A DNA stretch of 64,000 bases from Crateriforma conspicua (GTDB lineage Bacteria; Planctomycetota; Planctomycetia; Pirellulales; Pirellulaceae): positions 3,348,001-3,412,000 of the forward strand of contig NZ_CP036319.1 in the NCBI RefSeq assembly GCF_007752935.1, given 5' to 3'. The position numbers and the translations under genes are program-made. Shown piece by piece: positions 1 to 64,000 of the stretch; the stretch's first letter is position 1, and every line of letters starts with the position of its first letter. A model generated the notes under the pieces. The model made no database searches. It saw only the letters and a program-made list of their open reading frames with translations, and was not told where the DNA came from.

Positions 1-233
1 GTGACCGGGATTCCGTCGGGGAATGCAAAATCAAGTGATCGCCCTTGCCGGTCATGGACCGAGAAGGCCGTCGTATCAATGTCGCTGGCATACCCCAAAA
101 CGGCGAACGAAAGTTTTTCAGAGGGTGCCGCGATTAGAAACAACAGACAGGTGGCGAACCCAAGCAAGGTAAGCCACCACCAGCACGCCAGGACGAATTT
201 TAAGCATCGAAAAGAGAACGGCTTTGACGACAT
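1..233 (-). CDS. N-terminus of a membrane-anchored protein (partial)
   Basis: The gene starts at the ATG complementary to 231-233 and runs off the left edge, leaving 77 codons. A strong GGAGG ribosome binding site lies at complement 240-244, six bases from the ATG, which fixes the start. The protein opens with a short basic region (MSSKPFSFRCLKF) followed by one hydrophobic helix at about residues 12-33 that contains three consecutive tryptophans. The rest would lie outside the cytoplasm (GYASDIDTTAFSVHDRQG and onward). No family could be recognised from this fragment. A signal anchor or an uncleaved signal peptide is most likely. The gene points away from the mobile-element island that begins at about 370. 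Confidence 0.6.
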   Translation of the reverse strand, partial: MSSKPFSFRCLKFVLACWWWLTLLGFATCLLFLIAAPSEKLSFAVLGYASDIDTTAFSVHDRQGRSLDFAFPDGIPV

Positions 234-441
234 CGAGGACCTCCATTGGATTTATCGCTAAACGGTAAACTGGGGGATCGGTCTAGGCAATGTCCGATTT
301 ATTGTTTTGCGATAAAAACTTTGGTCGTGATTCGCACCCCATATCTCAAGCCTTCATCGGTCAATGCCGTCAGGATGCATCCGGAAACATCAGGATCGAG
401 CAGTTTTCCGATTGAACAACCCGCTGCATTCCGACGTGGGA

Positions 442-492
442 AGGCAAAAAAGACGCCTGACCCCTTTGTCTTGCTGACCCCTTTGTCTTGCT
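442..492 (+). repeat. REP-like motif with a 17-bp tandem duplication
   Basis: The 17-mer CTGACCCCTTTGTCTTG occurs twice back to back at 457-473 and 474-490. It is preceded by a small imperfect hairpin (AGGC at 442-445 with GCCT at 455-458). The same core is found at about 3113-3130, 4742-4761 (inverted) and 7122-7192. Here the repeat lies exactly where the IS4 transposase loses its normal C-terminus. Confidence 0.7.
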
Positions 493-1467
493 CATCTCGT
501 AGGTCCGTTTGTTCGGTTGACCCCCGGTGTAGATCAGGATCAGCAGGCAAGCGATGATGGCTAAGTACATTTGAATCTCGACGCCTGCCGGCTTGGTGCT
601 CAGTAGATGCCGACAGCCCAGAAGCTGTTTGATCATTCGGAAGAACAGTTCGATGAGCCAGCGAAGCCGGTAGGCTTCGGCAATCAGTTCCGCCGGAACG
701 TCCATTAAGTTCGTGACCAATCGCAGTCGACCATCGCAGTGAGAGCCTTTGCTGCCAGTGCGGACATGCGGCGGGACTTCGATTTCGATGTAACGAACCG
801 GATGATCGCTTGCGACCGTTTTGCGGTTGCTGGTGTGAGCTCCCAAAACGACTTCTCGGTCGATGCGGACACCGGCGTCGCGATCTGCTGCGGTTAGGTC
901 TCGCTCACAAAGGATCTTCGGCGTGCTGTTGTCGCGGGCTCGGCAAATGTAGCTGCTTCGGGCGGCGTTGATTTGGTTGAACAATTCAAACTTGGCATAC
1001 CCACGATCAATCACATAGCAGCGATCTGGTTGCAAGACGGAAGCCAGGACTGCCTTTTCGTCATCTTTCCCCTTGGGCTTGGCTGGCGTGGCATCGATTC
1101 GCTCGGGGATTCCGCGAAGGATCTCGAAATGAGTGTGCATGCGGTATCCATCAACCGACCTACCTTTAGTCGTTCCGCCTGCCTTATCAGGCAGCCAAGC
1201 CAAAGATGCCACACGCACGGCCGTCTTGAAGACGCTGCCATCGACGGCGGTGAGTTGATGTCCGATCACATCAAACTTCGATGGGTCGGCCGAGGGCACT
1301 TCGGTAGCAAGCTCCGCGGCGATCTTCTTGAGCGGCTCGGGGTCAAAGATGCTCACCGACTCGGAGAGCGATCCCAGCGAAGCTCGCCCGACGCCGAACT
1401 TCTTCTGGACATCTTTGAGTGTGCTGGCTTGCTGTAGTCCACGAAGCGATGTCAGGATCGGATTGAA

Positions 1468-1495
1468 CATCTGGAATGCCCCCATTTCCTGATCC
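1468..1495. repeat. Target-site copy CATC plus left terminal inverted repeat of the IS3-family element
   Basis: CATC at 1468-1471 is the left copy of the 4-bp target duplication. The element starts at 1472 with TGGAATGCCCCCATTTCCTG. This matches imperfectly the reverse complement of the other end, TGGCGTGCTCCCCAAAAACT, sharing the TGG, TGC and CCCCA blocks and a later TCC. Confidence 0.85.
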
Positions 1496-1499
1496 ACGG

Positions 1500-2369
1500 T
1501 TATGAGAGTACGGGTTGGTTAAACGATTCCACAGTGGGCTGCTTCCGCGAAGGGAGCGCAGCGAACGAAGCGGAAGCAGCCCACTGTGAAGCAAACTCCG
1601 CTGGGGCCATTCCACCGATGCCGCTGTGCGGACGTCGATGGTTGTACGTTTGACGCCATGACTCAATGATCGACTGTGCCTCGGACAAGCTGCTGAACAG
1701 CTCGCACGATAAACACTCATCGCGAAGCCTGCTGTGGAAGCTTTCGACGTAGCCGTTCTGCCAGGGACTGCCCGGTTCGATGTAGGAAGTCCCCACCTCA
1801 ATGAAGTCCAGAAAGGAGCGGACCGCCTTGCTGATGAACTCCGGGCCATTGTCGCTGCGGATGAACGACGGGATGCCGCGGCTGACGAATAAGTCGCTCA
1901 ACAGCGCCACCAAATCGTCGCCGGTGAACTTTCGACCCACTTCCAGTGCAATGCACTCACGAGTGAACTCGTCGATCAGAGAGAGGATCTTCAACGAGCG
2001 ACCGTCTTCGGTTCGATCAAAGATGAAGTCGACCGACCAAACGTGATTGGGGTACTCGGCCGATCGACGAATGACGCCGCCTTCGGAGTTACCCAATCGT
2101 CGCTTTTTCGCCTTTTTGACCGGCACCTTGAGACCTTGTTGTTTCCAGAGTCGGTGGATTCGTTTGAAGTTCACACGCCAGCCTTCCTGCCGCAGAAGAC
2201 GAGTGATGCGTCGATAGCCATAGCGAGGAAACTCGCTGACGAGTTCCAGTATTCGAGCAACCAGACGTGGTTCGTCTTCTTTTGCGTTTGGCCGGTATCG
2301 TTGGCTACTTCGCGATTGGCCGAGCGTCCTGCAAGCCCGACGCTCCGAGACGCCGAAGCAACTCTGCAA
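1500..2369 (-). CDS. IS3-family OrfB, DDE integrase part of the transposase
   Basis: This is the catalytic half of the transposase. It has an HTH_21-like region (RYGYRRITRLLRQEGW) and an rve integrase core with D114 (WSVDF), D173 (RSDNGPEF) and E209 (NGYVESFHSRLRDE), counted from the TTG at 2369. The D-E spacing of 35 residues is typical of IS3. The frame is open upstream of the TTG as LSPTRRREAACK, the usual IS407 OrfB beginning. The natural product is therefore probably an OrfAB fusion made by -1 frameshifting from OrfA rather than a protein started at TTG. The stop codon at 1500-1502 lies close to the element's left end. Confidence 0.92.
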   Translation of the reverse strand: MQSCFGVSERRACRTLGQSRSSQRYRPNAKEDEPRLVARILELVSEFPRYGYRRITRLLRQEGWRVNFKRIHRLWKQQGLKVPVKKAKKRRLGNSEGGVIRRSAEYPNHVWSVDFIFDRTEDGRSLKILSLIDEFTRECIALEVGRKFTGDDLVALLSDLFVSRGIPSFIRSDNGPEFISKAVRSFLDFIEVGTSYIEPGSPWQNGYVESFHSRLRDECLSCELFSSLSEAQSIIESWRQTYNHRRPHSGIGGMAPAEFASQWAASASFAALPSRKQPTVESFNQPVLS

Positions 2370-2401
2370 CTTGCAGGCTGCTTCACGGCGACGCGTCGGG
2401 C

Positions 2402-2686
2402 TTAGAAGTTTCCCTCGGCGATCACCTTGAGCATTCGCTTATCGAGTTCTGCTTCGGCCAGCAGTTCTTTGAGCTTCTGGTTCTCGATTTCGAGTTCGCG
2501 AAGCCGTCGAGCCTCATCGGACTTCATGCCGCCGTACTGCTTCTTCCATCGCATCCAGGTCGATTCAACAATCCCAAGCTTCTGGTACACCTCCGCCAGG
2601 CTCTTGCCGGCGGCCAACATGGCTTCACCCGCGGCGATCGCCTTGACGATCTGTTCGGGCTTACGTCGCTTTCGTGCTTGTTTCAT
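2402..2686 (-). CDS. IS3-family OrfA, DNA-binding helix-turn-helix part of the transposase
   Basis: The protein has 94 residues. The start is the ATG at 2686 (MKQARKRRKPEQIVK), preceded by AAGGAGA about eight bases upstream; a longer in-frame start at 2728 lacks such a site. It has a basic N-terminus, an HTH_Tnp_1-like helix-turn-helix (SLAEVYQKLGIVESTWMRWK) and then a leucine-zipper-like coiled coil (LRELEIENQKLKELLAEAEL). In IS3 elements this protein binds the element ends. It ends VIAEGNF, just after the slippery site used to read on into OrfB. Confidence 0.9.
   Translation of the reverse strand: MKQARKRRKPEQIVKAIAAGEAMLAAGKSLAEVYQKLGIVESTWMRWKKQYGGMKSDEARRLRELEIENQKLKELLAEAELDKRMLKVIAEGNF
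2408..2414 (-). promoter_or_regulatory. Programmed -1 frameshift heptamer G GGA AAC
   Basis: Read on the minus strand, the last OrfA codons are GAG GGA AAC TTC TAA. The heptamer GGGAAAC fits the X-XXY-YYZ rule for -1 slippage in the OrfA frame. A -1 shift gives GGG AAA CTT CTA AGC and continues directly into the OrfB frame (GKLLSPTRRR). This is the standard way IS3 elements make the OrfAB transposase. No downstream stimulatory structure was modelled. Confidence 0.75.
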
Positions 2687-2736
2687 CTCGAGAGTCTCCT
2701 TGGCCGTTATTGGCCAGTACACTCTCATAACTTATG

Positions 2737-2764
2737 GACCAGTTTTTGGGGAGCACGCCACATC
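2737..2764. repeat. Right terminal inverted repeat of the IS3-family element plus target-site copy CATC
   Basis: The element ends at 2760 in GCACGCCA, the complement of TGGCGTGC. The second CATC target copy follows at 2761-2764. The next bases continue the interrupted IS4 transposase frame. Confidence 0.85.
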
Positions 2765-2997
2765 CACATAAGAACTAGCACGCCGTACTGGTCCATGTGC
2801 AAATCACGATTGCAGGATTTGTCGCGTGCAGTACCGATCTCGTGCAGGGAATCCAACAGTGGCCGGATCTTCTTGAAGAACTTCAGGCCCTGCAGTTCCG
2901 CGGCGCGAATATCAGGCGAGTCTTCCGAGGCCGCATCCCTGTCGCTGCCGAGGCTCTCGGTCGTTGGGCTTCGTTGTTTAGGGGGTCGGTTCGGCAC

Positions 2998-3313
2998 TGA
3001 CTCATCCGCTGCGTGTCAAACTGGCGGAACATCCGCCAAATTTGAATGCTTGCGCAATCGCCGTGCCAAAAGTCGTTAAAATTCAATGCGCAACTTTCGT
3101 GCCGAACAGTATTGCGCCTGACCCCTTTGGATTGCTGATGTATCGTGAGCTAGAAACACCGGTACCTCCGTCAATATAGTTTGCATCCAGTGGATTTTGC
3201 GAAGACTTCGCGTCGCTGCGCGAGGTTTGTCGCGGGCATTGGACCTGCTTCGCCGCGCACGCGAAACGCGGCGAGCGTTAGATTTCTCTTTGGAATTGTC
3301 GAGGCACTAGACA
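2998..3313. other. Non-coding gap upstream of the IS4 remnant, with one repeat copy and a hairpin
   Basis: No convincing gene was seen. GCGCCTGACCCCTTTGGATT at 3115-3134 is a copy of the short repeat core, in the same orientation as the copies at 442-492. A perfect 7-bp stem, CGCCGCG at 3251-3257 with CGCGGCG at 3267-3273, has a 9-base loop. It is followed by a T-rich but interrupted stretch, so it could be a weak rightward terminator or simply a palindrome. Confidence 0.5.
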
Positions 3314-4339
3314 TTGAACATATGCCAACGACGGATTCACGTCGCTATCTGCGTGTCCATGAGTTGGTTCGCGACGACGAAATGTCGCGCAGACGACGAT
3401 GAGTACGCACTGGCCGGCCTTAGGTTTGACACGCCCTCGGCTGAACAAACGGATAAGGTCATGGAAGATCTCCAGGATCTCGACGTTGCACCGGCAGAGT
3501 CCGATTCGTTTTGCGTATTGGCGCGCGGCTTAACATCAATGTCCGGAAAAGTTCGTGGCGAAGCGGTGGCCAAGCTCACTCAGTTCGCGTTTCTGATTGC
3601 GGAAAACTCGGCAACACGCAGACGTCGCTATCTGAGCGTAGAGAGTATTGTCTTTTCTGACGGTAAGCCTGCTAGTGCCAATGGTACTGCAGGCGGAATT
3701 GCACCGGTAAGGCCTCGAAACACGGTTTTGGACCTGCTAATCGACGGATCGACGGAACCGCCAACTTACGTGCTTCATGATGGAGCAGGAAGGCAAGTGC
3801 GAGACATCCCAATTGACCCAAAGCTGCGTTTCGCAAGCAGAACCCTGTTCGACCCTCTGATAGCTTCGGTAAATCCCGTGCCAGTTATCGCACGGCGTGG
3901 GCTTTCGATCGAATGGCAACGTTTTTCGCGAAAGCTCCTGCATGGCTACGCTCCGCGTGGATCAGGTCATGCGGTTCGGTTCGTGTTTCCGGACAAGAAT
4001 ACTCTTATCGAGTCAGAAGCGACGACTGGAACGTACAAGGATATCTTGTTTGCAAATGATGTTCCTGTACTAACTGAACACTCTACGGGACCGGTTCCAG
4101 CCCATATGAGTGTCGACAGTCGGAGAATTAGTTCGCGTACCCGCACCGAGTGGAAGGAATTTCCACCATCCTTCGTGCGGCCGTCAAAGTTGCGTGCTGT
4201 GCGTATCTCGGATCGCAATCCCAGCGAAGTGGAAGCTGAATTTGTTTGGCTATTCAACGAGCGGGTCGACGATACTGTTTTTGACGCAAGCTCTGTTGGT
4301 GAGCTTCATTTCGGCATCTTTTCGGATCACTTCGACTGA
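3314..4339 (+). CDS. Hypothetical secreted protein inside the mobile-element island
   Basis: The protein has 341 residues and no family was recognised. The longest frame begins at a TTG (3314) with GAGG about nine bases upstream. The N-terminus (RIHVAICVSMSWFATTKCRA) looks like a weak signal peptide followed by an acidic DDDE. An ATG at 3359 is an alternative start. The body is a soluble mixed alpha/beta type without cysteine pairs, low-complexity stretches or obvious catalytic motifs. By eye the GC content is lower than in the chromosomal genes further right. Together with its position between IS remnants and a group II intron, this suggests acquired DNA. It stands alone, with repeat-bearing non-coding DNA on both sides. 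Confidence 0.6.
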   Translation: MNICQRRIHVAICVSMSWFATTKCRADDDEYALAGLRFDTPSAEQTDKVMEDLQDLDVAPAESDSFCVLARGLTSMSGKVRGEAVAKLTQFAFLIAENSATRRRRYLSVESIVFSDGKPASANGTAGGIAPVRPRNTVLDLLIDGSTEPPTYVLHDGAGRQVRDIPIDPKLRFASRTLFDPLIASVNPVPVIARRGLSIEWQRFSRKLLHGYAPRGSGHAVRFVFPDKNTLIESEATTGTYKDILFANDVPVLTEHSTGPVPAHMSVDSRRISSRTRTEWKEFPPSFVRPSKLRAVRISDRNPSEVEAEFVWLFNERVDDTVFDASSVGELHFGIFSDHFD

Positions 4340-4473
4340 GGTCGTGTGCGGTCGCGGGAGTGTTCTGGGCTCTTTCGCCGAATCAGTGGTCCAATTTGAG
4401 GTTGAGCAGCCGAGCGAATGCCACTCCCTCCGGCCTCTCCCACAAAGGCAGTCGCTGTGCTCCGTCTGCACCA

Positions 4474-4523
4474 GCCATCGGTCGCCCAGTCGCTTCGCTC
4501 GAACAGGGCGAGCGACCGATGGC
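4474..4523. repeat. Perfect 11-bp inverted repeat
   Basis: GCCATCGGTCG at 4474-4484 pairs with CGACCGATGGC at 4513-4523 around a 28-base centre that itself holds CGCTTCGCTCG and GGGCGAGCG. It is not followed by a T-run in either direction. It may be a REP-type palindrome or a decayed end of a mobile element. Confidence 0.55.
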
Positions 4524-4741
4524 CGCTCCAACGAAGGCGGCTCGGACCAGTTTTGACTCAAAAGTGCATCTCTTCAGCGAATCGATTATAGATGTTGTTG
4601 TTCAAGCAGCAACCATTTCGGAATGCATCAAAGAGATGCACCTCAAAACTATCCTCAACCACGTCGAAAAGCAGAATTATGCGGTGTGGGCATTCATGCG
4701 GATTCCACGCTGTCGATCCGAGTTCAATCCGAGTTTTGAGT

Positions 4742-4761
4742 GAGCAAGACAAAGGGGGCAG
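4742..4761 (-). repeat. Inverted copy of the CTGACCCCTTTGTCTTG repeat
   Basis: On the plus strand the sequence is GAGCAAGACAAAGGGGGCAG. This is the reverse complement of the motif at 474-493 with one mismatch (GGGG-T to GGGG-G). It shares the flanking GAGCAAGAC, so the repeated unit is longer than the CTGACCCC core. Confidence 0.65.
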
Positions 4762-5130
4762 GGAGTGCCGGGATAAAACCGGTTTGGAATAGAAAGTGAG
4801 AGTCTTTTACGAAGAAGGTTTAGCCAACTGCTTCGGCCCCTGCCGGAGGTGCGATGAAGGTAACGACGTCGTGCTGAGCATCCGATCCGGGGGAAACGTA
4901 GGCCAGCTATTGAGCTCCGGAATCTTTATGCTTCCGTGTGCCGACTTTGTCCTGACAAGGGGAAGGCAACATCGGGTCGATCGCTACTTGGGCGAGATCG
5001 ATGCGAACACGGCGGAGTCTGTGAACCTGTGCATGCGTGGACATTCCAAACGCGAGAACCGGGAGATCCCATCGGTGGCCAGGCAGCAAGCTTGGTCCGG
5101 TCAGGGAACCACTCAGTGGGAAAGCCTGAC

Positions 5131-6624
5131 ATGAACGCCGATGGGAAGTCAGACGGCTTCGTAGTACCGCCGACTCGGATGAACAACGCGGGGGCTGAAC
5201 CCTCGGCGGAGTCCGCCGAGGGAAGGGAGCCGACGAAGAAGAACGCAGATCAAACCGACGTGTCCCGCGCACCGAAGCGGAAACGTGGCAGGTCTTACGG
5301 TTTGGCAGGCGTGCGTGAGACGGCTCGGGCGCAGCCCGAGTTGAAGTTCACGTCGTTGCTGCATCACGTCAACGAGAACCTGTTGACCGAAGCCTTCTTC
5401 GATTTGAAGAAGACCGCGGCGGTGGGCGTCGATGTAGTGACGTGGCACGACTACGAACAGGGCCTGGAAGATCGCATCGCCGATCTTCACGGTCGCGTTC
5501 ATCGGGGAAGCTACCGAGCAAAGCCTTCGAAGAGAATCTACATCACCAAAGCCGATGGGCGCGAGCGTCCAATCGGGATTGCTTCGCTGGAGGACAAGGT
5601 CGTCCAGAAAGCGGTCGGTTGGGTTTTGCAGTGCATCTACGAGCAGGACTTTCTCGGCTTCAGCTATGGCTTCCGGCCCGGAAGGAGTCAGCACAAGGCG
5701 CTCGATGCGCTCAGTGTTGCTTTGACGAGCAAGAAGGTGAACTGGGTATTGGACGCCGATGTGAAAGGTTTCTTTGACAACATGAACCATGACTGGTTGA
5801 TGAAGTTTCTGGAACACCGCATCGCGGACAAACGTGTGCTCCGTTTGATCGGCAAATGGCTTCGTGCCGGTGTCAGTGATGACGGGGAGTGGTCCGAGAC
5901 GAAGGTGGGGACGCCACAGGTAGCGGTGATTTCCCCGCTGCTTGCGAACATATACCTTCACTACGTCTTAGACCTCTGGATTCAAAGCTGGCGTAATCGT
6001 CGCGGTCGTGGCGACATGGTCATCATACGCTTCGCGGATGATTTCGTTGTCGGGTTTCAGCACAAGTACGAGGCCGAAGCGTTCCTGGAAGAACTTCGAG
6101 AACGTTTTGCCAAGTTCAGTCTGGAGCTTCACGGCCAAAAGACTCGGCTGATTGAGTTCGGTCGGTTCGCCATGAGCAACCGCAAAGAGCGCGGGGAGGG
6201 TCGACCGGAAACGTTCGACTTTCTCGGCTTTACGCACCGCTGTGATGTGACCCGGTCACATGGCTGGTTCACGATCCGTCGCGAGACGATCGCCAAGCGA
6301 ATGCGTGCAACGCTTGCGGCGATCAAGGCGAAACTGCGTCAGCGTCGGCATTGGCCGGTGGGCGTCGTTGGTAGGTGGCTAGCCCGAGTCATGCGTGGCT
6401 GGCTGAACTACCACGCGGTGCCGGGGAACATGGTCCGGTTGCAACAGTTTCGCAATGAAGTCGCTAAGCTTTGGCTTGCCGTGCTTCGTCGCCGAAGCCA
6501 ACGCAGCACGTGGACATGGACTCGAATGCAACGTCTAGCACGCAAGCATCTGCCAACACCGAGAATCTTACACAGCTACCCTCAGCAAAACTTTCACACC
6601 CGATTCGACGTAGGAGCCGGATGA
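5131..6624 (+). CDS. ltrA: Group II intron reverse transcriptase/maturase
   Basis: The protein has 497 residues from the ATG at 5131. The open frame extends upstream to 4936 but that part lies in the RNA domains. The order is a basic N-terminus, an RT domain with fingers (SKRIYITKADGRERPIGI), FSYGFRPGRS, the first catalytic Asp in VLDADVKGFFD, and the active-site FADD with D303-D304. A thumb and maturase X domain (RGWLNYHAVPGN) follows. No HNH endonuclease domain is present, so target-primed synthesis would need another primer. One oddity: the usual RT motif GT-x-QGG-x-ISPLLANIYL reads GTPQVAVISPLLANIYL here, with valine at 264 where glycine is normally found. This may weaken the polymerase. 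The stop codon falls inside domain V. Confidence 0.9.
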   Translation: MNADGKSDGFVVPPTRMNNAGAEPSAESAEGREPTKKNADQTDVSRAPKRKRGRSYGLAGVRETARAQPELKFTSLLHHVNENLLTEAFFDLKKTAAVGVDVVTWHDYEQGLEDRIADLHGRVHRGSYRAKPSKRIYITKADGRERPIGIASLEDKVVQKAVGWVLQCIYEQDFLGFSYGFRPGRSQHKALDALSVALTSKKVNWVLDADVKGFFDNMNHDWLMKFLEHRIADKRVLRLIGKWLRAGVSDDGEWSETKVGTPQVAVISPLLANIYLHYVLDLWIQSWRNRRGRGDMVIIRFADDFVVGFQHKYEAEAFLEELRERFAKFSLELHGQKTRLIEFGRFAMSNRKERGEGRPETFDFLGFTHRCDVTRSHGWFTIRRETIAKRMRATLAAIKAKLRQRRHWPVGVVGRWLARVMRGWLNYHAVPGNMVRLQQFRNEVAKLWLAVLRRRSQRSTWTWTRMQRLARKHLPTPRILHSYPQQNFHTRFDVGAG

Positions 6625-6680
6625 GGTAGACACTCAAGTCCGGATCTGTGCGGGGGGCGGCTGGCAACAGCCGTCCCTAC
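6614..6680 (+). ncRNA. Group II intron domains V and VI
   Basis: GAGCCGGATGAGG opens a hairpin that closes with CAAGTCCGGATCTGTG, the recognisable shape of bacterial domain V. The next hairpin, GGGGGCGGCTG-GCAA-CAGCCGTCCC, is domain VI and ends in CTAC, the expected -AY end of a group II intron. The maturase stop codon at 6622-6624 overlaps the start of domain V. Confidence 0.75.
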
Positions 6681-7216
6681 CGCGATCGTCTTTGACAAGT
6701 GATCCAGCCGGAGCATTAGTGTGCAACGATGCTTGATGAAGCTGCGGCGAGGCGGCATTGTCGGTGGGCGGCCAAGACGCACGCTTTGCGTTCGGGACGA
6801 TACCAGGCACATGCCACGAGGAGATTTGGTAGGCCGTGCCAAACGCAACGCAATTCCGGCGGAGACGTCGTGATTTAGGGTTCGGCGGTTGTTTCTGTAG
6901 TGCTTCGTCGCTGCGCTCCGCGAACCGGCGTACGTTGAGACTGGGTATGGAGAGCAATACCGGGGATGATTCGTCCCGTAGCTGGATGCGCCAGCATTCA
7001 GGCACCACCCCTTCCGTCGGTCCCGCACATCACGCCCTGTCTCCACCACAACACGCTTCAAGGAGCGATCGATATCGGTGTCTCTTGTGACGAGTACGAC
7101 TCTCTAGGCTTGTCAACCCGCAGGCGTCACCGCAACAAAGACGCCTGACCCCTTTTAGGCGTCGGCCGCAACAAAGACGCCTGACCCCTTTTGGAGCGGT
7201 CATCGGTTCGAAGCCG
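6681..7216. other. Non-coding stretch downstream of the intron
   Basis: No convincing gene was seen; frames on both strands are short and have no protein-like features. The right end carries the tandem repeat at 7122-7192, next to the stop codon of the giant surface protein gene. Confidence 0.5.
7122..7192 (+). repeat. Two tandem hairpin repeats ending in CTGACCCCTTTT
   Basis: Unit 1 (7122-7156) and unit 2 (7157-7192) are nearly identical. Each has a perfect 7-bp stem, AGGCGTC with GACGCCT, an 11-12 base loop ending GCAACAAA, and the tail GACCCCTTTT. The hairpin plus T-run could stop transcription from the left. The same tail recurs at 442-492 and 3115-3134, so a REP-type mobile repeat is the better explanation. 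The units lie 25 bases past the end of the leftward surface-protein gene. Confidence 0.75.
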
Positions 7217-10200
7217 CTAGGAGGCTTCGTCGTAGTAGCCGGGTTCGTCCTTGCCGTCGCCGTCGAAGTCGCCGGTGACCGGTTGGCTGTCGGCACTGCC
7301 GCGTGGCACGACAATCCGTTGGTCATTGGCGGTCAGACGCCGGTCACCGTCGGTGTCGATGATCCAGGTGTCGCCGCGTACGACGGCGATTTCGTCGATG
7401 CCGTCGCCGTTGAAATCACCGACCACGGGTTCGTCACCGGACTTGCCGAATTCGATGGGATGGTCCTTCGATGTCCAGCGGCCGTCGCCATTGTCATCCA
7501 ACAGCCACTGGCCGCTGCGGAAGACAGCGATTTGGTCGATACCGTCGCCGTTCCAATCGCCGACAACAGGTTGGTCGACGTGTTCGCCGTACTTGAACAC
7601 GTGGTCGACTTCATCGGCACGCAGATCACCGCGATTGCCACGTCGCAGCAGACGCTGTTGGTCGTGGTCTTCGGTTTCTTCCAGCATCCGCGCGGCGGCC
7701 AGCCGCGCGATGTCGACTTCGGTGCGCCGTCGGTTGGCAGGATCGGGCAGCCCTGGATCGATCTCCACACGTTGGGGGTCTCGGTTCCACTGGCGTCCAA
7801 AGATCCCGACGTCGTCTTTGCCGTCACCGTCCCAGTCGCCGACGACCGGTCGGTCGTACTTGGTGCCCAACTGGACCCACAAGTCGCCTTCGTCCCAGAC
7901 GCCGTTGCCGTTCAAGTCGATGTACCAACGGCCGGCGACATAGATCGCCGTTTCGTCGATTCCATCGCCGTTGAAGTCACCGGTCAATGCGATCGCGTCT
8001 CCACCACCCAGGTTGACGCCGGACAACAGATTCACGCCATCGCCCGACATCGCCGACCATGTGCCGGCGGCATATTCGCCTTCGGTCCAAGCCGGATCAT
8101 TAAATTCCGCGCCGGCGGTGCGAACGATGCCCGACCCGGCGTTTTCGCCGCGTGGGAACCCGGCGTTGATCACGCTAAGGTGCCAGCTGACAGCCCATTC
8201 GATCGGGTGCAGCGCCAGGGTGCGAACGGTGTACGGCGCGGCGTATCCGACGAGACGGATCGGGCGATCAAATGTTTCGATCGGCGCGACGACTTCGGGG
8301 ATCGATTCCGCGTTTTCCGTCAGCGGCGGCGGCAGTGTGGGATCGACCAAGATCTCACTGAAATTGTTCGACGCACTGGTTTCCCCGGCGGCGACGGTCA
8401 CGTTCAGAATCGCGTCGCTGCCCGGATCCGTGGCTTCGTTGGCCGATAGGGTTTGGAATGTGATCAGTGCCGCCTGATCGACAATGACATCCGCAGGGTT
8501 GATCGCGACGCCGCCGGTCGAACCGGGCGTGTCCAACGCATCGATATAGTCATCGGGCTGGACTTGGTAAACGTGATAGGTACCCGGTCGCAGTCCGGTG
8601 AACTCGTAGTAGCCGTTGGCGTCGGTGGTGATGCGAACCAATCCGTCGTCGTAGATGCCGGGCAGCATCCGATCGGACGTGAAGATCTGGCCCAGCACGT
8701 TCCGCAGTTCCAGTGTGACGCCGGACAGCGGTGTGTCGTCCGCGGTGAACATCCCGTCGCGATAGTCACGCAGGTCTTCGGCGCTGGGGACGAACTGCAA
8801 CTTCAGCGAATCGCCGTCTTGAAAGACATAGCCGCTGATCGTTGCCGGCGGGACTTCCGGGAAGTTGTACTGGACCGCGTCGTCACCGCCACGCAGTTCG
8901 ACAGCGACAATCAAGTCATCGCCGCCGACGGTTCCGCCGTGGCTGCCGACGGTCTCGCCACCGTGGAAGTAGCCTTCGGGTTGGAATTCGCGAACCGAGT
9001 AGACGCCCGGTGCCAGATCGGTGAACTGGTAGTATCCGGACGCGTTGGTGGTGGTCCGACCGGCGACTTGGCCTTCGGCGTCAATGATTTCGACGACGAC
9101 GCCGGACAGAGCCAGTTCGTCACCATCGAATTGGCGATCCAGGTCTTGGTCGCTCCAGACGTATCCCGAAAGACTGGCGGGCAACTGTTCGCAGAAGTCG
9201 TAGTCGACCAGTTCGACGCCGGCCATCACGTCGACCGACATGTGATCTTGGCCCAAGATGGTACCGCCACCGCTGCCCAGTTTCTGGCCGCCTTGGTAGT
9301 AACCGTCGGGTTGGTGCTCAATGATCTGGTAGGTGCCCGGGGCCAGGTTGTCGAACTGATAATTGCCGTCGGCATCCGTGGTTGTCGTCGCCACGATGTT
9401 GCCGGCTTCATCGATCAAGTCGACGCGAACGCCCGCCAACGGATCTTCTTCCGGATCGTAGACGCAATCACGGTCGGCGTCGACGTAAACGGTCCCCGAA
9501 AGGCTGGACGGCGGCAGTTCGCAGAAATCATAGTCGGTCAAGTCTTTGCCGATGCCGATGTCCACGGCCATGTGGTCGTCGCCCAAGATTTGGCCGCCGC
9601 CGCTGCCCAGCATCTGGCCGCCTTGGAAGTAGCCTTCGGGCTGATGTTCGATGACTTGGTAGGTTCCGTGTCGCAGATTGGTGAATCGATAATTGCCGTC
9701 GGCGTCGGTGGTCGTCGTCATGACGATGCGACCGTCGGCGTCCAACAGATCGATGCGAACGCCTTGTAGCGGTGGTTCGTCGTCGTCTTGAAAACAATCA
9801 CCGTCTCGGTCGACGTACACGGTGCCGGCCAGGCTGGACGGTTCCAGTTCACAGAAGTTGTACTGGATCAGTCGATCGCCCCAGGAGATCGGCACGCTGC
9901 TGATCGTGTCTTGGACCGAATCGTCGCCGCCGGCCGATCCGGCTTGTTGTCCGCCCTGCAACCAACCGGCGGGCTGAATCTCGCGGACCGTGTACATGCC
10001 GGCCTGCAGATGCGTGAAGCTGTAGTGCCCCGATGCATCGGTTTGTGTTGTGGCGACCAAGTTCCCATCGGCGTCATACAGTTCGACGGTGACGCCATCG
10101 ATGCCGATCTCTTGGGGATCAAAAACGCAATCTCCGTCGGCGTCGTTGTAGACGTATCCGGAAATCTCCGCCGGCGGACGTTCGCAAAAGTCATAGTTGA

Positions 10201-12709
10201 CCGCGACTTCACCGGAGGCAAGGTCGACTTGGCCGATGCGGTTGGGGCCATCGGACAATCCGCCCGCCGAACCGGGTTTGGAACCACCTTCGAAGTACCC
10301 CGCGGGAGTTTCTTCGATCACCGTGTATCGGCCGGGCACCAAGTTGTCGAACTTATAGTTTCCGTCCGCGTCGGTCGTCGTCATGGCGATCTCGTTGCCG
10401 CTGGCGTCCAGCAAGCGAATGACGACACCCTCCAGCATCGGTTCACCGGGATCCAATTCACAGTCTTCGTCCAAGTCGACGTGGACCCGGCCCGCTAATG
10501 ACGCCGGCAGAAGTTCGCCGAAGTTGTATTCGACGCCAAGGTCGCCTTGTTTCAATTCGATGGCGGCCAAGGAATCACCGTCGCCGCCCAGCTGGCCGAC
10601 ATGCGTGCCGCGGATCGTGCCGACAGAATCTTTACCGTCGTAGAAACCGTCTGGCTGGTGTTCGCGGATCGTGTAGTCACCGGGCAAGATGTCGGCAAAG
10701 CGATAAAAGCCGTTGGCATCCGTCGTGGTCGTCGCGATCACGTTGCCGGATGAGTCCACCAGGTCCAAACGCGTACCAGCAATCCCGGTCTCCGATGCAT
10801 CGCGTTGTCCGTCGTTCGATGCGTCGTGATAAACGTAGCCGCTGATGTCGGCCGGCGCGGCTTCACAGAAGTTGTACTCCGTGCCGTGGCCACCTGCGAT
10901 CATCACGATGTCTTGAATCAGGCCGCCGTCGATCGAATTCCCGACCGTGACCGTTCCGATTCGACCGACGTGGGACGATCCGTCAATCAGGCCATCGGGT
11001 GTGATTTCGCGGATACGGTACTGGCCTTTGGTCAGGTCGTCAAAGAAGTACCGACCGTCGACATCGGTGACCGTTTGAGCGATGAACTGGCCGTCCATCG
11101 TTTCCAAAATGATCTCGACGTCCTGCAGCGGCGTGTTCCCTTCCGCTTCACGGATGCCGTCACAGTCTTGGCCGGGCCCCAGCAGATAGACATAACCGGA
11201 AAGCGATCCCAGCGGTAATTCGCCAAAGTTGTATTCGATACCGTCGTCGCCGCCGTCCAGCTGAACACCGACGATGCTGTCACCCGGGTTGACCGCCGAT
11301 CCGACCACGATGCCGTCGATCGTCCCGGCCGCATCGGTGCCGTCTTGCAAGTCGACCGGTTGGTCCAACTGGATGATTTGGTAGTTGCCCGGTGCCAGGC
11401 CGGTGAATTGGTAAGCACCGGCGGCGTTGGTCGTCGCGATCAGACCCGACTGCGCGGCGATCGTATCGACGGGGATCAATTGAACGCGGATGCCCGACAA
11501 GGGGACTTCGCCGGGATCACGACGGCCATTGTCATTGTCGTCGCGATAGACGAAGCCGGACACCGATGCCGGATCGGCTTCGGCAAAGTCATACAGGATC
11601 GCTTCGGTATCACCGTCGACGATCAAGATGTTAGACATTGAGTTGACGTTTTCGACGTTGCCGACCGTTTGGCCTTCGACTTGACCCAAAACCGCACCGA
11701 CGCTGAACAGTCCGTCGGGCTGAGCTTGGACGACTTTGTATTCGCCGGGCATCAGACCCAATGATTTTGCAAACTCATAGTGTCCATCGGCACCGGTCAC
11801 GGCACGCAGCCCGGTATCGACAAAGGAGTTCCCTTGTTTTTGATACAACGCGATTTCAACGCCTTCGAGAACGCGTTCGCCAGATTCGCGTTTCAGGTCC
11901 AAGTCGTTGTCGACCCAGACGTATCCGCTGATCGACACCGGCTTTGGCGTCTGCACGGTGGTTCCGACGGCGGCGGCGCTACGGTTGGGCCGGCTGTCGA
12001 TATGGGTGCCTTCGTCCGGCGGCAAGTCCAAGCCGTGGCTGGACGCGGGATCGCCAAAGTCGTTGACGAACAGCGCATCGGCGACCGACGTTTCGTAATG
12101 CGGCGCGTTGAAGGTGGCTTCCAAAATGGAATCCTGGAACTCTTGTCCCGATGTGATCACGTCCAATCCGGCGTTGAACGTGTCCAGGTCGGAACTTTGC
12201 CGCAGGACTTCGTCGACGTCCATCGTGAACTCCAAGCGGTCACCGGCTTGGAAGTTGGTCAGACGCAGGATCAGTTCTTGACCGCCGTCTTCGACAAAGG
12301 CTTGCGCGGTGGCGACGCGACCATCGGCCGTTTCAATCTTGACGATTTCAAAATCGTGGGCACCGTTTTTGCCCAGACCACCGATGGCGGTGTCAAAGAT
12401 CGGATCGCCGATGCTGACGCCGTCGCCGTACTTGTCGGTGTTGATCCGCAGTTCGGTCAGTTCTGTCCCCGGGGCGCCACCGGTGAAGGACAGGATGAAT
12501 CGGTCGCCGCGTGAATCACTGCCGACGTCTTGGTCCGATTCCAAATAATCCGTTTCCAGATAGACCACACCGACATGAATCGGATCGGCCGCCATCAACC
12601 GTCGTGATTCCAAGCGTTCCGGATGCAGACCGCGTCGTGAGACCGCCGCACGGGATCCGTTGGCGGGTGTCGAAGCGGTTCGTTTTTTTCGTTTCCGTTT
12701 CCAGATCAC
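7217..12709 (-). CDS. Giant secreted surface protein: LEPR-XLL, ten SdrD B-like repeats, FG-GAP-like C-terminus
   Basis: The protein has 1830 residues. The start is a GTG at 12709 with GGAGG eight bases upstream. The basic N-terminus (MIWKRKRKKR) leads to a LEPR-XLL motif (HPERLESRRLMA, about residues 29-40), found at the start of large exported planctomycete proteins. Residues 41-255 are a unique domain. From about 260 to 1430 there are ten SdrD B-like (prealbumin-like) repeats of 110-125 residues, each of the form SGYVYxDxDxDGxxDxGE...G-x-Y-x-F, with acidic Ca-binding loops. The C-terminus has five FG-GAP/VCBS-like units such as GDFNGDGIDE and GDWDGDGKDD. No sortase or anchoring signal was seen. 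A role in the cell surface or adhesion is inferred. The long rightward frames opposite this gene are shadows of its codon bias. Confidence 0.88.
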   Translation of the reverse strand: MIWKRKRKKRTASTPANGSRAAVSRRGLHPERLESRRLMAADPIHVGVVYLETDYLESDQDVGSDSRGDRFILSFTGGAPGTELTELRINTDKYGDGVSIGDPIFDTAIGGLGKNGAHDFEIVKIETADGRVATAQAFVEDGGQELILRLTNFQAGDRLEFTMDVDEVLRQSSDLDTFNAGLDVITSGQEFQDSILEATFNAPHYETSVADALFVNDFGDPASSHGLDLPPDEGTHIDSRPNRSAAAVGTTVQTPKPVSISGYVWVDNDLDLKRESGERVLEGVEIALYQKQGNSFVDTGLRAVTGADGHYEFAKSLGLMPGEYKVVQAQPDGLFSVGAVLGQVEGQTVGNVENVNSMSNILIVDGDTEAILYDFAEADPASVSGFVYRDDNDNGRRDPGEVPLSGIRVQLIPVDTIAAQSGLIATTNAAGAYQFTGLAPGNYQIIQLDQPVDLQDGTDAAGTIDGIVVGSAVNPGDSIVGVQLDGGDDGIEYNFGELPLGSLSGYVYLLGPGQDCDGIREAEGNTPLQDVEIILETMDGQFIAQTVTDVDGRYFFDDLTKGQYRIREITPDGLIDGSSHVGRIGTVTVGNSIDGGLIQDIVMIAGGHGTEYNFCEAAPADISGYVYHDASNDGQRDASETGIAGTRLDLVDSSGNVIATTTTDANGFYRFADILPGDYTIREHQPDGFYDGKDSVGTIRGTHVGQLGGDGDSLAAIELKQGDLGVEYNFGELLPASLAGRVHVDLDEDCELDPGEPMLEGVVIRLLDASGNEIAMTTTDADGNYKFDNLVPGRYTVIEETPAGYFEGGSKPGSAGGLSDGPNRIGQVDLASGEVAVNYDFCERPPAEISGYVYNDADGDCVFDPQEIGIDGVTVELYDADGNLVATTQTDASGHYSFTHLQAGMYTVREIQPAGWLQGGQQAGSAGGDDSVQDTISSVPISWGDRLIQYNFCELEPSSLAGTVYVDRDGDCFQDDDEPPLQGVRIDLLDADGRIVMTTTTDADGNYRFTNLRHGTYQVIEHQPEGYFQGGQMLGSGGGQILGDDHMAVDIGIGKDLTDYDFCELPPSSLSGTVYVDADRDCVYDPEEDPLAGVRVDLIDEAGNIVATTTTDADGNYQFDNLAPGTYQIIEHQPDGYYQGGQKLGSGGGTILGQDHMSVDVMAGVELVDYDFCEQLPASLSGYVWSDQDLDRQFDGDELALSGVVVEIIDAEGQVAGRTTTNASGYYQFTDLAPGVYSVREFQPEGYFHGGETVGSHGGTVGGDDLIVAVELRGGDDAVQYNFPEVPPATISGYVFQDGDSLKLQFVPSAEDLRDYRDGMFTADDTPLSGVTLELRNVLGQIFTSDRMLPGIYDDGLVRITTDANGYYEFTGLRPGTYHVYQVQPDDYIDALDTPGSTGGVAINPADVIVDQAALITFQTLSANEATDPGSDAILNVTVAAGETSASNNFSEILVDPTLPPPLTENAESIPEVVAPIETFDRPIRLVGYAAPYTVRTLALHPIEWAVSWHLSVINAGFPRGENAGSGIVRTAGAEFNDPAWTEGEYAAGTWSAMSGDGVNLLSGVNLGGGDAIALTGDFNGDGIDETAIYVAGRWYIDLNGNGVWDEGDLWVQLGTKYDRPVVGDWDGDGKDDVGIFGRQWNRDPQRVEIDPGLPDPANRRRTEVDIARLAAARMLEETEDHDQQRLLRRGNRGDLRADEVDHVFKYGEHVDQPVVGDWNGDGIDQIAVFRSGQWLLDDNGDGRWTSKDHPIEFGKSGDEPVVGDFNGDGIDEIAVVRGDTWIIDTDGDRRLTANDQRIVVPRGSADSQPVTGDFDGDGKDEPGYYDEAS
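8400..11950 (-). repeat. DNA-level array of ten SdrD-type repeats
   Basis: Repeat starts on the minus strand fall near 11930, 11552, 11188, 10833, 10485, 10151, 9817, 9487, 9157 and 8824, about 330-375 bases apart. Repeats seven and eight are the closest pair: the codons for GGQ-Y/F-QxGYxQGGQ are nearly identical at 9280-9325 and 9610-9655. This points to recent duplication or gene conversion. Confidence 0.75.
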
Positions 12710-12850
12710 GTTGGATGCCTCCGTGCCCCTGATGGCAGTGTGACGCCCATCCGATGGGCGACGATTTGATTGGCGGAAAGGATGGATGGGGGATCATCGA
12801 TCGCCGGGATGATGATCCGTCGATTGGACGTTTGCGGTTGCCTGGCGGAC

Positions 12851-14014
12851 TTAGCGATCCAGACGGTTGGGCCGTTCGACGATGCGGTCTTCTCGACCGG
12901 CCAATTGCGGAACGGATTCCTGCAGCGAATGCAGATCCCAGCGTCGGATCGTGGCGTCATAGCTGCCGGAATACAGCCACTGGCCGGCCTGGGCGACATC
13001 GCTGATCGTCCCGCGGTGTCCGGCCAAATGTCCGATCAGTTCGCCAGCGTCGGTGTCGATCAGATGGATGCGATTGTCGCTGCCACCGGCCGCGGCGATG
13101 CGGCTGTCCAGCATCGTCACGCAGAACAAACGACAGTTGCCGACGTGCACGCGGCGGGCGATCTTGCGATCGTTGACGTCAAAGACCACCACGTCGCCGT
13201 CTTCGCCCACCGAGACCATCGAATCGGAACCACGACGGAACGCCATGCTGCGGATCCGTCCCCGGTGCAACGGGTGGTCACCGTCGGCTTTGACCGGATC
13301 GGTGTTGAACAAATGCACGTCACCCACGCGACCGCCCACGGCCATGACTTTGCCGTCGGGGCTGAAGGCGATGGTGCGAAGGTCGCGACATCCACAGCGC
13401 AGCTTGGTTTGTGCGGCAGGCTTTCCGATCAAAAAGACTTCTTCGTCGAAGCCGACCGCCGCCATCTGACGTCCGGATGGATGGAATCGCACGCAGGTCA
13501 GCGCCGGGGCGCCGTCGATGTGTTGAGTGGCAGCGAAGTCCGCGGCGCTGTGGCGGATCACGATGCAACCGTCGTTGCCGGATGACACCAGCCGGTGTCC
13601 GGAATCGTCAAAGGCCAGGGTTCGAATCACATCGCGATGGTGATGCGTGGCATCGTCGGTCACCGTTCGCACGACTTCCATCGTTTCCGCGTCGATCAGG
13701 CGAATGGCCAAGTCGTCACCAGCGGCGGCGATCAGACGGCCGGCCGGATCCGCGGCGATCGCGGTGATGACAACGGCTTGATCGTCTTCGCTGATGTGTC
13801 GAAGCCGTAAGATTTGGCCGTCGTGCGGGACCCGCATGTTGACGGTCAACTGTGTCGCTTCGGGTGGCGCCGCACTGGACGGCCGCGTCCAATCGACTGG
13901 CGATGCGATCAAGGCGGCGGCCAACAGACGACCAAGAGCGGACCGACGGGACACGATTCGTGTGGACCGCGACACATCGGCGGGGCCGGACGCCCGGGAT
14001 GGATTCGATGGCAT
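12851..14014 (-). CDS. Exported WD40-repeat beta-propeller protein
   Basis: The protein has 387 residues from the ATG at 14014. A longer frame begins at 14173 but its extra 53 residues look unstructured and rich in His and Arg. The chosen N-terminus has a twin-arginine-like signal (VSRRSALGRLLAAALIA). The rest is a run of WD40-type blades: ITAIAADPAGRLIAAAGDD, IRTLAFDDSGHRLVSSGNDG, LRTIAFSPDGKVMAVGG, IRSMAFRRGSDSMVSVGEDG and ISDVAQAGQWLYSGSYDATIRRWD. Seven blades would complete a propeller. No enzyme domain is present, so a scaffold or binding role is inferred. The gene lies 141 bases upstream of the giant surface protein on the same strand and may be co-transcribed with it. Confidence 0.82.
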   Translation of the reverse strand: MPSNPSRASGPADVSRSTRIVSRRSALGRLLAAALIASPVDWTRPSSAAPPEATQLTVNMRVPHDGQILRLRHISEDDQAVVITAIAADPAGRLIAAAGDDLAIRLIDAETMEVVRTVTDDATHHHRDVIRTLAFDDSGHRLVSSGNDGCIVIRHSAADFAATQHIDGAPALTCVRFHPSGRQMAAVGFDEEVFLIGKPAAQTKLRCGCRDLRTIAFSPDGKVMAVGGRVGDVHLFNTDPVKADGDHPLHRGRIRSMAFRRGSDSMVSVGEDGDVVVFDVNDRKIARRVHVGNCRLFCVTMLDSRIAAAGGSDNRIHLIDTDAGELIGHLAGHRGTISDVAQAGQWLYSGSYDATIRRWDLHSLQESVPQLAGREDRIVERPNRLDR

Positions 14015-14230
14015 GGATCGGACCGTGGGGGAATTCGGGTGCGAAGCGACGATTCCCACGCCGGGCCTGGATGACGGCGGACCGTGACGACGGGCAAGAT
14101 CGTCGGCGGTACCGGCGCGTCGGTGGCGCACGGCGTGGCTTTGTCGTTCATCGGCCCGCCCGTTGGCCCGCATGACCCGAATAATCGGAAAACTGAGTGA
14201 AACAGAAGTTTCCCCGGCCGTGGCGTCGGA

Positions 14231-15256
14231 TCAGCCCAATCGTGTCCATTTTGACGGCACCACCACACGATCGCGGTTCACGGTTGTCCAGTCCATTTGG
14301 GCGGCGATGTGGCGATGCAATCGGCTCGTTTCCCAAGCACCGGGCTCCGGCAGATCGCCGATCCCCAACGACCGGGCGGCCCACAGGATCACGTCTTGCG
14401 GGTCAACGCCACAGCGACGCAGATGGTCCAGACGCGTATCGCCGTGTCGTTTGGCCAGCCGCCGTCCGTCGTCTCCGATGACCAGGGGAACGTGAGCGTA
14501 GCTGGGCACCGAAAGCCCCAATGCGTCGGCCAGATCAATTTGCCAGAACGTGCTGTCGATCAAGTCGTCACCGCGAACGACTTCCGTCACGCCCATCGCA
14601 TCGTCATCGAGGATCACGGCCAACTGATAGGCGGCTTCCCCCGTCTTGCGCGTCACGGGAACATCGCCCAAGTCGCGGCTCGGGTTCAACGACTGGGAAC
14701 CGGCAACGGCATCATCAAAGTCGACGACTTGGTCGCGGACTCGAAATCGCCAGCAATACGTGCCCTGCGGTGGAATCGGATCGCCTTCGGTCCAATCGCT
14801 GCACAGACCGGGATAGATCATGTGGCCGAATTCCACATGCGGTGCCGATGCGGCGCTTTCGATGTCACGCCGTGTGCAGGTGCATGGATAGACACGGCCC
14901 AGTGATCGCAGCTTGGCGATCGCCTGGTCGTATCGATCGGTACGTTGCGTTTGGATGTACGGACCGTTGGGGCCACCGACATCGGGGCCTTCGTCCCAGT
15001 CGATGCCCAGCCAACGCAGATCGTCGATCGCTTGTTGGATCGCCCAGGGTTTGACGCGAGGCGAATCGATGTCTTCGATCCGCAGCACCATCGGGGCCGA
15101 TTGCCGGATCATCGACCAATGCGCGATTAGGTACGTCCGCGCGTTGCCGGGATGTTGGGCGCCGGTGGGCGATGGCGCCAGGCGGCCTTTGACCGACGGT
15201 GGGGTGTGAGCCGTTTCCGGGTCGGGCGGTTTCTGGGTGCGGTCAGAATTCGGCAT
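14231..15256 (-). CDS. gluQ: Glutamyl-Q tRNA(Asp) synthetase
   Basis: The protein has 341 residues. It attaches glutamate to the queuosine base of tRNA(Asp) and is a GluRS paralogue lacking the anticodon-binding domain. Seen here are the class I signature [13 protein letters not shown] (HIGH-like), RIEDIDSPR, a complete zinc site CTC...YPGLC and the second signature RRLAKRHGD in place of KMSKS. The length fits a catalytic core without the C-terminal domain of GluRS. The ATG lies within the last 14 bases of asnS, so the two genes are translationally coupled. The first 20 residues are a proline-rich extension. Confidence 0.92.
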
Positions 15257-16637
15257 TGCCGGGCGTTCGAGGGAACGGGATCACGTCGCGGATGTTGGCC
15301 ATTCCCGAGACATACTGGACGACGCGTTCCAGGCCCAAGCCGAATCCGGCGTGCGGGACGGTTCCGTACCGCCGCAGATCGATGTACCACCAATAATCGT
15401 CTTGGTTCAATCCGGCTTGGTCCATTCGTCGGGTCAACACGTCCAGTCGTTCTTCACGTTGACTGCCGCCGATGATTTCACCCACGCCGGGAACCAACAC
15501 GTCCATCGCGGCAACGGTTTTCTCGTCATCGCTCAGCCGCATGTAGAACGGTTTGATGGTCGATGGATAGTCGGTCAAGATCACCGGACCGCCGACATGT
15601 TGTTCGGTCAGATAGCGTTCGTGTTCGGCTTGCAGATCGACGCCCCAGGAAACCGGGTATTCGAATTTCGCGTCAGCCTTTTCCAACACCTCGATCGCAT
15701 CGGTGTACGTCATGTGACGAAACGGTGCTTCGGCAACGGCGGTCAACTGGTCCAAGATACCCGGCTGGATTCGCTGGTTAAAAAACTGCATGTCTTCGTC
15801 ACAGCGATCCAGGCAATCCCGCAGCAATCGCTTCAAGTATCGTTCGGCCAACGCCATGTTGTCCGACAGGTCGAAGAAGGCGGCTTCCGGTTCGACCATC
15901 CAAAATTCGGCCAGGTGCCGGCTGGTGTTGCTGTTTTCGGCACGGAACGTTGGTCCGAACGTGTACACGCGGCCCAGCGCGGTGGCATAAGTTTCCGCGT
16001 TCAATTGGCCGCTGACGGTCAGATAGGCGGGCCGATCAAAAAAGTCCAACTCGTGATTGACGGGTTTGCCCGACGCCGCCAGCCGGTCCAAATCCAGTGT
16101 TGTGACGCGGAACATTTCGCCCGCCCCTTCGCAATCGCTGGCCGTGATGATCGGCGTGTTCAGATAAAAGAACCCTTCGTCGTGAAAAAAGTCGTGCGTC
16201 GACCGGCTGATCGAATCACGGACTCGCATCACCGCGCCGAAGGTGTTGGTTCGGGGCCGAAGGTGGGCCCATTCACGTAGCTTTTCAAAGCTGTGGCGTT
16301 TTTTCTGCAGCGGATACGTTTCGCCGTCGGCCCAACCCAGGACGCGGATCTGGTCGGCCTGCATTTCGGTCGCCTGGCCTTTGGCGGGCGATGCGGCCAA
16401 GCTTCCGATGGCGACAATGCTGCACCCGGCCCCCAGACGCTTGATTTCGGATTCATAGTTCTTCAGTTCCCCGGGCGCGACGATCTGTAAACTGCCGAAA
16501 CAGCTGCCGTCGTTCACCTCAATGAAACTGAACCCGCCTTTGGAATCACGGCGCGTCCGTACCCAGCCGCGAACTTCGACATCGGGTCCAATCGCCGATT
16601 CTTTTCGGGCTTCCGCCACCGAGGTCCAAGTGCTCAT
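15243..16637 (-). CDS. asnS: Asparaginyl-tRNA synthetase
   Basis: The protein has 464 residues and charges tRNA(Asn) with asparagine in the cytoplasm. The N-terminal OB-fold anticodon-binding domain ([20 protein letters not shown]) is followed by a class II catalytic domain. Motif 2 is [21 protein letters not shown]-like and motif 3 is [13 protein letters not shown]. The [10 protein letters not shown]-type insertion and the sequence HLAEFWM favour AsnRS over AspRS. An AAGGA about ten bases before the ATG supports the start. It heads a two-gene unit with gluQ. Confidence 0.95.
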
Positions 16638-16753
16638 CTTGTCATCGTCCTTGTTCCGGGCACTCTCGTAGGAACGCTCTGGGGTTTAACGTTGGAAACA
16701 GGTTTGTGTTTGGAAGCCGGTTTTGCCGCTGGATGGCGGGAGGTCGAATGACC

Positions 16754-18355
16754 TTAACAGGCCCTCGAATCGACCGGCACCACCAGTTCGGCCGCGGGCT
16801 CTTTGGCCGGCATGATCTTCTTGATCACGTTGCCGTAGATCTTGATCCCCGATCCGATGGTGGCCACCGCCAGCGCGATCACCAGGATGGTATTGAACAG
16901 CAATCGCGGGAACCCACTGCCAACGGCGTCGCCGATGTAGCTGCGTTTGTTGTTCATGATCAAGAACGTCAGGTAAGCGATCGGCAGCATCGTGAAGCAA
17001 ACCGCCGATGCCGCGACCGGGAACCAAATCGGCAACGTCGCCACGACGCCCAGGATGCCGATGGCGGGAGTCAGGGCGAACAATCGGAAACGCTTTTTGG
17101 TTTGTTCCAATCCCAGCATTTCACAGAACGTGAACCCACAAACGACCATGTGAGTGCTGATCGCCCCGCAGGTCATCCCGATCAAACCCAAGTCGAAGAT
17201 CACGCGGCCGGCGTTTTCGCCAAGCACACCACCGAGCGCCTTGGCCGCACCCAGCGGGCGAATCGTTGTGTTGACGACATCCGCGCCGTCGTAAACTCCG
17301 CCGACCTTCATCGCGATGATCACCAGCGAGGTCACCAGCACGAAGGGCAAGAACATCGTCATGCCTAAATCCCAGCGGGCGAGCTTTTTGTGGTGAACGC
17401 CCCAACCCTTTTTCAGCAGCGAGTACGGATACAGGAACGTCATGTTGATACCGACCGCGGCACCAAGCATCCCCAGTACTTGAGTGACCGTGCTGTTGTT
17501 CAGTGAACCATCGACGTTCCACAGGTTCGGGATTCCGTACCAGCCGATGAAGCCTTTGAGGATCTCCCCCGACTCGGCCGCCACGACATCAATTTTGGCG
17601 ACCACCACGATTCCGAACATCACGACGACCAAGGCAATGCAGCCGCGTAGAAACCATTCGTAAATTCGAACGCCTTTGGAATCACCGCCGTAGTTGAACG
17701 TGGTCACGATGTTGATGCAGAGGATCAAAATCCCGATCCCGAAACTGATCGCCAAGCCGGCTGGGGTGAATCCCAGTCCCAAGGGCGTGCTTTCGCTGGT
17801 GACCTTGCTAAGGTTCGCTTTGGCCTGGTCAATGACCGCGGGATCATTCGTCTTCATCGCCTCGTCGACGACACTGCTGGCCGCGGTGATCTCCGGCGGG
17901 ATGCTGACGATTTCCTGCAACGCACCCAGGTCACGCGCCGCACTGGCGGCCAGACCATATTGCGGAAAGTGCCAAATGATCGACGACATGATCGTGCCCA
18001 GTGCCCACAGGACGACCAGCCATTTTCCGATCTCGCGTCCGAACGATTTGTAGGGTCGTTCACCCGTGGTCAAAACCACGTTGCTGAGTGCACCGAGCAT
18101 CATGACGCCCAAGAACATCGCAACCGGCTGGACCCACAACAGCTTGTATCCAAACGATGCACCGGCGATCACCGATGCCGCGGCACTGCCGGCGCCCAAT
18201 GTCATGGCACTTTGCAGCAACCCGGGGCCGGTGCGTTTGATGTAGCCCAACGCCGAAGATGCAAAGGGCAGCCCGTTGAGACGTTCGAGCTCAGCGATCT
18301 CAGCTTTCATTTCTTCCGAAACGGCTGCTTGGGATGTGCTTGCTTGTTCTGACAT
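16754..18355 (-). CDS. Nramp-related transporter lacking the canonical metal-site motifs
   Basis: The protein has 533 residues with about 11-12 membrane helices and a charged N-terminal tail. The region GYIKRTGPGLLQSAMTLGAG corresponds to Nramp helix 1. Where Mn/Fe-type Nramps carry DPGN it reads LGAGSAA, and the helix 6 MPH motif is absent (VGINMTFLYPYSL). It therefore belongs to the wider Nramp-related group rather than to classical MntH, and the substrate cannot be read from the sequence. A soluble loop of about 60 residues (about 145-205) interrupts the helices. It stands alone, with an AGGA in the leader about ten bases from the ATG. Confidence 0.78.
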   Translation of the reverse strand: MSEQASTSQAAVSEEMKAEIAELERLNGLPFASSALGYIKRTGPGLLQSAMTLGAGSAAASVIAGASFGYKLLWVQPVAMFLGVMMLGALSNVVLTTGERPYKSFGREIGKWLVVLWALGTIMSSIIWHFPQYGLAASAARDLGALQEIVSIPPEITAASSVVDEAMKTNDPAVIDQAKANLSKVTSESTPLGLGFTPAGLAISFGIGILILCINIVTTFNYGGDSKGVRIYEWFLRGCIALVVVMFGIVVVAKIDVVAAESGEILKGFIGWYGIPNLWNVDGSLNNSTVTQVLGMLGAAVGINMTFLYPYSLLKKGWGVHHKKLARWDLGMTMFLPFVLVTSLVIIAMKVGGVYDGADVVNTTIRPLGAAKALGGVLGENAGRVIFDLGLIGMTCGAISTHMVVCGFTFCEMLGLEQTKKRFRLFALTPAIGILGVVATLPIWFPVAASAVCFTMLPIAYLTFLIMNNKRSYIGDAVGSGFPRLLFNTILVIALAVATIGSGIKIYGNVIKKIMPAKEPAAELVVPVDSRAC

Positions 18356-18906
18356 TGCTGAGTCCTGAGGGGGGCTGTCAACACAGGGGGGAATGGGGGC
18401 AACGCGCAGAGGACATCGATCGAAGCACCGCCTAACGCACCGCGAGGGATCGACAGAATATCAGACGCTGTGGGCCGACGAAACTAGCAGGAAAGGTTCA
18501 GCGGGGGCGCAAAGATCATCCACCCAAACACAACGACGCGCCCGAGTGGTTTGCATGTCTGGGAAAGCTTGCAAGCCGGACCTTCCGCTATGCGGCTTGC
18601 GGTGCGGCCGGTGTTGGCATTGTTCCATTGCGATTCAGCCAGAAGAATCGCGATCCGGCCAACAGAATTCCGACGACGATGGTCGACGGTTCACCCCCGG
18701 GCATGGCGCCGCCGCAGCACCGTCATTCGTCAAATCGTGCCAACATGTCGCACGTCGCAAAAACGTGCCGAATGGTCCGTCATTTCGAGCTAGGGTTTTC
18801 CTGTCGGACACAGCGATCAACGATGCGGGGGCGTCGTTGATCGATGGAAGGCACCAACGATCCGGCGACCCATCTTTTCTGAACGTCTTTTTCGGGGCAC
18901 CCAATC
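18356..18906. other. Non-coding stretch upstream of the Nramp-related gene
   Basis: No convincing gene, RNA or repeat was recognised. The left part should hold the promoter of the leftward transporter. A short minus-strand frame near 18595-18705 encodes a C-terminus-like peptide but has a stop just upstream. Confidence 0.4.
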
Positions 18907-19185
18907 ATGCGGATGACGCTGTTCAGCTTCGTCGTTTGTTTGACCGGTTTACTTGTCGCATCGGGCCTGTCGGGGCAAAGCGAACCTGCTGGAAAGTTGC
19001 GACTGCGGCCAGTCAACGTCGCCACCAATGGCGGCGACGTCGGGAAAGAATTGCGTTTCAACGATTCGCGACTCACCCAGCGAACCGCCGGACGCTTAGA
19101 CAGATCGCCGGCCCACAACGCGGATCGGTTGCCGGCCCGCGAAACGACCGGCCATGCCGATCACACGTCTTTTTCGCCCAGGTAG
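18907..19185 (+). CDS. Possible small secreted protein
   Basis: The protein would have 92 residues. The N-terminus is a well-formed signal peptide ([20 protein letters not shown]), followed by an Arg/Asn-rich hydrophilic region with no recognised domain. The gene would converge on trxB and overlap its 3' end by 25 bases. Ribosome binding is weak (GGGGCACC upstream). The signal peptide is the only reason to list it; the C-terminal part, where it overlaps trxB, may be read-through. Confidence 0.35.
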
Positions 19186-20234
19186 CGTTCGGCGTCCAAT
19201 GCGGCCATGCACCCGGTGCCGGCTGATGTGATCGCTTGACGGTAATAATCGTCGGCAACGTCACCGGCGGCGAATACCCCGTCGACTTCGGTGTTGGTCC
19301 GGAACGGTTTGGTCCACTGCAGATAGCCTTCGTCGTTCATCTTCAGGGCGTCTTTCAGGAACGCCGTGTTGGGCGTGTGGCCGATCGCCAAGAACAATCC
19401 GCCGACGTCCAAGTTTTCCGTTTCGTCATCCACGGTGCTCTTCAGCCGCAACGCGTTGACTTGGTTGCCGTCACCCAAGACTTCGTCGACGACACGGTTC
19501 CACTTGATTTCGATGTTGGGGTGATTCATCGCGCGGTCTTGCATCACCTTGCTGGCGCGCATTTCGTCGCGACGGATGATCATGTAGATCGTCGCGGCGT
19601 TCTTCAGGTTGGCCAGATACGTGGCCTCTTCCACCGCGGAATCACCACCGCCGACGACGGCCAACGGCTTGCTGCGATAGATCGGCAAAGCGCCGTCACA
19701 GACCGCACACGCGCTGACGCCTTTGTTCTTGTAGGCTTCTTCGCTGGGCAGACCCAGGTAATTCGCACGCGCGCCGGTCGCCACGATCACGGTGTGCGTC
19801 TTCACCGATTCGCCGCTGCCGGTGTGCAGCGTGTGGACGCCGCCGCTGTTGAAATCCACGCCGACAATGTCATCGGAAACGACTTTGGTGCCGAAATTCA
19901 GCGCCTGTTGTTTCATCAACTCCATCAGCTCGACGCCTTGGACGGCGTAGTGTGGCTGGCCGTCTTTTTCGTGACCTTGGGGGACCATGGGCAAGTTGTA
20001 ATGCCGGTCCTTGTCGACGGCGGATTCGACGAATGCACGGATGTTGCCGGCCGGAAAGCCCGCAAAGTTTTCGACTTCCGTCGTGTATGCCAACTGGCCC
20101 AGCGGGATCATTTCCGGCTTGACCGTTCCCTCGTACAAGACCGGATTCAGGTTGGCGCGGGCGGCGTAGATGGCGGCCGACCAGCCGGCCGGTCCGCTGC
20201 CGATGATGATGGTTTTTTCGATGGAGTCAGCCAT
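19161..20234 (-). CDS. trxB: Thioredoxin reductase (FAD/NADPH)
   Basis: The protein has 357 residues from the ATG at 20234, which has GAGGAAAG about nine bases upstream; an in-frame GTG at 20252 overlaps that site. It reduces thioredoxin with NADPH. The FAD-binding [16 protein letters not shown] is at the N-terminus. The redox pair is CAVC in [11 protein letters not shown], the NADPH-binding loop is [12 protein letters not shown], and the second FAD motif is [18 protein letters not shown]. Compared with ordinary TrxB of about 320 residues there is an insertion of about 30 residues after GFPAG ([19 protein letters not shown] and onward). The active site is CAVC rather than the common CATC. Confidence 0.92.
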
Positions 20235-20645
20235 GGATCTGTCTTTCCTCACAGAAGGTGAATGCTGGTGTCGTTGTCGGATCGTTCGTGTCGCTGGAAG
20301 GCCATCGACGAAGGCGTCATCATGGCAATGGCCAAATGAACCGGATGAGTGCCAAGCGGAGCCGCGTCAATCAAAACGCCCGTCATGCCGAGACGGCATT
20401 TTTGGGAATCGGGCAAGCCGAAATTTGCCCGCCGGGGCTCCGCAGCGCCGTGTGCGTCCGGTTCGGCAGCGTTAGTATAGGTGGCCACCAATATCCGCCC
20501 CAGGGGCGACCATTGCCCGGATTTCTGGCGTCAAATTCGGATCCGTTTTCCGGCACCGCCTGACCTTTTGGCGTGGTGAAAACCGTCCGACGCGTTTGCC
20601 GCGACGATCCGCCCGGTCGCCAACCCTTTGCCGTTATCATCGCCC
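20235..20645. other. Non-coding region between the divergent trxB and cstA genes
   Basis: This holds the promoters of both genes. A perfect 7-bp stem, CGGGCAA at 20410-20416 with TTGCCCG at 20425-20431, has no T-run and could be an operator. No gene was seen. Confidence 0.45.
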
Positions 20646-22514
<1,869 letters not shown>

Positions 22515-22587
22515 ACGCACAACAACGTCGACCGATGCGTCGATTCACGATCCGCCGTTTTCCGCCCAAACCCGTTCAGTCTGCGTC

Positions 22588-23559
22588 ATGCGTTGTCTTT
22601 CCGGTATCCAGCCGACCGGTCGTCCCCACTGGGGCAACTATTTCGGAGCCATCCGCCAGTACATCGATCTGCAAGAGGACAACGAAGGCTTTTACTTCAT
22701 CGCCGACCTGCACGCGCTGACGACGGTCCGCCAAGCCGATGCGCTTCGTGAAAACACGATCAACGCGGCGTTGGACTTGTTGGCGTTGGGACTGGACCCG
22801 AAAAAAGCGACGCTGTTTGTACAGTCGCAGGTGCCCGAGGTCAGCGAATTGTGCTGGATCCTGATGACCGGCACACCGATGGGCCTGTTGGAACGATGCC
22901 ATGCCTATAAAGACAAAAAGGCAAAAGGGCTGGCGGCCGACGCGGGGCTGTTCAACTACCCCGTGTTGATGGCGGCCGACATTTTGGCCTACGACAGCCA
23001 GCTGGTGCCCGTCGGCCAGGACCAAATCCAGCACATCGAAGTCACCCGTGATTTGGCCCAGGCGTTCAACCATCACTTCGGCGAAACGTTCGTCATCCCC
23101 AAAGCCCAGACGCTGGTCCATGGCGCCAAAGTGCCCGGGACCGACGGGGAAAAAATGAGCAAGAGTTACGACAACACGCTGCCGCTGTTCGGCGAAGTGA
23201 AAAGGATCCGCAAACAGATCATGCGGATCACGACCGACAGTCGCCCGATGGAAGACGCCAAAGAACCCGAAGGCGATCACCTGTTTCAACTGTTCCAGTT
23301 GTTTGCCGAACAAGAACAGATCGACGAAATGGCGGCGATGTATCGTCGCGGCGGCTTTGGATACGGGGAAGTCAAAAAAGCGGTGGCCGAAGCCAGCGAA
23401 GCCTACTTTGCCGACGCACGGCAGCGCCGCGCGGAACTAGAATCGAACTTGGACTATGTCCACGAAGTCCTTCGCGATGGTGCCCGGCGGGCCCGCGAAG
23501 CGGCCGCGTTGGTGCTGAGCCGGGCGAAGAAGAATTGCGGGCTGCAGGAATCGGTTTGA
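22588..23559 (+). CDS. trpS: Tryptophanyl-tRNA synthetase
   Basis: The protein has 323 residues. It is a class I synthetase that charges tRNA(Trp). It begins [20 protein letters not shown], the HIGH-type signature, and contains the second signature [10 protein letters not shown]. Other TrpRS marks are LLMTGTPMG-like tRNA/adenylate-site sequence and [15 protein letters not shown]. The length fits bacterial TrpRS. The start is the first ATG of the family alignment, although no strong ribosome binding site precedes it. acpS follows after about 100 bases. Confidence 0.95.
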
Positions 23560-23656
23560 CGTTTCCGGCGACGCAATCGGATCGCTGCGGTTCGGTCGTG
23601 TTGCGGCCCACTGACCTTTGGCCCCGCCGGTCTGCTTACAAAGGATGCGACGGGCG

Positions 23657-24040
23657 ATGGCCACCCTTGGGATCGGTACCACGATTGTGGAATGTGTCCG
23701 GATCGCCAACATGATCGACCGACACGGTGAACAGTTTTTGTTGCGGGTGTACACGGGATCGGAAATCGATCGCTGCGTGGAATCGGCTCAAGCGTCACAG
23801 ATGTTCGCCAGCCGCTGGGCAGCCAAGGAGGCGACGTTGAAGGCGATGAATTGTTACCGCCAACAAATCATGTGGACGGACATCGAGGTCGTCGTGGATC
23901 GAGCGACCGGGCCGTCGATCAGCCTGTATGGTCGGGCTCAACAGTGGGCCGAAATGCACGGCATCGAAACGCTGCACGTCAGTCTGGCGGCCTGTCGGAC
24001 TCATGCCACCGCCTACGTCGTGGCGACCGACGAAGATTAG
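23657..24040 (+). CDS. acpS: Holo-acyl-carrier-protein synthase with an altered metal site
   Basis: The protein has 127 residues from the ATG at 23657, with AAGGA at 23641-23645. It should transfer phosphopantetheine from CoA to acyl carrier protein. The family is clear from GIGTTIVECVRIANMI, FLLRVYTGSEI and the helix FASRWAAKEATLKAM with its conserved Glu. However, the Asp of the usual GTDIVE motif, which binds Mg, is threonine here (T9, codon 23681-23683), and the C-terminal VS-I/L-S/T-H motif reads VSLAAC. A divergent planctomycete form or reduced activity are both possible. No other phosphopantetheinyl transferase is seen in the window. Confidence 0.85.
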   Translation: MATLGIGTTIVECVRIANMIDRHGEQFLLRVYTGSEIDRCVESAQASQMFASRWAAKEATLKAMNCYRQQIMWTDIEVVVDRATGPSISLYGRAQQWAEMHGIETLHVSLAACRTHATAYVVATDED

Positions 24041-24276
24041 ACGAGCCTCCGCGAGCGAAATCGATCGGCGACTCTGCCTTGCTCTTCTCCAGATCGCCCC
24101 ACCCCCAACACCACCCGTCACCCGCCTACCCGCCACCCGCCTACCTCCACCAGCCCGGTGCTTCAAACCGTCGCACGGTGTGCAGGTGTGCGTCAGCGTC
24201 AATTGTCGGTTCGCCGGTCGGGTGGTTACACTCGGGGGCCGCTATTCTCCGATCTCCGCCGACTCAGGTTTTTCGC

Positions 24277-25473
<1,197 letters not shown>

Positions 25474-25624
25474 TTCGCTTCAATGCGAATCCCTGTGAAC
25501 AGATTTTGCGGTCTCGGATCGTATGTCTGTCATTGAACGATTTTGCGTCGGGGCTCCATCCGGCGCATGATGCCCCCACCCCACCTTGCTTCCCACCCCA
25601 TCTTTCCCGACGGGTCTTGGATCC

Positions 25625-28261
25625 ATGATGCGCATTTTGCTGGCTGCCTTTTTCGCGGTGTCTTTCGCCGCCACGTCGATCGGTCTTGCCGAAGATCGCC
25701 CCAACGTTTTGTTGATCCTGGTGGACGACCTAAAGCCGGCGATCGGCGCGTTCGGCAACGAAACGGCCCAGACGCCGAATCTGGACGATCTGACACGTCG
25801 GGGCATGCGTTTCGACGCCGCGTATTGCAACCAAGCCGTTTGTGCACCGTCACGGTTCACGTTGATGCTGGGATCGCACAGCACGTCCACGGGGCTGTAC
25901 GGGCTGGGCAATCGGTTGCGTGAATCGGATCCCGATGCGGTAACGATGCCCCAGCATTTTGCCGCAAACGGGTATCGCACCGAATCGTTGGGCAAGGTCT
26001 TTCACATCGGACACGGGAACATCGGTGATCCCGAATCGTTCCAGGTGCCGCACTTCAAAGAAAAAGTGATCGAATACGCCGATCCGGCCAGCACCGATGG
26101 CGGCAATCTGACTCGCGAAGAAGCCTTCTTTACCAACCAGAAACTAGGCGAAATTAAATCACTGCCTCGCGGTGCCGCCTATGAATCACCCGACGTCGCC
26201 GACACCGCCTATGCCGACGGACGCGTCGCCGAGGAAACCATTCGGCGATTGGAAGCCGCCAAGAAGCGACGGCAAACCGAGGGCACACCGTTCTTCATCG
26301 CCGCCGGTTTCGCACGACCGCACCTGCCGTTTTCGGCTCCGAAAAAGTACTGGGACCTGTACGATCCGGCCGAGTTGCCCATGCCGGAAAATGAGCAGTT
26401 ACCGCAAGGTGCACCGGAGGTGGCCGGCAAACGCGGCGGTGAAATCAGCAATTACAAGCCGGTACCGGAAGAGCGTGAGGCGTCGTACAGCGATGATTTG
26501 AAACGGAATCTGATTCACGGTTATTACGCGGCGACCAGTTTTGTCGACGCACAAATCGGTAAAGTCGTCCAAGCGGTCGACCGACTAGGCTTGGACGACA
26601 ACACGATCATCGTGCTGTGGGGCGATCATGGTTTCCACTTGGGCGATTTGGGCATTTGGACCAAGCACACCAATTTTGAACAAGCCAATCGGATTCCCAT
26701 CGTGATTGTCGCGCCGGGAGTCGCGGAGCCGGGATCGTCCACCGGTCAATTGACCGAGACGGTCGACATTTATCCGACGCTGGCGGAACTGGCCGGCTTG
26801 CCGAAACCCACCGGTCCACAGCCGATCGACGGTGTCAGCTTGGTGCCGGTGTTGAAAGACCGCGATGCGCGTGTTCGCGATCACGCTTACCATGCGTACC
26901 CCAAAAAAATGATGGGACGCGCGATTCGGACCGATCGTTATCGCCTGGTCCAGTGGAAACGAATCGGGGCACCCGACTTGGACGCGGAATACGAACTTTA
27001 CGATTACCAATCGGATCCGCTGGAAACGAAAAACTTGGCCGCGGACATGCCGCAAGTGGTGCGTCGCTTGTCGGCGATTCTGGCAACGTACCCACAGGCT
27101 GTTCCGCGAGCGGGAACGAAATCTGCCGCCGGTAAAAAGAAGAACGGCAAGGGGCAAGCCAAGCCAAAGGCCGCCGCGGTGGACGCCCAATCGTCCACCA
27201 TCGCCGGTCGCTGGTCAGCCAAGCGTGCGAACAATTGGTACCGCCAAATCGATTGGCCGCTGGGCGCCAACTTCGTCCCGTCCACCGCGATCAACCAACT
27301 GGAAATGTGGCAGGAAGCCACCTTCGATCCGGACACGATCGACCGCGAACTGGGCTATGCCGAAAAGATCGGTATGAACACGATGCGGGTGTTCTTGCAC
27401 GACATCCCTTGGCGAACCGATGCCGAAGGGTTCTTTCGCCGTGTCGACCGATATCTGGAGATCGCCGATTCGCACGGCATCCGCACGATGTTCGTTTTCT
27501 TTGACGGCGTCTGGCATCCGAACCCTGTCGCGGGTTTACAGCCACAACCGGTGCCAGGCGTGCACAATTCCGGCTGGGTCCAATCGCCCGGCCGAACGAT
27601 CTTGGACGATCCCGCCGGGCAGGACGCGCTCAAGCCCTACGTGCAATCGGTGCTGCGTCGCTACGCCGACGATTCACGTGTGCTGGTCTGGGACTTGTTC
27701 AACGAACCGGACAACGGCAACGGAAACTCCTATGGCCTGGCCGGCCAGAACCTGGAACTGAATCCGGACGTGAAACGACGGCGGGCTCATGAGTTGTTGG
27801 AAAAGACGTTTCGCTGGGCCCGCGAGGTCAATCCGTCACAACCGCTGACGGTCGGACTTTGGACCGGCGATTACGTGAACAAGCCACGTCCGATCGACCG
27901 CTTGGTGTTGGACAACAACGACGTCCATTCGTTTCACACTTACGGAGGACCGCAGACGGCGCGTCGCAAAATGGAGGATCTGTTGGCTTTGGGGCGACCT
28001 TTGTTGTGCACCGAATACATGGCGCGTGGCAACAACAGCACCTTCGCCGGCGTGTTGCCGATCCTGAACGAATTGAAGGTGGGGGCGTACAACTGGGGTT
28101 TCGTCAACGGCCGATCGCAGACGATCTATCCCTGGGATTCTTGGCAAGCCGCCTACACGTCGATTCCGGATCCTTGGTTTCACGACATCTTTCACACCGA
28201 CGGTCGTGCCTATGATTCGGCCGAAACGGACCTGATCCGCCGTCTGAGCGAATCGAAATAG
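25625..28261 (+). CDS. Secreted sulfatase fused to a clan GH-A-like glycoside hydrolase
   Basis: The protein has 878 residues from the ATG at 25625 (or the next ATG at 25628) with a signal peptide (MMRILLAAFFAVSFAATSIG). Residues about 25-490 are a type I sulfatase of the iduronate-2-sulfatase-like branch. The formylglycine cysteine is C73 in VCAPSRF, with LLILVDDLK and WGDHGFHLGDLGIW for metal binding. A Lys/Ala-rich linker (GKKKNGKGQAKPKAAA) follows. Residues about 545-878 form a TIM-barrel hydrolase resembling GH5-type enzymes: acid/base E694 in DLFNEPDN and probable nucleophile E797 in CTEYMARG. The fusion suggests one polypeptide that removes sulfate and cleaves a nearby bond in a sulfated glycan. 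The substrate cannot be read from sequence. Confidence 0.9.
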   Translation: MMRILLAAFFAVSFAATSIGLAEDRPNVLLILVDDLKPAIGAFGNETAQTPNLDDLTRRGMRFDAAYCNQAVCAPSRFTLMLGSHSTSTGLYGLGNRLRESDPDAVTMPQHFAANGYRTESLGKVFHIGHGNIGDPESFQVPHFKEKVIEYADPASTDGGNLTREEAFFTNQKLGEIKSLPRGAAYESPDVADTAYADGRVAEETIRRLEAAKKRRQTEGTPFFIAAGFARPHLPFSAPKKYWDLYDPAELPMPENEQLPQGAPEVAGKRGGEISNYKPVPEEREASYSDDLKRNLIHGYYAATSFVDAQIGKVVQAVDRLGLDDNTIIVLWGDHGFHLGDLGIWTKHTNFEQANRIPIVIVAPGVAEPGSSTGQLTETVDIYPTLAELAGLPKPTGPQPIDGVSLVPVLKDRDARVRDHAYHAYPKKMMGRAIRTDRYRLVQWKRIGAPDLDAEYELYDYQSDPLETKNLAADMPQVVRRLSAILATYPQAVPRAGTKSAAGKKKNGKGQAKPKAAAVDAQSSTIAGRWSAKRANNWYRQIDWPLGANFVPSTAINQLEMWQEATFDPDTIDRELGYAEKIGMNTMRVFLHDIPWRTDAEGFFRRVDRYLEIADSHGIRTMFVFFDGVWHPNPVAGLQPQPVPGVHNSGWVQSPGRTILDDPAGQDALKPYVQSVLRRYADDSRVLVWDLFNEPDNGNGNSYGLAGQNLELNPDVKRRRAHELLEKTFRWAREVNPSQPLTVGLWTGDYVNKPRPIDRLVLDNNDVHSFHTYGGPQTARRKMEDLLALGRPLLCTEYMARGNNSTFAGVLPILNELKVGAYNWGFVNGRSQTIYPWDSWQAAYTSIPDPWFHDIFHTDGRAYDSAETDLIRRLSESK

Positions 28262-28364
28262 TCGTTTTCGTTCGGGTTTTCGGATAAATCGGGCTTTCGC
28301 GTTGGGTGGTGAACTTCGTATCACGCCAGACGCACTTGCCGGCTTTCCCGACCCGAGCTTCACG

Positions 28365-29072
28365 ATGAAACGACCGCGATTCCGTTTGTTTGATGCCCAT
28401 CAAATCCTGAAACGCCTGACACCCATGGTGTGCTTGGCCGTTTTCGCTTCCGTGACGTTGACGTCCACCCAGTGTGGTTGCCTGGGAATCGCCGCCAACC
28501 TGATGCACGCGGTGGGAGCCGACAAAATTCCGCCGGAATACGAAAACTACAAAGACCTGAAAGACAAACGGATTGCCGTCGTCACGCTGACCGAAGCCAG
28601 CCGGTACAGCAACGATACCGCCAGCCGTTTCTTGAGCCGCCAGGTCGGGCAAATCTTGACCAGCGAACTGAAAGACTTGCGTCTGGTTCGCGAAGACGAA
28701 GTGCAACAGTGGCGTGACGAAAACGGCTTTGACAACATGGAATTTGCTCAGTTGGGCGAAGACCTGAAAGCTGATCGTGTGTTGGTGGTCGACGTGACGA
28801 ATCTTTCGCTGCGTGACGGCCAGAGTCTGTATCGCGGCCAGTGCAGCGCGACGGTCGAATTGATCGATCCCGCCGACGGCAGTTTGTTGTTTTCCCGAGA
28901 CATCGATGAGTTCACGTATCCGGAGAACGCCGGCCAGCATGTCAGCGAAACGACGGAAACGAAGTTTGAAAAGCTGTACCTGTCCGTTCTGGCGGCTCGC
29001 GTCGGCCGACTGTTCCACCCGTATGATTTCGGCGAAACCGTCGCCCTGGACGGCATGATCGCCAGCCAGTGA
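28365..29072 (+). CDS. Putative exported lipoprotein of a planctomycete family
   Basis: The protein has 235 residues from the ATG at 28365; the frame opens at 28302 but the extra residues have no signal-like order. The N-terminus is basic, then hydrophobic (MVCLAVFASVTLTSTQCGCLG). The cysteines after STQ could be a non-standard lipobox. The mature part starts with a KIPPEYENYKDLKDKRIAVV segment and has an alpha/beta fold like GNA1162/TolB-N type periplasmic lipoproteins (ILTSELKDLRLVREDEVQQW, LKADRVLVVDVTNLSL). Function is unknown. It follows the sulfatase fusion on the same strand by about 100 bases and ends at the repeat tract. Confidence 0.7.
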   Translation: MKRPRFRLFDAHQILKRLTPMVCLAVFASVTLTSTQCGCLGIAANLMHAVGADKIPPEYENYKDLKDKRIAVVTLTEASRYSNDTASRFLSRQVGQILTSELKDLRLVREDEVQQWRDENGFDNMEFAQLGEDLKADRVLVVDVTNLSLRDGQSLYRGQCSATVELIDPADGSLLFSRDIDEFTYPENAGQHVSETTETKFEKLYLSVLAARVGRLFHPYDFGETVALDGMIASQ

Positions 29073-29551
29073 CCCTGCGGCTCACAAAGTCGCCTTTCGC
29101 TCCGCCGAAAGTAGCGTCCTTCCGTCAGTCCCGCGGCCGAAAGCCCTACTGTCGGGCTGTGCTGGAGAAACGTCCCGAACCCGCGGCTAGCGCCGTGCGG
29201 CTCAGGAATCAGCGGCAAGGCGCTAGCCGCCGGTTCGATTGCCAACGAGTCGAAACAGGACGCCACAAAAACCGCGGCTAGCGCCGTGCGGCTCACATAG
29301 TCGCCTTTCGCTCCGCCGAAAGTAGCGTTCTTCCGTCAGTCCTGAGGCGAAGACCCTAGCGTCGGGCTGTGTCGGTGAAACGTCCTAAACCCGCGGCTAG
29401 CGCCGTGCGGCTCACAAAATCCGCGGCTAGCGCCATGCGGCTCAAAAAACCCGCGGCTAGCGCCGTGCGGCTCACAGAACCCGCGGCTAGCGCCGTGCGG
29501 CTCACCAACCAGCGCCGTGCGGCTCACAAAGAAACGCAGCCCCACCACGAA
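29073..29551. repeat. Intergenic repeat tract of a CCGCGGCTAGCGCC motif
   Basis: A 24-bp unit beginning CCGCGGCTAGCGCCGTGCGG occurs at 29181-29204, 29272-29295, 29391-29414, 29421-29444, 29451-29474 and 29481-29504. Truncated copies lie at about 29076 and 29511-29526, and an inverted piece GGCGCTAGCCGC at 29219-29230. The last four complete units are spaced exactly 30 bases apart. In addition a segment of about 128 bp (29076-29204) is duplicated at 29287-29414 with scattered differences. The tract fills the gap between two convergent genes. The self-complementary GGCTAGCGCC/GGCGCTAGCC core suggests a REP-type element. Confidence 0.85.
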
Positions 29552-30655
29552 TCACGACGCCAGTCGATTGAGAATCTCAATTCCCCGGTGCAACGTTTCG
29601 TCACTCGCGGCGAAACTGATTCGGAAATGAGAGTCCCGCCCACTGAAGATATTGCCGGGGATGATCAGCAGCCCCGCTTCGATCGCGCGATGCACGAACG
29701 CTTCACCGCTGGATCCGGGAGCTTTGGGGAACGCATAAAAAGCGCCGCCGGGTTTTTCGATCTCATACTTCTCCGACAACCCCTGCATCACCAAGTCACG
29801 TTTGTGGCGGTAATCGTCGATGTGGCCGGTCAACGGAACGTCCAGCGCCGACAGCGCCGCCCATTGTGCCGGTTGAGGGGCGCAGACGAACGAATACTGC
29901 TGAATCTTCAGCATCGTCGCGATGATTTCCGACGGCCCGTGGACGTATCCGACCCGCCAACCGGTCATCGCATGACTCTTGCTGAATCCGTCGATCACGA
30001 TCGTTTGGTCGTTGTCGGTCGCCGGGGAATAGAACGGCGCGTCATACATGAATTGCGAATAGATTTCGTCGGACAACAACGCGATGTTTTTCTCTTTTGC
30101 CAACAACGCGACGTCTCGCAATTCTTGTTCGGTCGCTGTGACGCCGGTCGGGTTGGCCGGGCTATTGACCAGAATCATCTTGGTCTTGTCAGTGATGGCA
30201 GCTTCGATCCGATCAACATGCAACCGAAAATCGGGATACGAATCGACCGGTACAGGAACGCCGCCACACAGCCGAATCAGTGCCGGGTACATGACGAAAT
30301 AGGGATCCATGAAGATCACTTCATCGCCCGGGTCGATCATCGCCAGCATCGACAACACCAGTCCGCCGCTGGTCCCGCTGCTGATGAAGACGTCGCGGTC
30401 GTCGTGCCCGAATTGTTGCTGCACGCGATCGTTGATTGCGTCACGCAGCGGTGCGATCCCTTGCGTTGGGGAATATGCGTTCTTGCCGTCACGGATGGCT
30501 TGGATCGCCGCGTCTTGGATCGGCTGCGGCACATCAAAATCAGGCTGACCGATCGACAGGTTGACCGGGTCCTTTAGTTTGGCGGCCAGGTCAAAGACTT
30601 TGCGAATGCCGCTGCTGTCGAACGTCGTGGTGCGCTGGGCGATCCAAGGGTGCAT
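29552..30655 (-). CDS. Class I/II PLP-dependent aminotransferase
   Basis: The protein has 367 residues. Fold type I aminotransferase marks are YSPTQGIAPLRDAI, the substrate/PLP Asn in NSPANPTGV, SDEIYSQF with the Asp that pairs with the PLP nitrogen, the Schiff-base lysine in DGFSKSHAMTGWRVGY, and a C-terminal arginine in FRISFAAS. It resembles the aspartate/aromatic aminotransferase subgroup. The exact amino-acid pair cannot be told from sequence. The gene is single, divergent from the DUF4416 gene, and its 3' end abuts the repeat tract. Confidence 0.9.
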   Translation of the reverse strand: MHPWIAQRTTTFDSSGIRKVFDLAAKLKDPVNLSIGQPDFDVPQPIQDAAIQAIRDGKNAYSPTQGIAPLRDAINDRVQQQFGHDDRDVFISSGTSGGLVLSMLAMIDPGDEVIFMDPYFVMYPALIRLCGGVPVPVDSYPDFRLHVDRIEAAITDKTKMILVNSPANPTGVTATEQELRDVALLAKEKNIALLSDEIYSQFMYDAPFYSPATDNDQTIVIDGFSKSHAMTGWRVGYVHGPSEIIATMLKIQQYSFVCAPQPAQWAALSALDVPLTGHIDDYRHKRDLVMQGLSEKYEIEKPGGAFYAFPKAPGSSGEAFVHRAIEAGLLIIPGNIFSGRDSHFRISFAASDETLHRGIEILNRLAS

Positions 30656-30789
30656 AGGGTTTCCGGCGTCGGATAAGATTCAATGATGGCGAAAGGTCGA
30701 ACGGCGTAGGATTCTAGTCGCTCGTCCCGGTTTCGCGCAGCCGACCAACGGCTGGTTCTGTTCCCCCGGCATTCAACCCAACGGTTACC

Positions 30790-31353
30790 GTGAGCGATCT
30801 GCGTCCTGTCGAACCGGTCGTACGAATCTGCGGCGTCATCGCAAAACAGGAAGCGTGGCGTCAGACGGCGATCGATTGGCTGGTCCAGCGTTGGGGGCCG
30901 GTTTGTGAAACCAGTCAGCCGTTGGCGTTCGAAGCCGGCGGGTTCTACACGCCGACGATGGGCGATGGCCTGGTCAAGCAGGTGGTCGCGTTTGACGGCT
31001 TTGCGGACCCGGCCGGGCTGGCACCGTGGAAGACTGCGACGAACCGGTGGGAATTCGAATTGGCCGAACGGATCGACGCCGATGTGCCGCGGCCGATCAA
31101 CTTGGACGTCGGCTACATCACCCAAGCCAAGTGGGTCCTGGCGACGGTCAAGGATCGCGACCATCGGATGTATTTGCGTGACGGCATCTTCGCCGAAGTC
31201 ACGTTGAACTACGTCGGCCGGCGGTGGGTCCACCACCGCTGGACGTATCCCAGTTATCGCACGGATCCGATTGCCGATTTCGCGATGCGTTGCCGTGATC
31301 GTTTGCGTGATCACATTCTGGCCAACGGGCTGACGCGAACCGCCACGGCATGA
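30790..31353 (+). CDS. DUF4416 family protein
   Basis: The protein has 187 residues with a GTG start at 30790. It matches the DUF4416 pattern throughout: FYTPTMGDGL near the middle of the N-terminal half, PWKTATNRWE, PINLDVGYITQAKWVLATVKD, HRMYLRDGIFAEVTL and a closing HHRWTYPSYRTDP. The family has no established function. The protein is soluble and has no signal peptide. It is divergent from the aminotransferase, sharing a 134-base promoter region, and is followed by convergent genes of unknown role. Confidence 0.85.
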   Translation: MSDLRPVEPVVRICGVIAKQEAWRQTAIDWLVQRWGPVCETSQPLAFEAGGFYTPTMGDGLVKQVVAFDGFADPAGLAPWKTATNRWEFELAERIDADVPRPINLDVGYITQAKWVLATVKDRDHRMYLRDGIFAEVTLNYVGRRWVHHRWTYPSYRTDPIADFAMRCRDRLRDHILANGLTRTATA

Positions 31354-31375
31354 ATCACTTGGCGATCGGTCGGTT

Positions 31376-32383
31376 TTAGAATCCGATTCCGAAGGGACCC
31401 AGTGGTCCGATCGGGATGTCGATCCGCAGACCGCCCAGCGGTGCGACCGGAACCGGCGGAACGGCGTAGCCGCGATAGAAGTAATCGCGGGGACCATAGA
31501 TCGGCCCATAGCCGTAACGATAGCCGCGTGCCGGTGGGTACGGGACGGCGACACCGTAGGGGGCGATCGGCGGAGCGGGAATGTCGATTTCCAATTCGAA
31601 TCGTGGACGCGCCGGCACGTATCGGTATTCCTCGGTGATCGACGGGCGATACGACGAATACGGATCGATGGTGGCTTCGGGCACCGGCATCACCGGCCGC
31701 GCGATCACGCGGTCGCCGCCGGATTGGATCGGCGCCCGGCCGACGACGCGATCACGGGTCGACGGCGACCAAGTTTCCGGGGTGATTCCGGCACCTCGTT
31801 CCCAGGGAGCCAGCGCCGCATAGACTTCGCCCGTCAAAACGTCACGCAGTTGACGCACCGCGTTGAATTGATCGGTCGGCATCCCTTGGCTCATCACGTC
31901 GCGGATCGAACGTTCCAGCAAACGCAACGACTGGCTCATCGCGCGGATGGTTTCGACACTCTGTTGATCGTTTTGGTCGGCGAGATCGCGAACGTCTTGT
32001 GCAACCTGATTGACGGTGAACTGCCATTCATCGGCACGGTTCACGCTGCTGGGCAATCCACGGATCAGTCGCGAAAGCCGATCGATCGACTGGACCAACT
32101 GATCAAACTCGGGCGTCGAATCATCGGCTTGCTCGCCGGAATCGCTGGCCCGCAGTGTGTTGTTGGTGTCGGTCGCGGCGTCGGCCGAGTCGTCTTGGAG
32201 TGGTGCGTCAAAGACGGAGCCGGCTTTGGCGTCGGGCAACTCATCCGGTTCACCGACCGGGGTCGGCAGTTCACCGCCGTAGGTGATTCCCGGGGCATCG
32301 TCTTGGCCGTGCGCCGAATCGGCGCCGGCAAACAGGCAACCGGCCAATGCCAGTGCGGCGTATCGTTTCAAGTTCGTACTCAC
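31376..32383 (-). CDS. Secreted hypothetical protein with a Pro/Tyr/Gly-rich C-terminus
   Basis: The protein has 335 residues from the GTG at 32383, preceded by GGGAGA at about nine bases; the open frame extends to 32437 but that site decides the start. The signal peptide is YAALALAGCLFAGADSAHG. An acidic linker follows, then a helical region at about 95-180 (FDQLVQSIDRLSRLIRGLP, VETIRAMSQSLRLLERSIRD) and a proline/tyrosine-rich tail ending IPIGPLGPFGIGF. No domain was recognised. The composition suits a surface or periplasmic structural protein. It lies 75 bases downstream of another unknown gene on the same strand. Confidence 0.72.
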   Translation of the reverse strand: MSTNLKRYAALALAGCLFAGADSAHGQDDAPGITYGGELPTPVGEPDELPDAKAGSVFDAPLQDDSADAATDTNNTLRASDSGEQADDSTPEFDQLVQSIDRLSRLIRGLPSSVNRADEWQFTVNQVAQDVRDLADQNDQQSVETIRAMSQSLRLLERSIRDVMSQGMPTDQFNAVRQLRDVLTGEVYAALAPWERGAGITPETWSPSTRDRVVGRAPIQSGGDRVIARPVMPVPEATIDPYSSYRPSITEEYRYVPARPRFELEIDIPAPPIAPYGVAVPYPPARGYRYGYGPIYGPRDYFYRGYAVPPVPVAPLGGLRIDIPIGPLGPFGIGF

Positions 32384-32458
32384 TTTCGAAGGTCTCCCGA
32401 AAGTCATCTGGGGTGGGTCCGAATCGGTCGGTTGCAACGATCGTGCCGCTAAGGCGAA

Positions 32459-33202
32459 TTAGCGCAAACTGATCGTTTTTTGCAGTGGTTGCAGGACGCT
32501 TTCGATCAAATACTCGTCGACCAAGTCGCGACAAAGTGATGACAGGCGATCAAATTCAGACACATACGTCTCGGTCGGGGCCAAGCTGTCGTAACGGCGG
32601 ACCGTCAAATAAACGCTCAGTTGGTCTTCAGAGAATTCGCCCGTGCGGATTTGGTACGCATTGGTCCGTGATTCAAAGCCGATTCGGCACTGTGTTCGGC
32701 ATTCTTCGTCCAGCGAAAACTGGATCGCCGGCTCATTGGATAATACCTTGCCGTAGGGCAGGTTGGCGAATTTTTCCAAGCCCGGCGCGATGCCGATCGC
32801 CTCAGTCAAGATTTCGTTGTGGTTGCCCTTGTAGGCAAAGTCGAAACCCAGCATCACGCTCAGCGATTCACAATCCAGCGGGCTGACGGACAATTCGTAG
32901 GGCACCAAATCCAAAACGGCCCGGTGCTGCTCGCACGCCGAATCATAGGATTCCGGATTGACCACGCCGCTGTTGACTCGCTTCGACTCCGTACCGACCC
33001 AACGATACGTGCCGTTGTCCTTCTCCTCCTCCAGGACAAACTCATTCGCTTCGCGGTTGTAAAAGTTGACCATGCTGGGATAGCGACGACGAACCTGTTC
33101 AAAGTAGTGCAGCACCGATTCACGGGTCTGCGGCAGGCTCATTTCGGTGCTCAAGTTCATGTTCACGTAATACTCGTCGCAGTAATCGCTGTATCCAAGC
33201 AC
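32459..33202 (-). CDS. Conserved-looking hypothetical cytoplasmic protein
   Basis: The protein has 247 residues with a GTG start at 33202 and AAAGGAA about eight bases upstream. No signal peptide, membrane helix or catalytic motif was seen. The N-terminus (MLGYSDYCDEYYVNMNLSTE) is acidic and rich in tyrosine. The body has regular alpha/beta segments, for example ESVLHYFEQVRRRYPSMVNF and RVLDL-like stretches. The ordered sequence suggests a real planctomycete family, but no function can be given. It sits in a leftward run of three unknown genes (31376-35013). Confidence 0.7.
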   Translation of the reverse strand: MLGYSDYCDEYYVNMNLSTEMSLPQTRESVLHYFEQVRRRYPSMVNFYNREANEFVLEEEKDNGTYRWVGTESKRVNSGVVNPESYDSACEQHRAVLDLVPYELSVSPLDCESLSVMLGFDFAYKGNHNEILTEAIGIAPGLEKFANLPYGKVLSNEPAIQFSLDEECRTQCRIGFESRTNAYQIRTGEFSEDQLSVYLTVRRYDSLAPTETYVSEFDRLSSLCRDLVDEYLIESVLQPLQKTISLR

Positions 33203-33405
33203 GTGGCATGTTCCTTTCGATCATCGATTTATGAAAAAGTGACGGTGTCGCGGTACGACGGCGACACGTCAATGAGAGGGGCAATGCCCGACGGGGTTGT
33301 GGAATTGTTCGTGGCCAAGTCCACACGGCCAGCACCGTGACGCGTCCGAAACGGACGAGCAACGGGCATGTTCAACGGAAGCGGCGAAACCGATTGTCCA
33401 GTTCA

Positions 33406-35013
33406 TTATGGTCGCTCGGCCTGATCTAGCGGAACGTTGCTGACAGGCGGATCGGCGTCTTGGGGCTGATCGGTCTGGTCAGGTTGATCACGATGGCGAC
33501 GGACCAATTCGTCGACATTCCGGCGTATGTTGCGTCGCAACTGTTTCGTCTTTTCGTCTTCGATCACCGGCAGGACCAGCCGGTTGTAGTCCAGCCCGAC
33601 TTGGCGATAGTTGGCGTCTTCGGGGAATCCGATGTCCATGGTCGAACGTCCCAGCAAACCCGCCACGGTCGCCATCGCAACATCGCTGACGCGGACGTCC
33701 AGCAACGATCCGTCGCGGATCTGGTTCAGCCCCAACATGCGATGGTCATCAAAAAATTCGGTGACCTTCAAAACTTGGTCGGCACGGTCAAATCGTACCA
33801 GCGTGGCCATCGCCTGGACCAAACTTTGCGGTTGGTCGGTTTCATCCAGTGTCCGAACGGCCAAATCACCCGCTGCGGGCACGTTGCGATCCGACGCGTG
33901 GAACAGCCATTCGGGGCGATCCGAATCGGATGTCTTCAACAAAAACGCCCCGAACAAATTGGTGCCGTACGATCGCGATGCGTTCCCGTTCAGCAATAAT
34001 CCGCCCTGGCTGCGACGCAACTGGTTCAGCATCGCACGTTCGGTCGCCAGCTCCGGTGCAAAGTCTGGGTCGGCCGCCGCCATCAGCAACGCCGTCAGTG
34101 CGGGACGGGTGTCGGGTCCCATCACCGAGCGGAAGTTGGCGTTGGGCGTGTTCAAAGCCTTTTGGATCGCGCGGCGGCGATCATCCGTGGTTCCTTCCAA
34201 CGATTGCAGCAGATCAGGAACCTCGCGGTACATCATCACCACTTCGCTACGAACCCAACCGGAATCCCCCATCAGCTTCTTCGCGACCGACCAACCCGGC
34301 ATGTCATTGCCGGTGCCCGCCAGGAATGCCGATTCGATCGAACGTTGGTATTGGTCTTCCAGTCGAGCCAGCAGGCGGCCCAGACGCAGACGCACTTCCG
34401 GGTCACCCGACAGAGCTTCGCCGCGTTGCAGAATCGGAACGATCGGATAACCGCTTTCCAGCAGACTGGCCGATGCCCGTTCACGGACGGCAAAGTCGGA
34501 CGACCCCAGTTGGTCGACCAACGTTTCGACCGTCTCCAACGTCGGGCCAAACTGTTCGGCCAATTCTTGTCGGCTTTTCAGTCGTGGCGATGTCGCATCG
34601 GATGACTCGCGACCGGTGGCCTCCGGTGCAACGTCTTGTGTTTCCGTGCTTGCGTCTTCACCGGCGGTTTGCGCTCCTTCGGTATCCGCATCATCACCGG
34701 CGGATTGCGAACGCAGCGGCTCGGTGACCGATCGCCACTGACGTTCAGGATCGGCTTCGGCAAAGACCTGTTCGTAACGATCGGGCGACAGCGGCGCGAT
34801 GTGGGCGATCGGTTTCTGTGGTGATGCTTCAGCTTCCGTCTGGCCAGAGGATTCTGCAGGATTCGACGACGCCGGCGGAGGCGTGGGGGGCTGCTGTGCC
34901 ACGACCGATGATCCTGGAATGCCGGCCATCGTCAACGCCGCCAAAGCGAAGGCGGTCATGATCGGCGACGTTGCTGTGCGACGCGGATGCATTTCGCGTT
35001 TAGTCACGATCAT
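33406..35013 (-). CDS. Exported hypothetical protein with a HEAT-like region
   Basis: The protein has 535 residues. The ATG at 35013 has GAGG five to six bases upstream. A signal peptide (TAFALAALTMAGIPGSSVVA) is followed by a Pro/Ser/Glu-rich linker of about 130 residues. The helical region LVDQLGSSDFAVRERASASL and onward resembles HEAT/armadillo-type pairs used elsewhere in planctomycete exported proteins. A second helical part follows, with a charged tail (RRNIRRNVDELVRRHRDQ). No catalytic motif is present. A scaffold or protein-binding role outside the cytoplasm is inferred. It is divergent from the trans-sulfuration pair. Confidence 0.75.
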   Translation of the reverse strand: MIVTKREMHPRRTATSPIMTAFALAALTMAGIPGSSVVAQQPPTPPPASSNPAESSGQTEAEASPQKPIAHIAPLSPDRYEQVFAEADPERQWRSVTEPLRSQSAGDDADTEGAQTAGEDASTETQDVAPEATGRESSDATSPRLKSRQELAEQFGPTLETVETLVDQLGSSDFAVRERASASLLESGYPIVPILQRGEALSGDPEVRLRLGRLLARLEDQYQRSIESAFLAGTGNDMPGWSVAKKLMGDSGWVRSEVVMMYREVPDLLQSLEGTTDDRRRAIQKALNTPNANFRSVMGPDTRPALTALLMAAADPDFAPELATERAMLNQLRRSQGGLLLNGNASRSYGTNLFGAFLLKTSDSDRPEWLFHASDRNVPAAGDLAVRTLDETDQPQSLVQAMATLVRFDRADQVLKVTEFFDDHRMLGLNQIRDGSLLDVRVSDVAMATVAGLLGRSTMDIGFPEDANYRQVGLDYNRLVLPVIEDEKTKQLRRNIRRNVDELVRRHRDQPDQTDQPQDADPPVSNVPLDQAERP

Positions 35014-35383
35014 GGCCTCGATGATGGAAAACGCGGATGTCGAACAGGAGAAACCGGACGTCGGCGGGGCGGTCGCGGCGGCGTGTGCGTTGCGATGGAG
35101 CCGTTATCTGTCGGCCGGGCGATGCAAGCTTCGCGGGCCCGGTGGTCGGCGGCAAGGAGTTGTCGATCGGAGACGTGGAAGAATGAGAAAGGCGTCGGGA
35201 CGGAAAAGGCAAGATTGCATTTTCACCCACATTCGCCGGCTTGGAAAGTGGAAAAGGGCTTGCTGGCCGGAATCGGCCCGGCTAGTCTTGGCGATCGTCG
35301 GATCTGGGGTCCCATTCAGGTTCGACTCGTATTTTAGGGATTTGCGGCCGCTTGCAGCCTTACCTGCTAAAGAGCCAATCGAG
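35014..35383. other. Non-coding region between divergent genes
   Basis: This probably carries promoters for the leftward exported protein and the rightward PLP enzymes. The open frame in this stretch that leads into the PLP gene is not protein-like. No SAM, SAH or T-box riboswitch pattern was recognised. Confidence 0.4.
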
Positions 35384-36709
35384 ATGTCATTGAATGTCGA
35401 TTTCCGGGCCAACGGCTCGGCCGACTCCGTGGGAGTCGATCTTTCGGAACCAACCGCTACGGCGAAGGCCTGCGAAATTCAGCGGGTTGGTATTCCCGGC
35501 GATTCTTCGCCACGCCCCGTTCCGGTGACGCATCCGTCGTCGTACGGATTGTCCACGCAGTGCGTTCACGCGGGCGAACACCGGCAGAAAGCCGACGGTG
35601 CGATCACCACGCCCATTCACACCGCGTCGACGTTCACGTTTTCGTCCACCGACGAGCTGATCGACTTTGTCGAAGGCCGTCACGAGCGTGAAGAATACGG
35701 TCGATACGGTTGCCCCAACGAGAAATCGGTCGAAGCCAAATTGGCGGCGTTGGACCGTGCGGAAGACGCAATCTTGTACAGCAGCGGCATGTCCGCCTTG
35801 GTCGGATTGTTGATGACGTCGCTGGGGCAAGACGACGAAATCGTTTTCTTTGACCAGTGTTATCATCGAAGCCGACAGTTTTGTGCCCAGCACTTGGCCC
35901 GGTTCGGTGTCCGCACCATCCAAGTCCCCACCGGCGACATGGATGCGATGGCGGCCGCCATCACCGACCGCACCAAATTGTTGGTCAGCGAATCGCCCAC
36001 CAACCCACATTTGACGGCGATCGATCTGGACGCCTTCGCCGACATCGGCCGCCGCTTTGGTGTGAAAACGCTGATCGACGCCACCTTGGCGACACCGGCC
36101 AACGTCCGGCCGTTGGATCATGGTATCGACTTCGTTTTGCACTCGGCGACGAAGTACTTGGGCGGACACAACGATTTGTTGGCCGGCGTGTTGTGCGGCC
36201 GCAAGGAAGACCTGGATCCGGTGCGGGCGATGCGCGGATGCCTTGGCAACATCAATTCGCCGCACAACATGTATCTGTTGGAACGCGGCCTGAAGACATT
36301 TGACCTGCGGATGCAGCGTCACAACGAAAACGGCATGGCGGTCGCCCAGTTTTTGCAGCAGCACCCTCGGGTCGATCGCGTTTTTTATCTGGGGTTGCCC
36401 AGCCATCCGACCCACGCGATCGCCGCGGCACAGATGTCCGGCTTCGGCGGCTTGGTCACGTTCACAATCAAGGATGCGGATTGGCGACAGACGTCCCGAG
36501 TGGTCGACGCGACGCGAATCGCACGGATCGCCCCCAGCCTTGGCGGCACCGAATCGTTGATCGAACAGCCGTATGTGATGAGCTATTACCACTACACGGC
36601 CGATCAGCGTCGGCAATTCGGTATCACCGACAACATGATTCGCTTTTCATGCGGAATCGAAAACTCGGATGATCTGATCGCAGACCTGGATCAGGCGTTG
36701 TCGGCATGA
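35384..36709 (+). CDS. Trans-sulfuration-type PLP enzyme (cystathionine gamma-synthase/lyase family), copy 1
   Basis: The protein has 441 residues from the ATG at 35384. It has the Cys/Met-metabolism PLP fold: YGLSTQCVHAGEHRQKADGAI, GRYGCPNEKSVEAKLAALD, the PLP-stacking region YSSGMSALVGLL and the Schiff-base lysine in [17 protein letters not shown]. It ends with LGGTESLIEQP, the family's substrate region. An N-terminal extension of about 55 residues is not part of the fold. The second copy starts within its last codons (ATGA overlap), so the two are translated together. Whether it is a synthase, gamma-lyase or beta-lyase cannot be decided from sequence. Confidence 0.88.
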   Translation: MSLNVDFRANGSADSVGVDLSEPTATAKACEIQRVGIPGDSSPRPVPVTHPSSYGLSTQCVHAGEHRQKADGAITTPIHTASTFTFSSTDELIDFVEGRHEREEYGRYGCPNEKSVEAKLAALDRAEDAILYSSGMSALVGLLMTSLGQDDEIVFFDQCYHRSRQFCAQHLARFGVRTIQVPTGDMDAMAAAITDRTKLLVSESPTNPHLTAIDLDAFADIGRRFGVKTLIDATLATPANVRPLDHGIDFVLHSATKYLGGHNDLLAGVLCGRKEDLDPVRAMRGCLGNINSPHNMYLLERGLKTFDLRMQRHNENGMAVAQFLQQHPRVDRVFYLGLPSHPTHAIAAAQMSGFGGLVTFTIKDADWRQTSRVVDATRIARIAPSLGGTESLIEQPYVMSYYHYTADQRRQFGITDNMIRFSCGIENSDDLIADLDQALSA

Positions 36710-37899
36710 GCGAAGGTGATAGCGTACGCTCGCGCAAGACAAGCTTTTGCACCCGAGCGATCCATGTGGGTAACGATCTGGACCCACAGACGGGTGCCGT
36801 CGTCCCGCCGGTGCATTTCGCATCGACGTTTCGCCAACCGGGTGCCGGCCAGTGGGGCGAATTTGATTATTCCCGCAGCGGTAATCCGACGCGTGGAAGG
36901 CTGGAAACCACCTTGGCCAATTTGGATTCTGCGGTCGACGACGAGTCATCCGGCGGCGGGGCGTTGGCCTTTTCCACCGGTATGGCGGCGATTCACGCGG
37001 TCACCATGCTGTTGCGATCGGGCGATCACGTCATCGCCGGCAGCGACTTGTACGGCGGTGCCTATCGGTTGCTGCACAAAATCTGTGATCGTTCCGGCAT
37101 CACGCCGACCCTGGTCGATGCCACGGATCCGGCGGCGATCGAAGCGGCCATCAAGCCGGAGACGAAGTTGATCTGGGTGGAATCCATCGGCAACCCTCAG
37201 ATGACCGTTCCCGATTTGGCGGCGATCGCGGCCATCGGCCGGCGTCGTCAAGTCATCACCGCAGTCGACAATACGTTCGGAACGCCCGCACTTTGTCGGC
37301 CTTTGGAATTCGGCTTCGACATCGTGATGCACTCGGCCACCAAGTACTTGGGCGGGCACAGCGATGTGCTGGGCGGGACACTGGCGACCGGGCGCGAAGA
37401 CCTCTGTCGCGAATTGGCCTACGTTCAAAATGCGACGGGGGCGGTGATGGATCCGATGTCCTGTTTCCTGGTGGCTCGGGGATTGAAGACGCTGGACCTG
37501 CGGGTGCGACGGCAAAGCGAAACGGCGATGCGTTTGGCGGTCTGGCTTTCGCAACATCCGCGTGTGGCCCGGGTGTTGTATCCCGGCCTAGAAAACCATC
37601 CGCAACACGACCTGGCCCGATCACAATTCGACGGTGCTTTCGGCGGCATGTTGACGTTCGAATTGGATGCGTCGCTGGAGACGACCGCAAAGGTTTGCGA
37701 ATCGACACAGTTGTTTCATCTGGCGGTCAGCCTGGGTGCGGTTGAATCGTTGATCGAACAGCCTGCGACGATGTCCCACGCCAGTTACGACGCGGCCGAT
37801 CGTGCAAAGTTTGGCGTCACCGATGGGCTGATCCGTTTGTCGGTGGGCTTGGAGTCTTTCGACGACCTGCGTGACGATTTGAACGCGGCGATCGGTTGA
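36706..37899 (+). CDS. Trans-sulfuration-type PLP enzyme, copy 2
   Basis: The protein has 397 residues; its ATG overlaps the stop of copy 1 by four bases. It shows the same fold with [55 protein letters not shown] and the PLP lysine in [16 protein letters not shown]. It is closer than copy 1 to standard cystathionine gamma-synthase/gamma-lyase sequences ([14 protein letters not shown]-like). The pair may catalyse successive steps between cysteine and homocysteine, or form a hetero-oligomer; this is inference from the coupling alone. Confidence 0.9.
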
Positions 37900-37917
37900 A
37901 CTGTGCTGCCGTGCGAT

Positions 37918-38886
37918 TCATGCAGCCCACCGCACGTTCACCCAAAGGTCGTATCCCGCCCGGTGCCAACGCCGGAAACACCACCGGTGAACCAGAAACG
38001 CGAATCCGTTGGCCACCAGATAGTGCACCCCGGAAATGCCAAGGACCATGAACAGATTGTTTGCTTCCATGGAAATCATGATCGACAGTTGTCCGGCCAA
38101 CTGGAACAGCCAAGCGAAAAGCAGCAACAGGATCGCCCACGTCCAAGACCAACCGGCCCCGCGAAATGCCGCGGCCCAAGCGATCATTACCGGCGGAAAG
38201 ATGTACGACGCATAGCCGAATAGCATTTGCCAACCGCTTGAATCGATGATGGCGTCGGCGTCCCAATACCATTCCACCAAAGTCCGGTAAACACGTTGGC
38301 TTAGAAAGACGCTGGCGGTCAACAAAGTGACGGCCATGATGCCGGCGATGGTCCATTGTCGTTTCGGCAAAACCATGGGTTGGTTTCTTGCCACCAAGTG
38401 TGTCTGCACAACGGGCGCGGCGGCTGCCATGACAAAGGCGGACAAGAAGAAACTCAATAGCTGTGATTGACTGATCATCAGCGCCATGACCCATTGGTTG
38501 ATGTAATCCAGTTCCGGATAGCTCGGGACCACCGCACGCAATCCCATCACACCCACGATGACCATCATGACGGTCAGCCATTGATACCAACGCAACAGAC
38601 GCGGTACGGGCCAGAGCGCCGCGATGACAATTTGCACGGTGACGACATTGGCAATCTGTTCGGCGATGCCGGAAACCGGGGCAAACACCCACATCCACAG
38701 GGAAATCGTCGACAAGAATGGTGATCGGTTTCGAAGCCACATCAGCACGGTCGCCAACATGGTCGCGATGACGAAAACGGCCAGAAGCCGGGCGAGCGCC
38801 GTCAGCATCGATCGTCGCGCATCGCCAGACTGTCGTGAAATCCGGTCTTTGTCTGTCAGCAAGTTTGCTTCGCGGGATTCTGGCAT
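37918..38886 (-). CDS. Polytopic membrane protein of unknown function
   Basis: The protein has 322 residues if started at the ATG at 38886. The frame is open to 39069 but the first 61 residues look random, and no ribosome binding site marks either start. Seven or eight hydrophobic helices follow a charged N-terminus, for example LARLLAVFVIATMLATVLMW, WLTVMMVIVGVMGL and WAILLLLFAWLFQLAGQL. No transporter or enzyme motif was recognised. It is divergent from def and convergent with the second PLP gene, whose stop lies 19 bases away. Confidence 0.68.
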   Translation of the reverse strand: MPESREANLLTDKDRISRQSGDARRSMLTALARLLAVFVIATMLATVLMWLRNRSPFLSTISLWMWVFAPVSGIAEQIANVVTVQIVIAALWPVPRLLRWYQWLTVMMVIVGVMGLRAVVPSYPELDYINQWVMALMISQSQLLSFFLSAFVMAAAAPVVQTHLVARNQPMVLPKRQWTIAGIMAVTLLTASVFLSQRVYRTLVEWYWDADAIIDSSGWQMLFGYASYIFPPVMIAWAAAFRGAGWSWTWAILLLLFAWLFQLAGQLSIMISMEANNLFMVLGISGVHYLVANGFAFLVHRWCFRRWHRAGYDLWVNVRWAA

Positions 38887-39159
38887 CGGCTGGCTGAGTC
38901 GAGCGACGTTTTTCGGGTCTTTTGCACAACGCAGGCTAACGGAACCGTCGGTGCGTTGCTGCCCTGATCGGCGGTCGCTGGATTGATTGACTGTCACAAT
39001 CTGCTGCGTCGGTTCGCTCCGCTGACTGACCGACCAGGTTCGCCGATTCGGCCGGGGCTCCCCAGGCACCGATCAATCGGTCATCCTTAGCCGTTGGCCC
39101 GGTTCGTCCCGGGTCGCTCGCTGCCCCCAAAGCCCGCCGAAACGATCCATCTGGAAATC

Positions 39160-39744
39160 ATGCCGCTCGAAGTCATCAAGTACCCCCACCCGACGCTGCG
39201 ATACGAAAGCAAGCCGATTCGCCGCGTCGACGCCGAATTGAAATCCATCGTCGCGGAAATGCTGGATTTGATGTACGAATCCGAGGGCGTCGGGTTAGCC
39301 GCCAACCAAGTCGATCTGCCGCTGCGGTTGTTCGTCTGCAACCCGACCGGCGTCCGCGGCGACGGCGAAGAATTGGTCGTCATCAATCCCGTGATCAGCA
39401 AACCGCGTGGAACCGAATCGGGCCAGGAAGGCTGTCTCAGTTTGCCGGGAATGTATGGCCAAGTGAAGCGATCCAAAACGATCCGCTTGTCGGCGTTCGA
39501 TTTACAAGGCAACGAAATCGATCGCGTCCTGGACGGCTTTTTCGCTCGCGTGGTCCAGCATGAAAATGATCACTTGAACGGCGTGCTGTTTTTTGACCGC
39601 ATGCCCGAACAAGCGACCAAGGAATTGATGCCGGCGCTGGACGAATTCCAAGCCGATCACTTATCGCGACAGCGTAGCGGTTCGCTGCCGTCGGACGACA
39701 AATTGGTCGAAGCGTTGTCGGCGTGGGAAAAGAAATACGCCTGA
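39160..39744 (+). CDS. def: Peptide deformylase
   Basis: The protein has 194 residues from the ATG at 39160 (MPLEVIKYPHPTLR), with GGAA just upstream; the frame opens 66 bases earlier. It removes the formyl group from new proteins. All three family motifs are intact: GVGLAANQV, EGCLSLPG with the metal-binding Cys, and QHENDHLNG, the HExxH metal site. Fmt, the enzyme that adds the formyl group, follows 22 bases downstream, a common pairing. Confidence 0.95.
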   Translation: MPLEVIKYPHPTLRYESKPIRRVDAELKSIVAEMLDLMYESEGVGLAANQVDLPLRLFVCNPTGVRGDGEELVVINPVISKPRGTESGQEGCLSLPGMYGQVKRSKTIRLSAFDLQGNEIDRVLDGFFARVVQHENDHLNGVLFFDRMPEQATKELMPALDEFQADHLSRQRSGSLPSDDKLVEALSAWEKKYA

Positions 39745-39766
39745 GAAAACCAAAGGATGTCTTCCA

Positions 39767-40795
39767 GTGGCTGATTCTAAGTTGCGGCTGGTGCTGATGG
39801 GCACCGGACCGTTTGCGGTCCCGTCGTTTGATCGCATCGCCGATGGTCCCCACGAAATCGTCCAAGTGATCGTGCGGCCGTTGCCGCCGGTGAAAAGCCG
39901 TGGTGGCCCACCGCCGCAACCCGTGGCCGACTGGGCGGAAGAGCGATCGCTGGCCGTGATCCGTCCCGACAGCATCAACGATGATGAAACGGTACAGCAG
40001 CTTCGATCCTTGCACGCGGATTTGCTGGTCGTGTGCGACTATGGCCAGATATTGAAGCCCGCGGCGTTGGAAACCGCACCGCTGGGCGGAATCAATCTGC
40101 ACGGTTCGCTGTTACCCAATTATCGCGGGGCGGCTCCGGTGCAACGTGCCGTGTTATCTGGCGATCGCGAAACCGGCGTCACCGTGATCCACATGACGCC
40201 GCGTTTGGACGGTGGTCCGATTTTGGCGCGACGGGTGACCGAGATTCGTGACGATGAAACCGCCGGCCAACTGGAGCAGCGCTTGTCGGCCATCGGCGTC
40301 GACGCCACTATCGAAGCGATCGACCGTCTGCTGGACTGGGATCAAGAATCCGTGATCGGCGATCCGCAAGATGCGGCATTGGTCAGCAAAGCACCACGGC
40401 TTTCCAAAGCGGAAGCTCAGATCGATTGGCAACAGCCCAGCCGCATGATCGATTGCCATGTCCGCGGGATGCAGCCATGGCCAGTCGCATTTTCCTTCTT
40501 TCATCCGGGCAACGGCGGCAAACCGGTTCGGGTACAGATTCGCCAGGTCACACCCATCGGTGACGATGCGAGTGGCGATGCGCCAAGCCAGTCGCAACCG
40601 GGCCACCTGGTATCGGGTGACGGATTGTGTGTGGCCAGCGGCGACGGCGTCTTGCGGATCGATCAGATCCAACCGGCCGGCAAGAAACCGATGACCGGCG
40701 CGGCGTTCGCCAACGGCTATCAACCCGGCCCCGATGCCTGTTTCGGCGCCACGTGTGGCGACGCGGCGGTCGGTGGCAAAGGCGGGACGGCTTGA
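39767..40795 (+). CDS. fmt: Methionyl-tRNA formyltransferase
   Basis: The protein has 342 residues with a GTG start at 39767. It formylates initiator Met-tRNA using 10-formyl-THF. The formyltransferase domain shows LVLMGTGPFAVPSFD, the catalytic Asn-His pair in GGINLHGSLLPNYRGAAPVQ and the Asp in TPRLDGGPIL. The C-terminal OB-like domain begins near AQIDWQQPSRMIDCHVRGM. It sits between def and xseA with gaps of 22 and 3 bases, so these three are one operon. Confidence 0.95.
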   Translation: MADSKLRLVLMGTGPFAVPSFDRIADGPHEIVQVIVRPLPPVKSRGGPPPQPVADWAEERSLAVIRPDSINDDETVQQLRSLHADLLVVCDYGQILKPAALETAPLGGINLHGSLLPNYRGAAPVQRAVLSGDRETGVTVIHMTPRLDGGPILARRVTEIRDDETAGQLEQRLSAIGVDATIEAIDRLLDWDQESVIGDPQDAALVSKAPRLSKAEAQIDWQQPSRMIDCHVRGMQPWPVAFSFFHPGNGGKPVRVQIRQVTPIGDDASGDAPSQSQPGHLVSGDGLCVASGDGVLRIDQIQPAGKKPMTGAAFANGYQPGPDACFGATCGDAAVGGKGGTA

Positions 40796-40798
40796 TCA

Positions 40799-42013
40799 AT
40801 GGCGGAATCACCCGAACGCATTCTGTCGGTCAGCGAACTGAACGGCCATTTGAAAGCGGTGGTCGAAGCCACGTTTCCGCCGTTGTGGGTGGCCGGAGAG
40901 ATCAGCGATCTGGCCAAGCCGCGTAGCGGCCACATGTACTTCACGCTGAAAGACGAAGATTCACAGATCCGTGGCGTGATTTGGCGCAGCACCGCGGCGC
41001 GAATCCCCTTCGACCTGACCGATGGCCAGGCGGTGTTGTGTTACGGCGGGCTGGAAGTCTATTCGCCACGCGGCACCTACCAAATCGTTGTTCGTAAAGT
41101 CCAACCGCAGGGCGTCGGCGCGTTGCAATTGGCGTTCGATCAGTTGCGGACCAAGCTGCAAACCGAAGGATTGTTTGCGGCCGAGCGGAAACGAGATCTT
41201 CCGGTGTTTCCCGCACGTATCGCGGTGATCACCAGCCCGACCGGTGCGGCGATCGCCGATTTTTTGCAAGCGGCATCGGCGCGATATCGCGGCACGGAAA
41301 TCTTCATCGTGCCGGCTCAGGTGCAAGGCGTGGGCGCGACGCCGTCAATCTTGGCCGCGCTGGATGCGGTCGACGCGATGTCGGATCCGCCCGACGCGGT
41401 TGTCTTGACCCGGGGTGGCGGAAGTCTGGAAGACCTGTGGTGCTTTAATGACGAAGCCGTCGTGCGGCGGGTGGCCGATTTTCCGCTGCCCATCGTGTCG
41501 GCGATCGGTCACGAGATCGACGTCACACTGTGTGATCTTGTTGCCGACGTTCGCGCGTTGACGCCGACCGATGCGGCAACCAAAGTCTTGCCGGATGCCC
41601 AGGCTTTGGCCGGCGCCATCGCAGGTTGGCGCGACCGGTTGAGCCAGCGGATGCTGAGCCAGATTCGTGAACATCGATTGCGTTTGGACGGACTGTCCAA
41701 ACACTCGGTGTTGAAGAGTCCGATGGAGTTTCTGCATCACCGCAGTCGCATTCTGGACGAACTGGACAGTCGCGGCCGTGTGGCGATGGAGCGTCGTTTG
41801 CAAGCTGCCGAACGCCGGGTGGCCACCGCCGCAAGTTCGCTACACGCGCTTTCACCGCTGGCGGTGTTGGGCCGCGGGTACAGCCTGACCTATGGCCCGG
41901 ATGGAAACCCGTTGACCGATGCCACATCGGTCCAGCCGGGCGACGTCATTCGCACGCGGCTATCAGATGGTCGCGTCAAGTCGACCGTTCAGTCGATCGA
42001 CGACGCGAAATAG
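40799..42013 (+). CDS. xseA: Exodeoxyribonuclease VII large subunit
   Basis: The protein has 404 residues. The N-terminal OB-fold (PLWVAGEISDLAKPRSGHMY) binds single-stranded DNA. The catalytic domain has FPARIAVITSPTGAAIADFL and the signature LTRGGGSLEDLWCFNDEAV, with SAIGHEIDVTLCDLVAD after it. The C-terminal coiled coil ends with the RGYSLTY segment. The gene starts 3 bases after the fmt stop. The small subunit gene xseB, often next to xseA, is not here, so it must be elsewhere. Confidence 0.95.
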   Translation: MAESPERILSVSELNGHLKAVVEATFPPLWVAGEISDLAKPRSGHMYFTLKDEDSQIRGVIWRSTAARIPFDLTDGQAVLCYGGLEVYSPRGTYQIVVRKVQPQGVGALQLAFDQLRTKLQTEGLFAAERKRDLPVFPARIAVITSPTGAAIADFLQAASARYRGTEIFIVPAQVQGVGATPSILAALDAVDAMSDPPDAVVLTRGGGSLEDLWCFNDEAVVRRVADFPLPIVSAIGHEIDVTLCDLVADVRALTPTDAATKVLPDAQALAGAIAGWRDRLSQRMLSQIREHRLRLDGLSKHSVLKSPMEFLHHRSRILDELDSRGRVAMERRLQAAERRVATAASSLHALSPLAVLGRGYSLTYGPDGNPLTDATSVQPGDVIRTRLSDGRVKSTVQSIDDAK

Positions 42014-42438
42014 GCTGGTCGACTTGGTGCGATAAAAGAAATCCATTTGGAATCCAACATCACCTGTCTCGCCCCACACCAAAGTGTCGGCGATCGATGA
42101 TCTGACTCGCCCCGTGTCGACCGTTTGCAACCCGAGCGATCGTTAAATCGCTTCGCTCTAAGCATCGGCACCGTCGATGTTTGCGTCTTCGTGGGCGTTG
42201 GGGCGAAGTTGAAAGGCCGGGGTTTCGCTGAGGTTTTCGCTGGAGCTTCGCGCGCATAGGCCCAGTTGAAATCTCTACTCCGCTGCGTCCGCGTTCCATA
42301 GCCCGAGCTAATCTCGGCATGTCGATTCTTAACCTGCAGTGATTCGCACTGGGGATGAGAATGTGGCTATGATCAAACGCCAATCAGTGAGTGTGAATCT
42401 TCCCCACGGTCCCGGTGGCCGGTGAAAGGACCAACGCT
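42014..42438. other. Non-coding stretch before the phosphatase-sulfatase group
   Basis: No gene, RNA or clear repeat was recognised. Its right end carries the ribosome binding site AAGGA (42426-42430) of the following gene, and a promoter for the rightward group would be expected here. Confidence 0.45.
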
Positions 42439-44673
42439 ATGCGTTTCTTGATCTTCCCGATCGTCTTGTTCGCCATGCAGGTCTCGTCGACGATCTTTTC
42501 CGAAGATGCCAAAACGGATCAGCCACGCGAAGCGAGCGACACGTGGCGGGGCAGTCGCGCGTGGATCGGACCGGATTGGTGGGCCAACCCTTTGACCGAC
42601 TGGTCGATTCGTGACGGCGTCGTTCACGCCGCCGCCGGCAAAGATCGCACGTTGTGCTGGCTGCCGGCGGAAGTGGAAGCGGACCCTGATTCGACAGACG
42701 GTCAAAGTCTGGATCTATCGGTCGACCTCACGTTTGTGCCCATAAAGGGTGACAAGAACCTTCGCCCCATCACCGCCGGTTTTCGCATCGGACGCCGCGG
42801 TGGCATTGACGAATACCGTCACGCCTTGGTGTCGGCAACGAAGTTCTTTGACGCGGGACTTCGATCCAATGGAGAGCTCGTTCTGGGGTCAAAAACCAGT
42901 GACGAAGCGGTGGCGATTGGCGATGCGCCCATCAGGCTGACGCTGACGGGGCAACGAAGCGGCCAGCGGATCGCATTGACGTTGTCCGCTGAAAACGGAC
43001 AGCAGACTTGGCAGATTCAAGACACCGTCAGCTTGGACAAAGTGGTGGGCGGCATTTCATTGCTGGCCGACGGGCCGCCACGAGCCGGCGGGTCTCGCCC
43101 CGCCGGAATGTGCAAATTTGCGGATGTGGACCTGACGGGATCGTTGATCTCGTCGCACCCGGATCGTTCGTTCGGACCGATCTTGTGGTCGCAGTACACG
43201 CTCGATCAAAACCGCGTCCGATTGATGGTGCAATTTGCACCGCTTGGAAAGGGGAACCGATCCAAGGCACGGCTGTGTCTTCGTGGCGAAGACAACCAGG
43301 GGGAATTTCGCGAAATGGGCACACAGCCCGTTGAAAAGCTCAGCCGCACCGCGATTTTCACGTTGGACGATTGGGACGGGACCGTCGATCGAGATTATCA
43401 GATCCGGTTTGATTGGCTTGGGCAGACGTATCGGTGGTCCGGTACGATTCGAGCGGAACCGGCGGCGGATGAACCTTTCCAGTTGGCTTGCTTTTCTTGT
43501 GACAACGGATATCTGTTTCCGATCCCCGCGATGGTTGGGCAGGTCAGTCGGCAAGATCCCGACATGATGTTCTTTGCGGGCGACCAGATCTACGAAAGTT
43601 ATGGCGGCTTTGGTGTGGTACGTCGTGCCGACACACCGGTCGCGATGCTGGATTATTTGAGAAAGTACTATCAATTCGGATGGACCTGGCGCGACTTGCT
43701 GAAGGATCGTCCCAGCGTGATTCTGCCGGACGATCACGATGTGTTCCAAGGCAATATTTGGGGGCACGGCGGACGCGCCTTACCACCGTCGGACAAGAAG
43801 AACGACTGGGCCGCCGGCGGTTATCTGATGCCCGCCGATTGGGTCAATGCCGTGGAAAGAACGCAAGTCGGCAGCTTGCCCGATCCCGCGATCGACAAGA
43901 TCTTGCCTCACGGGATCAAGCCGTACTTTACGGACCTGACCTATGCCGGAATTGGATTTGCCATCTTGGAGGATCGCAAATTCAAAACGGGCCCCGATGC
44001 GATACCAGCCTCGGATCGTCCACGGGGCGACGGATACGATTTGCTGGGGCCTGATCAAGAAGCGTTCTTGGCACGATGGGCTGACGAATGGACGGGACAA
44101 CGTGTGAAGGTCGCGTTATCACAAACGATTTTCTGCAATGCCGCCACTCATGTCGGCGAAAACTTGAAGCGTGGGCGTTACTATCACGACAGCGGTGCGT
44201 GGCCGGTCGAGGCACGCAACCGAGCGGTTCGAATCTTGGGTGACTGTGAAGCGTTGTCGATACACGGTGACCAGCACCTGGGTGTTTTGCTGCGGCAAGG
44301 CGTCGACGATTTCGATGACGCCGGTTACGCGTTCATGGTGCCGGGAACGGCAAATGGATTCCCTCGTGCTTGGTGGCCGGGCGTGAACAAAGGCCAGCCA
44401 GAACCGGGCGGCGATTACACCGGCAAGTTCCATGACGATGCCGGGCACCCGATCCATATCCTGGCGGTCGGCAATCCACAGCCGGGCAGCAACCTGTTGC
44501 CAAAAACGACCGACCCCATGGAAATCGGATATCGCAAAGGCAGCGGGTATGGCGTCGTGGATTTCTCCGCCGATCGGCGATCTGCCAAGATTTCCCTGTA
44601 TCGCTTGGGTGACCAAGAAGAAATGTTCGATGGTTTTCCGCAAACCATTCAAATACGTTCCCGTTCCAACTAA
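42439..44673 (+). CDS. Secreted PhoD-like phosphatase
   Basis: The protein has 744 residues from the ATG at 42439 with AAGGA eight bases upstream. The signal peptide is MRFLIFPIVLFAMQVSSTIF. Residues to about 270 are a beta-rich domain of the kind found in planctomycete glycan-related proteins. The rest is a calcineurin-like PhoD phosphatase with metal-site motifs ACFSCDNG, FFAGDQIYE, ILPDDHDVFQGN and IHGDQHLGVL. A phosphodiester or phosphomonoester of an exopolymer is a likely substrate, but its identity is not shown. It is followed by a sulfatase and an oxidoreductase on the same strand. Confidence 0.85.
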   Translation: MRFLIFPIVLFAMQVSSTIFSEDAKTDQPREASDTWRGSRAWIGPDWWANPLTDWSIRDGVVHAAAGKDRTLCWLPAEVEADPDSTDGQSLDLSVDLTFVPIKGDKNLRPITAGFRIGRRGGIDEYRHALVSATKFFDAGLRSNGELVLGSKTSDEAVAIGDAPIRLTLTGQRSGQRIALTLSAENGQQTWQIQDTVSLDKVVGGISLLADGPPRAGGSRPAGMCKFADVDLTGSLISSHPDRSFGPILWSQYTLDQNRVRLMVQFAPLGKGNRSKARLCLRGEDNQGEFREMGTQPVEKLSRTAIFTLDDWDGTVDRDYQIRFDWLGQTYRWSGTIRAEPAADEPFQLACFSCDNGYLFPIPAMVGQVSRQDPDMMFFAGDQIYESYGGFGVVRRADTPVAMLDYLRKYYQFGWTWRDLLKDRPSVILPDDHDVFQGNIWGHGGRALPPSDKKNDWAAGGYLMPADWVNAVERTQVGSLPDPAIDKILPHGIKPYFTDLTYAGIGFAILEDRKFKTGPDAIPASDRPRGDGYDLLGPDQEAFLARWADEWTGQRVKVALSQTIFCNAATHVGENLKRGRYYHDSGAWPVEARNRAVRILGDCEALSIHGDQHLGVLLRQGVDDFDDAGYAFMVPGTANGFPRAWWPGVNKGQPEPGGDYTGKFHDDAGHPIHILAVGNPQPGSNLLPKTTDPMEIGYRKGSGYGVVDFSADRRSAKISLYRLGDQEEMFDGFPQTIQIRSRSN

Positions 44674-44803
44674 ACGGCGAAGCGAGCCCAACCCTCGCTC
44701 TGCCAAACGGCTGCGACGTGGAATTCAATAACATTGGCAGCCGCATTGTACTTCTCGTAAATCTAACCTTCCCCCAACCTTTCATCCGAACGTCCCACCT
44801 GTG

Positions 44804-46498
44804 ATGAAACAATACTTATTGATGACCTTGGGCCTTTGTTGGGCCGGACTTTGGTTAGGGTTGCCGCCGTGTCATGCCGACACGCGACCCAATTTCGTCT
44901 TCATTTTGACCGACGATCAGTCGTACGGGATGATGGGGTGCGACGGCAATCAATTGACTCAAACGCCCAACCTGGACCAGCTGGCGAAAGATGGCGTCTT
45001 CTTTGATTCCGCCTATGTTTCCAGTGCGATCTGTACGCCCAGCCGAATATCGATTTTTTTGGGCCAGTTCGAGCGTAAGCACGGTGTGAATTTCAACTCG
45101 GGGACCAGTGTCGCGCCGCAAGCTTGGAAGAAGTCGTACCCGGTGCTGTTGCGCGACGCCGGGTATTACACCGGGTACGTCGGCAAGAACCACGCACCGA
45201 TTGGTGATGGCGGTTATGACAGCGGGCTGATGGAGAAGTCGTTCGACTACTTTTACGCCGGCCATCGGCATTTGACGTTCTATCCCAAGGATCGGCACGC
45301 GATCTTTAATGACGCGGCTTTTGATACCCAGGTAGAAATCTTGTCCGAAGGGGCGACGGATTTCTTGTCAAATGAACACCGCTTGGGGCGAGCGATCCGT
45401 TTTCTGGACGTTCGGCCGACCGAGCGACCGTTTTGTCTGAGCGTGTGTTTCAACCTACCGCACAATGCGGGTACCGGGTCGATGGCGCTGCGTGATTCGG
45501 ATGATGAAATTTATAAAACGCTGTATCGAGATCAAGAGATCCCGATGCCGCCGCACTACGTGGCCAAAGCCGATATCAAACAGCCCAAAGTCCCCGCCGA
45601 CGTCTGGCGAGTGTCGGATCGTCAAACCGGATACGACCACGTTGACAATCCGGACGACAACCGAGAACGAATCATCCGCAAAATGCAGGCGATGACGGGG
45701 ATCGATCGCATGGTCGGTCAGTTGCGTGAAAAGCTGGCCGAGTTGGACGTGGATCAAAACACCATTTTGGTGTTCGCGTCCGATCACGGATTGTTCATGG
45801 GCGAACAGGGCCTTGGTGGCAAAGCACTTTGCTATGAAAAGGTCACGCATATTCCCATGATGATTTACAACCCATTGGCGGAATCGAATGCGCGCGGCCG
45901 GCGATGTGATGAACTGGTCCAGACGGTGGACTTGGCCCCGACCATGTTGGACTATGCGGGTGTCGACGTTCCCGAAACGATGCAAGGCAAATCGCTGCGA
46001 GGTTTGATCGACCAGGACGGCGACGCGGTTCATGATTACATCTTCACCGAGAACCTTTGGGTTACCCACTTTGGGAATCCCAAGATCGAAGCGGTCCAAG
46101 ACAAGCGTTGGAAATACATCCGTTACTATCGCAACAATTGCATGTCGGCCGAGGCGAAGATCGGAGCGGCCGCTCAGCTGGGATTGAAGCAGACCGCGGC
46201 GCTGTACGGCGTCAGCGATCCGATGATGTTCCACTATCGTGATTTGGTGGAATCTTCGCTGCGTACGCCGTTTCCCGACTACGAAGAACTGTACGACTTG
46301 GCCAATGATCCGAGCGAGTTGAACAACCTGGCCGCGGATCCGAAACACGCGCGTCAACTGAATCGACTTCGCAAGGTGTGGCGTCAGAAACTGCGACAGG
46401 CTCGTGGCACCGAACCACCGGCGGTGCTGCGTTACACCGACGAAAGCGAACTGGAACGCCAGCTTGCATCGAAACAATCAAAATCTGGTAACCGTTGA
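44804..46498 (+). CDS. Secreted type I sulfatase
   Basis: The protein has 564 residues from the ATG at 44804; a GTG at 44801 is an equal alternative. The signal peptide MKQYLLMTLGLCWAGLWLGL ends before HADTRPNF. Sulfatase motifs are FVFILTDDQSYGMMG, the formylglycine cysteine C77 in AICTPSRISIFLGQF, FASDHGLFMGEQGL and GKALCYEKVTHIPMMIY. It needs a formylglycine-generating or anSME-type activating enzyme, which is not in this window. It lies between the PhoD-like phosphatase and the Gfo/Idh/MocA oxidoreductase, suggesting shared use of a sulfated and perhaps phosphorylated polymer. Confidence 0.93.
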   Translation: MKQYLLMTLGLCWAGLWLGLPPCHADTRPNFVFILTDDQSYGMMGCDGNQLTQTPNLDQLAKDGVFFDSAYVSSAICTPSRISIFLGQFERKHGVNFNSGTSVAPQAWKKSYPVLLRDAGYYTGYVGKNHAPIGDGGYDSGLMEKSFDYFYAGHRHLTFYPKDRHAIFNDAAFDTQVEILSEGATDFLSNEHRLGRAIRFLDVRPTERPFCLSVCFNLPHNAGTGSMALRDSDDEIYKTLYRDQEIPMPPHYVAKADIKQPKVPADVWRVSDRQTGYDHVDNPDDNRERIIRKMQAMTGIDRMVGQLREKLAELDVDQNTILVFASDHGLFMGEQGLGGKALCYEKVTHIPMMIYNPLAESNARGRRCDELVQTVDLAPTMLDYAGVDVPETMQGKSLRGLIDQDGDAVHDYIFTENLWVTHFGNPKIEAVQDKRWKYIRYYRNNCMSAEAKIGAAAQLGLKQTAALYGVSDPMMFHYRDLVESSLRTPFPDYEELYDLANDPSELNNLAADPKHARQLNRLRKVWRQKLRQARGTEPPAVLRYTDESELERQLASKQSKSGNR

Positions 46499-46589
46499 AC
46501 GTGACGAGTGGTCGGCGCAACAGCGATGCCAGCGACTGATACCAATCTTTGACTTTCCCTTCCCACCGCCCCACCGCAGGGACACTGCA

Positions 46590-47963
46590 ATGAATCGCAA
46601 GAACGAAGGCTTTCAAGCACACGCGCCGTCGCGCCGTCAGTTTCTGAAGACCGCGTCGGCCGCATCGTTGGCCGCCTGGCCGATCGGATCGACCACCGCA
46701 AAAGCGGCTTCGAAGTCCGAGCGTCTGCGGTTTGCATTGATCGGATGCGGTGGCAATGGAACGCGGACGTCGCCGGTGGGGAAGGAGTTTGCCGACTTGG
46801 TCGCGTTGTGCGATGTCGATGAAGGTCACCTTCAGCGTGGGAACGAATTGCTGTGTGACGGCAAAGCGGACTTGTATTCGGATTATCAACAGATTCTGCA
46901 ACGTGACGATATCGACATGGTGCAGATTTCGACGCCCGATCACTGGCACACCAAGATCTTGGTCGAAGCGATGTTGGCGGGCAAAGACGCGTACTGCGAG
47001 AAGCCTTTGACGTTGACCATCGATGAAGGCAAGCTGATTCGCAAAGTGCAAAAGGAAACCGGACGCGTCGTCCAAGTCGGCACGCAACAACGCAGCAGCT
47101 TTGACAAGTTCAACAAAGCGTTGGCGATCATCGCCGAGGGCCGGTTGGGCACGTTGAAGAAGGTGACCGTGCGGATCAATGCCGGTAGTTGGAGTCCAGA
47201 GATTCCGCTGGCTGACGTTCCCAGCGGTTTGGATTGGGATCGTTGGCTGGGTCCGGCACCGAAAGCGGATTACCGCTATTTGAAAACGCCCAACGATAGG
47301 TGGTACACCAACGGGCACACACAATTCCGTTGGTGGTATCAGTATTCCGGTGGCAAGCTGACCGACTGGGGCGCCCACCACATCGACATTGGTCTGTTGG
47401 GCATTGCCGCGGCCGGCTTGAACGATCAACCCGTTTCTATCAACGGGACCGCGGCTCATGACGTTAAGTTTGTCGACGGGATTCCACAGCAAGACGATCG
47501 CTACAACACGGCGCGTGAATTTGATTTGACGGTCCGGTTTGCCGGCGGCGACGTGGAGATGAATATCCGGCACGACGGCGATCGCGGGATTTTGTTCGAA
47601 GGCGACCAGGGACGCATCTTCGTCAATCGCGGCAAGTTGGTCGGCAAACCGGTGGAGGACTTGGCACACGACCCGTTGCCCGACGATGCGATCGCCAAGA
47701 TCTATCGTGGGATGCCGATGGAAGGCAACGATCGGCCGGCGCACTGGGCCAACCTGATTCACTGCATCAACACGCGACAGTTGCCGATCGCCAACGTGCA
47801 TTCGCATATGCGGTCGCTGCACGTTTGTCACTTGGCCGGGATTTGTTGCCGTCTGGGACGTGAGATCCGGTGGGACCCCGATGCGGAGCGAGTGATCGGA
47901 GACGAATTGGCCGACAGCATGCTGGCGCGTCCGTATCGACCGGGCTATGAGATCCAGATGTAG
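46590..47963 (+). CDS. Tat-exported Gfo/Idh/MocA oxidoreductase
   Basis: The protein has 457 residues from the ATG at 46590. The frame opens at 46404 inside the previous gene. The N-terminus is a clear twin-arginine signal (APSRRQFLKTASAASLAAWP). The NAD(P)-binding Rossmann fold (LRFALIGCGGNGTR) and the family's EKPLTLT and GAHHIDIG motifs follow. Planctomycetes have many such proteins with Tat signals, so the dinucleotide is carried folded across the membrane. A sugar substrate is likely. It closes the phosphatase-sulfatase group 92 bases after the sulfatase. Confidence 0.92.
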   Translation: MNRKNEGFQAHAPSRRQFLKTASAASLAAWPIGSTTAKAASKSERLRFALIGCGGNGTRTSPVGKEFADLVALCDVDEGHLQRGNELLCDGKADLYSDYQQILQRDDIDMVQISTPDHWHTKILVEAMLAGKDAYCEKPLTLTIDEGKLIRKVQKETGRVVQVGTQQRSSFDKFNKALAIIAEGRLGTLKKVTVRINAGSWSPEIPLADVPSGLDWDRWLGPAPKADYRYLKTPNDRWYTNGHTQFRWWYQYSGGKLTDWGAHHIDIGLLGIAAAGLNDQPVSINGTAAHDVKFVDGIPQQDDRYNTAREFDLTVRFAGGDVEMNIRHDGDRGILFEGDQGRIFVNRGKLVGKPVEDLAHDPLPDDAIAKIYRGMPMEGNDRPAHWANLIHCINTRQLPIANVHSHMRSLHVCHLAGICCRLGREIRWDPDAERVIGDELADSMLARPYRPGYEIQM

Positions 47964-48364
47964 GTGATCGAATCCGCTGCGCCGGCGGAAATGCGGTGCG
48001 TGGCCGAACACCAGACGGGTGGTCACCTGGGTCCAAAGTCAGGAAATCTTGGCATTGCTGATCGGGCCGTCATGAACCAAGGGTGGCGGGCCGGTCGTAC
48101 GGAATTCGGCCGGTCGATCGAGCGATTGTCGATTGCCAGCCATCGGATTTTGCTTGATTCTGCGTCGTTGTTGGCCTGAATTGCCGAAACATGCGGTCGG
48201 CGTTAAGGTCCGCCAGACGGACGGTCGCCCGCACTGTGGGGCGAATGACTTCACGCCGACGGCCAAATTCGCCGGGCGACGCACCGCGGATGTGTTTTGC
48301 CATACACTGAGGCGTCGGAGCGATCTTTTCACTGCCAATCCATGGAACACGTCAAGGATATTGC
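47964..48364. other. Non-coding stretch before the MoxR operon
   Basis: No convincing gene or RNA was recognised. The leader to moxR has AAGGA about seven bases before its ATG. The promoter of the operon is expected here. Confidence 0.45.
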
Positions 48365-49459
48365 ATGGCCGCTGATGCCGATCACGGCGGGACCGTCAAC
48401 GGTGGACCGCCGCAAGACGACGCCGCTTTGGGGACAGATGATGCGAAGCGGTTGTCGGAAGCTCGGGAGAGGATCCGTCAACAACTGGGCAAAATCATCG
48501 TCGGACAGGACGATGTCATCGAAGAAATCTTGATCGGGCTGTTCAGCCGCGGTCACGTATTGCTCGAGGGTGTGCCTGGTTTGGCCAAGACGCTGATGAT
48601 CAGCACGTTGGCACAGACGTTGGACCTCAGTTTCAGCCGGATCCAGTTCACCCCCGACTTGATGCCCGCCGACGTCACGGGCACCGAAATCATCGAAGAA
48701 GATCGGAATTCTGGGCATCGCGAATTGCGGTTCATGAAGGGGCCGCTGTTTGCCAACGTCGTGTTGGCGGACGAAATCAACCGGACGCCGCCCAAGACGC
48801 AGGCGTCGTTGTTGGAAGCGATGCAGGAACGTCAGGTCACCGTGGGGCGGACGCGGCACCCGCTGGACAATCCGTTCTTTGTCTTGGCGACCCAAAACCC
48901 GATTGAACAGGAAGGCACCTATCCGCTGCCCGAGGCGCAGCAGGACCGGTTCATGTTCAAAATCTTCGTCGAGTATCCCAGCTTTGACGAAGAATTCGAA
49001 GTCGCCCGGCGAACGACCGGAATGAACGATCAGGACGTCCAACCGGTGATGGCGGCCGAAGAAATCATTCGTCTGCAAGACCTGGTGCGTCGCGTCCCGG
49101 TCAGCGATCACGTCATTCGATACGCACTGTCGCTGGTCCGTCAAACGCGGGTCGGCAGCGACGGCGTGCCGGACTTTGTCGACGAATTGGTCGGCTGGGG
49201 TGCCGGCCCGCGGGCGGTCCAGTTTTTGATTCTGGGCGGAAAGGCCAGGGCATTATTGCAGGGCCGATTCCACGTCCAAATCGAAGACATCCAAGCGTTG
49301 GCCAAACCGGTGCTGCGTCACCGCATGGTGGTCAACTTCGCCGCCGAAAGCGAAGGCATCGGCAGCGACGAAGTCATCGATCGGATCATTGACGCCACGC
49401 CCACCACCGAAGACGCCCTGTCACGCGATGCCCGGTTCCAAAAGATATTTGCGTCCTGA
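48365..49459 (+). CDS. MoxR-family AAA+ ATPase
   Basis: The protein has 364 residues from the ATG at 48365. An acidic N-terminus of about 30 residues precedes the AAA+ core. The Walker A is [13 protein letters not shown] and the Walker [16 protein letters not shown], with sensor motif [21 protein letters not shown]. The lid ends near [11 protein letters not shown]. MoxR ATPases act as chaperones, usually with VWA-domain proteins. All seven genes that follow on the same strand fit this pattern. The next gene overlaps by 32 bases. Confidence 0.95.
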
Positions 49460-50330
49460 GGTTACCGGTCGCATCCGCCGCTTGGAGTTGACGGCTCGTC
49501 GGGTCGTCGAAGGCTTCCTTAGCGGCATGCACCGCAGCCCCTACTTCGGTCAATCGATCGAGTTTCTGCAGCACCGGCAATACGTGCCCGGTGACGAGAT
49601 TCGGCACATCGATTGGAAGGTGTACGCGCGGCAGGACCGGTTGCACATCAAGCAATACGAAGAAGAAACCAACCTGCGGTTGCAGTTGGTCGTCGACCGT
49701 TCGGCCAGCATGGCGTACGGCGATGGCGATTCGAACAAGTTTGATTATTCCGCGTCGATCGCCGCATCACTGGCGTACTTGGCGCTTCGGCAAAAGGACG
49801 CGACGGGCCTGTACACCTTCGACACCGCGGTCCGCGACAGCATCACCGCGCGCAGCAACCAACAACAGCTTGCCCGCATGTTGGCGTTGTTGGAATCGGT
49901 GGGGGCCGACGGACGGACCGATTTAAAATCGGTGGCCATGGAAATTGCACAAACAATCCCTCGGCGCGGTTTGGTCGTGGTGATCAGTGATTTGCTGGGC
50001 GTCGATTCACTGTTGGAAGGGCTTCAGGTTTTCCGTGCCCGCGGTCACGACGTCGCGTTGTTCCATGTGCTGCATGACCACGAAGTCGACTTTCAATTCG
50101 ACGGGGCGACGCGATTCGAAGGCTTGGAGACCGACCAAATTCTGAACTGCAACCCGCGGGCACTGCGGGAAGGTTATCTGGAGGCGCTCAACGAGTTCCT
50201 GGAGTCCACCCGCCGGGCTTGTGGCCGGTTGCAGATCGATTACATGCTGACACGCACCAGCGAACCGTTAGATGCAGTGCTGGCCAAGTTTTTGTCGACG
50301 CGTTTAAGGTTGCCCAACTTGCGCAAGTAA
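49428..50330 (+). CDS. DUF58 domain protein (MoxR partner)
   Basis: The protein has 300 residues from the ATG at 49428, inside the last codons of moxR. The DUF58 signature [19 protein letters not shown] is followed by a VWA-like fold whose first metal-binding motif is [13 protein letters not shown]. No membrane helix is present, so it is probably soluble. DUF58 proteins are the constant companions of MoxR in Bat-type operons and are taken to link the ATPase to its membrane-bound VWA partners. Translational coupling with moxR would fix their stoichiometry. Confidence 0.92.
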
Positions 50331-50424
50331 ATTTCGCCGCCCGGTCGAAGGGTTTTTGATTCGGCCGCCCGACCCTTTGATTGGTTTTTACCCCACGTCT
50401 TCCTTTTTCCGTTAAGTCTTCGAC

Positions 50425-52968
50425 TTGTTTCTGTTTCCCGTCCTGACGATCGGTTTTCTGTTTGTCGCGGTGCCGCTGTTGGTCCACCTGATCAACATGC
50501 TGCGCCATCGCCGACAACCGTGGGCGGCGATGGACTTTTTGTTGGCCAGTTATCGCAAGCAACGCAAATGGGTGGTGTTGCGGCAACTGTTGTTGTTGCT
50601 GTCGCGTCTGGCCCTCGCAGCCTTGCTGATCGCCTTGTTGGCCGGTTGGACCGGCGGCGGCAAGCTGATGCAAATGCTGGGCGGCAAAACGGTTCACCAC
50701 GTCGTGCTGTTGGATGACAGCTATTCGATGGGAGATGCCAGCGGCAACACGACCGCCTATCAGTCGGCGTTGCAAACGCTGCAGGACTTGACCCGCCAAT
50801 TGGCTCAGGAAGACGGCGAACACCGTTTGACCGTGATGCGATCCAGCCGCGCGGCACTGGCGACACGAGGCGGGATCCAGCGGGGTGATACGGCGGCGGA
50901 TTTGTCGTCGCAAACGATCACCGGCGATTCGCGTTTGATCCGACGTGTGATGGCGACGGCGGCATCACCGCTGCGGACCGACATGACTGCGGCGGTGGAG
51001 ATGGCCGCCCAGTTGTTGGAAAACGATTCGGCCGATGAACGACACGTCTACTTGTTAAGCGATTTTCGGCGTCGCGATTGGTCGGCGCCGGAGCGTTTGA
51101 CTCAACAGCTTCGTCGGATCGACGGCGATGCAGAAATTCGGCTGGTCGATTGTGCCGGTGCGGCGGCAGGCAACTTGGCAATCACCGAACTGTCACCCCA
51201 GCAAGACGTCTGGGTCGCGGGCGTTCCAGTGGTGATCCGGGCCAAAGTCAAAAATTATGGCAGCGGTCCGGTCAACAACGTGACGATCGGGGTGCGGATG
51301 GTTTTGTACGGCGACGACGTCACGACACCCGAACCCGGATTGCCACAAAGCGGTCGTGTCGAATCGTTGCCCGCAATTGTGATCGAATCGCTTCAAAGTG
51401 GCGAAGAAGTCACCAAGACCTTTCAAGTCTTTGTCGCGCAACCGGGGACTCATGCGATCGAAGCTTGGTTGCCCGAGGATGCTTTGGCGATCGACAACCG
51501 CCGCATCTGCACGTTGCCGTTATCCGAAACGCAAAAGGTTCTGGTCATCGACGATGATCCCGACGGCCGCGGTGCCTATCACGTCGGATCGGTTCTGAAT
51601 CCCGGCGGCCAAGTCAATATCGGTGCGGTTCCGCAAGTCGAAGCCTCCAGTTTCCTGCGATCGATCACGCCGGAATCGTTGGCGGAGTTTCGAGCGGTCT
51701 ATCTGATCGATGTTCCGACAATCGGCGAAGGTGCCGCCGCGGCGCTGGACCAGTATGTCCGCAGCGGTGGCGGGCTGGCGTGGTTCTTGGGCGAATCGGT
51801 CGATCGAACGGTGTACAACCAAACCTTGGTGTCGGCGGATCGACGGTTATTGCCGGCTCCGTTGCTGCAAATCCAACCGCTGCGTGATCGCCCCGATGGC
51901 GTGACGGCGGATGTGCGGATGGATGATTCGTCGGATCTGTTGCGTCCGCTGGCATCCGCCGGTGACGGCGTGTTTTCCTTGGTCCGGTTCAGCGATTCTT
52001 GGTTGCTGGACTTGAAAGAGAACGACCCAAACGACACGGGCATTACGACAGACGTGGTGTCAGGCGATGTGGCCGAAGCAACCACCACCGAGTCCGAAAA
52101 CCCTGTGATGGGACCGGTGCGAGTTCCGCTGCGACGCACCGATGGTGTACCGGTGGTGATGCAACATGATTACGGCCGTGGCCGTGTCGTGACCGTCGCC
52201 GCGGGACTGGACGGACAATGGACCAACTGGACGGGTGATCCGACCTTTGTGGTGTTCTTGTTGCAAACCAATGCGTATTTGTGGAGTGCCGCGTCGCCTC
52301 CAACGGCTCGGTCGGTCGACGACCCGATGCGTGTTTCCTTGCCCGCTGATCGATACGCCCCTGTGTTGACTTGGTTGCCGGCCAACGAACCCCCGCGATT
52401 GCCGATCGAACTGTCCCGTGATGACCTTGCCGAAGATGATTCGACCGATGCGGGCTCCGGTGCAGCATCTGGTGACGGTGACGGACAACAAACGCTGGAA
52501 CTCGATCCGGTCGGTGCGATCGTCGACGGCCGTGTCGATGTGACGGATCTGATGCGTCCCGGTTTGGGCGAATGGATGCTGACGGCGCTGGACGGCCAAA
52601 CGGAAATGCGGCCGGTGGCGACGACGATCCGAGTGGGCGAAAGCGATTTGCAACGCAGCAAGCATGCCGAGGTCTTGCGTGACTTGCAGCCGGTCGATGC
52701 GGAGTTCATCGATCGAGGACGTTGGAATGACCAGACACGCCAAGCGGGCAGTTCGTTGGTGTCGCTGGTGTTGTTGGGATTGTTGGCATTGGTATTTGCG
52801 ATCGAACAGGCCCTGGCGTACTGGGCCAGCTATCACGCGGCGGCCCCATCGTCGATCAAGAGTGGTCGGCGTGGCGGCGGCGTGGGAAGCGCCGCGCCGT
52901 CCTGGTCGGATCGATCGACAACAGGTTCGGAAGCGAACGGTGATTTGACGGGGGATCGCGTCGGATGA
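50425..52968 (+). CDS. BatA-like membrane protein with VWA-type domain
   Basis: The protein has 847 residues with a TTG start at 50425. It begins with the BatA N-terminal pattern, two helices around a basic loop (FPVLTIGFLFVAVPLLVHLI and LLLLSRLALAALLIALLAG), then a VWA-like domain with the metal-site motif VVLLDDSYSMGDA. A long periplasmic part with beta-rich and amidotransferase-like segments (VLVIDDDPDG, YLIDVPTIGEGAA) follows. One helix near the C-terminus (SLVSLVLLGLLALVFAIEQA) returns it to the membrane. The next gene overlaps by four bases (ATGA). It is likely a membrane partner of the MoxR ATPase. Confidence 0.85.
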   Translation: MFLFPVLTIGFLFVAVPLLVHLINMLRHRRQPWAAMDFLLASYRKQRKWVVLRQLLLLLSRLALAALLIALLAGWTGGGKLMQMLGGKTVHHVVLLDDSYSMGDASGNTTAYQSALQTLQDLTRQLAQEDGEHRLTVMRSSRAALATRGGIQRGDTAADLSSQTITGDSRLIRRVMATAASPLRTDMTAAVEMAAQLLENDSADERHVYLLSDFRRRDWSAPERLTQQLRRIDGDAEIRLVDCAGAAAGNLAITELSPQQDVWVAGVPVVIRAKVKNYGSGPVNNVTIGVRMVLYGDDVTTPEPGLPQSGRVESLPAIVIESLQSGEEVTKTFQVFVAQPGTHAIEAWLPEDALAIDNRRICTLPLSETQKVLVIDDDPDGRGAYHVGSVLNPGGQVNIGAVPQVEASSFLRSITPESLAEFRAVYLIDVPTIGEGAAAALDQYVRSGGGLAWFLGESVDRTVYNQTLVSADRRLLPAPLLQIQPLRDRPDGVTADVRMDDSSDLLRPLASAGDGVFSLVRFSDSWLLDLKENDPNDTGITTDVVSGDVAEATTTESENPVMGPVRVPLRRTDGVPVVMQHDYGRGRVVTVAAGLDGQWTNWTGDPTFVVFLLQTNAYLWSAASPPTARSVDDPMRVSLPADRYAPVLTWLPANEPPRLPIELSRDDLAEDDSTDAGSGAASGDGDGQQTLELDPVGAIVDGRVDVTDLMRPGLGEWMLTALDGQTEMRPVATTIRVGESDLQRSKHAEVLRDLQPVDAEFIDRGRWNDQTRQAGSSLVSLVLLGLLALVFAIEQALAYWASYHAAAPSSIKSGRRGGGVGSAAPSWSDRSTTGSEANGDLTGDRVG

Positions 52969-55766
52969 TCGGACAAGTGGCGGACCGAAGCGAAGTCGTT
53001 TACGAATTCATGCGAGCCCGATCGCTGGACGGGTGGTGGATTTGGGCCGTGGTCGTCTTGGGCGTGATCGCCCTGCTGACGCTGTGCGTGCGTTTTTATC
53101 GACGTGACATCGTGGAAATTTCACGGCCGGTCGGCTGGACGCTGATGCTGTTGCGTTTGACGGCCGTGATCGCGCTGGTGTTCTTTTTCTTCGATCTGCA
53201 ACGTCGAACGCAGCGGGTGGTGACGCGGCCCAGCGAAGTCGTCCTGATGGTCGACACCAGCCAAAGCATGTCGCTGGCCGGCGGCATCGATCCGGGATCG
53301 CCCAGTCGGGTGCAGTTGGCCGAAACCCTGCTGGATGATTCGCCGTTATTGACACAGATGCGCGATGAACATCGCGTCAGCGTTTACGGGTTTGATGCGG
53401 AATCAGAACCAACGCTTTGGATGTCCACCGACACGGCGGATCAATCTTTGGATGCCGATTCGGCGGCACGGACGCAGCCGGACACCGCGGACGAAACGGT
53501 TTCAGCGACCGCACGCCGGATAGCCTGGTTCGGCGGATTCGCGATCGCGGTCGGCTTGTTGCTGGCGTTGATTTCCTTGGCCATTGGTGCCACCGGACGT
53601 GGACAATCGGTCGGCTGGTTCCTGGTCACATCCGCCAGTTGTCTGTTGATCGGCGGGGTTTCGTTGGGCAGCGTTTATTGCGTGCAAAGCCCGGCACCGC
53701 TGGCGTCGATTCTGGGTTTGTCGGGGCCCTCGGATGCCGACGATACGACCGAGGATGCGGAGTCGACCGAGGCCCCGGGACAGGGACCGTCGGGCGTGGC
53801 GGACTGGGAGAATCAGGTGGCCGCCGTCGGCAGCGAAAGCCGCATCGGGGACGCGATCCGCACGGTCCTGACCGATCACGAACCCAGCACGTTGGCCGGG
53901 ATCGTCGTCATGACCGATGGCCAGAATAACGGCGGCGTGGACTTGGGCAGTGCAACGGCACTGGCGCGACGTGCCGGGGTTTCGGTGTACCCGGTCGGCT
54001 TGGGCAGCAGTCGTCCGGCGACCAACGTTCGCGTGGTCGATCTGGATGCCCCCAAACGTGTCTATCCGGGCGACAAGTTTGCCATTTCGGCGGTGCTGCA
54101 GGGCAGCGGCGCACGTCCGATCGAAGTCGAGGTTCAGTTGCTGGACGGACTGGATCAAACCGCCGCCAACAACGACGGCAATGCGTCGACCGATAGCAGC
54201 GGCGATACGGCTGTCGATTTGCCGTCCAACGTGATCGACAGCCGGCGTGTGACTTTGCCGGTGGACGGGACGTTGTCGGGCCTGCGTTTCGAAATGGAAC
54301 CTGAATCGGTTGGCCGGCGTCGCGTGGCGGTACGCATCGTTGCACCGGAGGGTGACACGAACGTGCGTGATGACGCCCAGGCGGCGCGATACGAGGTCGT
54401 GTCGCGTAAGTTGAAAGTGATGACGGTCGCCGGTGGGCCGACCCGCGAGTATCGCTTTGTGCGGAACTTGTTGTACCGGGACAAATCGGTGGAACTGGAT
54501 GTTTGGCTGCAGACCGGACAACCCGGCATGAGCCAAGACGCGGACCTGGTGTTGACGAGCTTTCCCGAAACGCCGGAAGACTTGTTCGAATATGACGCGA
54601 TCATCATGTTCGACCCCGATTGGCGATCTTTCGATGCGGCATCGTTGCAGGTGATCGAACGTTGGTTGGCCGAACAGGCCGGTGGGCTGATCTTGGTCGC
54701 TGGTCCGGTTTATCACCCGATGTTTTTCCGCGGCCGAACCGATCCCCGCATCAGCACCGTGCGAGGGTTCTTTCCGGTCGATCTGGCCACACGCGGTGCT
54801 TTGCTGGGCGGTGGTCGCCAGGGCGGTGACGATGCTTGGCCGCTAGACTTCACGCCGGACGCGCAACGAGCGGAATTCTTGTGGATTGATCAAGACCCGA
54901 CGTCCAGCTTTCAAATCTGGGACGAATTCGATGGCGTCTATGACTTTGTGGGTGTCAAAGGACTGAAGCCGGGGGCGAAAGCGTATTCACGATTTTCCGA
55001 TCCGACCACGCGTGTCGGTGACGAGTTGCCGGTCTTCATGGCGTCACAGTTTTACGGTTCGGGTCGAACGTATTTTCAGGCCAGCGGTGAAATGTGGCGA
55101 TTGCGGCAAGCCAGCGACGCCTACTTTGATCGCTATTACACCCAACTGATTCGCTGGGCCAGCGAAGGGCGGTTGCTGCGTGACAGCAATCGCGGCGTGC
55201 TGTTGGTCGACAATTCCAAAGCGATGGTGGGCGATACCATCGCGATCCGCGCGGTGTTGACCGACGACCAATTCGAACCGTTGCAGGTGCCCAAGGTTCC
55301 CGTGAAGGTATTGACGCCCGGTGGCACCGTGATGGATTTAGATTTGACGCCGACGCCGGGCCAACCGCGTCCGGGAACCTATGGCGGACGGCTGATCGTG
55401 CGCGAAGCTGGCGGATACGAAATCCGATTGACGTTGGGCGATGTTTTGGCCGAACAGGTGCTGCGGCAAAGCGTTCAGGTGCGGTTGCCAACCGTTGAAC
55501 TGGAGCGACCGCGGCGAAACGATGACGGATTGACGTCGTTGGCGGATCTGACCGCCGGCCGCTTTTTCCCATTGGATGATCCCGCGTCGACCAACACGGT
55601 GGCTGATGAATTGGTGCGTGTCATTCGGCCTCAACCACAGACCACGGTCTTGCCCGGTAATACCGACCAAGACTTTACGCGACGCCGAAACGCCGCATTG
55701 ATGTGGCTGATCGCGACGTTTTTGACTTTTGAATGGGTGACCCGCCGGCTGCACCGTCTGGCATGA
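52965..55766 (+). CDS. Large VWA membrane protein with a split VWA domain
   Basis: The protein has 933 residues; the start overlaps the previous stop by four bases. Two N-terminal helices (WIWAVVVLGVIALLTLCV and WTLMLLRLTAVIALVFFFF) precede a VWA domain with the metal-site motif MVDTSQSMSL (D97). The VWA chain is interrupted at about residues 185-245 by two more membrane helices. It then resumes with IVVMTDGQNNGGVDLGSA near residue 314. The remaining part, with a long beta-rich region (PTREYRFVRNLLYRDKSVEL, FYGSGRTYFQASGEMWRLR), is probably periplasmic. It ends in a C-terminal helix (AALMWLIATFLTFEWVTRRL). Confidence 0.82.
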   Translation: MIGQVADRSEVVYEFMRARSLDGWWIWAVVVLGVIALLTLCVRFYRRDIVEISRPVGWTLMLLRLTAVIALVFFFFDLQRRTQRVVTRPSEVVLMVDTSQSMSLAGGIDPGSPSRVQLAETLLDDSPLLTQMRDEHRVSVYGFDAESEPTLWMSTDTADQSLDADSAARTQPDTADETVSATARRIAWFGGFAIAVGLLLALISLAIGATGRGQSVGWFLVTSASCLLIGGVSLGSVYCVQSPAPLASILGLSGPSDADDTTEDAESTEAPGQGPSGVADWENQVAAVGSESRIGDAIRTVLTDHEPSTLAGIVVMTDGQNNGGVDLGSATALARRAGVSVYPVGLGSSRPATNVRVVDLDAPKRVYPGDKFAISAVLQGSGARPIEVEVQLLDGLDQTAANNDGNASTDSSGDTAVDLPSNVIDSRRVTLPVDGTLSGLRFEMEPESVGRRRVAVRIVAPEGDTNVRDDAQAARYEVVSRKLKVMTVAGGPTREYRFVRNLLYRDKSVELDVWLQTGQPGMSQDADLVLTSFPETPEDLFEYDAIIMFDPDWRSFDAASLQVIERWLAEQAGGLILVAGPVYHPMFFRGRTDPRISTVRGFFPVDLATRGALLGGGRQGGDDAWPLDFTPDAQRAEFLWIDQDPTSSFQIWDEFDGVYDFVGVKGLKPGAKAYSRFSDPTTRVGDELPVFMASQFYGSGRTYFQASGEMWRLRQASDAYFDRYYTQLIRWASEGRLLRDSNRGVLLVDNSKAMVGDTIAIRAVLTDDQFEPLQVPKVPVKVLTPGGTVMDLDLTPTPGQPRPGTYGGRLIVREAGGYEIRLTLGDVLAEQVLRQSVQVRLPTVELERPRRNDDGLTSLADLTAGRFFPLDDPASTNTVADELVRVIRPQPQTTVLPGNTDQDFTRRRNAALMWLIATFLTFEWVTRRLHRLA

Positions 55767-55842
55767 CGACCCTTTGCCGACTGTTCTTTTTTGACCGCTG
55801 TTTGACCTTGATCCAACGCCGCAACGACTGAATCCAACTTCC

Positions 55843-58293
55843 ATGTCTTCCGTACGTTCCCTTGACCCGAAACTGGCTTCGCTGATCGATCAATTGCGAT
55901 CGCGAATCCGCCGGTACGTGGCTTGGGATGCGTTGCTGGCGGCATTGGTCATCGTGTTGGCCGGATTTTGGATCGGCTTGGCATTGGATTACCTGCCGGT
56001 GAAGCTGGGCGGGACGGAAATGCCGCGGTCGGCGCGGATGTTGTTGCTGATTGCCATCGGCGCGTTGTTGTTGTTCGTGGTGTTGCGGCTGTTGATCGGT
56101 CGTTTGTCGCGTCCCTTGCCCGATGACAGTTTGGCGTTGTTGATCGAACGCAAGCATCCATCGTTGGGCGGACGGCTGGTCACGGCGGTGCAGTTGACGC
56201 GACCGGGGCGCCAGGGTGATTCGCACGATGACCGTTTGCTGGGACGTGTGCATCGTGAAGCGGTGGCCGGTGTCGACGACGTGGATCTGGGATCGGTATT
56301 CCAGTGGCGACCATTGCTGCGAAAATTCGGCGTGCTGCTGCCGTTGGTCTTGGCCGCATTGTTGCTGTTGGTGATCAGTCCCCAGACCGCTTGGACCGCC
56401 GCGTCGCGGTTGATGTTGTTCAGCGACCAGCCGTGGCCGCGACGTGCATCTTTGGAAATGGTCGGGGTGGAATTGCCGCGAATCACCGCGGGCGAACAAG
56501 ACGACGTGGAACCGCTGTTCGTCGAATTCGATGGCACGACGGTTCGGCTTCCCCGCGGTAGCGATCCGGTGCTGCGTATTCGTGCCAAGGCGGACGATGA
56601 CGCGATCGTGCCGGATGTGTGTACGGCGTATTACCAAACCGACGCCGGCACGCGTGGCCAAGCCAACTTGCGTCGTGTCGGTCGTCAACGTGATGGGTAC
56701 CAAGCGTTCTTATTGGACGGTCCGCCACTGGCCGGGCTTAGCGAGTCGATGTCGATCTCCATTCGCGGATTGGATGATCGCTTGGACGGGTACCGCATCG
56801 AAGCCGTCACGCCGCCGGCGGTCAAGCAGTTGGATGTACAGATTCGCTATCCCGATTATTTGCGTGGTGACCTGCCCCAGGGCGAACAGGTCATCGACCG
56901 TGACACGCCGTATCAGGCAGGGTTGCGGATTCGCGAAGGCAGTCGAGTTCGAATCACCGCGCATGCGAGTTCGCCGATCGGGGCCATCGACCACCAGGTC
57001 ACCCAAAGTGGTCAAGTCGTCCCGGGGATTGCGCCGCAAATCGTCGACGATGCGATGTCGGCCAGCTTGTCGATCGATCATTTCGATGAAGCAACGACGG
57101 TCAAACTGGTGCCCATCAGCGATGACGGCATCAGCGCCCAAGCACCCTATCGCTATTTCTTTGGCGTCATTCGTGACCAACCGCCCGAGGTCTCGTTGAA
57201 GCTGCCGGGAATCGGGTCTGCCGTGACGCCCATCGCCCGATTGCCGATCGCGGTCCAGGCGACGGACGATTACGGGATCGACCAAAGCACCGTCGACTTG
57301 GTCGTGTCGTCACCCGAAGCGTCGGGGACAACGAACGAACCGCTGTCTGTTTTCCAGCCCGCGCCGGATCGCGACGGACGCAGCGAAGGTGCGATCGATT
57401 TGCGTGATCTGGCCGACCAAGGAACGATCGAAACGCTGCAACCCGGCGGATCGATCAGCGTGTATGCCGAGGCGACCGACGCCTACGATCTGGACGGCCG
57501 TCACGTGTCACAAAGCGAGATGTTTCGCTTGCAGATCGTCACCCCGGAAGACTTGTTGGCACTGCTGGAGCGGCGTGAACTGGGGTTGCGGGCACGGTTG
57601 GAACAAACGATCGACGAAACCCAAACACTTCGCGATGGTTTAGCACGACTGGAAATGCCCGGCGACTCGGTGTCCGGCACGCCCGGGGATTCCGACGAAC
57701 AGGCTTCGCCGGATCGTCAACGGCAGATTTTGCGGCTTCGTATCCAGCAAGCGGCATTGCAAGCGTCCAAGAGCAGCGAGGAATTAAATGGTATCGTCGC
57801 GGCCCTGGGTGATTTGCTAGAAGAAATGGTGAACAACCGTGTCGATTCAGTCGACCGGCGGCAGCGCATCGGCCAGTCCGTCCGCGATCCACTGCGGTCA
57901 GTGGTGGACAATGAAATGCAACGTCTGTCGGCTCGGATCGCCGAATTGATGTTGGCCGCCGAAGCGAAAGACGGTGCGGCCGACGGCAGCAATCCGAACA
58001 ACGAAACCACTGAACCAGAAAGTTCCGACGACACCGCGGCTAACGACACCGCGGCTGACGACACCGCGGGATCAGGCCCGTCCGACCGGCAAGCCGTCCA
58101 GGCACGTCAGGCGGCGGTCCAAGCCGCCGACCAGGCTTTGTTGCAGCTTTCTGCGATTTTGGAAAAGATGCTTGACCTGGAAAGCTACAATGAAATTTTG
58201 GACATGGTTCGCGGTCTGATTGACGACCAGGAACAACTGCTGGAAGAAACTAAGGAACAGCAAAAAGCGCGAATCAAGAGCTTCTTCGACTGA
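55843..58293 (+). CDS. DUF4175-like membrane protein of the MoxR operon
   Basis: The protein has 816 residues. Three N-terminal helices (LLAALVIVLAGFWIGLALDY, MLLLIAIGALLLFVVLRLLI, FGVLLPLVLAALLLLVIS) are split by a short cytoplasmic loop. The rest is a large beta-sandwich-like region followed by a helical C-terminus (LLERRELGLRARLEQTIDET, IQQAALQASKSSEELNGIVA). Between about 715 and 745 is an acidic repeat built on DDTAA, encoded by a 15-base tandem repeat at about 58026-58070. The layout resembles DUF4175. It lies 76 bases after the VWA gene, and its C-terminal coiled coil suggests an interaction with the next protein. Confidence 0.7.
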   Translation: MSSVRSLDPKLASLIDQLRSRIRRYVAWDALLAALVIVLAGFWIGLALDYLPVKLGGTEMPRSARMLLLIAIGALLLFVVLRLLIGRLSRPLPDDSLALLIERKHPSLGGRLVTAVQLTRPGRQGDSHDDRLLGRVHREAVAGVDDVDLGSVFQWRPLLRKFGVLLPLVLAALLLLVISPQTAWTAASRLMLFSDQPWPRRASLEMVGVELPRITAGEQDDVEPLFVEFDGTTVRLPRGSDPVLRIRAKADDDAIVPDVCTAYYQTDAGTRGQANLRRVGRQRDGYQAFLLDGPPLAGLSESMSISIRGLDDRLDGYRIEAVTPPAVKQLDVQIRYPDYLRGDLPQGEQVIDRDTPYQAGLRIREGSRVRITAHASSPIGAIDHQVTQSGQVVPGIAPQIVDDAMSASLSIDHFDEATTVKLVPISDDGISAQAPYRYFFGVIRDQPPEVSLKLPGIGSAVTPIARLPIAVQATDDYGIDQSTVDLVVSSPEASGTTNEPLSVFQPAPDRDGRSEGAIDLRDLADQGTIETLQPGGSISVYAEATDAYDLDGRHVSQSEMFRLQIVTPEDLLALLERRELGLRARLEQTIDETQTLRDGLARLEMPGDSVSGTPGDSDEQASPDRQRQILRLRIQQAALQASKSSEELNGIVAALGDLLEEMVNNRVDSVDRRQRIGQSVRDPLRSVVDNEMQRLSARIAELMLAAEAKDGAADGSNPNNETTEPESSDDTAANDTAADDTAGSGPSDRQAVQARQAAVQAADQALLQLSAILEKMLDLESYNEILDMVRGLIDDQEQLLEETKEQQKARIKSFFD

Positions 58294-58345
58294 TGGATGC
58301 CTGAATTTGAGCGATGAAACACCGTCCCAGCATGGGACCAGCCCG

Positions 58346-60226
58346 ATGACGGTCGGCCGGACTGGCGGATCACGGGCTGAACGTTCCTTCGCAGTTTCTG
58401 GTCGTCGGTCAGGTTTGGCGGTATCGAACGGCAACGCTCCTGGCGGCAACCGACTTCGCCGCATCCGCATCTCATTGACGTGTCTGTTGCTGACGGTGCT
58501 GGTCCCGACGCTGGGATCGTTCGCAACCGCGGACGAAGCGACCGAAGCTCTTTCGGCACGTCAAATCAGCTTGGCAACGCGATTTCAAAAACTGGAAGCG
58601 TTGTTGTTGCGTTTGGCCGACATGGAGGCCGCGGAAAACCCCGAGCGTGCGTCGCTGTTGAAACGCGCCGCGAAACAGTCACGCGATCGGTTCGTATTGA
58701 CCAAACTGCAGGACGCCGCGTCGTCACTGGACAAGCAGCGATTCCAAGACGCCGTCGATCAACAGGAAACCGCCACCAAAGAACTGGCCGCGTTGTTAAA
58801 GCTGTTGCTGACCGAAGACCGCAGCAAGCGTATTCGCGACGAAAAACAACGCATCGCCAAAGTCATCCGCGAACTCAAACGCGTCGAACGTTCGCAGCGC
58901 AGCACTCGAGCCCGCACCGAAAACGGCGCCGACACCGATCAACTGAAACGCGAGCAAGAATCGCTCAGCGAGCGAGCCGAATCCTTGTCCGAGGACCTGG
59001 ACGACGGCGAATCGGAATCGTCCGACGCGTCGGACGAATCGGCCGATGATCCGTCGCAGCAATCCGAAGACGCTGATTCTCAAGACTCTGAATCCGACGA
59101 ATCAGACGGCGAACAAGACGATGCACCGGAGCCGGGGGAATCCGACGCCGCGGATCCGAAAGAGGGATCTGAATCGGACGCGGGGGACAAACAGGAGCCG
59201 CAGGACTCGTCCGCCGAATCATCCGAATCGTCACCTTCGGATTCGTCGCCGGAATCGGAACAAGATTCACAGCCCTCGCAGTCCCAGTCTCAAGAATCTC
59301 AGTCCCCACAATCCGAATCCCCGCCGTCGGACTCGCAACAATCCGAGTCCCAGCAATCGGAATCCTCGGATTCCCAGCCGTCTGGACCTCAGCCGCCGCA
59401 ATCGCCGCAAGCCAAAGCGAACGATCAGCTGCAGCAGGCGATCGAAAAGATGCGTCAGGCGGAAAAGGATCTGGAAGAAGCCAAGCGTGACGACGCGGTC
59501 GAAAAACAACGCGAAGCAGAAAAACAGCTTCGCCAAGCGATCGATCAGCTGGAACAGATCCTGCGCCAGCTGCGTGAAGAGGAGATGCAGCGGGAATTGG
59601 CCAAACTGGAAGCTAGACTTCGCCAGATGGCGGCGATGCAGTCCAAGATTTTGGACGACACCACGGCGCTGTCCCAAACGCCCAAGGCACAGCGGAATCG
59701 TCAGACCGATTTGAAGGCGGGGGATTTGGCGTTCGAGGAGAAAAAAGTGACCTTGGACGCGGATCGCGCGATGCTGTTGTTGCGCGAAGAAGGATCAAGT
59801 GTCGCGTTCCCCGAAGTGATTTCGCAAATTCGTGACGACACCGTGGTGATCGCCCAGCGGTTGTCGCAAACCAAGATCGATGGCGTGACCAAGGGGATGC
59901 AGGAAGACGTCTTGGCCGCGTTGGAGGAAATGATTGCGGCGTTACAGAAGGCTCAAAACGATCTGGAAAAGAAGAAACAACAGAATCAGCAACCGCAACA
60001 ACCCGGACAACCGGGCGAAGAACCGCTGGTCCAGGCTCTGGCGGAACTAAAATTGATCCGAACGATTCAAACACGCATACAATCCACCACGCGGCGATAT
60101 TCGGGACTGATCCAGACGGGCGAAACGACGTCGGAGGAAGTCCAACCGTTGCTGCAAGATTTGGCCGAACGCCAGAGTCGGCTGTACCGAATCACTCGTG
60201 ATTTGGCCCTGGAGCGCAACCAGTAA
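58346..60226 (+). CDS. Exported Ser/Asp/Gln-rich coiled-coil protein of the MoxR operon
   Basis: The protein has 626 residues from the ATG at 58346; the frame is open from 58220 inside the previous gene, and no ribosome binding site marks either. A signal peptide (RIRISLTCLLLTVLVPTLGS) is near residues 40-60. A helical region follows. Then comes a very acidic, low-complexity stretch of about 160 residues made of Ser, Asp, Glu, Gln and Pro (EDADSQDSESDES, SQPSQSQSQESQSPQ). After it there is a long coiled coil (AIEKMRQAEKDLEEAKRDDA) and another helical part. No enzyme motif is present. It is likely periplasmic and works with its neighbours. Confidence 0.75.
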   Translation: MTVGRTGGSRAERSFAVSGRRSGLAVSNGNAPGGNRLRRIRISLTCLLLTVLVPTLGSFATADEATEALSARQISLATRFQKLEALLLRLADMEAAENPERASLLKRAAKQSRDRFVLTKLQDAASSLDKQRFQDAVDQQETATKELAALLKLLLTEDRSKRIRDEKQRIAKVIRELKRVERSQRSTRARTENGADTDQLKREQESLSERAESLSEDLDDGESESSDASDESADDPSQQSEDADSQDSESDESDGEQDDAPEPGESDAADPKEGSESDAGDKQEPQDSSAESSESSPSDSSPESEQDSQPSQSQSQESQSPQSESPPSDSQQSESQQSESSDSQPSGPQPPQSPQAKANDQLQQAIEKMRQAEKDLEEAKRDDAVEKQREAEKQLRQAIDQLEQILRQLREEEMQRELAKLEARLRQMAAMQSKILDDTTALSQTPKAQRNRQTDLKAGDLAFEEKKVTLDADRAMLLLREEGSSVAFPEVISQIRDDTVVIAQRLSQTKIDGVTKGMQEDVLAALEEMIAALQKAQNDLEKKKQQNQQPQQPGQPGEEPLVQALAELKLIRTIQTRIQSTTRRYSGLIQTGETTSEEVQPLLQDLAERQSRLYRITRDLALERNQ

Positions 60227-60375
60227 ACGCCCCATCGTAGAACGCAAATTCGAATGGATTCGCGGATTTCGACGGGCGGTGTCCCAGGCCAAACAACGAT
60301 TTTGTTAGTTAGAAACGATGTGCCTTCGCGGATGAATGTGCGGGCAGATCGGAGTGGAACGGTCGAGGAAAGACG

Positions 60376-61641
60376 ATGATGAAGTCGGATCGAAAGCCTG
60401 GTGCCAGCCGAAGAATTGGTGCCATCCCATTCGGTGCCCGTTCCCGCAACAGCGGATACGCGGATCGTCCAGACTTTCGGTCTTTCGGCCTGTGCCAAAA
60501 ATCTTCTGAATCCTTCGCTTCCCAGTCTTCTTTCGCCGCTGCGACCAACGCCTGCAAGACATCGGGTCCAATCACTTCGTCTTGGGGCATCCGTTTCCTG
60601 GCTTTGGCGGCGGTTGCCGTTGGTCTGATTGGCACACCGGCGAATGCGTCCGACGCTTTGAAGAAGCAAAGCACTTGGCAAACTTTGTCGGCCGACCAAT
60701 GGGCGACTCGCTTGCGTTCGGACTTGGACAGCCTGGGCGTTTCGCCCGATGTCATCGACCAAGCGTCCGATCAATTCCTAAACGCCGTACAGACCGACGA
60801 CGTGGACCCGTTGGATGCGTTCGTCGAACTGGCGGCGGGCATCGATCGATCGATGGCGGACTTGGTGGATCTGTCACGCCAAGATTTGACCGCCGCGGCC
60901 GGAAGTATCGACCCCAGCGGACCGAACTACGCGGCGTTGAACTCGTTGCCCGAATCGACTCGTGACGCCGTGCGGATTTGGATGGGGCGTGAACTGACCC
61001 AGCAGCGACTTTACGACGAAGCGTTGCCCGTAATCGCGGAAGTCGACGCGATATCGTCGGTCGCGCCGGCCAGTTTGTTGTTCTACCGTGGCGTGTGTTA
61101 CCACGCGTTGTTGATGAAGACCGAGGCGCTCGCGGATTTGCGTCGGCTGATGGAAAACCCGGACGACGCGCCACAGCGGTTCGTCAAAACGGCTCAATTG
61201 ATGGTCGCCGACATCCGCCCGATGAAGCCGGATTCGTTGGACGAGATTTCGCGGATGATGACCGACGTCCAGCGGCGTTTGGATCTGGGGCGTGCCAACG
61301 AAGAAGTGGAACAACGCGAACAACAGATCATCGACAAACTGACAAAGATGATCGACAAGATCGAAGAACAACAACAGCAGCAACAGCAAGCCGCGTCGGC
61401 CGGTTCCAGTGGTTCGTCCGGTGGAAAGCCCGGCGGCGGGATGGCCGACAGCATGGCTGATGGCAACCCGCTTGGCAAAGGCGATGTGGATCGCAAGGAT
61501 GTGGATCAGGGACCGGCTTGGGGAAACCTGCCGCCGGCCGAACGACACGAAGCCATTCAACAGATCAGCCGTGACCTGCCGACCCATTACCGCGACGCCA
61601 TCGAAGCCTATTTTCGCAAGATGGCGACCGACCAAGGCTGA
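60376..61641 (+). CDS. Exported TPR-like protein of the MoxR operon
   Basis: The protein has 421 residues; GAGGAAAG lies just before the ATG at 60376, so the start is well supported. The hydrophobic signal (WGIRFLALAAVAVGLIGTPANA) begins only at about residue 70, an unusually long polar N-terminus. Helix pairs like TPRs follow (AVRIWMGRELTQQRLYDEAL, LFYRGVCYHALLMKTEALAD), then a glutamine-rich stretch (KIEEQQQQQQQAASAG), glycine-serine linker and a short helical end (HEAIQQISRDLPTHYRDAIE). Similar TPR proteins end Bat operons. It is the last member of the cluster, 55 bases before the reductase. Confidence 0.78.
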   Translation: MMKSDRKPGASRRIGAIPFGARSRNSGYADRPDFRSFGLCQKSSESFASQSSFAAATNACKTSGPITSSWGIRFLALAAVAVGLIGTPANASDALKKQSTWQTLSADQWATRLRSDLDSLGVSPDVIDQASDQFLNAVQTDDVDPLDAFVELAAGIDRSMADLVDLSRQDLTAAAGSIDPSGPNYAALNSLPESTRDAVRIWMGRELTQQRLYDEALPVIAEVDAISSVAPASLLFYRGVCYHALLMKTEALADLRRLMENPDDAPQRFVKTAQLMVADIRPMKPDSLDEISRMMTDVQRRLDLGRANEEVEQREQQIIDKLTKMIDKIEEQQQQQQQAASAGSSGSSGGKPGGGMADSMADGNPLGKGDVDRKDVDQGPAWGNLPPAERHEAIQQISRDLPTHYRDAIEAYFRKMATDQG

Positions 61642-61695
61642 TCTTTCACAACGATCCACGGCGGTTTCGAATCGTTCTTTCGGGACGCCGGCGCT

Positions 61696-62718
61696 ATGAC
61701 GCGGTGTCTGGTCACGGGGTGCGGCGGTTTTCTGGGCGCCGAAATCGTCCGCCAGTTGCTGCGGCGGGGCGACGAAGTCATCGGGGTTTCGCGTCGCGAG
61801 TATCCCGAATTGGTCGACGCCGGGATGACGCATCGGCGGGGTGATCTGTCCGATCGCGACTGGACCATGCATCACGTTCGCGATGTCGACGTGGTCGTGC
61901 ACACCGCGGCGATCGCCGGCGTTTGGGGCGCCATGCCGCGGTACCTGCGGAACAACGTGTTGACGACCCGGCACATCATCGACGCTTGTCACCGTCATTC
62001 GATCGGCCGATTGGTGTACACCAGCAGCCCCAGCGTGACGTTCGACGGCCAGGATCAAAGCGGCGTCGATGAATCGGCACCGTATCCGGCCCAGTGGATG
62101 TGTAATTACCCGCGGTCCAAAGCGATGGCCGAAGCGATGGTGATCCAGGCGGACGACGCCACTCGGCTGCGGACGTGTTCGCTGCGGCCCCACTTGATTT
62201 GGGGCGAAGGCGACCCGCATTTGTTGCCTCGCCTGATCGACCGCGCCGCCAGGGGACGGCTGGCGATCATCGGCGACGGCAAGAACCGAATCGACATGGT
62301 GCATGTGGTCAACGCGGCTCATGCCCACGTGTGTGCCATCGACGCGTTGGAAGCCGCGCCAGATCGTGCCGCCGGGCGCAATTATTTCATTGGGCAAAAC
62401 GAACCGGTTGACTGCTGGCCTTGGATCACGCGTCTGTGCGAAACCGCTGGGGTCAAGCCGCCGACCCGCCAATTCAGTCTGCGGACGGCTCGCGCGATCG
62501 GAGTGATGCTGGAGGCCGCCTATCATCTGACCGCTCGGTCGGGAGAGCCGCCGATGACGCGGTTTGTTGCGGCACAGATGGCTCGGGACCACTATTTCGA
62601 CGGTACCGCGGCGACCGAACGCTTGGGGTACCAGCCACCGTTGACGATGCAGCAGGGCCTGGACGCCACCGCCGAATACCTGCGGACGCTGGGCGACCGG
62701 ACGGCATCGGGCAAATAA
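61696..62718 (+). CDS. NAD(P)-dependent epimerase/reductase, OleD-like
   Basis: The protein has 340 residues. The extended-SDR nucleotide site is LVTGCGGFLGAEIV, with VVHTAAIAGVWG next and the catalytic Tyr-Lys in NYPRSKAMAE. SPSVTFDGQDQSG and RPHLIWGEGDPHLLPRLI resemble the 3-beta-HSD/OleD branch, which reduces 2-alkyl-3-oxoalkanoic acids in olefin biosynthesis. Other 3-beta-HSD-like reductases look alike. The truncated beta-ketoacyl synthase 360 bases downstream is compatible with a lipid or polyketide role. oleA and oleC are not in the window. Confidence 0.8.
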   Translation: MTRCLVTGCGGFLGAEIVRQLLRRGDEVIGVSRREYPELVDAGMTHRRGDLSDRDWTMHHVRDVDVVVHTAAIAGVWGAMPRYLRNNVLTTRHIIDACHRHSIGRLVYTSSPSVTFDGQDQSGVDESAPYPAQWMCNYPRSKAMAEAMVIQADDATRLRTCSLRPHLIWGEGDPHLLPRLIDRAARGRLAIIGDGKNRIDMVHVVNAAHAHVCAIDALEAAPDRAAGRNYFIGQNEPVDCWPWITRLCETAGVKPPTRQFSLRTARAIGVMLEAAYHLTARSGEPPMTRFVAAQMARDHYFDGTAATERLGYQPPLTMQQGLDATAEYLRTLGDRTASGK

Positions 62719-63078
62719 GCGATATCGGGTTACCGGGCGACATGGGTTGCCGAACAAACGTTTGACGCGATCCGTCCGATCAAGGGTCCCGGCGACCGGT
62801 CGCGGAACCAGCGAGGGAATTCGCTAGGCGTTGACGTTTGTGGCGATCGAATGCGGGGACGAAAAGCCGGGCGATCGTGACGATTCGCATGGGGGGCGGG
62901 GCCGCAACGCGTCGGGACTTCGGCCACCGGGATGTTGTCAATCTGCGTTGCGAACGCTAGTTTTTTGGGATTGTCGCCCTCGCCGGACCCACCGGCCGCC
63001 TGACGCCGCCGGATCATTCGTCCGGCCCGGCTTTGTGCCCCCTTCTGACGGCTCGATTGGTCGAGCCCCTTTGCTGCT
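62719..63078. other. Non-coding gap before the beta-ketoacyl synthase
   Basis: No gene, acyl carrier protein, RNA or repeat was recognised here. Confidence 0.45.
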
Positions 63079-64000
63079 GTGATCGCACCCAACCGCGCCT
63101 CCAAATTGCCCGACGATCAACGAATCGTCATCACCGGTATCGGCCTGACTGCGCCCAACGGGAACGATTGGGAAAGCATGCGGGAATCGTTGCTGGAAAA
63201 ACGCAGCGGCGTCCAGCCGTATGAAATTCGGTACTTCGGAAAAACCCTGGCCGGCATCTGTGATTTCGACACCAAGCGTTACCAGGCGAAGAAAGAAATT
63301 CGCCGTGGGACTCGTGCCGGCAGCGTCGGCGTGTACGCGGCCAACGAAGCGGTCAAGCACAGCGGGCTGGATTGGGAAAACGTCGACCGCTCGCGAGTCG
63401 GCATTTACGTCGGCGTGACCGAGCATGGAAACGTCGAAACCGAAAACGAAATCTACGTCATCAAAGGTTTCGATTACGACACCAGTTGCTGGTCGCATCA
63501 CCACAATCCGCGAACGGTCGCCAACAATCCGGCCGGCGAAATCGCGTTGAACATGGGCATTACCGGGCCGCACTACACGATCGGTGCCGCCTGTGCCGCG
63601 GGCAACGCGGGATTGATCCAGGGCGCGCAAATGTTGCGACTGGGCGAATGCGATCTGGCCATCGCCGGCGGGACCAGCGAAAGCATTCACACCTTCGGGA
63701 TCTTTGCCAGCTTCAACAGCCAAAACGCGTTGGCCCGGCACGATGACCCGACCCGAGCCAGTCGGCCGTTTGACACCCAACGCAATGGTATCGTCGTCGC
63801 CGAAGGCGGTTGTCTGTACACGATGGAACGGCTGAGCGATGCCAAGGCCCGTGACGCCAAGATTTACGGCGAACTGGTCGGCTATGCGATGAACACCGAC
63901 GCCACGGATTTCGTTCTGCCCAATCCCGAACGGCAATCACAGTGTGTCCAGATGGCTTTGGACCGCGCCGGTTTGGGCGCCGAAGACATCGACATCGTCA
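63079..64000 (+). CDS. Beta-ketoacyl-[acyl carrier protein] synthase, FabF-like (partial)
   Basis: The GTG at 63079 begins a frame that runs off the right edge; about 307 residues are visible. The thiolase-fold opening is RIVITGIGLTAPNGNDWES, and the active-site cysteine sits in TIGAACAAGNAGLIQGAQML. It continues with CDLAIAGGTSESIHTFGIF and SRPFDTQRNGIVVAEGG. The two His of the catalytic triad would lie beyond the edge. No ribosome binding site was seen, so the start could be slightly upstream. It follows an OleD-like reductase and may belong to a lipid or secondary-metabolite operon extending to the right. Confidence 0.88.
   Translation, partial: MIAPNRASKLPDDQRIVITGIGLTAPNGNDWESMRESLLEKRSGVQPYEIRYFGKTLAGICDFDTKRYQAKKEIRRGTRAGSVGVYAANEAVKHSGLDWENVDRSRVGIYVGVTEHGNVETENEIYVIKGFDYDTSCWSHHHNPRTVANNPAGEIALNMGITGPHYTIGAACAAGNAGLIQGAQMLRLGECDLAIAGGTSESIHTFGIFASFNSQNALARHDDPTRASRPFDTQRNGIVVAEGGCLYTMERLSDAKARDAKIYGELVGYAMNTDATDFVLPNPERQSQCVQMALDRAGLGAEDIDIV

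Follow-up and report, generated by a model that had tools for sequence, protein, structure and literature searches.

To our knowledge, the substrates of most sulfatases are unknown. Proteins that join a sulfatase to a glycoside hydrolase (GH) are already known. P36 of Formosa agariphila is described as an S1_25 sulfatase together with a GH78 rhamnosidase, acting at consecutive steps in the ulvan pathway (PMC8511951). For the planctomycetes P1 and P2 from Porphyra, an estimated 34 and 21 multidomain sulfatases, respectively, were reported, mostly with a GH; these sulfatases also carry GH, LamG and further domains, gene fusion was proposed as their origin, and the account drawn on here gives estimated numbers without the family or function of the fused GH (PMC4807772). 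P18_S1_7 of F. agariphila (6HHM), single-domain in its solved chain of 475 aa, is an endo-2-sulfo-D-xylose sulfatase of ulvan (PMC9096561). Both 6hhm and iduronate-2-sulfatase (5fql, 6ioz) are placed in S1_7, which also includes two characterised kappa-carrageenan 4-sulfo-galactose sulfatases (PMC5066984, PMC9096561). Among GH5 enzymes, the mycobacterial GH5_13 protein GlfH1 (Rv3096) is an exo-beta-D-galactofuranosidase, releasing galactofuranose, and has no sulfatase part as described (PMC10115798).

The locus considered here lies in a 64,000-nucleotide stretch of Crateriforma conspicua DNA, referred to as the window (contig NZ_CP036319.1, positions 3,348,001 to 3,412,000). Its product, like P36, combines a formylglycine sulfatase with a GH in one probably secreted protein, and both catalytic domains are intact. 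It differs from P36 in sulfatase subfamily, in GH clan and in the sugar proposed, galactose instead of rhamnose. With P18_S1_7 it shares the CAPSR and other aligned motifs, but the window protein has two domains. Its GH is compared with GlfH1 by description; Tsukamurella, a mycolata genus, has a homologue of the window GH domain (47 %). No description of a window-type sulfatase joined to a GH5-like domain was found in the open-licence literature; both the pairing and the target proposed for it are apparently novel. The domain arrangement, which the initial annotation took as possibly new, is a variant within a known planctomycete habit.

A sulfatase and a GH5-like barrel in one reading frame

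The fused gene is an uninterrupted ATG-to-stop frame (Table 1). Pfam matches were obtained in both halves, with PF00884 (residues 26–391, 141 bits against a cut-off of 25) and PF16347 (residues 340–478, 65.3 bits) in the N-terminal part and PF00150 (residues 646–824, 30.7 bits against a cut-off of 23.5) in the C-terminal part. The initial annotation had read the frame as a sulfatase followed by a hydrolase, which these matches bear out. The residues that it had numbered, C73 in VCAPSRF, E694 in DLFNEPDN and E797 in CTEYMARG, are all in place, leaving the catalytic residues of both halves intact. Secretion is probable, judging from the hydrophobic leader.

Table 1. Features of the fused gene and its upstream neighbour (positions in the window)
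Feature	Position	Strand	Basis
galK, galactokinase; start codon chosen by hand; ends 151 bp upstream of the fused gene	24277..25473	+	TIGR00131, 346.4 bits against 226.65
Fused gene, 878 aa + stop: sulfatase, linker, GH5-like barrel	25625..28261	+	ORF and Pfam; frame kept in G001
Hydrophobic leader, residues 1–22, probable signal peptide	25625..25690	+	Hydropathy
S1 sulfatase half, residues 23–497; nearest solved relative 6HHM (P18_S1_7)	25691..27115	+	
C73 codon (CAPSR), expected to become formylglycine	25841..25843	+	Same motif aligned in 6HHM
Lys/Ala-rich linker, residues 498–529, predicted disordered	27116..27211	+	
GH5-like clan GH-A barrel, residues 528–878	27206..28258	+	
E694 codon, expected acid/base	27704..27706	+	Invariant in 114 sequences
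E797 codon, expected nucleophile	28013..28015	+	Invariant in 114 sequences

The N-terminal half belongs to sulfatase family S1, with PF00884 over its curated cut-off, the C-x-P-S-R motif and the conserved metal and catalytic segments. Its best solved match was 6HHM (E 5e-88), with which the segments CAPSR, VDDL, GKVFH, DHGFHLG and KHTNFE align, followed by iduronate-2-sulfatase (5fql, 6ioz). Judged from these solved-structure matches, the half appears to be S1_7-like. The host genome contains five PF03781 (FGE-type) matches over cut-off, each a candidate formylglycine-generating enzyme (FGE).

When modelled alone, the GH half gave a barrel (mean pLDDT 96.9, pTM 0.95) in which E694 lies right after strand 159–166 and E797 ends strand 266–270 (model residues). 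The prediction has the layout of clan GH-A and GH5, with a catalytic Glu after beta-4 and another at beta-7. The clan GH-A hydrolase claimed initially is thus supported by a confident model, in which the C-terminal half does fold as a barrel, and by two glutamates that show no variation across the 114 aligned relatives. Membership of GH5 proper is likely but not certain, because some relatives (e.g. L012, L047 and L111) score below the PF00150 cut-off. The nearest solved folds were GH5 mannosidases and mannanases (14–20 % identity), the best being 7bob (Z 25.8, rmsd 3.3, 289 aligned). Profile and single-sequence searches of solved structures gave weak matches and no close solved relative. The GH5 exo-beta-mannosidases (Op5Man5, 7bob; GH5_18) therefore share the barrel fold with the window GH, but the two stand apart at 20 % identity to 7bob. 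Should the GH5-like domain fall outside the known GH5 subfamilies, it would represent a new GH subfamily.

A full-length model was built from an alignment in which the sulfatase-only rows had been shortened by 85 residues. Residues 490–525 had a pLDDT under 50, the overall pTM was 0.53 and the sulfatase half was of middling confidence, which speaks for the linker being a flexible tether between domains without a fixed arrangement. The linker, Lys/Ala-rich as the initial annotation had it, spans approximately residues 498–529 and is predicted to be disordered.

A sequencing frameshift or missed stop joining two genes had been named as one threat to the reading of a fused gene. A genome of the same genus (G001) has a frame of identical length, with the gene order around the locus also kept, and a sulfatase of the window type shares one frame with the GH domain at five further loci (L011, L039, L040, L041 and L044), some in other genera. 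These observations contradict the artefact, for which no supporting point was found; it was ruled out and we give it a negligible probability. Between the window and G001, dN/dS was 0.070 for the sulfatase half and 0.075 for the GH half, while the linker showed one synonymous change and zero amino-acid changes. Third-position differences between the two genomes climb sharply within the gene (window 26,600–28,261 against L130), from 0 to 13 per 100 codons over residues 1–650 to 15 to 21 over residues 601–850, and dS was 0.093 in the sulfatase half and 0.236 in the GH half. Intragenic recombination is perhaps the source of this rise between the sister genomes.

Fused, reordered and separate forms among relatives

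A search of 147 relatives, own genome included, detected the GH domain in 32 of them (E 1e-20 or better). Among the 30 loci from this search, which leave out 16 further matches without a locus, a sulfatase and the GH occupied one frame in three: L009 (the window), L010 (G001) and L011 (G085). In a separate genome collection 427 related GH stretches were found, and six loci among the best 80 of these 427 had a sulfatase in the same frame. Four carried a fused sulfatase of the window type with 63–78 % identity (L039, L040, L041 and L044) and two a different type (L047 and L055). The search for the same architecture elsewhere, proposed in the initial annotation, thus returned fusions in G001, L011 and L039–L041, and the reverse order, GH-sulfatase, in a Phycisphaeraceae MAG (L044, sulfatase identity 63 %).

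The planctomycete loci L011, L039, L040 and L041 have a four-domain frame of approximately 1,380–1,400 aa with the order sulfatase, LamG-like, GH, GH43. The L011 stretch ends before the frame does; L131 contains the whole frame, which has 1,376 aa counted from its start. At the linker site these relatives have approximately 140–170 residues with a LamG-like match, whereas the window protein has a short linker and stops after the GH barrel, without GH43. Other arrangements comprised GH-GH43 (L012, L013, L045, L046, L052, L054, L057, L060 and L070, among which L045, at the end of its contig, starts within a LamG-like piece), GH-GH43-GH43 (L053), GH-GH43-other sulfatase (L047), GH-other sulfatase (L055), GH43-GH (L048 and L049), GH2-GH (L042) and GH-aldose epimerase (L058). 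A fusion of the GH with a cyclophilin-type peptidyl-prolyl isomerase was found in a Phycisphaerae MAG (L102:3872-5554). With the exception of this last, all arrangements fall in a single clade that holds 32 of the 114 rows of a quick GH tree (support 95). The system is modular, and the window form is a two-domain variant of it.

The partner GH43 resembles xylosidase/arabinosidase structures. Elsewhere in the window genome, a GH2-GH43 protein (L136/L137, G000:C1:2427707-2430283, minus strand, frame of 1156 aa) has a GH43 part 60 % identical to that of L039 and a GH2 part 62 % identical to that of L042, and is built of modules absent from the window protein or carried by its relatives. In Seonamhaeicola (L155:5159-7789, minus strand), a GH-sulfatase fusion lies amid several sulfatases, a GH29 fucosidase and a sortilin-type protein.

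The two activities are also encoded by separate genes. A same-strand sulfatase, 54–60 % identical to that of the window, adjoins the GH gene directly in L125, L132 and L133 and lies one or two genes away in L119, L120, L122, L123 and L124; in L047 a window-type sulfatase is nearby on the opposite strand. Such near-neighbour pairs were found in Bacteroidota, Pseudomonadota and other planctomycetes. A sulfatase with at least 50 % identity was present within the 4-kb flanks of 10 of 27 loci in the GH clade of the window and of 0 of 53 others (Fisher 5e-6); the clade had been picked with knowledge of the tree, and related loci do not count as independent. The statement that planctomycetes normally encode the two as separate genes is only partly accurate: separate, adjacent same-strand genes occur in G112, G095 and Aeoliella, but the pair is fused in the four four-domain loci, and multidomain sulfatases have been published for planctomycetes (PMC4807772).

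The six Pirellulaceae fusions group together in a 21-row sulfatase tree (one clade, 100/100). The partnership has been fused at least twice, because L044 lies outside this clade. The GH tree puts the GH2-GH protein of the Verrucomicrobia locus L042 among the Pirellulaceae fusions; the test did not reject a single fusion clade in that tree, with a p-AU of 0.425 (seven rows, L045 included) or 0.221 (six rows).

Galactose genes and plasmid homologues

The galK gene upstream of the fused gene is the one galactokinase match in the genome and occupies the same place in G001. In L124, a MAG, the sulfatase/GH pair is followed by galE, an SSF (sodium:solute symporter) gene, galK and galT. In addition, galK adjoins the GH2-GH gene in L042, galE adjoins the GH gene in L067, and GalM occurs fused to the GH (L058) or in its vicinity (L122 and L047). 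Four Leloir-type queries at 1e-40 had matches in 12 of the 80 GH loci and in 2 of the 80 controls (p 0.009), where the controls were 9-kb pieces from seven genomes only and some GH loci were shorter than 9 kb. In seven of the 12 positive loci, GalM lay outside the sulfatase-linked clade, or inside it without a sulfatase. This indicates that the galactose link belongs to the GH family as a whole and not to the fused clade alone. GalM neighbours are not specific to the sulfatase-linked clade, galK or galE was seldom found as a neighbour, and no galactokinase-group Leloir match lay in the 20 kb around the four-domain relatives. Breakdown of anhydrogalactose through an enolase-type gene in L122 was considered and rejected, the NCBIfam matches being far under cut-off.

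Evidence on the ring form of the sugar came from partner genes and plasmids. The partner GH2 proteins of L119 and of the window genome match the beta-D-galactofuranosidase 9j6n (7e-108 and 9e-87, respectively), ranked after 7sf2; subfamilies GH2_18 and GH2_19 are reported to act on furanosides (PMC12243196). A homologue of the GH occurred in 44 plasmid records, of which 11 were opened, nine of these being annotated. On two Sphingobium plasmids (L200 and L204), a UDP-galactopyranose mutase (PF03275, 275 bits) lies two genes from the GH homologue; these loci count as one, since they are close copies (86 %). The Sphingobium mutase gene is a glycosyltransferase-UDP-galactopyranose mutase fusion accompanied by an RmlD-type gene, and the GH homologue there has 46 % identity. 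The mutase was found in 0 of the 80 GH loci and in none of the control pieces. Further plasmid neighbours of the GH were galactonate dehydratase (Natronorubrum) and aldose epimerase (Polymorphobacter), and the other five annotated records listed no galactose gene. The plasmid homologues are annotated as 'cellulase family' or '1,4-beta-xylanase'. Although 742 plasmid records match the whole protein, 0 cover 80 % of it, indicating no fused copy among them. E. coli accounts for 17 of the 44 records; in the one E. coli record opened, the IncF plasmid L198, the homologue (39 %) has an MFS transporter and a LacI-type regulator as its neighbours, and insertion sequences are close by.

Candidate function and competing readings

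We favour, with a probability of roughly 0.45, a secreted bifunctional enzyme in which an S1_7-like sulfatase desulfates and a GH5-like barrel releases D-galactose, most likely as beta-D-galactofuranose. The N-terminal formylglycine sulfatase would remove a sulfate ester, and the tethered GH5-like retaining barrel would then cleave the same or a neighbouring residue to yield the sugar. The flexible linker would hold both sites near one chain without imposing a fixed geometry, and the freed galactose would enter the cell, where the product of the adjacent upstream galK gene would phosphorylate it. A sulfated glycan, as the initial annotation had suggested, is plausible as the target. The natural substrate might be a sulfated green-algal glycan with galactofuranose (Galf) side chains; beta-D-Galf side chains are reported on the sulfated xylogalactoarabinan of Cladophora (PMC5694217), and a sulfated Galf-containing arabinan from Codium (PMC9695659). 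The furanose link derives from the partner GH2 and from a single type of locus, found on two related plasmids, not from the GH domain itself.

The same bifunctional enzyme could instead act on a red-algal, carrageenan-like galactan of galactopyranose, with the sulfatase taking off a galactose sulfate and the barrel as a beta-galactosidase. All of the Leloir evidence would fit this target equally well, the two characterised kappa-carrageenan sulfatases are S1_7 members (PMC5066984, PMC9096561), and L122 has two GH127 genes. However, the Pfam scan, which covered a selected part of the neighbours, showed no GH16, GH82 or other carrageenase, and a pyranose is at odds with the furanosidase-like partner GH2 and with the UDP-galactopyranose mutase adjoining two homologues; we consider a carrageenan-like target unlikely. 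It is rather unlikely that ulvan, a sulfated arabinan or another sulfated heteroglycan is the target, with the barrel cutting a different sugar (a mannoside, xyloside or arabinoside) and the nearby galactose genes serving other branches of the same glycan or being there by chance. Unrelated hosts repeatedly carry galK, galE, galT or GalM close to this GH family or fused to it, which argues against this reading, as does an identity to the mannosidases of only 14–20 %. On its side are the nearest folds of the barrel (GH5 mannosidases and mannanases), the partner GH43, similar to xylosidases/arabinosidases, the GH127 and GH29 in some loci, and the nearest characterised sulfatase, whose action on ulvan xylose-2-sulfate (PMC9096561) also counts against a galactose product. 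An ulvan substrate deduced from kinship with 6HHM was considered separately and demoted to a part of this alternative, no polysaccharide lyase having been found in the Pfam-scanned part of the neighbours.

The fusion could also be real while its halves attack different substrates, or while one half is inactive and the fusion neutral. The long disordered linker with no fixed domain arrangement (pTM 0.53) is compatible with such uncoupling, as is the absence of GH43 and LamG modules from this locus in the window genus, whether through loss or because they were never there. Intact catalytic residues and low dN/dS in both halves, together with the recurrence of the same pair fused in two orders and as neighbours, make it improbable.

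Returning to the sulfatase-galactofuranosidase reading, it is possible, with the odds against it, that the loci represent a dedicated system for sulfated Galf-bearing glycans, whose parts (sulfatase, GH5-like galactofuranosidase, GH43 and furanosidase-type GH2) have time and again been fused, separated and put in a new order. That such a system spans at least five phyla or classes, with the window protein as its sulfatase-galactofuranosidase, is put forward just as tentatively. With neighbouring galactose genes hinting at the product of the fused partner, one sulfatase type gains a substrate that can be tested, and so does a widespread, poorly named GH family. If the Galf reading is true, it would show marine bacteria dismantling little-studied green-algal sulfated glycans, and the cellulase/xylanase annotation of the GH family would be misleading.

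A second sulfatase is present in the window (44876-46039, plus strand), where two matched stretches fall in a 588-aa frame, and 237 matches to the fused protein, counted by stretch, occur across the host genome.
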